Shown in pieces: positions 1 to 33,944 of a stretch of 33,944 bases of DNA. Each line of letters starts with the position of its first letter. Position 1 is the stretch's first letter. A program made the position numbers and the translations under genes. Source of the DNA: Plicaturopsis crispa FD-325 SS-3. Taxonomy: Eukaryota; Basidiomycota; Agaricomycetes; Amylocorticiales; Amylocorticiaceae. The stretch spans positions 54,937-88,880 of the forward strand of contig KN832570.1 in NCBI GenBank assembly GCA_000827205.1. Reading direction: 5' to 3'. Under the pieces are notes generated by a model. The model was not told the DNA's origin. It did no database searches and saw nothing but the letters and a program-made list of their open reading frames with translations.

Positions 1-3
1 TTA

Positions 4-197
4 GCATCGCGTCGAGGCGGGAATGGCCACCAGCGACGCACAAAAGCCCGAGGGGAGCGAGCTCTGCATCGCGTAGAGACGGTAATGACCGCCAGCAACG
101 CAAAGCAAAAGCTCGAGGGAAACAAGTTCAGTGTCATGTTGAGGTGGGAATAGCCACCAGCAACACAACCCAAAAGCCTGAGGTATTCTGCTCTCCA
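4..197. repeat. Degenerate tandem repeat, ~64 bp unit, three copies
   Basis: Three consecutive blocks (about 4-65, 66-130, 131-197) share the same order of words: a GCATCGCGT-like start, GAGGCGGGAATGGCCACCAGC-like middle, then CAAAAGCCCGAGG. They diverge by many substitutions, so the array is old. The long minus-strand open frame across it is probably a by-product of the repeat. The array may continue beyond the left edge of the window. Confidence 0.75.
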
Positions 198-463
198 TAT
201 AGATAAGCAACCTATAATTGTCAGATGCGGCGCACTTGCTCGAGCAAAGCAAGTCAAAAAAGCTGAAAAGCTGTCGAGAAACAAGAAAAAAGGGAAGCCT
301 TGTGTTGCTCACCCGGGGCGTCCCCCAGGGCAACACAAGACTTGAAAAGAAAAGCAAAAAGTGGGTAGATGGATGAAAGATAGGTGGCAATGATTGTGGC
401 GAGAGGCAAGGAGTGAACAGCTCTCAATTGTTCACTGATCCGAACAAAAAGGTCGACTATTTG

Positions 464-670
464 TCACTGTTTGCAATGTGGCAACATTGCGTCTCGGCAA
501 CTCGGCAATATTAACGCAGCTACTGTATCACCACCAAATGAGTCAAATGCCAACAGAATGTTGAGGCCGTAGGCCGTAAGGTCGATAGAATGATGTGGAT
601 AAATGTCAGGATTTCGCCAGTCAGACATTCTACCGACGTTGTGGCGCACGATGTCAAAGTGAGCTCCCTC
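464..670 (-). pseudogene. Unrecognised coding fragment
   Basis: On the minus strand an open frame reads EGAHFDIVRHNVGRMSDWR and continues with IDLTAYGLNILLAFDSFGG before a stop at 464. The composition (aromatic, Gly and acidic residues, no low complexity) is that of real protein. The frame upstream of 670 contains stops and no start context is visible. The family was not recognised. It lies just outside the transposase/small-gene pair and may be a relic of an older gene or part of a mobile element. Confidence 0.35.
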
Positions 671-921
671 AACCGCAGGCTTTGGTCAAAGCTCTGGCAA
701 TTGTAATCTCCTTATGTCAACCGATGGTCCGTTAGCTCTCCCTTTGGCCTTGACGCGATGAGCATGCAATGCTATGTGCTTTATGCTTTGACAATCTCGC
801 CGGAGGACTTATATCATGTGTTCTATATGCCGCTTGCAAACAGGAAACAGGCCACCTCGTACTCCCCTCCATTCCGTTTTGCCATTGGTGTCTCTAGCTG
901 CTTTAATTTCGTTTCTGTATC

Positions 922-1621
922 ATGTCAAGCCCAGGACCGAGGAGCGGCATGAAGTTTGCCAGCGCACCCACGAGGACACCCTACGGATGCTGCAGCTCCT
1001 GCACATCCGCCCACGGATCTATCACTGTCGTCATACATCCTCAAGGTCCTGGTCCAATCGTAAGTCTGATCTCATGTTTCGCTACATGAAGAACCATTGC
1101 CCTGAGACTTTACTTACAGACGTTAAATCTAAACCTGTCGTGCGCCTCAGGCTGCTCGATCTCGAACGAGGAAAACCATGACCCATCGATCCGAGCACAG
1201 GAGTGCAATCATGAGCTGGCACCACCACACACCCCGCATTCTCGTCACGACTACGCTGAGGATGTTCCCAGTACTAGCTGCCTCGTTTCGTTGATGCAAT
1301 CTGGCGACGCTGCGGACTCCGATTCAGCAACGGAGTCCGAGGCAGATGAAGATATCATGCGTCATGTCACTGCTAAACCAGGCCAATCAAGAGGTGCTTC
1401 GAGACACGGACTTAGGTCTACAGCAGGCACAGTGACGGAACCAGATTCTGAGGCAGCTCCATCTCAGGTAGGTTTGCATACATCATGAGCATATGGATGT
1501 CTCGTACTCACTGTGAGCTTTTCAGACGATCCCGTTCATCCGGAAGCGCAGCGCTGATTCAGAAATTGGATATTCGACGACACACAAGGAAAGAAAACGA
1601 GCCCGGCTCAACCAGAATTAA
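922..1621 (+). CDS. Small three-exon gene, convergent with the Plavaka transposase; function unknown
   Basis: Three exons join in phase 0: 922-1059, 1120-1467 and 1526-1621. The introns are 60 bp and 58 bp, with GTAAGT/ACAG and GTAGGT/TCAG ends. The product would be 193 aa. The first exon contains a Cys cluster (YGCCSSCTSAHG). The middle is acidic and Ser-rich (DSDSATESEADEDI). The end is basic (RKRSADSE, KERKRARLNQN) and resembles a nuclear localisation signal. The stop TAA at 1619-1621 lies beyond the transposase stop on the other strand (1608-1610), so the genes overlap tail to tail by about 14 bp. An alternative start at 816 (MCSICRLQTG) with another frame for the first part is possible. 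No family recognised. A role as a transposon accessory protein is inference from position only. Confidence 0.5.
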
Positions 1622-4600
1622 TCGTATACACGCATAATATAATTGTTAACCGCACATAATGCTGACTTCGCTGAGCTGTACGGCGTCGTTTAGTCCCCCG
1701 AGCAGCCTGCTCAAGTTCTCCTTCTCCTTCTCGACTGTCATCCATTCCAATATCTCCATTATCCCCCTCCTCACTTTCCGCTTCCATGGCTGTTTCCTCA
1801 TCGTGGCGCGGCCCTGGAGCAGGTGCAGGCTGTCCTCGTGCTGCCTTTTTGGCCTTGTTCGTTTCGCGTGTCGCTTTCATCTTGGCCGCTGTTTTTTCTC
1901 GCTTGTCTGCCTGCGAGATGCGCAGTAGCGCAGCCAGCTCGTAATGACGTGCACGGCGGTCTGCAAAGAGGGGCGCCGGGGCTGTGAGAGTCCTGGGCAG
2001 GAGTTTCCGAATGAGGCTGGCATTGTGCAGTGCATGCATATTGAGCACAAAGTGGTCGTCATCGCTGTGCGCAATCAGGCGAATCTGCCTGTCCGTGACT
2101 TCGCGCTCTTGCATTTGATTGCGGAACGCAGAGGGCTCACACTTGCCCCTACGGCAGTCATGCTGAACAGAAATGATGAATTGGATAGACTGCGCAATAT
2201 TTGAGTATGACACACGAAGATTTCAAACCAATAAGCGTACCTGCGAAGATACAGTGACCAGTTTACGGAGCCCTGGAGATCTACCAAGTACAGGCATGTC
2301 AAACTCAGGATGCCGAGCACCTCCGAGATGAAACTCCTCGAGCGTTACCAGATCCTGCTGAGGGTCACTTCCATCAGCAGTGATGATTTCAGTTATGCGA
2401 CCAAACACAGGATGGCTGCTGCTATTTGACTGTCAAAGTGCCTCGTTGCTTTAGTCCGACCAGATTTGAGGTGTAGCGCAAAGTTAGAGACGAACCGTTG
2501 ACGCGGAGTTTTGCTGCTGCGCAACGACCCACGATCCAATTCCATATTTATCGCCGGACTGCGCGACGACACTGATGCAGCTGCACCAAGCTGAGAAGCG
2601 CCCAAAGTCTGCAGGAGGTTCGTTTCCGTTTGATGCTGCACGCGTCTCTCCCCAAGTACGTGCAGGAGCCTTTTTAACAGCAGCACGACGGACGTGTCCT
2701 GAAAAAAATCCAGTGAAATGATCAGTCTTTGAACATAAATTAAACAGCCAGGGACCAAGAAAATAACCAGGCTTTACGACTTGAGGTGGAACCCATCCAA
2801 GATGACGCTGGATGATCGGATCATTCTTCAAGACGTCTCGAACGGAGTGTCCTGCTTGCACCCATTCACCGTCTTCTTCCCAGAAGCCTCCGCTCAAGAT
2901 ATGCTTCAGGCGGTCCATAGATATGAATTTTGAGGCTATATCTCGACTCGGCGCTAAGTGGTTGCTGAGTACGGAGCGCAGACGGAAAATTGCATTGAAG
3001 CATTCGAAAATTTCAGTGGATTTCCGGATGGTGGGACCAAAGCGCTTAACATCCTCGATGAGATGAGGTAGAATATGTAGCTTCATCTTTTTCAAGACTT
3101 TTGCAGGATCGAGGGTACCGAAGGCGTCCAGTACGTTTCCGATAAGGACTTCAAGGTCTGCCTGCTCACATAATATATTGTCAGCTTGTCATACCGTTAT
3201 TACCTGTAAGCGATAGACGTACCGTATACTCGTCCATGTTCTCGATCTCGTGCACCCACAACATTGCACCCAACGAGCCTAGTGCCTTAATCAATATAAA
3301 TTCGTCGGGAGTGACCAGATCGTGGACGTGAAAGACCATTGTCTGCATCAATGTCTTGAAATGCTTCCCGATCAGGCCATTTCGATACTGCATCATATAT
3401 GCAGCGCGGATGGGGGGGGACAGTCAGACCACTGATATCGGTTGACTGCAGCCGAATGACGAATAGGTCTTGCTCCTTTTCTTTCCAGGAGGTGTGCAGG
3501 CCATGCCAGGCATACTTAATGATGCCGAGGAGAACAGTATGCAGGATCTCGACTGGCGTATCCTGGGCGACGTCAAGTCCTAGTTCCGCACTGTGAGCAG
3601 ACGACAACAACGGCATGGCTTATTCGTACCTTCGACAAGCAACAAGGGGTTTAATTTTTCACCAGGCTGATCGTCAAGCCATTGTTGCAGCTCCTCAGCG
3701 ATTGACTCCGATGATCGACCAGGCTGGTCGGCCTTGAGTGTGCGCGATTTGGATAACAGGATGTCGATCCAGTGCTGCACGATCTTGTCTTTCGTCCCTG
3801 TGGCAGTCTGCCTGTCTAATATAGGCTTCTCGACACCGTGCTTAGCTAGATGTATCTGTGCTTCCAGCTCGACCTTAGTTTCTGCAGCGGTACGAGAATC
3901 TCCTGGCTTTTTATCATGTTCAGCTTTGTGCGTACCATTCGCAATGTTAATCTTACATAGTGTAACTGGTGATATCCTTCATCCGATTCTACGACAGCAT
4001 GAGGACCACCCTGCTTGCATTTGCGACATTTGCAGTTCGCATTACCCCCCATATGCGAAGCTTCTTCCGACTGCTGAGGATTATCGGCGGGGAGATCTGG
4101 GCAACGCAGAATCGCACGGCATTTGCGGTGGGTCGCGGCATTATAGCAGCGAATTGGATTTGAATGTGTCGATCTGATTTGAAGGTAAGAACATGATGCT
4201 AGACTAAATGAATCCAAAGGTAGGTTACTCGATCTGCTCCATGACCGCTGCAAATTGCTCAGGGGATGTCGCGTTCGGGGACGTCGACACAAAGCGAACG
4301 AAATATTCTTACTGAAGGAGGCGTCCGGGAAGGTTTGAGTTTGACATGTACATGTTGATGTGCTTGTTGTACTGCTTCGACCGATTTCCCGAGACGTCGT
4401 CGCACCAGATCGGCAACATCACGACGACCAAGTCCTCACCCTCAGCCAGCTCTCGGAGCCGGTTAGGCATTTGGGGTATATCTGCGACTACGTCAGCTGC
4501 ATGGGTGCATAAGCTTAGGTCAAATGCTGTATCAAGTGCATCGAACTTACCAGCCCACGGGATACCGGTGCTGAGGTCTTGCACGACGTCAAAATAATTG

Positions 4601-6050
4601 TCGAGGAAATCGTCTGCAGGTACGCTTTGCATGGCCTGTCCACAGATCCAGCCCGTCTGACTCAGAATGAAGTGAGCAAAGATGAGTGTGAGAGTCAAGT
4701 TGCGACGCACCTCACGCAAAACCACGTTGGTACAGTCGGCGCAAAGGCGCCCACCACGAATGATCCAACTCCGTGGGATGACGAGCTCACCGCTTTGAAG
4801 GCGTGCAACCTCATCGATATAGAAATGCTTCAAGCCTTTTGCGTACATGGGTGTACGCTCGGAAGGCTTGAAATCCTTCCACCGCTGTGCCTGCCAGACT
4901 TCGGATACAGGCCCGTCAGTTTCTTCAGGATAGAAGTGGAGATGCTTCGCGATCTCCGGATTGGAGAAGTCCTGTGATTTTGCGGTCAGTTAATAAACGA
5001 GAAAGGCATTGAAATGCATACCTTTGCTACAGAATTGCGAACATCATTGACATAGAAACGATTCCCAAGACTAGACGTATATCCCTGCAAGTCCCCTCCG
5101 ATTGTCGAACGGAGGCTTGCTTGCATCTTGCGGAAAGCATGGAATGAGGGCACATTCTTGACTCCACATTCTCTCAGCGTCCAAAGGATCATGCGGAATT
5201 GCGCCGAGGACATGCGGAGTCGGGGAAGGTTGTCGATGATGTCCAGTAGCATTGTCTGTTCCAAAGTAAATTTTACTGTGTCAAAACCAAATGAGAGCTG
5301 CCTTACCACTTTATTCGGATACGAGCTATATGACGGGTCACTGCGTATACCAGAGAGATGGTCGAGGTCAGAACCCTCGTCATTGTCAAAGGGATTGTCA
5401 AGCCCTGTAACAGATTATTATTACAGTCGAGAGCAGAATACACAGCAATATACTTACCAAGGGCACGAAATTTATCGGCCACGCCGGCTACCGTGGGATG
5501 GTCCTCGAGGTCCTCGCCAAATTCGTCTTCTTCTTCGGCCTGGAGGTGAAGAATCTCAACTTCCCTGCGAAGCCGCTCGCGTTCGTCGTCGGGATCATGG
5601 ACGATGGGCGAAATATAAGTCGGAATCAGCTCCGGCATATCGTCAAACACGTGATTGTCTGCAGCGCTGTCAGCACCCACAGGATCAACAGTGTCGAAAA
5701 GACCTGGGGTATTTGAAGGCCTAGGATTGGGAACTTGTGAATCGGCATTCCACCAGTCATCTGCAGAAGCATATGCTGTCTGCAGTCGTTTCGCATCCTC
5801 AGCCGCCAACCGAGAACGCATGGCCAGGACATCCTCAAGCTCCGAATGGCGGTCGGACTCGAGGTGTCGCTTGTACGAGCCCTTGTTGATCCATTTCCCG
5901 AGACCAGCGGGATCGACGGCTTTACAGATTTTGCATCGGACGAGGCCAGTGTCATTGTTCAACTCGAACTCTACAGCCAAGTGTTACTAAATGCCAGAGT
6001 TCAATGCGACAACACTTACCGGAAGGAAGGGGATGTGAGCGTGCAGGCAT
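1608..6050 (-). pseudogene. Plavaka-type DNA transposase gene, disrupted
   Basis: Recognised by fungal Plavaka transposase motifs across at least nine exons. In order: MPARSHPLP start exon (6050-6020); a finger-like CKIC...HLESDRH; LLDIIDNLPRLRMSS and RECGVKNVPSFHAFR (5.1-5.3 kb); FSNPEIAKHLHFYPEE (~4.9 kb); LPIWCDDVSGNRSKQYNKH (~4.4 kb); EYFVRFVSTSPNATSPEQ (~4.28 kb); LPADNPQQSEEASHMGGN (~4.05 kb); TPVEILHTVLLGIIKY (~3.53 kb); IEDVKRFGPTIRKSTEIFE (~3.03 kb); GGFWEEDGEWVQAG (~2.87 kb); LEEFHLGGARHPEFDMP (~2.31 kb); FVLNMHALHNASLIRKLLP (~2.03 kb). The tail is Lys/Glu-rich. Family role: cut-and-paste transposition in the nucleus. Two lesions are visible: an in-frame TAA at 4309-4311 directly before EYFVRF, and a +1 shift in a G8 run at 3412-3419. 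No clear terminal inverted repeats were found. Confidence 0.9.
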
Positions 6051-6221
6051 CTTGACTGGGAGTGTTTGTGTCTGCAAAATACGTCGGTGGGCTGTAAGTG
6101 AAAAGTTTGAGGTGTATGTTCATTTATGACAGCCATGAGTCCGAAAACAATAGAAATCACACATTTGGAGGTGCGTATTGTATTCTGTGGATGATCGTCG
6201 AGGCGGTAAGATACGAGTTCT

Positions 6222-6266
6222 GGTTTCGTTTTTGCTGCGCCGCAGTGGCGCGGCAAAAACGAGACC
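6222..6266. repeat. 20 bp inverted repeat (hairpin) in divergent promoter region
   Basis: Arms 6222-6241 and 6247-6266 are reverse complements at 18 of 20 positions, separated by the 5-base loop GCAGT. The arms contain CGTTTTTGC and GCAAAAACG. The site lies between the transposase start (6050, minus) and the next gene (6512, plus). It could be a regulatory palindrome, a transposase-binding end or a tiny foldback insertion; the sequence does not decide. Confidence 0.8.
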
Positions 6267-6433
6267 AAAAGTCTGCTTGAGGGCCGGTCAGCACGACTTG
6301 GCGGCGCTGCGTGCGACGCGCTTTGCCACTGCACTCTTTATTGGACACACTTGTGACCGTCTTTGGCCCTCGACACCTTGCATGCTCCCAAGCGTTCCTG
6401 CGCAATCATGGTGTCCACTTTGGCATTCTGGGC

Positions 6434-6440
6434 TATAAAT
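6434..6440 (+). promoter_or_regulatory. TATA box of the 6512 gene
   Basis: TATAAAT lies about 75 bp upstream of the ATG at 6512, a normal distance for a fungal core promoter. There is no ATG between the two. Confidence 0.5.
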
Positions 6441-6511
6441 CAAGGTGTGTCCAAGTCGTTCTTGTTGGTTCAAGACACCACATAACGTTCTGAATCCTGT
6501 TTCAAAGCACC

Positions 6512-7907
6512 ATGTCGTCGTCTCGAAACTCCACACCGCCTCCGCCACCCCCAGACTCTGTTATCGACCCGTCACTGCTATCCCCGTCCTCTCGGTTTGT
6601 TCTACAAACAAAATGTGCACATGCTGACCGGCAAATCAACGAGGACCACGACGACACCAACAACACCAACAACAACAACGAGAACGCTGAGTTCAATCCC
6701 TTCATGTCTGCTTCTCAGGCTGCCCCCAGCCGGTCGACAACACTGGCTACTTTGACCCACAAAGCTCTCTGCAAGAATTCGGGAGATTAGTGAAGAGACA
6801 CAAGAAGCTGTCACCTGAGTCCGAGGCCGACTTCGACAATTTCTGCCAGGTGCGTTGAATATTTCTTGTGCCACTTGCCATGTACTGAGCATTGCCATTG
6901 ATCCTCGCAGTCGGTCCGGCTGAGCACCTGGCCCTGCTATACTCGGGTGTTCTGCAAGTCCGTGATCTACAGCGGCAACAACTGAAGGCCGAAGACTGGA
7001 AACCCTCAAGGTCAATGCTCTACCGTTGACGAGACAATCCTTATGTCTAATACATCATCAACAGAGCAGCATTCGGACGTGATCTCAAGCTTTTCTACTC
7101 TCACCAACGATGACCTCGTACCGCGGCGAAGCCGCTCAGAACGTCCTGGTAAGCAACCTTGGTCCCTTCGCAAACATGGCTGATCATTCAACGTCTTCAT
7201 CAAAGAACGCACTGCGCGAGATCAACCTTGCGGAGCTTCCCCCAGATTCTGAGCCGGGGCGCACCAAACTCGTCCTCGAAATTGTCACTAACCAACTCAC
7301 ATCCTTCCGAAACATCATCAAGAGCAAGGTCAGTGTCAGCATAGTCTTACGGTACGGCTCTGTTTGCTCAGTTTGCTCCCAGGTCACGGAATCCATCAGC
7401 CCGGGATGCAAGTTCCGCAATCTTGCGGCACTCGCACACGCTGTCGTTGGACCTACGATGGTGAAGCCAACGCTGCAGCTGTACATCCGTCTGGCCTTCA
7501 TCGTACGTCCTGCCCTCTTGCAGTATCTCAGTGTATCTTATCGTGTTCGATCCAGCGCTGGCATGTTGTCAACTACCCCAAAATCGAGGAAGAGTTCTGG
7601 CCCAAAGTCGACGAAACCTTGCAGAAATGGCGCACCGACTTCACGACAAGAACAGAACTTGATAGGTATGTGATCGCTCTGCCTATCCTATGCACAGTCT
7701 GTCTGACATTCCTCTCTGTCGGGCAGCGCGTTCAACCAGCTATACAACGCTGACAAGGTCGAATACGGCGATCCAGCACTGAGCGAGTTCAGTGTCATTG
7801 AAGCACGCAACGTCCCGGATTGGCAGGTCACGCTGAGCACGCACGCTAAGCGTGTCATCGCACCGTCGAAGTCCAGGAAGCGGAGGCGAGGCAACGACAA
7901 ACCATAG
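6512..7907 (+). CDS. Multi-exon hypothetical protein of an uncharacterised basidiomycete family, possibly a pseudogene
   Basis: Starts MSSSRNSTPPPPPPDSV at 6512 and ends with a basic tail (PSKSRKRRRGNDKP, TAG at 7905-7907). Clear exons include SLQEFGRLVKRHKKLSPES (~6.8 kb), GPAEHLALLYSGVLQVRDLQ (~6.93 kb), REINLAELPPD (~7.22 kb), KPTLQLYIRLAFI (~7.47 kb), EEEFWPKVDETLQKWR (~7.59 kb) and FNQLYNADKVEYGDP (~7.74 kb). Introns at 7330-7381, 7504-7554 and 7665-7727 join cleanly. From memory, proteins with the order QLYxRxAFxR, then FWxKVDxxL, then a YG motif recur as unnamed predicted proteins in mushrooms; no function is known to me. Frame changes needed near 6720, 6899 and 7105 have no obvious splice solution. 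Either the gene is damaged or its first half uses exons I could not resolve. Confidence 0.6.
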
Positions 7908-8284
7908 GTTGTATTGTCGGACAGTTCACAACAGAATGTAGTATTATTGCCCAGCTGTACATTCTACCAATTCAATTGATATTAATCTCGGACGTCCTGC
8001 CTGATATCCTGCTCGCAATAAATTATGCTCGCTCAAAGCCATTGGGAGTTGACATCTTACTGTGAATATCGGATGGACCGTGTATTGAACATGCTCATTT
8101 GATTCTGGGATCTCAATGCGCGGCCACAGAAAGCAGGTTATCAACTCTCAATTCTGTAAATACTGCTTGGGGAGCATATACATGACAGTATTTAAGTACA
8201 GGATTGAAACGAACACAGAAAGGATGCAAAGCTGGGAAGCGGTCTGCACATTTGACCCGCATCGGGCCAGTGGCGAATCTGCGA

Positions 8285-8680
8285 CATCGGTGAAAAAGGG
8301 CCCACGGCGCAGGGGGGTGACATCCCTCAATGCGACCAGCGCGCGCACGCCAGCGAAAGCAAGTACCCCGCGTACCTGGGCCAGGCGACTTGAGACTCGT
8401 TCCACCACTCGCCCGGAGCTTGACGTGGAGTGCGTTGATGCCGACTTCGCGGAAGCGGGGACGTTGGTCAGAGCGGCGAGCATAGCCGTGTGAGCAGTCC
8501 GCGCAGCGGTTCCTCGGGCTAAAGCTGAGTGCGCCGGTAAAACAGAGGCCTCCTTGTGGAGAGATCAGCGACATAAGCGCGTATGTCGTTAAAGGAGGGA
8601 TACGCACTGCGCCGAATACCAGCTCGCCCTTGACAATCTGGGGTGCGAGCGAGACCGTTGTCGTCCTTGGGCACTCCTTC
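8285..8680 (-). pseudogene. RPS14: 40S ribosomal protein S14 (uS11) pseudogene
   Basis: Minus-strand pieces in different frames match successive parts of eukaryotic uS11. They are SLAPQIVKGELVFGAVRI (~8.62 kb), SFNDIRAYVADLS (~8.58 kb), AMLAAL (~8.48 kb), VGINALHVKLRASGGT followed by KSPGPG (~8.42 kb), and AGRIE or RDVTP (~8.33 kb). These correspond to the known uS11 blocks GPQV..GE.VFGV, ASFNDTFVHVTDLSG, YAAMLAAQD, VGI.ALH.KLRA.GGT..KTPGPG and GRIEDVTP. At least three frame changes and loss of the middle (TGGMKVKADRDES region) make it non-functional. No introns separate the blocks, which suggests a processed copy or an old decayed duplicate. A working uS11 gene must exist elsewhere in the genome. 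Confidence 0.85.
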
Positions 8681-8799
8681 AGCCCAGTGTAGCACAGGGG
8701 CCGAAAACGAGCACCCCACAGGCAGCATACATGTCACAGACAAGCTTTGATGTGCATGTTATCTCTATACGGACTTAGAAAGTTATAAAACGTACCAGA

Positions 8800-9233
8800 A
8801 AAACGCGACCCGCGTCGGTGACGTCGAACGACGACAGCACCACCGTAGCGAGATCCTGAGTCGGCCTGCTCGACTCGTTATTCACAACATCCTAGCACAC
8901 TTACGACATCCCCACCAATAACGCGGGCCCACAAAGACTTCTGGAACCAACAAATCAGCATGCAATCTTCACGGAAGTCATACATTGAGAAACACGACTC
9001 CAGCCGCGCTCTGGTACGAGTCGGACACATTGCTGCGGACCTGCTGTCCACAAAGCTGACGGGAATGCTTGATAGAAACTAAAATACGGACGTACCTCAG
9101 CGTAGGTTGCCGATTTCGATTTTGTGCATAAGGAGTAAGTAGCAGCTGGCCGTGCATGGGTTATAACGAGACTCACACAAGCACAAAAATGCTCCTCGTT
9201 GGAGGCTGTGTCCACCATGGGCCGCTGTCGCAA
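8800..9233 (-). CDS. Possible small-exon gene, unrecognised
   Basis: Reading the minus strand from an ATG near 9217 (MVDTASNEEHFCAC), a series of short exon-like pieces with splice signals can be followed: one ending SATYAE before GTACGT, then VRSNVSDSYQSAAGVVFLN, KSLWARVIGGDV, and a piece reading ESSRPTQDLATVVLSSFDV that ends before GTACGT near 8797. They look protein-like, but one intron would be only ~13 bp. The model is therefore insecure. It lies directly upstream of the S14 pseudogene on the same strand and may be part of the same relic. Confidence 0.25.
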
Positions 9234-9599
9234 GTAGAGAATGGAAGGGCGCGCGTTTGCGATAGGGGATCAAGAGGAGGGAGATGCGGTGGTGGTGGAA
9301 CAGAGGGAAGTGGACTTGACGACGGACTCGGACTCGACGACGCGGGTATCGAGATTACGTAAGTACCCACTTCGCAAAGGGCCCTTGCCCGTTGGGCCAC
9401 TCAATATGTGAGTCCGTGCACGTATATTCAGCTCGAAGGTGCTGAGGTCCCAGCCTGTGCCAGAGGAAGGTTATTGAGGCCGTTGATTCTGCAATGTTTG
9501 TGTTGCATGTAGAGTCGACCTCGGGGCCTCTTGGTACCGCCGCTGGGGTTGGTTGAGGCGCAGACCTCGCGTAGACATTTGAAAGTACTAGTGACCTCA

Positions 9600-10420
9600 G
9601 GTTGATCTCAAAGCAATGTATTTGGGACGTTGTCTTGGTAAAATGTCCGTGTGACAAACCCAACGTATTGCGTCAACGGACGTCGAAGAAAAAGGTCCTT
9701 CGAGAGGTCGACCAGATACATGAATATTTAGACGCCGTAAGTTTCCGGCCTCTCTTGGTCGTAAGTTGTAACAGTGGCACAGCAGGATCTGTTCGTCTCG
9801 TATTACTATAGCCTCGATAGTGATGCGCGCATTATAGGACGGTCCAAATCAACCAACGCTACCCTGCCCAACTATGTGAACGGGTGCGCACAGTTCCACG
9901 ACCACATCATTTTGACGGACGTCGTATCATACCGTCCTCCTCCCTTACCAAGGCCTCAGCATCTATTGTACAAGCGGATTACGGTGGAGTTCGCTATGTC
10001 GGACAAGTCCTCAAGATAATAATCCATCAGCAAGCAAAATTCGAAGGGCGTTCAACGGTCTTTAGGATGCGCTAGTTTCGCCGACGGACGAACACCGACA
10101 CAAGTGCTTGGGACCCTTAGTAAGTGTCATTCTATTCCCGAGTTTCAGTTAACTCACTGCGGCTACTACATCCCGGAGCTGGAGGTTTTCGTGTGGTATT
10201 GCGACAAATATCTTGGTGATTTTGACCTTGGACCTCCGACCCTTGTCTCAGTTTCGGACATCTTATCTCAAGCATGCCGTTTAACCGTCAACCAGCGGCG
10301 CGCCGTTAAAAGCGCCGAGTTTGAGGACATGGACAACGAGGACGAGGATGAGGATGCACTCGACATCCCTGGTGTCAAATTCTGGGTTACCGCTGGTCTC
10401 TCTCGTGTACGTGCAGAATT
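9600..10420 (+). pseudogene. Degraded gene fragment, transposon-associated type suspected
   Basis: Plus-strand stretches look coding but do not join. They are SKKKVLREVDQIHEYLDA (~9.7 kb), SIVQADYGGVRYVGQVLKI through KFEGRSTVFRMR (~9.95-10.07 kb, then TAG), and YYIPELEVFVWYCDKYLGD through VSVSDILSQACRLTV (~10.17-10.29 kb). These are followed by an acidic tract and KFWVTAGLSR (~10.39 kb). The pattern resembles C-terminal regions of repeated, unnamed, transposon-linked mushroom proteins (memory only). An internal stop at 10072-10074 and a frame mismatch near 10120 argue that it is dead. Confidence 0.4.
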
Positions 10421-10689
10421 TATGCTGCATATACTTGATCTGACAAGAACAAAATCAAACTTAGGGTGTTACCGTGGCTTGACCGCATATGCGCCTGCCT
10501 ATCTTGTTAACGTTGGCCTGTCTATCGCACTTTTCACTCCGCCGTGTTCCTGTTCAGTCCTTCACCTGTCCCTCTGCGATAATACACGAACCTTCTTTCA
10601 ATTAATCTACTATCACAGAGGCTCGACATTCAACTCAGACAACACGAAAACGAGACAGTGCAACAACACGGAAGCAAAGAAAATTCGCG

Positions 10690-11016
10690 GACACCAAGAA
10701 TAAGCAGGCATCGATCAGAGCAACATAGCACGAAAAAAGCATCAATGAGCTGTAGCCGCAGTCGCCGGTGCCTCGACGGATAGAGGAAAGCCCTCCAGTC
10801 CAGATTGTCCTTGAACTCCGTCAACGACCGCATCAACTGCTTGTTCTTCTTCACCACACGGTCGTACCACACCTGTGACCTCATGAACGGGAAAATAGCT
10901 AGCTCGGGCACATCGTCGGTGTACACACCCTTGAAGGTGCGTCGAGCTGTCGGCCGCCGTGAGTTCACTTGATCCGACAGCGCAACTTCACGGAGCCGAT
11001 CGAGTTCATCATACAC
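10690..11016 (-). CDS. Open exon-like segment, unrecognised
   Basis: The frame reads YDELDRLREVALSDQVNS, then TFKGVYTDDVPELAIFPFMR and LTEFKDNLDWRAFLYPSRH. It has a protein-like mix of hydrophobic and charged residues. The segment begins without an ATG in this frame, so it would have to be an internal exon or part of a relic. The last residues are Cys/Leu-rich and probably not coding. No family recognised. Confidence 0.3.
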
Positions 11017-11549
11017 GGAGGTGAGCGCTTAATTAGCGAATAATTCTTAAATAACGAGCCAGGGGAATCACTGTAGGTTCATCAACGCACACAGGCGTAG
11101 CATCATTATGTCAGCACGCGTTCCTCCGGCACTAAGTACCGGCGCGTCGTCGTCGTCGTTGCATATTATTATACGCTGCTCGCTGTTGTCGACAACGAGC
11201 TCGATTATTTCATCAATTCTTTGTCTTTTTCTTAAATTTCTTTGTTATTCTACCTTTGCACATGTATCAATGCACTCCTGTGCACTCAATTCAATCTCAA
11301 GGGGCTTTATTAGTGTGCCATGTACATGTTTACTCCATAATAGAAAAAGCGAACTATGTACCGTGAAAAACACCTCAACACGTCCATATACCTGTCGTTT
11401 AGGGTCTATAGGTGGATGCCTTGAATGTACAGCCTGTTTCATTGTTATCTGACGGCTTAAAATGTCAGCAATGCACCACAAAAGCTGGAGGGGAGGAGGC
11501 AGGGGCTTACCAGCGCATCATAGACACCCGAAGGCTTGCATAATCGTCC

Positions 11550-11975
11550 CTATAGATGTCCTAGAGGTGCGGTCTGCAAAGTGTTGTACTCGTTGTGGTG
11601 CTGTACGATGGATGCGGATGTTGGTTCGTCCTGCATGCGAGCAAGTAGCGACTGCAGCCGAGCTTCGAGCTCGAGGAAGTCAATCTCGAGCCGAGCTACG
11701 CGTTGTTGAGTTAAGCGCTGCGCGCGTCGAGCGCCTTCGACTTGACGCGAGAGAAAGAAGAGTTCGAGGGCATCATTGCTGGATGGGGTGGGGCGGCGCG
11801 GAAACTGAGATGTCCTCGACGCGTGCTTTATCGTCGGGGTTTTACGTGGTATGACATACGCTCCGGTGTCGTCGACCTCGAAGAGGGCAAGGATGCATGG
11901 CTGTGGGGTGCATGGTTTGAACGGGGGTGGTTTTTGCGGGCATGGCGGTGCGGGCGGCGTGATGCCCACCGCCAT
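11550..11975 (-). CDS. Proline-rich N-terminus plus coiled-coil protein, unknown
   Basis: A 141 aa frame from ATG (11975) to TAG (11550). Residues ~6-28 are rich in Pro and Cys (TPPAPPCPQKPPPFKPCTPQ). Residues ~68-115 form a likely amphipathic coiled coil (ALELFFLSRQVEGARRAQ ... LEIDFLELEARLQSLLARM) with Leu/Ala heptads. The frame stays open upstream through the adjacent 41 bp tandem repeat, so the true protein may start earlier. No domain recognised; similar short Pro-rich/coiled-coil predictions are common and mostly unnamed in mushrooms. Confidence 0.5.
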   Translation of the reverse strand: MAVGITPPAPPCPQKPPPFKPCTPQPCILALFEVDDTGAYVIPRKTPTIKHASRTSQFPRRPTPSSNDALELFFLSRQVEGARRAQRLTQQRVARLEIDFLELEARLQSLLARMQDEPTSASIVQHHNEYNTLQTAPLGHL

Positions 11976-11986
11976 CGCAAATTGAG

Positions 11987-12068
11987 GAGGACGGTAGACT
12001 GGGATGGAGTCGGGGACTGCAAGAAATGAGGACGGTAGACAAGGATGGACCCGAGAACAGCAAGAAAT
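11987..12068. repeat. Imperfect 41 bp tandem duplication
   Basis: Copies 11987-12027 and 12028-12068 both run from GAGGACGGTAGAC through a GGATGG core to GCAAGAAAT, with scattered substitutions. The duplication lies in the 5' region of the minus-strand Pro-rich gene and may extend its N-terminus or leader. Confidence 0.8.
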
Positions 12069-12465
12069 GGTTCGGAGTGTCGTGTTCGAGCCGAAAAAAC
12101 GCGTTTTAACGACGACGTGGGCGGATTTTTGTGAAGAAAAGTTTGGCAGTGGGTTTTAAGATAGCGTAGGACGACTTTGTTAGAGTAAAAAGATAGATTT
12201 GTCAGGTAAGAAATGAGTAATGGATCGTATATGAGGATCGTGTCGATGGTAGTGGTTGTTAGTATGTACGTGAGGTAGAGGCGCACTCACCAATCACCTG
12301 ATAGCATTCGAACCAAATAGAGAATGCCGCAAATTCAAACTCCTAACTCTTATTTTTTTTCCCTCGCTTGTCCCTCGCCCGCATATTTGCCAGTGCCAGC
12401 ATAACTCTGAGTCTCTGACTCCACTTCCACTAATGTAAGCGCATCGGTTTTGTATGTCCCTGTAG

Positions 12466-13650
12466 CTTGCTCACATCAACTGGTGCGGTATAGGCCTGTT
12501 TGTAATCTTTGTGGCAAACAGAACTCAAAGATGAATATGAAAGAGCACCTGAGATGGTGTCACGCACGCGAATACTGTATAATCGTCGATATCAGCCCAG
12601 GTAGGTTGTTGTGTTCGACCCTCGAGGCTTTTGATTTGATGCGTTGCCTAGATGAGGTTGATAAGGCTTACCCAGTTGAGCGTGCAAGCTGTACGGCGCA
12701 AATACATTGCCCGTTGCCGGGTTGCGACTTCTCCCACCCAGACATGAGGAGATTCCGCAGGCATTTTGGTAAAGCACATCCCTTCGAAAATTTCAGACAC
12801 AGCAGCTTGAAGGCGCTTTGGGGGCAAAGTGTGTAGCAAAATCTTTTGGTTTATGGGTCTCCATTTACATTCAATGTACAGGAGAAGAGGTATCGCAAGT
12901 GGCTGATGAAGGCTCTCCCTCTCCTCCCTCTCACATAAGTGGAAGATCCTCCCCACGTATGTCATTTTGTTCTTGACAGATAGCTTAACCTGAGATGATT
13001 TTTTCGATCACCTTAGACTTGACACCAGGTGTAGATATAGTTCATACACTCGATGCTGAGCCTGTAGCACCGACCAACTACCCAAGCCCTCCTGCTCTTA
13101 CACCGCCACCATATCAAGCTGAGGCGATCGAAGAAAGTAGGGATGCTGTCAGTGTGGACATAAAGTTGCAGGGTGATAACAATAGGGAACCTCCTCATAC
13201 AGGCCATGACGGTATGTTAAAATGTCTGTTTCTTGTCGTTTTTCTGATTTATCTATGTGCGTCTAGATCTGCCTCAGCGACACGACCATCAGGGTACTGA
13301 TGATCAGCCAGAGGCTTCCAAGGTCTGAAATGTTCTACTGGCCTCTAACTTACAATTGACCTGTACTTGGTATCCAGGTTGGCTCTGTCAATGAGAAGGG
13401 ATGGAAGATCGAACCCTTTGTACCGTTTAAGAGTGCTCGACCTTCTGACAAGCATAAGCTTGTTTGGAAACGTGGCCACCAAAAAGTGTATGCCGTCTTC
13501 ACTCCATATGAAGGTGGCTATCAATGTTCGGTCTGCGCAGAGATACTATCCAATTCCCATTCCACCCAAAAACATATTTGGGATCTGCAATATGACACGG
13601 GCTTGGAGGCTGAGCATGCCAAGAAGTGGAAGAAGATGCAGAAAAAATAG
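12466..13650 (+). CDS. Multi-exon C2H2-type zinc-finger protein
   Basis: Exons join well: ~12466-12600, ~12675-12828, 12882-12956, 13017-13211, 13267-13322 and 13378-13650. Intron phases match at each junction I checked. Finger 1 is CNLCGKQNSKMNMKEHLRWCH (C-x2-C-x11-H-x4-H, ~12.5 kb). Finger 2 starts CPLPGCDFSH and ends FGKAH (C-x4-C-x12-H-x4-H, ~12.75 kb). A third finger-like CSVCAEILSNSHSTQKH is near 13.55 kb. Between them is a Pro/Ser-rich linker (PSPPALTPPPYQAEA). The protein is likely nuclear and may bind nucleic acid. The end, GLEAEHAKKWKKMQKK, is basic. The first exon's start is unresolved: no ATG is in frame immediately upstream, so a further 5' exon is expected, or the ATG at 12531 is used. 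Confidence 0.65.
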
Positions 13651-13795
13651 GACATTCTGCATACATCGTTGTTTATGCTTTTACTTGAGGATATATTACC
13701 TAGTTGATGATGACAGAATGGGAAACTTGCAGGCCGTCTTTTGACAGTACTGGGTTTGGGCTTTAGGTCGGATGACTGTCTGATGCTTCTACCTC

Positions 13796-13822
13796 TATGT
13801 GGCGTTCGCAGAACGTTCACAC
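13796..13822. repeat. 27 bp terminal repeat, left copy
   Basis: Identical over 27 bp to 17321-17347 and in the same orientation. Within it, TGTGGCGTTCGCAGAAC followed by GTTCACA is a near-palindrome beginning TGTG and ending CACA. The flanks beyond the 27 bp do not match. Confidence 0.9.
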
Positions 13823-14056
13823 GGAGAGACTTAAAAAACGAAAGAACTGTCGAAATCCTCAAGTTGAAAATCTCTGACTAGCTACACAAAATCTAAACTA
13901 CTTATATACCTCAGCCAAGACGCAGCTGAATAATCCAGCATATGGCGGTGGTCCTTGAGCATATGGTCCTTCAGACCATACGGCCATCGCAGCATATGAC
14001 TTATGGACAAAAAAGGCAGTACGACACGTGGTTCGTCGGACTCGAATCCACGGACG

Positions 14057-17000
14057 CTACATACGCCCTCCATGTTCCTGCCACCACAGGAACATCTCCA
14101 ACAAAATTCTACGCACTTGCAACACCTCTAGGGCCAGTGTCAATGCCACGGCCTGTGTCGACGAAAGGCTAATCACAAAAATCAAATAAACGAAGACAAA
14201 ATACAACGCACTCGATGTGGCGCGTTTCTCGTGGTTTCTTGGCGTGTTTCTCATCATAGGTGGGTCGTTATCTATTCTAGCACCCTCGCCGTCCTCACGT
14301 GCATGGTTCGTAGTACGCTCGACGCGTCCGACGCACAATTTCCAAGGTTTGGTGCGCGCCCTCCGAGTTTTCCTAGAGCCGTTTCCGGAATTCTGGGTCG
14401 TGAACGGCGCCCAGTTCGGGCGCGGATTTGACGTCTTTACACTTTGTTCATCGGTGCGTATACGCAAGCGTGATATCGCGCCCTCCGATCTGACCGTATC
14501 GGTGCAGCACGCCGTCAGGGTGCCAGGGTCATTGTCAAGATCAGGTGTGCACATCGCAAATAGGCCTAGTGAGTGTCCACATCTGAGAGCGTCTCGTACG
14601 GGGTCGTCGGTGCTATCGATTAGGGTTGCCGCGTGAACGGTGGTTTGGTACGCAAACCGTTCCGGGCAGTCCTTGACGATGTGTCCCTTGACCTCACATC
14701 GGAAACATCTCCCTTCCGCGCGAAGCCGCGTCCTTCGCGCGTCATCACTTTCTTCCTCATCCTCATCCCCTTCAGGTATGCTTTCAGGCTCGCTCGTAGC
14801 CTCACTGTCGTGACCTTTCGCTGATTCTGTTCCACTGTCAGCAGGGTCTGAACTCTCGACATTTTCGGCATCATCATCCCAAGGCTCCGGACGTCCTATG
14901 GATTCCGGTTCGGATTCGCTGCCGGAGGTATCTTTGAATTCTACCGTCTCTGTGCTGAGAGCTGACTCGCGTAAGACGATGTTGTAGGATTGTTCAAATT
15001 GAACCGCCAGAGTTTCGAGCCTCGACAGTGAGATGGACTCGGGGCTGTACCCGGCTTTGGTAAGTTCAATTCGTAAATATTGTTTGCAACGCCGCCAGAA
15101 TGCGAGCACAATGTCTTTTTCATCTAGATCCCCGACCGTGTTCGCGATGACCTGCAGTGATTGCAGATGATCGCGGACCGTTTGCGATCCTTGCGCGCAC
15201 GCATCGAATTGCTCACGCTGCTGCGCCCGAAAATCAACGGGAAAGACGTGGTCAAATAAACTCTCGAAGAATTCACTCAACGAGTACTTCTTGCGGCGAT
15301 CAAGAACATCGCGTTCGTAGAATTGGTACGCGCGCCCTCCAAGATATTTGCCCAAGGTAAGCATACGCTTCCGGCCTTTCAATCCGGAGAACACTAGCCA
15401 CATCCTGACCTCGCGAATCCATTTCTTGTAGAGCTGCACATCTGGTTCACCCTCGTACACGAAGGGCGGATCAATCTTCAGGAAGGATTGCTGGTACTTC
15501 AATGCGGCGAGTTTAGCTCTATACTTTCGACGCTTCTCGTGCTTACGGCGGCGTGTCTTGTCAGAATCACTTGAGTGGTCGCTCTCGGGCTCGCGGCTGA
15601 AGATATCCGTGTGCGAATCCGAATCCGACTGGTCGGAATCGGCTGACGAGCTGCTCGAACCGCTCGGTGAGCTACTCGGGCTCCTCCTTTTCGACCGCCT
15701 CGACCGTTTGACGGATTTTCTACCGCGCTTAGACGACTTCGAAGACGGATACGACATAGCACTCGGACCGTCCGAGTCCGTCAAATCGCTTCCGACACCG
15801 CCCCGCATTGCCCGGCGCACTGAGCCTGTGCGCGGCATCTGTGACGACGCTCGCTCATAGCGCTTGTCGGCCTTGTTACTCGCAGCCTCGTGTTTCGTCG
15901 TGCCCCGCCTTGATGCACTAGTAGTATCCGGTGAGTTCTTCTTCTCACTTTTCTTTTCCCGCTGGTGCTCACGACTCGGGGTTCCTTTAGAACGCTCACA
16001 CCCGTTGTCTAAACGGTCGCGTACGAGTCGTTCCTGGAACTGACGCAGCTGTGTTTCCAGACCCGCGACGCGCTCGCGCTCGCGTTCAAGATTCTCATGG
16101 AGTTGCAACACTAGCGCATAGTCGTTCGCGATCTGCTCATCGCGTGCACGACCCTCATCGGTTGATTTACATCCAATCTGCACAGGAGTTTTGGGAGGTT
16201 TCCCCAAGCATTCCACAGGGCTAACACTCTTGCCTTTCGACCTGGCAGGATTACACTTTGAGGTGTAACCTTCTCCATAGTCGCCGGGCTGAGAGGGCTC
16301 CTCGGTAATGGGGTCATCTGCTACCCGAATCGCACACAGACTTATGTACACTGTCTCGCCATCATCGTAGACGCCATTGCATAAATTATGAGCTTCGTTG
16401 TTCAATTTCCGGGCTACGTTCCGATTTGTAGTACTCCCGATATGCAAGAAAACATCCCCTAGCGAAGGGCTAGGAATGTCTACTGACAAGATCTCTGAAG
16501 AATCGCTGTCCGGCAATATGCCGCGATCATCCTCCAGGTCGTCTCGCTCAAGCTCGGACGACCCTCCCGATTCACTCTCGAACGAGTATGGGAAGAATCT
16601 TCGATTGTCTATATTTACTGCGGTAGGCGCTACACAATGTACGCTACGCGCAGGGGACTTGGGATGCTCGAAGCCATCCTCTCCATAAGCCCCGGACGTA
16701 ACAGTGGGGTCGCGACTCCCGCTGTCAGGTCTCGCCTCCGACTCGGAGGGAGAACCTGTGTCTTCGACGACTGATGTCTCAGTGTCTGTTCTGGATCGGA
16801 GTCCTCGACTCTGATCATCCGACCTCGCCACGCGAGGGTTTTGGACATCGACCCTGGGTGTACCAAAGCCAGTCCTAACCGGCGACTCGGAAGGGAGCTC
16901 GCATCGCGCAAGGACATGGTCCCGGGTGCGTTCTCTAGACGACTGGCCGCTATCACCATCGCAGTGCCCTAAGGCCATAGAGCGTTTCGTCGTCGACCTT

Positions 17001-17230
17001 CCGTCTGCCTGTCCGTCCTTGACGGCGGCGAGAACGTCGCTGCTCCTGTTAGACCAAGCGCTATCAGAAGTCTTTATGATACATTTTGCATTACTTGCCT
17101 CTGCTCCCGCAGTCGCGTCCGACGACGGCGTCGACTCCAAAACCGGAGTCCGACCTAGCGAGGAGGTAGTGCCGAAATTCGAGTGGCCAGTTGCCGTTGG
17201 TGCAAATCCGAAAGTGGTAGGCGCGTCCAT
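14057..17230 (-). CDS. gag: Ty3/Gypsy-type Gag protein with CCHC zinc knuckle
   Basis: A single uninterrupted frame of 1057 aa from ATG at 17230 (MDAPTTFGFAPTATG); the frame is open slightly further upstream but without an ATG. Residues ~1-570 are low-complexity, Ser/Arg/Asp-rich, with an SR-like tract (SKRGRKSVKRSRRSKRRS). Residues ~583-750 are a retrotransposon Gag capsid domain (YKKWIREVRMWLVFSG, GRAYQFYERDVL, REQFDACAQGSQTVRDHLQ). The knuckle CFRCEVKGHIVKDC at ~840-853 is C-x2-C-x4-H-x4-C, expected to bind RNA. A further ~200 residues follow without a protease motif and contain a strongly hydrophobic stretch near the end (ALYFVFVYLIFVISL). A Gag of this length is about twice or three times usual, mainly through the N-terminal extension. 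The intact frame suggests recent activity or selection. Confidence 0.88.
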   Translation of the reverse strand: MDAPTTFGFAPTATGHSNFGTTSSLGRTPVLESTPSSDATAGAEASNAKCIIKTSDSAWSNRSSDVLAAVKDGQADGRSTTKRSMALGHCDGDSGQSSRERTRDHVLARCELPSESPVRTGFGTPRVDVQNPRVARSDDQSRGLRSRTDTETSVVEDTGSPSESEARPDSGSRDPTVTSGAYGEDGFEHPKSPARSVHCVAPTAVNIDNRRFFPYSFESESGGSSELERDDLEDDRGILPDSDSSEILSVDIPSPSLGDVFLHIGSTTNRNVARKLNNEAHNLCNGVYDDGETVYISLCAIRVADDPITEEPSQPGDYGEGYTSKCNPARSKGKSVSPVECLGKPPKTPVQIGCKSTDEGRARDEQIANDYALVLQLHENLERERERVAGLETQLRQFQERLVRDRLDNGCERSKGTPSREHQREKKSEKKNSPDTTSASRRGTTKHEAASNKADKRYERASSQMPRTGSVRRAMRGGVGSDLTDSDGPSAMSYPSSKSSKRGRKSVKRSRRSKRRSPSSSPSGSSSSSADSDQSDSDSHTDIFSREPESDHSSDSDKTRRRKHEKRRKYRAKLAALKYQQSFLKIDPPFVYEGEPDVQLYKKWIREVRMWLVFSGLKGRKRMLTLGKYLGGRAYQFYERDVLDRRKKYSLSEFFESLFDHVFPVDFRAQQREQFDACAQGSQTVRDHLQSLQVIANTVGDLDEKDIVLAFWRRCKQYLRIELTKAGYSPESISLSRLETLAVQFEQSYNIVLRESALSTETVEFKDTSGSESEPESIGRPEPWDDDAENVESSDPADSGTESAKGHDSEATSEPESIPEGDEDEEESDDARRTRLRAEGRCFRCEVKGHIVKDCPERFAYQTTVHAATLIDSTDDPVRDALRCGHSLGLFAMCTPDLDNDPGTLTACCTDTVRSEGAISRLRIRTDEQSVKTSNPRPNWAPFTTQNSGNGSRKTRRARTKPWKLCVGRVERTTNHAREDGEGARIDNDPPMMRNTPRNHEKRATSSALYFVFVYLIFVISLSSTQAVALTLALEVLQVRRILLEMFLWWQEHGGRM

Positions 17231-17320
17231 AGTCGACCGATAGTCCAGGGTGATCAAGCCTAGAGTCGCGAAGTCGACGAGAGAGTAGCCAGAGATACGA
17301 GATAGAGTTCTAGTTCAAAA

Positions 17321-17347
17321 TATGTGGCGTTCGCAGAACGTTCACAC
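17321..17347. repeat. 27 bp terminal repeat, right copy
   Basis: Second identical copy, about 90 bp upstream of the gag start on the minus strand. See 13796-13822. Confidence 0.9.
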
Positions 17348-18343
17348 ACTCTACCTCACGTATAACCAAGTTATTTGACCTACTCAACTTCAAATATTCA
17401 CCGTTGCGCATATGTCCGCGCATACGGTGTGGCATGCTCGAATATCATTGAATATATTTTGTTACTGGGCTAGCCATTGGTTTTGGGCAGGGAAAACTGT
17501 TCATTCATAGGGTTGTAAAGCTACTACAAAGTGGATACCGACCGTACTGTGCATCCATATGTATCTACGAACTATGGCTACTTCTTTACCTACCCGAAAG
17601 ACTTCCTGCAAACACCGTTCCCATGCCGTATGATACCACTGTTCTACCCCATTGCCGTTAGGACATCGGGTCGAAGCTGTCCCATGGGCTGGCATGTACT
17701 GACTGTGCTCGCTTGGCGAGGCCTGAATGTGGGGAGCGATGAGCGTCAGAATTGGTTAGAACATATAATGCAGCATGCACGTACCTGCTGCGGACATTCG
17801 GGGCCACCTCTCCCGAGCTACAGCGCACCAGTGTTATGCGAGCTGACAAAACGCACCGCGGCGCAAACACGGCAGGCGGCGTCTCCCACCGAGCCCTGCG
17901 CCCGAGCCCGCAATAAACAACACGAAGTGGCTCTAGTCGAGCCTAACCTATGCACAAAAGCCGGTAAGCCTCAAATGGCGTACGTGCAGCGTGCGCCACG
18001 GTGCCGAGCACATACCTATACCCACGTATTACTAGACTACCACAACGTCGAGGCCGCTGCAAGCGAGCAGCGGCCTAGCGGGGCTCGCTTGAGGGTCTTC
18101 ATTAGCCGCTAGTCGTCGTCGGGATCGCCTTTGGTCGAGCTGGATGGCACTGTCGCTGGGGGCACTTGGAAAAAGTCGGCGACAGATGGTGGTGGAAGAG
18201 ACGTGGCGCATTCGGAATCGACGTGCAAACGTTGTGCAAACGGCATGTATTTGTCATATACTTACTTTAACTTAGGGCAACGTCCGAGGGCACTTAGAAA
18301 AAAAGCAAGTCAAGCACAGTGCACAGGGGGTGAAAGCAACGAA
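17348..18343. other. Gene-poor stretch
   Basis: No convincing gene. A plus-strand frame from ~17531 to 18112 lacks an ATG and has a Cys/Arg/Ala-biased composition typical of GC-rich noncoding DNA. It contains one strong hairpin (18051-18076). Confidence 0.5.
18051..18076. repeat. Perfect 10 bp stem hairpin
   Basis: AGGCCGCTGC (18051-18060) and GCAGCGGCCT (18067-18076) are exact reverse complements around a 6-base AAGCGA loop. A second, overlapping inverted pair (CAAGCGAG and CTCGCTTG) continues to about 18094. Confidence 0.8.
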
Positions 18344-18556
18344 ATGGCCAGATTCAGACGAGACTACGGTAGGCGAGATCGCCACGCTTCGATTTTCAAC
18401 TCGTGAGGCGGATTTCGGCTATTCGACGGCGAGCCATTCACCTTTCCGACTCTCAAGCTACAGGCCTACCTCGTCGATTACGACAGCGACTACCTCACCA
18501 TCACGCTGCTATCCGCCATGCACCCCCAGGTCAACTCCAGTCCTCTCTCGCTCTAA
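18344..18556 (+). CDS. Possible two-exon micro-gene, unrecognised
   Basis: Exon 18344-18368 (MARFRRDY) joins across a 39 bp GTAGGC...GTGAG interval to 18408-18556. The second exon reads GFRLFDGEPFTFPTLKLQ, then AYLVDYDSDYLTITLLSAM, then a TAA stop, for 57 aa in all. Exon 2 is markedly protein-like. The intron is short and lacks an obvious branch site, so exon 2 may instead be the last exon of a decayed longer gene. Confidence 0.35.
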
Positions 18557-18614
18557 CGGCTTGTCAGATGTGCGTTGATTATTAGTTCTTTTGAGCCTGG
18601 TATATCATCGTGTT

Positions 18615-18748
18615 CACAATTGTGGTTAGACTGGTAACCCGTCTGACTATGAGCAAGCGTCGATAGTCAGACTGGCCGATCGGGCTTTAAAATTGGCAGT
18701 GGATTTTATTTCGAAAAAATTCCCTTTTCCAGTGGCCAATAAGCCCCT
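18615..18748 (+). repeat. Long inverted repeat, left arm
   Basis: Reverse complement of 19267-19401. The inner ~77 bp (GTCGATAG to TTTTCCAGTGG) are about 90% identical and include a shared TTCGAAAAAATTCCCTTTTC block. The outer part (TAGACTGG / TAGACCGG) is more diverged. The arm ends about 90 bp upstream of the ATG at 18841. Confidence 0.9.
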
Positions 18749-18840
18749 ATCCTGCCTGCTGTACATTGTATCCTCTGCTTTTCAATCGTACCATCGTCCT
18801 CGTTTCACTGCTTCAATAATCGCTGCTGCCATATTCTGAA

Positions 18841-19622
18841 ATGCCCGAAATCTTCCTCAGTGGACCTACTACGGACCCGACACCCGCGAATGCTCCGAAC
18901 ACGACAAGCCTTCGGACTCCAGTGTCGACAAGCCAATCGTCGTACCCTACCCCTGTCTCTGGCTCGGGCGTCCACCGGGCCCGCTACCCTCAAGACGAGA
19001 ACTCTACAGCGTCATCTACACCATCCCGTACCTCCTTGCTTGATTCAGTATCACCTCTGTTGCCTGCGCACTTCATACAGCCAACCTCACCTGGTAAACG
19101 GCTCCCTGGCTCTTCTAAGACGATCAGCAAGACTGCTCGTAAACGAGACTGGGATACGAGGTGGAAACCAAGCTACAAGCCCCCGGTCATGTCGCAGAGA
19201 TACAGGCAGGTAGGTACTTTCGCGCGTCGACGCGACTGCTTACTCTTGCGGCTCGTGCATCAGCACAGGGGCTTACTGACCACTGGAAAAGGGAATTTTT
19301 TCGAAAAAAAATCCACTGCCATTTTTAAACCCAGATCGGCCGGTCTGTCTATCGACAAGCTCGCCTTTCTAATGGACAGACGGTAACCGGTCTAAATTGT
19401 GGTATCTCAAGCGCCCAGCGCACGATCACCTTGTGATCAACAATATCATTGCTTCACTCTGTATACCCTAGGACCCATACTTACCCCCAATGCTCATGTG
19501 TGCCAACACCGGAAGACGTGATGAGAGTATCTTCCAGGACGGTCGTGGTCGCTGGGATGCGGAGGTGCGATTACAAGGTCTTTCACCGTGAACAAATGCT
19601 AACCGCATCCCGTTTGAAGTAG
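18841..19622 (+). CDS. Two/three-exon Ser/Thr/Pro-rich protein, unrecognised
   Basis: Exon 1 (18841-19209) encodes 123 aa starting MPEIFLSGPTTDPTP. It is rich in Ser, Thr and Pro and ends with a basic stretch (KTARKRDWDTRWKPSYKPP) before GTAGGT. Exon 2 starts at 19472 in the same phase and reads DPYLPPMLMCANTGRRDES, then IFQDGRGRWDAE. It ends either at a TGA near 19591 or, after another intron with a TGCTAAC branch site, at TAG 19620-19622. The product is about 155 aa. The 262 bp intron is long for this window because it contains the right arm of the inverted repeat, while the left arm lies just upstream of the gene. A pyrimidine-rich leader precedes the ATG. No family recognised. Confidence 0.55.
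19267..19401 (-). repeat. Long inverted repeat, right arm
   Basis: Partner of 18615-18748. It lies wholly inside the predicted intron 19210-19471. No target-site duplication could be recognised outside either arm. Confidence 0.9.
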
Positions 19623-21134
19623 AGCAGTCTCTGGGTCTTGTGCTCATGTGTGTTCATCACTATTTTGTACCTCGTTGCTCGCGTCTCCTTACTTGCGCAC
19701 CATGAGACTCCGTGGCGCATACCGCTGCCTCCTGTTCCCGTCTGTGTTATAATACCTGTCATACACATAATTATAAGTGAGCAAATGTGGTATTGCATAT
19801 GCACAGTTGACCAAGATAGGTCCGTCTAATGGATGTCTTAACGAGCAAACATTTGAAGATTAAATGTGCCATTTGCTATAGATGCCATCGCGCGCGTCAG
19901 CGCCCTGCCTCGCTCCTCCAATCGGCTCTGCACACGACAAGTTACGTTGCGTCAAGTATCCCAAGACCAGCCTGATTCAGTCGTTGCAGGCCTTGTAGCG
20001 TTGTAGCTCACGAGCGTACCCCGCCACCCCCCGCGGGTGTGCGCTAGACTCGGATTCATGTAGCGCGTGAGCAGCTGCAGGTCGGCCGTAACTCTGTAGG
20101 TAGGTTTGACTCAATTTTCACCCCTACTAGCCATGCTAAGCTCTTCATGTTGTGTAGCCATCCTGCTGTGTCACATCCCGCGGCACTTCGCCGTCTTGTT
20201 GCTATCGAGTGCACCACTTCCCGCGCCTCGCCAGACCCCCAAAGAAAGTATAATGGATCAAGATCCCGCGAGTAGCTAGCGGCTGCTCGTCACTATGAGT
20301 AAATTGGTTTTTAATCACCGGTGTTTCCTATGCTTACACTTATGTTCAGGTTGTATACAGCCCTTGCTTTTTGTCCCGTGTATGCGCGTGATTGCCACTA
20401 CGGGCGCAGTGCAACCCCTCGACCACGGATTAGCCATGCTCTCGAGCATGTCGATGCGTACTTCAAGCTCATAGACTGGCAACGCGAGCGGCGCTGGCCG
20501 CTCGTCATCGTGATGGGTAAGTTTGCTTTGAATGACAACTCCATTCAATGCTTACACTTCATAGCCGCTACCATATGTTCCCGTACAATTGCGGGCGCGG
20601 TGCGGTGCAGCTCTGTCAAAGCGGCCCCATGAACACATGCACTTGGCAAATGTATCGCCATCCATGTTACGGCCACAATGCGCAGCACTGCCTCTCTTGT
20701 CCCCTTCACTATAGTAGGCCTTATAAATCAGGAATACTCTTGTCCTTCAATGACACGCACACTTGTCTTGCACATGAAATGCCAATATGCTCGCCCGAGG
20801 CAGCCGACGGGCTGGAAGTAAACTGCCCGCTACCATCTTCCGCATGTACAAGCTGCCAGCCATCCTTAGCCGCGCCTCTGCTCAAGAGTCGAGAGACCCG
20901 CGTACTCTTCAATGACAGCTCAGTCGCAATGGACCACTGGCACGGGCCTCGTACTGCTCTCTGGCATGTCCCTCGACTACTATAGCTTACCCTGCTCTCT
21001 ATTCTACTTGAAGCTGATGCCGCGATCATACGAAGACCATTAGAAGGATATAAGATTCTTTGTGAGATATACGTAGGTATCAATGTAGTTGAGTGTTCGA
21101 GAATGTCCGATTCACGGCTGTCCAAGCAATGTAA
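19623..21134. other. No convincing gene; one exon-like stretch
   Basis: Only one plus-strand stretch (about 20,395-20,515) looks coding: it reads SHALEHVDAYFKLIDWQRER, then RWPLVIVMG, and is followed by GTAAGT. No partner exons could be linked. The rest shows no frame with protein-like composition. Confidence 0.4.
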
Positions 21135-24100
21135 TTACCTGTCAGCTCCCTCTTCGTTCTCCCCATCCGCCTCCTCATCCTCGCCACTTGAGCTCTGTGG
21201 GTTGTCGGACTCTGCAAATTCGAGAGGCATCGAACGATCCAGACCAAGATCGCGGCAAACTGTGTTGCATGAGTGGTCACGAAGAAAGGTGAGAATTCCT
21301 TCACGACCGAAGTCCCCGACGCCAGTATCCCTGATGTTACAATAATGAGCACATAGTCTAAAACACCGTGAGCCAATGCCATACCCCGCAAGAGAATGAG
21401 TCATCAGGTCGAACAAAATCAGACCGTCTTTGCCTCTGACCGGATGAGGTGTTCCTGTCATTGCATGTCAAGAGCACTGTATGAACGAAGGATAAGAGCT
21501 TGTCTTACCTTGAAGGTCAGCAAAGACAAAATTACGGTGGCTAGCACCCCAAACGAAGTGAGCAAAAGCAGAGATGGTCGCCGATCGTAGGTCGCGTCGG
21601 AGAGTGCGGTGGTCAAGTGTTCCACTAAAGCGGATTACAGTTTGCGGACGCCGATCTTCTATTAGCCAGGTCAGGCCTTTGGTATCTTCGTCGATTGTGT
21701 CGACGCCAGATGCACGGCTAGGGCACTCAATTTCTTTCCCAAGAAATGCTCCCGCAAACGCAATGTCTGTTGATGGCGGATTTGAGTGCAGTACATGCAG
21801 TGATGGGGAATCGGACGAGATGACATACCGGAATCCACATGAACATTAACGGATCTGGCGTGCGCGTAAAACTTCTGCAAAAACCACCTACCCCATGCAA
21901 GACGTGCAAGCTTGCACTGGAGCTGTACTTCATTGTCTTCGATGGGTACAGTGGCAGCAATCCGTGACTCCTCATCATCAAAAAGAGGGTCGTGTGCTGT
22001 TTCGTTCTCGCTGATCCTATAGAAGCGCTTGGCGACGTAGCTCTTGCCGTCGCTACATCAGGAAAAGTCAAACCGTCTGAAACGGTCTGAAACCCCTGAT
22101 TTCAGACGGTCAGACGGTCAGATCGGTGTCTGAGTTCAGTAGGTCCCCTTCTGACTTCAGATGCTGTCAGACCGTTCTTCAGACCAAAATCAGACAATTA
22201 TCCTCTCAGAGGTAGTTCAGAGACCTAATTCAGACCGCTTTCATACTGGGATTCAGACAGCTTTAGACGGAATTCAGATCCATAAATTTTAGCTCAGACA
22301 TCGGTAGTACAGCATGAAGGATATATATTCAATGTAGGCTAATACAAAACATGTGTGACTACGTGCGGACTACCGAAAACGAGGAGGAATAAAGTGCAGA
22401 CCAGCTCGGGCGAGCATGGAATTAGTATCGCACCCCGAAGACAGTCCTTGGCTAATCTCTCTGCTGTCAGCATGTACCCATCGCAGTGCTCGTAGGGCTC
22501 ACCGGTGTCCTTGTCCTCACTCAGTCTATTAGCTCTCCACTCATAGCCAAGCAGCTGACAGTCCATGTAACTGTTCGTAGGTTAGCACTACTATACTGGA
22601 TACGCGAGGAGTTCATAGCGTACCGAATCTGTGAGACCTCAAGTGCAGCGGCGACGCGACACGATCAGGGCTTACGAGATTCCTGTCATCTACCCTTGTA
22701 GTTTGCATGATTGGGGTAGATGGCCTATGCAACGACCAGGAAGCAACGAATGATATTTAGTTCAGTCGTCCGTGGATGAAAGGCTGTAAACATACATTAT
22801 GGCTGAGCCGCACCTCCCGTGCAGCTTACCCAGAGTCCTATCGGGGCAGTAGTTGCGTGCGACACCTCTGGGGACACAGGCGAGTGCAGGTGCCAGGCGT
22901 ACGCTTCTTGAAAGCAGACACCGAACCAGAGACCGGACGAAGGAGAAAAGGGAATGTTGGAACAGAACGTCGAAGTTGGCCGCGAAAACGACGGACACTT
23001 ACAAGGATACATACGTGGCAAAATGTAGTTCGAGCGGAGCTTGAATATTACTTAGCCACGTTTGCGACTCGTCTGTGCAACGTCTGCGCCAACGACGTTG
23101 AACGTTGCACCCTGCACGCTGCTCCTCTCGCCCACTTGCCGCCTCGCCTTCAACTAGCCTTCAACTAAGGAGATTATGTCTACGCTGCCCTTTCTTATTT
23201 GCTCATCACCACACATGTCTTCTAGTGCAACCCCAAGACCTACGCTACGACAATTTCCCGGGGGCGCGCAAGCCCGCCTGCAAGTTTCGCAGCGCGTGAA
23301 CTACAGCGCGCGGGGCTTTGCCCACGAAGACGAAGAGAAGTACAAATGTGCACAAGACGCACATGGGCCTGGGTATGTGACAGCTCAGGTGAGCCGCCGC
23401 TCTGTAGTGCATGAGTATCCGTCGATATTGACTAAATTGTATGCCCAGTGTGGCTCAGATAATCGAATGTTCTCGTCCAGGTGAGCCTGGGTGCACGTTT
23501 GCGAGCGCCAGATATTTCGAGTTGTATGTATTAGTTGTACTGTGAATATGACATTCTAGCTTTTTCGTATGTGCAAGTCATCGCGGCTCAGAGTTTGAGT
23601 GCGGTCTGACTCGGGTCTGACTGTCTGAACGACCTTAGAATAACCTATGAAATCTTTGCAACGAAAATCTGACTTCACAATGTACATTCTGAGTCTCGGA
23701 ACACATTCTGAACACGCAAATTTGAGCAGCGGTCAGGATTATTCCCAATTTTCAGTCGATCTCAGTGCTTTCAGCGCGTTCAGATCAGTTCAGACGACTA
23801 AAGGTTTCCTGATGTAGCGAGGAGCTGTAGACGGTCATCAGTACTACTGCCTGCTACAAAATGCGAAATGAAACGAGGCTCATACGTCGTATACGTGCTT
23901 CATCGCACCACTACTGAAAGGCTTGTCGCGAATAGCGCCCTTGACCACAACATTGGTATCCTCAAATTCATACTGTCCGTTTTCGTTATTGACGATGCAT
24001 TTGATCTGCTTCAGTGTGATGTCACTTCGTTTCTGGATTGTCGCTAGGCCCGCGTGACTGGAAGCCCTGAATGTGCTCTTGAACTGGGATGCAGCCCCGG

Positions 24101-25529
24101 TACTAGGACCCAGAAATGCAGGTCGTTAAAAAGGTACAGATTGCCACAATCGTTGGAGAAAAGTTACCACGTGGACGCTTGTTAGCTTCCGATGAATCCT
24201 CGAGCGGTCGGGAACGCTTCGGCGCACCACGCACCATAGAGCGAACCATAGCGTCGGTAGATGGATCATCGTCCTCGTCGGACCCATCTGAGTCGCTTGC
24301 TGCTCCTGCGCGGTGCCGTGCCGCTTTGCGCAGTCTCTTTGAATACTACACGTGGTCAAAAGTACGTGAGCTCGCAAGAACATTTGGTCGCAGTACAGAA
24401 TGGGCACGTACAGAGTGGTGATCGACGTACAGCTCGAAGCAAAGGCATGGTGCTTTCCCCTTGGCATGGCTCTTCCATACGGGAGGAACCTTTTCCAAGT
24501 AGAATGACATTGTAGGAGTCTGATGAAATGCCACGAAATCTCCCAGTTTCATCGTTGACGTGTCCTTCTCAAATACACGGTTTCCGGACCAACGGAACGA
24601 TACCTCTTCACTAGAAATGTATCATAAGCAAATACTAGACTGGCACGACATGCATACTAACTTACGTTTTGAGAGGAGCGGCTCCGTTGCGGTTCCAATC
24701 CCCGGCAATCTGCTGAAGAACGTGCTCCTTGATATCTATTCCAACAGGTTCTACTAAGTTAGTACCGTGTCAATATAGGGAGGTCAATTATAAGTGCTAC
24801 CTGATAGCCATACTGAATAAGCCCATGGCTTGTTCCCGTATGGAAGGTCATTGTTGATCTGCTTCGGGTTATTACTAACCCTGACCTAGTAGATAGACTA
24901 AGATAGTGATGTTGAGCTTCGAATCTAATGAGAAAGCGACTAGCGACATACCTGCCAACAAACCATGGCCTTCTGCTCACCAGGACTCCCGCCAGCACTC
25001 TGGTGAGCCAATAAAGTGGCCGTATTCAACGATGTTCCGCTAAGGCCAGCATGATGATTACTGGCCGGCTGAAGCTTCATCCGCTGGCGCACCGCATCCG
25101 TTCGCTCGCGATGAGACTCGGCCACCGAGAGGCCAGGTGGTTTGGATGGCCCTGTCGGTGGTTCTGAGGCTATGAGATATGTGTCAACTCTTTGCATAGA
25201 TACAAACGAAGCTGTCAACGCACCACCCTTTGTCACCTGTCCGACTAGATTCTTGCGTTTCGGAAAGCCACACGTCTGCGCTATGTCATGAGATCCCGAA
25301 GGAAGGTTTCGGCGTGTGACACCGCATATGATACATTGCGGCCATTTCTGTATGATGAATGTGTGAGGTATCTTGTAAACGGGAAGGCAATGTGACGCAC
25401 CCTAATGTCAGCGTATTCTTCCGAGTCATGCTTGTGCCCGCTGAGTTTGGCGCATTTGCAGCAAAGTCCCGGGCCTTCCTGCAGAATGAACGTCTGTCCA
25501 CAGTCGCTACACTCTGAGTCGGATGGCAT
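21135..25529 (-). pseudogene. Alpha-type protein kinase gene, interrupted by a transposable element
   Basis: Starts at ATG 25529 with CSDCGQTFILQEGPGLCCKC, a cysteine finger, then KWPQCIICG as a second one. Exons 25529-25401, 25347-24952, 24858-24801, 24750-24666, 24610-24412 and further ones join in phase. Later landmarks are ASDSDGSDEDDDPSTDAM (linker, ~24.28 kb) and KPFSSGAMKHVYD (~23.89 kb). The kinase core follows at ~22.04-21.2 kb: GKSYVAKRFYRI (with the ATP-binding Lys), LARLAWGRWFLQKFYAHARS, IRFSGTLDHRTL, FVFADLQGTPHPV, LFDLMTHSL, GVGDFGREGI and HSCNTVC (the Zn-binding end typical of alpha-kinases). The stop is TAA at 21135. Agaricomycetes have expanded alpha-kinases. Apart from the insertion at 22053-23817, just before the ATP-binding Lys, I see no stop or frameshift, so the break looks recent. 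Confidence 0.9.
22053..23817. mobile_element. ~1.76 kb TIR DNA element inserted in the alpha-kinase
   Basis: The ends carry the exact inverted repeat TCGCTACATCAGGAAA (22050-22065 and 23805-23820). Taking CG as a 2 bp target duplication (22051-22052 and 23818-23819), removal leaves the kinase exon in frame. The palindromic CG makes the exact boundary ambiguous. About 250 bp inside each end is packed with GTCTGA/TCAGAC motifs, as in subterminal transposase-binding arrays. No transposase is visible. The interior has small frames only: minus 22566-22339 (MDCQLLGYEWRANRLSEDKD...), a minus segment near 22.8-23.0 kb (FANFDVLFQHSLF-like), and plus 23176-23484 (MSTLPFLICSSPHMSSS...). The element is likely non-autonomous with passenger fragments. 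The superfamily is not assignable by eye. Confidence 0.8.
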
Positions 25530-25924
25530 ACTAGAACGAAGTAGGAGTCAGGATGCTGCCAAAGTAGTGTTAGAGACGAACTTAGTGAAGAATCGAAGAA
25601 AAGGCTCAGCGCGTCCAGCAGGCGAGCAAGCCGTAATGGAGAGAGAATGAGAGTCCACTGCACTCAGGATGAAGTGAGCATTGAGGGAATTTATAGGCTG
25701 CTTGAAATTTACAATCCTGCCGTCTCGGCGGTACGGCAAAGCCAGGTAGCCGACTGTTTGCAGTATGCGACTCGTCAACGCGTCACAGCTCTTTTGATTC
25801 CAATCCTCACCCAAACTCACGCAGCGGCACCGGGTCTAGTGTTGGATTGCAAACGTCTCCAGCTGTCTCTCGCACTGCTCAAGCTGCCGGGTCGCACAAA
25901 CCAACATCCTAAGACTTGTACTGG

Positions 25925-27503
25925 ATGCCTAATCACAACGGCAAAAATGGCTACGGTGAAAAGAACTGTAAGTAAAACAGCAGCTGCCAAGATGCTAGTG
26001 AAACACACTCACTCCCAACGGACCCGCCAGACGAGACGTTGAAGGAAACCCTGCTCAAATATGCACGTCGTGGTCTATCACAAAATGAGAAGCTGGCAAG
26101 ATTGTGTGATGATCACGGCCTCTCAATCGGGTAAGTATGGTTATGGCGTGGGATGCGCCGCAAATTTACTGACACCCCTCATGATTTTGCTGCAACAGAA
26201 AGTCCAAACTGAATGAGCTCGAGCGTAAACATGCGATTCCGTCTGTTCGTCGACAGATTGCTCCGCCGGAACAAGCGAACCAAGCCCTGCTTGATGAGAT
26301 AGACAAGGACATGAGCAATTCCAATGGCCCAAACCATTTCAAGGGAGTGCTCAAGGACCGGGATATCATGCTTCCTAGGTACGCTGTGCGGCTGGTACTG
26401 CCGCTTTCAAGGGGCCCAAATTTGACTCAGTTTTTGTCCTAACAGGGACACTATTCGTGAAACCATGCACACACATCGTCCCGAGGGCTTTGTGCAACGA
26501 TTTCCGGGGAATCGAAACAAGCCTAAAATCGAACGTCGGCCGCTATCGTCTATTGGACCGTTCCACGAAATTTCAGCGGATGGACATGAAAAGTTAGCGC
26601 CCCAAGCCCTGAAAATGGGGCTTGACGTTGGACTACCGATTTATGGCTATAAGGACAAATACTCAGATGCTCTGCTGATGCTTCGAGTGCTACCTGACTG
26701 TCGCACAGCGGCTGCATTGGGCCATGTCTTCTTGGATTTTATACTAGAGACAGGATGTGCGCATCACTTTATTGCTCTTCTACTAGATCGTATACTCAAG
26801 TTCTGCGATCCCAGGCATCCCACTTCAAATGACGACTGACAAAGGCTCGGAGATCGGATGGCAGTATGCGTTCCAGACAGTTCTGCGGTGAGTATAGTTG
26901 TGGCTCATATCCTGTGTATGCTTAGCTCTGCAACTGATGCATGTATTTGAAGCGAAATGTTAGTGCCTGACGTAGATCTCCAAATTTACCCACCGTATAT
27001 GATTCTCAAGAGCGTACACAATACTGTCATCGAAGGTTTCTGGAAATGGCTGCGCGACAAGACGGGCCACAATCTCAAGGAGCACATTCTTCGTGGTAAA
27101 GTAGACGGCATCTTCAACCCTAATGTCCCATGGCACCGGTAATTTTCTTGCTCATATGTATCGTCAATGTGTTCGCTGACAGAACACGCTGCAGTGACCT
27201 TTTCAACTGGATATTTCCACCGATCATTCAGGTAAGCTCGATAGCTTTCGCACTTGCTGGAATCAGCATCGCGTCCGCCATCAAGCGGAAAAGAACATGC
27301 CGTCTGGACACGTTCCAGCCGATGTTCTTGAGCACCCCAAATTCCAAGGAGGTCTCGACTGTAGGGTACGTGTGCCCGTTGAAGTTGTTTCACAGCTCCG
27401 GGAGCACTTGACCGATGAAGTTGGTCCGCGAGAAAGTCATCTCTCTTGGATTACCGACGAGTTTTCAGCAGTGAGACGGCAGGTCGGCCTAGTATCTCCT
27501 TAG
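25925..27503 (+). CDS. Integrase-core (DDE) domain protein of fungal transposon type
   Basis: Eight exon pieces join in frame: 25925-25967, 26031-26130, 26199-26378, 26446-26756, 26815-26887, 26953-27138, 27195-27231 and 27267-27503, giving 388 aa. The N-terminal part (LLKYARRGLSQNEKLARLCD) resembles a helix-turn-helix leader. Catalytic-type residues are Asp in FHEISADGHEKL, Asp in MTTDKGSEIGWQYA and Glu in NTVIEGFWKWLRDKTG, fitting D, D, E of an rve-like fold. The C-terminal part contains LKEHILRGKVDGIF, NMPSGHVPADVLEHP, GGLDCRVRVPVEVV and TDEVGPRESHLSW, which I recall from integrase-core proteins widespread in Agaricomycetes. Such proteins are presumed transposases or their domesticated relatives. 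The last 'intron' (27232-27266) is only 35 bp and deletes conserved residues. The start lies ~400 bp from the alpha-kinase start, divergently. Confidence 0.85.
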
Positions 27504-27615
27504 ACAGTGCTTGGAATGTTTTTAACACCATGTCGAATATCATACAAGCATTGTAATCGATTCACGGCATAATATGGCATACATTATCAAGTGTAGACCA
27601 CCACCAACCTCGAAG

Positions 27616-30395
27616 TCACACCAACATCTCATACTTAGCACTACGTGAGCAGTGGACCATGGTGTGCAAGCGACAACTTACTGCGAGCCGCGTCTGTGGA
27701 CAGGCGCTCGCGGGATCCCCCGGTTGCTCGCCATCCACGAGCGCCGACAGCGACCCGATGAGAGACCATCGCTTCCGTGTCATGGCCTTGTACCTCGTCC
27801 TGATGTCCATCCTGAGCATGTCCAAGCGATGCAGCTCCTCCGGCGCCTCGTTATCTAGTGACTCTAGCCGCAAGAGCCGTATGGACGACGCCTCCGCAGA
27901 TTGCTTGATCGCGCGCGAGACGATGCTCTGCAGTTGGTGCGAAGTAAACGTCCAGATCGCGGCATCCATGGTGTAGCCCCGCCACTTGATCGGCTGGGTC
28001 TGGAACTTGGGCGAAGGGCCAGTCATGCCCGCGCTGAACGTCCGCCACGTCCCAGCACTCATCTCGCCACTCTCGTTGCATGTGCGGATACTCGCCATGG
28101 ACGAGACGGAGCCGTTCCTAGCTCTACCATCCACCAGGATGGAGGGCCCCGTTGCGCTGGGCTTTCGGGGCCCAATGGGCAATGGAGGACGTGTCCTCGG
28201 ACGATGGCTGCTCCCGCTGATTGAGCCCAGCGATGAAGCCGATAGCCCTTGACCCAACTTCACAGGACCATTGGACGCCTGGACCGGGGTGTCCGCAGTG
28301 GTAGGCTGGGACGGCGCAGAGGAAACCGCAGCCTGATAGGGAGGTGGCGCAACATACGAGGGGCTGAACGACGCGGGACTGGGGGCGAGGGAAGGCTGTG
28401 GTGAGCGCGCACGCGGCGGTGGGGGTGGCGACCGTGATGGCGGTGGCGCAGAAGGCAAAGGTGGTGGTGCCGGAGGGGGCACAAAAGAAGTGCTCATCAA
28501 CGGCGCTGATAGAGCGGTAGAAGCAGGAGGCGCGAGCTCCGATGGCCCAGAAGGCTTGCGTACATTGGCTTGTACAGTGTCCACTTCGATATCGGGCGAT
28601 CGGCGCGTCGGTGCAGTTATTGGCCGTCCCTCGGACGTCTCTTTGGACTGCACAAACGCAGGAGGTGTTGGAGGAGGCACATTCGGTAGATCCTTCATGA
28701 TAGCTAACGGCACAGGCGGACTGTGCTCGTAGTCGGCCATGAACGCACTGAGAGGATACTGCAATGTGTCATTCGACACAGCCGTCGACTCCCCGTTCTC
28801 GCCGATAGGCGAGAGCGTCGACTCCTTCGTCCCAGGCGCCGTCGAAGTCAGATTTGTGCGCGGCCCCAGCATTATCCTTGACGACGCCGTCGGCCCTGAG
28901 TTCGGTCTCAAAGACGGGGGCGCGGGCTCGGGCTCGGAGGACTCCGCAGGCATCGTCTGCCCCGGCCCCGCCGACCACATCGGGCTGAACGCGTCAGGCG
29001 TCTCGGGGAACGTCTGCTGCGTCCAAGACGTGGGCGGCGAGGTCGCCGAGGACGACATCGGGCTCTCGGACACCGCGATGCTGTATGTGCGCATCTTCGC
29101 GTCGCGCACCACCGTTATGGGGTTCGGCGTGCTGCCGGAGTGCTGGCAAACGAAGATGCCCCTCGTGGCTGGTGCAAGCATGCCGTCGAGGATGTTGGGC
29201 GACGTGGGCGTCAAGGGGTCCGTTCGAGGCGCCGTGGACGGCCTTAGGGACTTTACGGAGGTCGCGGAGTTGTGTAGTACGGACCCAGCGAGCTGGGAGA
29301 TGGAGCTCATGCAGATGGTAGACGAGGTTATCTTAGGTTCGGACGTTGCGGCGCCAAATGGGGGGAGTGAGGAACATGCAAGGAGTGCGGGCGCTCCCCG
29401 ATGGGGAGAAGCGCTAGTGAGCGATTGACGTTTTGTTGAGTACTAACCCGAGTGCTACCACCAAGAACCCGAGAGGCGGTGCAATTACCCCCAATCGAGT
29501 CGACCTGAACTGCATATAATTAATCAATACCGAAGGAATGCTAAAAATTAAGCGCGACTTACCACTAGGGCCGGTGGGCGGTATGACCCACTCCGGATTT
29601 TCTTCGAGCTTCGCTTTGTCGGTGTTGGACTGCTGAGGGGCGATGGGGTGCAGTTGTACTTGCGGATTGATCGGATGTGGCGCTGGGTAGCGGTGACACG
29701 AACTGGTAGTTCTGCAACAGATTGCGGATGTCTGTCCCAGAGTCGTCAGAAAGGGGACCCTCCGAGATGGCGACCGACCCCGTTCCAGATAGCGGTCCCT
29801 CTGGAACCTCCAGTTGCTCCTGCACAGGAGTCGTCGACTCCCTGTCGACCGTATGCTCGCGCTCTACCCCCTCTGTCGAAGCACTATCCCGGTCAGCACC
29901 TGTGGACTGCATGTGCTGCTCCTGCTCGACTTCAAATGTAGGCGAGGGCGAGGTTCTCCTCAATGAGGGTGACACGATGGACGACTGCTCCCCATTAATA
30001 GAGCGCCCACTGAACGAGGTCCGCTGGGGCATCGACGGCACACTGGGCGCAGGCGACGGCGCCTCCGAGATGCGCGAGATCCTGCGCGACGCCTGGTGCT
30101 CACCCACCTCCAGCCTCGAGTGCGTCGACGCCGAGCGCACCAGCCCCGCGCCCATCTCCTCCTGCAGGAGGCTCGCCGCCGAGGTGCTCCGCCGCCGCGC
30201 GAGCGTCGCGGCGTTCCCGCTTGCGCTCGCGCCCTTGACGAAGCCGGGCATCGGGGGGATGGGCGGAATGGGCGATGTGCGGCCGGTGTCGGGCGTCATG
30301 ACCATGGAGCTAGTGAAGACGCGCCGCTCACACCAGTACGGCGAGTTGAGCATGGGGCTCTCGCCGGGCGGGAGCGTCGCGGAGTCCTGGCTCAT
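27616..30395 (-). CDS. Large Pro/Ser-rich conserved protein of unknown function
   Basis: Two long open segments on the minus strand belong to one gene. The first (from ATG 30395, MSQDSATLPPGESPML) has SPYWCERRVFTSSMVMTPDT and SPIPPIPPMPGFVKG, then Ser-rich text to NLLQNYQFVSPLPSAT (~29.69 kb). A second frame then carries LEENPEWVIPPTGPS to a GTAAGT donor (~29.56 kb). The second segment (about 29.44-27.62 kb) begins with KITSSTICMSSISQLAGSVL and has long Pro tracts (VPPPAPPPLPSAPPPS). It ends with a conserved helical region (QLQSIVSRAIKQSAEASSIR, RLDMLRMDIRTRYKAM, RKRWSLIGSLSAL). From memory such proteins are conserved, unnamed, in mushrooms; the mix suggests a regulatory or scaffold protein. 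A frame change between 29.61 and 29.69 kb is needed. The C-terminus may be spliced at GTAAGT near 27.69 kb. The true start may be further upstream. Confidence 0.7.
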
Positions 30396-31443
30396 GACGC
30401 CGGAGCGGTGTCGGGAGGCCCGCGGGTCGCTCGAGAGGATCAAGGAATTTGCGAACGACCCGAACGCCACTGGTAAAACGTTTGGGCGCCTCTTCTTTGG
30501 AAGTACGCGCTGCAGGCATAATGAAGAATATGAACGCGGTGTAGGTATATTTATGGTGCGAGTGGCAACAGGTGGGTGGCGGTGGTTGAGGTGAAAGAAT
30601 GAACGCTGCGAGATTGAATCTTGCAGCGTTATATTGTAAGGGTGGCCGCGGAGTTTGAATAGCACGATCAACATGGATCTACAACATTTTACGCCGACTC
30701 GTCTCTTGTCCTTGTCCTCGACTCTTTGCCTCGATATCATAATCTCGCCCGTTTCAATATCTTGCGCACCCTAGCAATTGCTTTCGCTTTGCCCGGAATG
30801 CACTATTTGCGTGAGCTACATCTCTTGGAGATTGATTCTTGAAGAGATAGTATGTAGGCATCAAGACGGCGACTTCCGTCTGCCGCCAGTGCTTCGTGTA
30901 TCGTGCGTGTTGGTATTGTCACTGTCAGCGATTTTTGTCGAGATTAACAGTCTCCCAGAACACACTTTCTGTGACGGGATTAGGGTGAAATTGCCGTGCT
31001 TGCAGCCTCGGACCTCCCTGACATTGTCCCACATTTGCCTCACCCGTGGTCACCGCACAGCCATCGCCATCGACGACTGCAAGTTCTCGTCTTCCATCAT
31101 TTGGATCTTTAAACTGTTGCGCTTTGTCTTTTATCTTTATTGCACTTTTTGGACCCTTGTTTCGGCATCGATCGCCCCCCCCCCCGAAAGTCACCGTGTG
31201 ACGGCACAGGCATTGTTGAGGTTCCCGCAAAATAGTCCTCGCAGTCAGTACGCCTCCGTCTCCATCTCGCCAAAGCGAATTAATGTACAGGCTGACGTGT
31301 GTGTCTTATGGCAGAGCCCGGAAGCAGGTCGCTCGCTGCGGTGTAGGATATCCCCCAAGGCGATGTTCACACCCTTTGCACGATGACGCTAGGCGCGAAC
31401 CCCTTTGGCCCTTACAAAGAGAAATTTGACGCCCGTTGTAGCT
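30396..31443. other. Intergenic region between divergent genes
   Basis: No convincing gene; the plus-strand frame from ~30,780 to 31,386 lacks an ATG near its start and has no recognisable composition. It holds pyrimidine-rich stretches and a run of eleven C (31175-31185). Confidence 0.4.
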
Positions 31444-31450
31444 ATATAAC
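31444..31450 (+). promoter_or_regulatory. TATA box of the 31599 gene
   Basis: TATATAA lies about 150 bp upstream of the ATG at 31599. A leader intron ending CCAACAG near 31567 may lie between. Confidence 0.45.
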
Positions 31451-31598
31451 GATATCAGGACTTTGCACCCCGCACTCACAAGCCACTACACTACGAAACG
31501 GACACGCTGCAGAGTACGCCTCCGACCGATTTATCGTATATATGTACTGATTGACTCTAACCAACAGAATCTATCGCCACCGTCGGAGACCCGCTACC

Positions 31599-32062
31599 AT
31601 GCAGCCCTTCATCGGCTGCTTCTCCATGAAGCGTCAGGGCAAGGTCGTACGCGCATACCATCGCAACAAGGGTTGGCTGAAGGAGTCGGTGAATAGGTCA
31701 AGCTACAAGAGGTGGCCGAGCGACATTGTTCGCGCGGACGTGAGGTACGTTATCTCTAAATCGTTTTCGCGGGTAGCGGTCTCACAAAACTCGTGCTAGG
31801 ACCGGGTTTCATGTGAGCTCGGAGACGGGCAGGGACCTGAAAAGAGGCGGCCACCTCACGGTCAACTTGTGTCGGCCTCGCAAGGACGTCTCCGGCCTGC
31901 GTGCCATACCTTCAGATGCCCTTACCTTGAGCGTCTTTGGATGCGGGGCTCTGAAGGGCGATCTCTTGATTTTCTTGGTCAGGTATGTGTTTTTTTCCAT
32001 TGTCGGCGTCGTCATTTTCTTACATCCTCTTGAGATTGCGTCGTATATACAGGGGTGGATAA
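31599..32062 (+). CDS. Small spliced protein, unknown; parent of a tandem copy
   Basis: Exons 31599-31744 and 31800-31982 join across a 55 bp GTACGT...CTAG intron. A second intron 31983-32052 (GTATGT...ACAG) leads to a short last exon ending in TAA at 32060-32062, for 112 aa. The protein starts MQPFIGCFSMKRQGKVVRAY, then has KGWLKESVNRSSYKRWPSDI, SETGRDLKRGGHLTVNL and FGCGALKGDLLIFLVR. It is basic with a hydrophobic C-terminus. If the second intron is retained, the frame runs to 32097 and adds a likely membrane segment (YVFFSIVGVVIFLHPLEIA). Support comes from the decayed paralogue at 32.5-32.9 kb, which retains both exon blocks and the intron. No family recognised. Confidence 0.55.
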
Positions 32063-32516
32063 ATGCATTTTTGATTCACGGGGACATGGCGCCATGACAG
32101 GCAAAACTCTAGTGGGTCGTCGACTGCCCAGCTATGCTGTTCGAGCCTTGGCTCACACTGCGCTCCTCAAGTCCGATGTTGCTGCCTCGTCCCGGCTTCT
32201 CCGCTCATGAATTCCAACGACCTCGCACTTGGCTTGGACTACAAGTCATAATCGACTCATCCCACCTTACGAACCTCCGCCCTTGGTCTTTTCTCGCGAC
32301 CTCGTTCTCTCTGTTGAGGCGACTTAGCGCGACTTGGGATCAGCCGACGACACTTCGCTTACTCTTATCTTCGTATTTACGACCTATGCCATCATCGCCT
32401 CATCCGTTCGGAGTTCGCGTTTTGTCCTTGAGGTGCGTTTATCTATTCAATATCCATTTAATTGCCTAATTAGACACTCTATCACAGGCTCAATGACTTA
32501 CAAACCCTCCGCCATC

Positions 32517-32862
32517 ATGAATCTCGTCGTCCACTTTCTGGGCATCCTCAAGGCGTCGCCCTCGGAAAGGTCGACTGCTGGGTGGGCCGCGCGTGCGTAT
32601 CGCCGCGACAAGGGCTGGTCGAGTCGGTACATAGCCCGCGGTACAGGAGGTGGCCGAACGATATCGTCTGCGCGGATGTAAGGTAGGCCCCGATTTCGAT
32701 CGCTTTCGCGACCGTAGTCTCACGAGGTCGGATTCCAGAAAGGGGTCCCATATTGGCTCGGAGACGCGAAGGGATCTGAACAGAGGCGGCCATCTCACGG
32801 TCGATTTTGTGTCAGCGTCGAAAGGGCGACTCAGGCCTGTGTGCCATATTTTCAGGCGCCCT
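32517..32862 (+). pseudogene. Decayed tandem copy of the 31599 gene
   Basis: Nucleotide similarity to 31635-31935 is clear. ARAYRRDKGW matches VRAYHRNKGW; a frame-shifted RRWPNDIVCADV matches KRWPSDIVRADV; the intron keeps TCGCTTTCGCG and TAGTCTCAC blocks; and GSETRRDLNRGGHLTVDF matches SSETGRDLKRGGHLTVNL. A small deletion after KGW shifts the frame, giving an early TAA near 32680. It lies ~0.9 kb downstream in the same orientation. Confidence 0.8.
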
Positions 32863-32869
32863 TAACCTG

Positions 32870-33890
32870 CTCTTCGGATTCTTTTGGTTTCCTCGAGCAC
32901 CCCAAAAGGTGTGTGTTTCTTGATCTTTTGCTTAGGTGTGCGTTCTCGGGCCAGCTTTTTCTCTTGTTTACATTGGCCCCCTGTGCAGTTACACTGACCT
33001 ATAGAAACACGCTCGTGAAATCATGCGCTTTTGCACGGTTGAAGCGAGGGGTCGTGTTGTTTTCTAACCCCGCCTTGTGAACCGCGACGTTGTGTTAGCG
33101 TTCGGAGTCAGTCCCATGCCGTGCGTCCGTTATGACTGATATTTCTCGTCGCCCGTTGCCCGTTACCCAGCAGGCACCGGGCAGCGCTGCCCTTCCCTAT
33201 TACTTCGACGTCCCTTTTTGAAGACTCGACACCGCGACGTATATATGGTTCGGTTCCCGTGCATCGACTTGTAGCGTTGTGCGCCGTACCGTGTAAATGG
33301 ATTCTTGTCTACACCTCGTTCCATATACTGATGCTATCTTCCCTAGCACTGTCAGCACTCGGGGCCGGCGAGGACTCGTCCCTCGACGCCCCACGAGTCT
33401 GCCGCGGTCCACTCGAGTATTTGCTCCGTTGTGTCCTGTTGCAGCTCACTCTTTGTTTTAGTTATCTCGACGTCCAGCGGCAGATAACGCATACTGTGAG
33501 CTGCACTTACGCAGATTTCTTGCACACACCGCACCTCACTCCACACTTGTCGAGCGCGATGCTCCGATGGGTTTTACGTTCAGCGACGCGCACCTGGTCA
33601 AACGGTGCGTAATCTTCTCTTCTACGTTCTGTCTTGTAGTCCTCGCACAAAACACACAAGATGCCCGGAGCTCGTCGTGTGCCGCCGTTCGAGCGGTCGG
33701 ACGCGACCAATACGTGCCCAACGGAGATTTCGTCGTAGTAGTAGTCGCCACTCCGCTCCTTGATGGCTGCATCGCCCTCGTCGTCAGACTCGCTTGCCCC
33801 CTAGACGCACAGGGAGTCCGCTGAGTCCGCTCAGGCATGGGCTGTTGCGCTCGCGCTCGTCGCCCGCCGTGCGTGTCCTCGCTCCTGCGC
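32870..33890. other. No convincing gene
   Basis: Several short frames exist on both strands (for example plus 33567-33824), but none has protein-like composition, a start context or linked exons. A TATATAT motif at 33239-33245 could mark a promoter of something unresolved or beyond the window. Confidence 0.4.
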
Positions 33891-33944
33891 CCACCGTATC
33901 CCTCTCCGCTTGGCCGCCTACCGTATTCCCTCTCCGCTTGGCCG
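33891..33944. repeat. Short tandem repeat at the window end
   Basis: Two units, 33891-33916 (26 bp) and 33917-33944 (28 bp), share CCGTATxCCTCTCCGCTTGG-like sequence ending GCCG. The second differs by a 2 bp expansion and substitutions. The array may continue outside the window. Confidence 0.8.

Follow-up and report, generated by a model that had tools for sequence, protein, structure and literature searches.

Alpha-kinase genes are reported to be highly expanded in rust fungi (PMC4469406, as excerpted). In those rust IS3EU transposon families that have a TET gene, TET lies between the transposase gene and an alpha-kinase gene, the latter two being in opposite orientation (PMC12730594, excerpted text). 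The same excerpt describes PlavakaB, a group of the CMCT clade with ends CATCA..TGATG and target-site duplications of 2 or 3 bp. A search of the literature joining alpha-kinase, integrase, fungi and transposon found no report.

Here we analyze an interrupted alpha-kinase gene of Plicaturopsis crispa with respect to both systems. The window, i.e., the whole stretch of 33,944 nucleotides that was analyzed, corresponds to positions 54937-88880 of contig C17 in an assembly of 33.2 Mb and 49 contigs. Its numerous introns of about 60 bases, the Plavaka and KDZ transposons and an alpha-kinase of this type would fit a basidiomycete. The kinase gene occupies the minus strand from 25529 to 21135 and, when modeled by comparison with a paralogue on contig C3, consists of 12 exons and 11 introns. 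Exons 2 and 3 are separate, and the intron between them is common to the window copy and the C3 paralogue. The features of the gene and its insertion are as follows.

25401-25529, minus strand: alpha-kinase exon 1, start codon at 25529
25224-25347, minus strand: alpha-kinase exon 2
24952-25169, minus strand: alpha-kinase exon 3
24801-24885, minus strand: alpha-kinase exon 4
24666-24753, minus strand: alpha-kinase exon 5
24412-24610, minus strand: alpha-kinase exon 6
24168-24345, minus strand: alpha-kinase exon 7
24110-24167, minus strand: intron 7, ending in GG in place of AG (AG in the paralogue) and without an internal AG
23886-24109, minus strand: alpha-kinase exon 8
23817-23824, minus strand: alpha-kinase exon 9, first 8 bases, ahead of the insertion
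23815-23816, no strand: target-site duplication TA, right copy
22056-23814, no strand: non-autonomous PlavakaB-like DNA transposon, 1759 bp, ends CATCAGGAAA..TTTCCTGATG, delimited by inverted ends and family copies
22054-22055, no strand: target-site duplication TA, left copy
21829-22053, minus strand: remainder of exon 9, with VAKRF; the PF02816 match starts here
21509-21766, minus strand: alpha-kinase exon 10
21385-21454, minus strand: alpha-kinase exon 11
21135-21330, minus strand: alpha-kinase exon 12 and stop codon

An earlier note on this DNA had placed the split kinase between 21135 and 25529 and had described its exons as free of stops and frameshifts and rejoining in frame; both statements hold, the first with both halves on the minus strand and the second for all 12 exons of the present model. 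Beyond the insert, the kinase gives a Pfam PF02816 match (E 6.7e-23) that covers profile positions 20-185 of 185 and scores 82.2 bits, versus a curated cut-off of 21.3 (C3 paralogue, 84.9 bits). When compared with solved structures, this part of the kinase matched alpha-kinases, the best being myosin heavy chain kinase A (5dyj, E 1.5e-6). With alpha-kinases such as this Dictyostelium enzyme it shares the PF02816 domain, DLQG and the zinc-binding H..CN..C block, but it differs from that type in that its fungal N-terminal region matches no Pfam family and its catalytic domain is interrupted. A genome search revealed at least four alpha-kinase loci, the window locus included. Elsewhere in the window, a single open frame of 1085 aa (14057-17314, minus strand) has sub-threshold zinc-knuckle (E 0.0009) and Gag (E 0.04) matches and represents a lone Gag-like protein.

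Since the PF02816 match begins at profile position 20, the element sits near that position, before VAKRF, and the window kinase lacks an uninterrupted catalytic domain. The claim that a mobile element splits the catalytic core at this point was borne out by the inverted ends, the TA duplication and the profile match; the spacing of about 6 bases from the intron acceptor needs correction, the TA starting 8 bases after the acceptor of intron 8. When the TA is counted once, exon 9 starts LLASDGKSYVAKRF, equal in length to LILDDGGSYVAKRF of the uninterrupted paralogue. The insertion is real and precise, and was made by a known kind of element. The assembly, which may be haploid, contains a single copy of the site and no empty allele.

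Sixteen stretches of the genome match the element; of the other copies, the nearest shows 94 percent identity over roughly half of the query. We looked at ten copies. Seven have two visible ends, and in each of them the flanking dinucleotides are identical on both sides (TA, CA, AG, TA, TG, CG and AT); the other three have one end missing or not found. Matching pairs of varied sequence in all seven copies show a 2-bp duplication with no fixed sequence. A hAT element with 8-bp duplications was rejected, the flanking pairs being 2 bases long and variable in sequence. A Tc1/mariner element, which uses TA only, was likewise rejected, as the 2-base pairs differ between copies.

The element is like PlavakaB, as far as the excerpted definition goes (PMC12730594), in its CATCA..TGATG ends, in its varied 2-bp duplications, which fall within the 2 or 3 bp of that group in 7/7 copies with both ends visible, and in the many Plavaka transposase genes of the same genome (at least 84 matching stretches; KDZ transposases match at least 43). 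It is unlike PlavakaB in that the window element is 1.76 kb long and lacks a recognized transposase: neither a Pfam search of two reading frames nor tblastn with Plavaka frames detected a Plavaka transposase inside it, so we regard it as non-autonomous. The exact decamer TTTCCTGATG is present on the coding strand downstream of three of four sampled Plavaka genes, 0.4, 0.5 and 1.7 kb past the stop codon, and is absent beside the fourth. Control stretches totaling 64.8 kb contain, with both strands counted, two matches that lie outside the element, a frequency at which about 0.18 occurrences would be expected beside the sampled genes; these two control decamers are themselves either chance matches or unexplained, which counts against the link to PlavakaB, as does the fourth gene.

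Neither the sampled Plavaka genes nor locus L058 allowed a complete autonomous partner to be delimited. Locus L058 has a related end close to Plavaka matches, but its 467-aa reading frame fits none of the Plavaka models and no far end could be located. On C12, related ends (L036 and L037) lie beside long N stretches, 9472 and 9461 of the 9901 fetched bases being N. Another copy of the element (L030, C3:534352-536117) interrupts a KDZ transposase gene, the profile match resuming at the base after the element; stops occur in the first part of this gene. The related ends CATCAGCAAACCTCAAGTCGTCTGAATCG, which form a second family, were seen at three places (L046, C7:1556802; L049, C10:1160106; L054, C24:38125).

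The earlier note had also seen no other decay in the gene, and this does not stand. Ten of the 11 introns of the window kinase end in AG, as do all 11 in the paralogue, which has AG at the intron-7 position as well; intron 7 of the window copy (24167-24110) ends in GG and contains no internal AG. The next AG (24103) would lead to a stop after 19 codons. On paper, other in-frame routes around intron 7 exist among the 10 listed of 32; for example, the same donor could be joined to the AG at 24045-24044, with part of exon 8 dropped. Because of these routes, the change at intron 7 is likely, rather than proven, to be a second lesion of the kinase, and the GG may stem from a single-base assembly error.

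The kinase gene is accompanied by a head-to-head neighbor with the following features.

26030-27556, plus strand: integrase-like (DDE) gene, head to head with the kinase; first-exon start not fixed
27232-27236, plus strand: integrase-like gene, first of two frameshifting deletions, 1 base fewer than in the C3 copy
27474-27481, plus strand: integrase-like gene, second of two frameshifting deletions, 16 bases fewer than in the C3 copy

The same head-to-head pair occurs at the related C3 locus, the two integrases being 85 percent identical over the main exon. The acidic residues D45, D112 and E155, in the order D, D, E, are invariant in three of three aligned relatives, and we take them to be DDE residues. 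Among Pfam families the core matches rva_4 alone, at E 0.2, too weakly to pass the cut-off of that family, and no solved structure matched the protein. Further integrase-like matches were found on C26 and C15, the C26 match having no kinase within the 6.5 kb fetched. Two of the four alpha-kinase loci have the partner; none was present in the 6.0 and 6.5 kb fetched around the other two. Searches of two non-fungal collections gave no relatives of the integrase exon or the kinase exon in viral_contigs and none of the integrase exon in genome_contigs.

The C3 kinase is open throughout. The C3 integrase (L033/L074/L077, C3:2122697-2129823) is split by an LTR retrotransposon whose two 193-bp LTRs are identical and which is flanked by the duplication GATAA, indicative of a very recent insertion. 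Both pairs are broken, the window integrase by deletions and the C3 integrase by the retrotransposon. When window and C3 are compared, pS lies between 0.70 and 0.77 in four stretches out of five, with 0.50 in the fifth (34 codons), and pN is 0.07 to 0.21. Nearly saturated synonymous sites together with low pN indicate that both genes were long kept by selection; the C3 pair is a very old second copy.

In layout the pair resembles the IS3EU gene pair of rusts, as excerpted in PMC12730594, with an integrase-like DDE gene and an alpha-kinase gene side by side in opposite orientation, an arrangement found at two of two loci of this integrase subfamily that have a kinase. The likeness is one of layout only, and the sub-threshold Pfam match, the lack of a matching structure and the two kinase loci without a partner speak against an IS3EU origin. 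Unlike IS3EU as excerpted, the pair is present as two old single copies only and shows no TET/JBP gene between its members, no TAYGG..CCRTA ends and no 6-bp duplication. Local alignment, a motif search and a paired scan of 20001-21134 versus 27551-29000 detected neither TAYGG..CCRTA nor TA..TA terminal repeats around it, and the best exact-6-mer pair reached 13 of 25, versus 12 to 15 in ten shuffles. The best likeness between the outer flanks of the two loci is 17/18 bases (E 0.04), joining the integrase side of the window to the kinase side of C3, and has no TA end. Both closely related loci pair the kinase with an integrase-like gene, which favors cargo of a transposon over an ordinary host gene; the kinase is probably old transposon cargo.

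To date the insertion, we compared the four near-full copies of the element over 1557 gap-free columns, leaving a fifth, partial copy out of the divergence count. Private differences number 38 in the window copy, 31 in C7, 40 in C9 and 35 in C10, and only nine sites are shared two and two; this star-shaped pattern points to one burst of copies. Neutral evolution of the kinase over the full private divergence of the element (2.4 percent) should have produced 1.7 nonsense changes and 2.7 to 4.0 frameshifts in it, if 2 and 3 indels per kb are assumed (the window copy has seven private indel runs, two of which are parts of one gap). No nonsense change or frameshift was seen in the kinase exons, versus 2.7 to 5.7 disabling changes expected. 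The probability of this outcome is 0.003 to 0.013, or 0.03 to 0.07 when C-to-T and G-to-A changes are left out (1.5 percent divergence). With fewer disabling changes than the divergence of the element predicts, the hop into the kinase is probably younger than this element copy itself. The result is most simply read as the later move of an older copy into the kinase, and cut-and-paste movement would leave no source copy behind. Of the "very young null allele" proposed earlier, the youth of the insertion relative to the copy fits; the likely loss of the intron-7 acceptor and the two frameshifting deletions in the partner do not.

Taken together, we consider it likely that the locus records the decay of a transposon within a transposon, a PlavakaB element in a decayed IS3EU-type unit, and not a newly arisen null allele in a gene of the host. 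Judging from gene order and published descriptions, kinase and integrase-like gene together form an old head-to-head unit, which was most likely an IS3EU-type transposon and has since decayed. A non-autonomous PlavakaB element, moving by cut-and-paste with a transposase presumably supplied from elsewhere in the genome, evidently entered a TA in exon 9, and the TA was duplicated. From the sequence, the kinase message would end within the element, ahead of the ATP-binding lysine, which would make the window copy a null allele; that this copy is null is probable. In the window unit, the frame of the integrase and a splice acceptor of the kinase also appear to have been lost, and with acceptor and partner both affected the gene would not have been spoiled by the insertion alone. 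The case is mostly one of ordinary nested insertion.

We regard as unlikely that the gene is instead a host alpha-kinase carrying a null allele of recent origin, perhaps still dimorphic among strains or nuclei, with the integrase-like neighbor there by chance or unrelated. Exons free of stops and frameshifts, with the low probabilities given above, strong purifying selection relative to the paralogue and the failure to find IS3EU ends around the pair all agree with a host gene, but the same head-to-head partner recurs at C3, intron 7 has no AG end, and no empty allele is present in an assembly that may be haploid. Splicing of the element as part of a long intron, with kinase still being made, is very improbable: although donor 23885 and the AG at 22044-22043 would join in frame, keeping VAKRF at a cost of seven residues, the resulting intron would measure 1843 bases, whereas the other introns of the gene measure 47 to 66 (46 to 73 where measured in paralogue stretches), and intron 7 is also defective. 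Of 11 candidate junctions in this splice scan, the three with donor 24025 were set aside for their wrong register.

Two further readings would keep the pair together as a functional unit, and to each we assign a small chance. The integrase-like gene and the kinase could form a host module of two genes that was domesticated from a transposon, both members of which were lost in the window copy. This would agree with two single copies whose synonymous sites are near saturation and whose pN is low in both genes, with the lack of recognizable terminal repeats around the pair, and with the C3 locus, where both frames are open apart from the one retrotransposon; however, transposon-borne genes could show the same selection pattern, the proposal rests on a single genome, and the integrase-like matches on C26 and C15, the former lacking a nearby kinase, speak against it. 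It is similarly doubtful, though conceivable, that a mutually dependent integrase/kinase module from IS3EU was kept in mushroom-like fungi without terminal repeats, that an unrelated transposon hit each copy, in the kinase in one and in the integrase in the other, and that the window module is dying as a unit.

With nested decay as the preferred reading, an apparently broken host kinase is recast as a case in which transposons break down each other. Should fungal alpha-kinases often be carried by transposons, the number of alpha-kinase genes in a fungal genome would in part measure its transposons. The role of the kinase for a transposon becomes a testable question.
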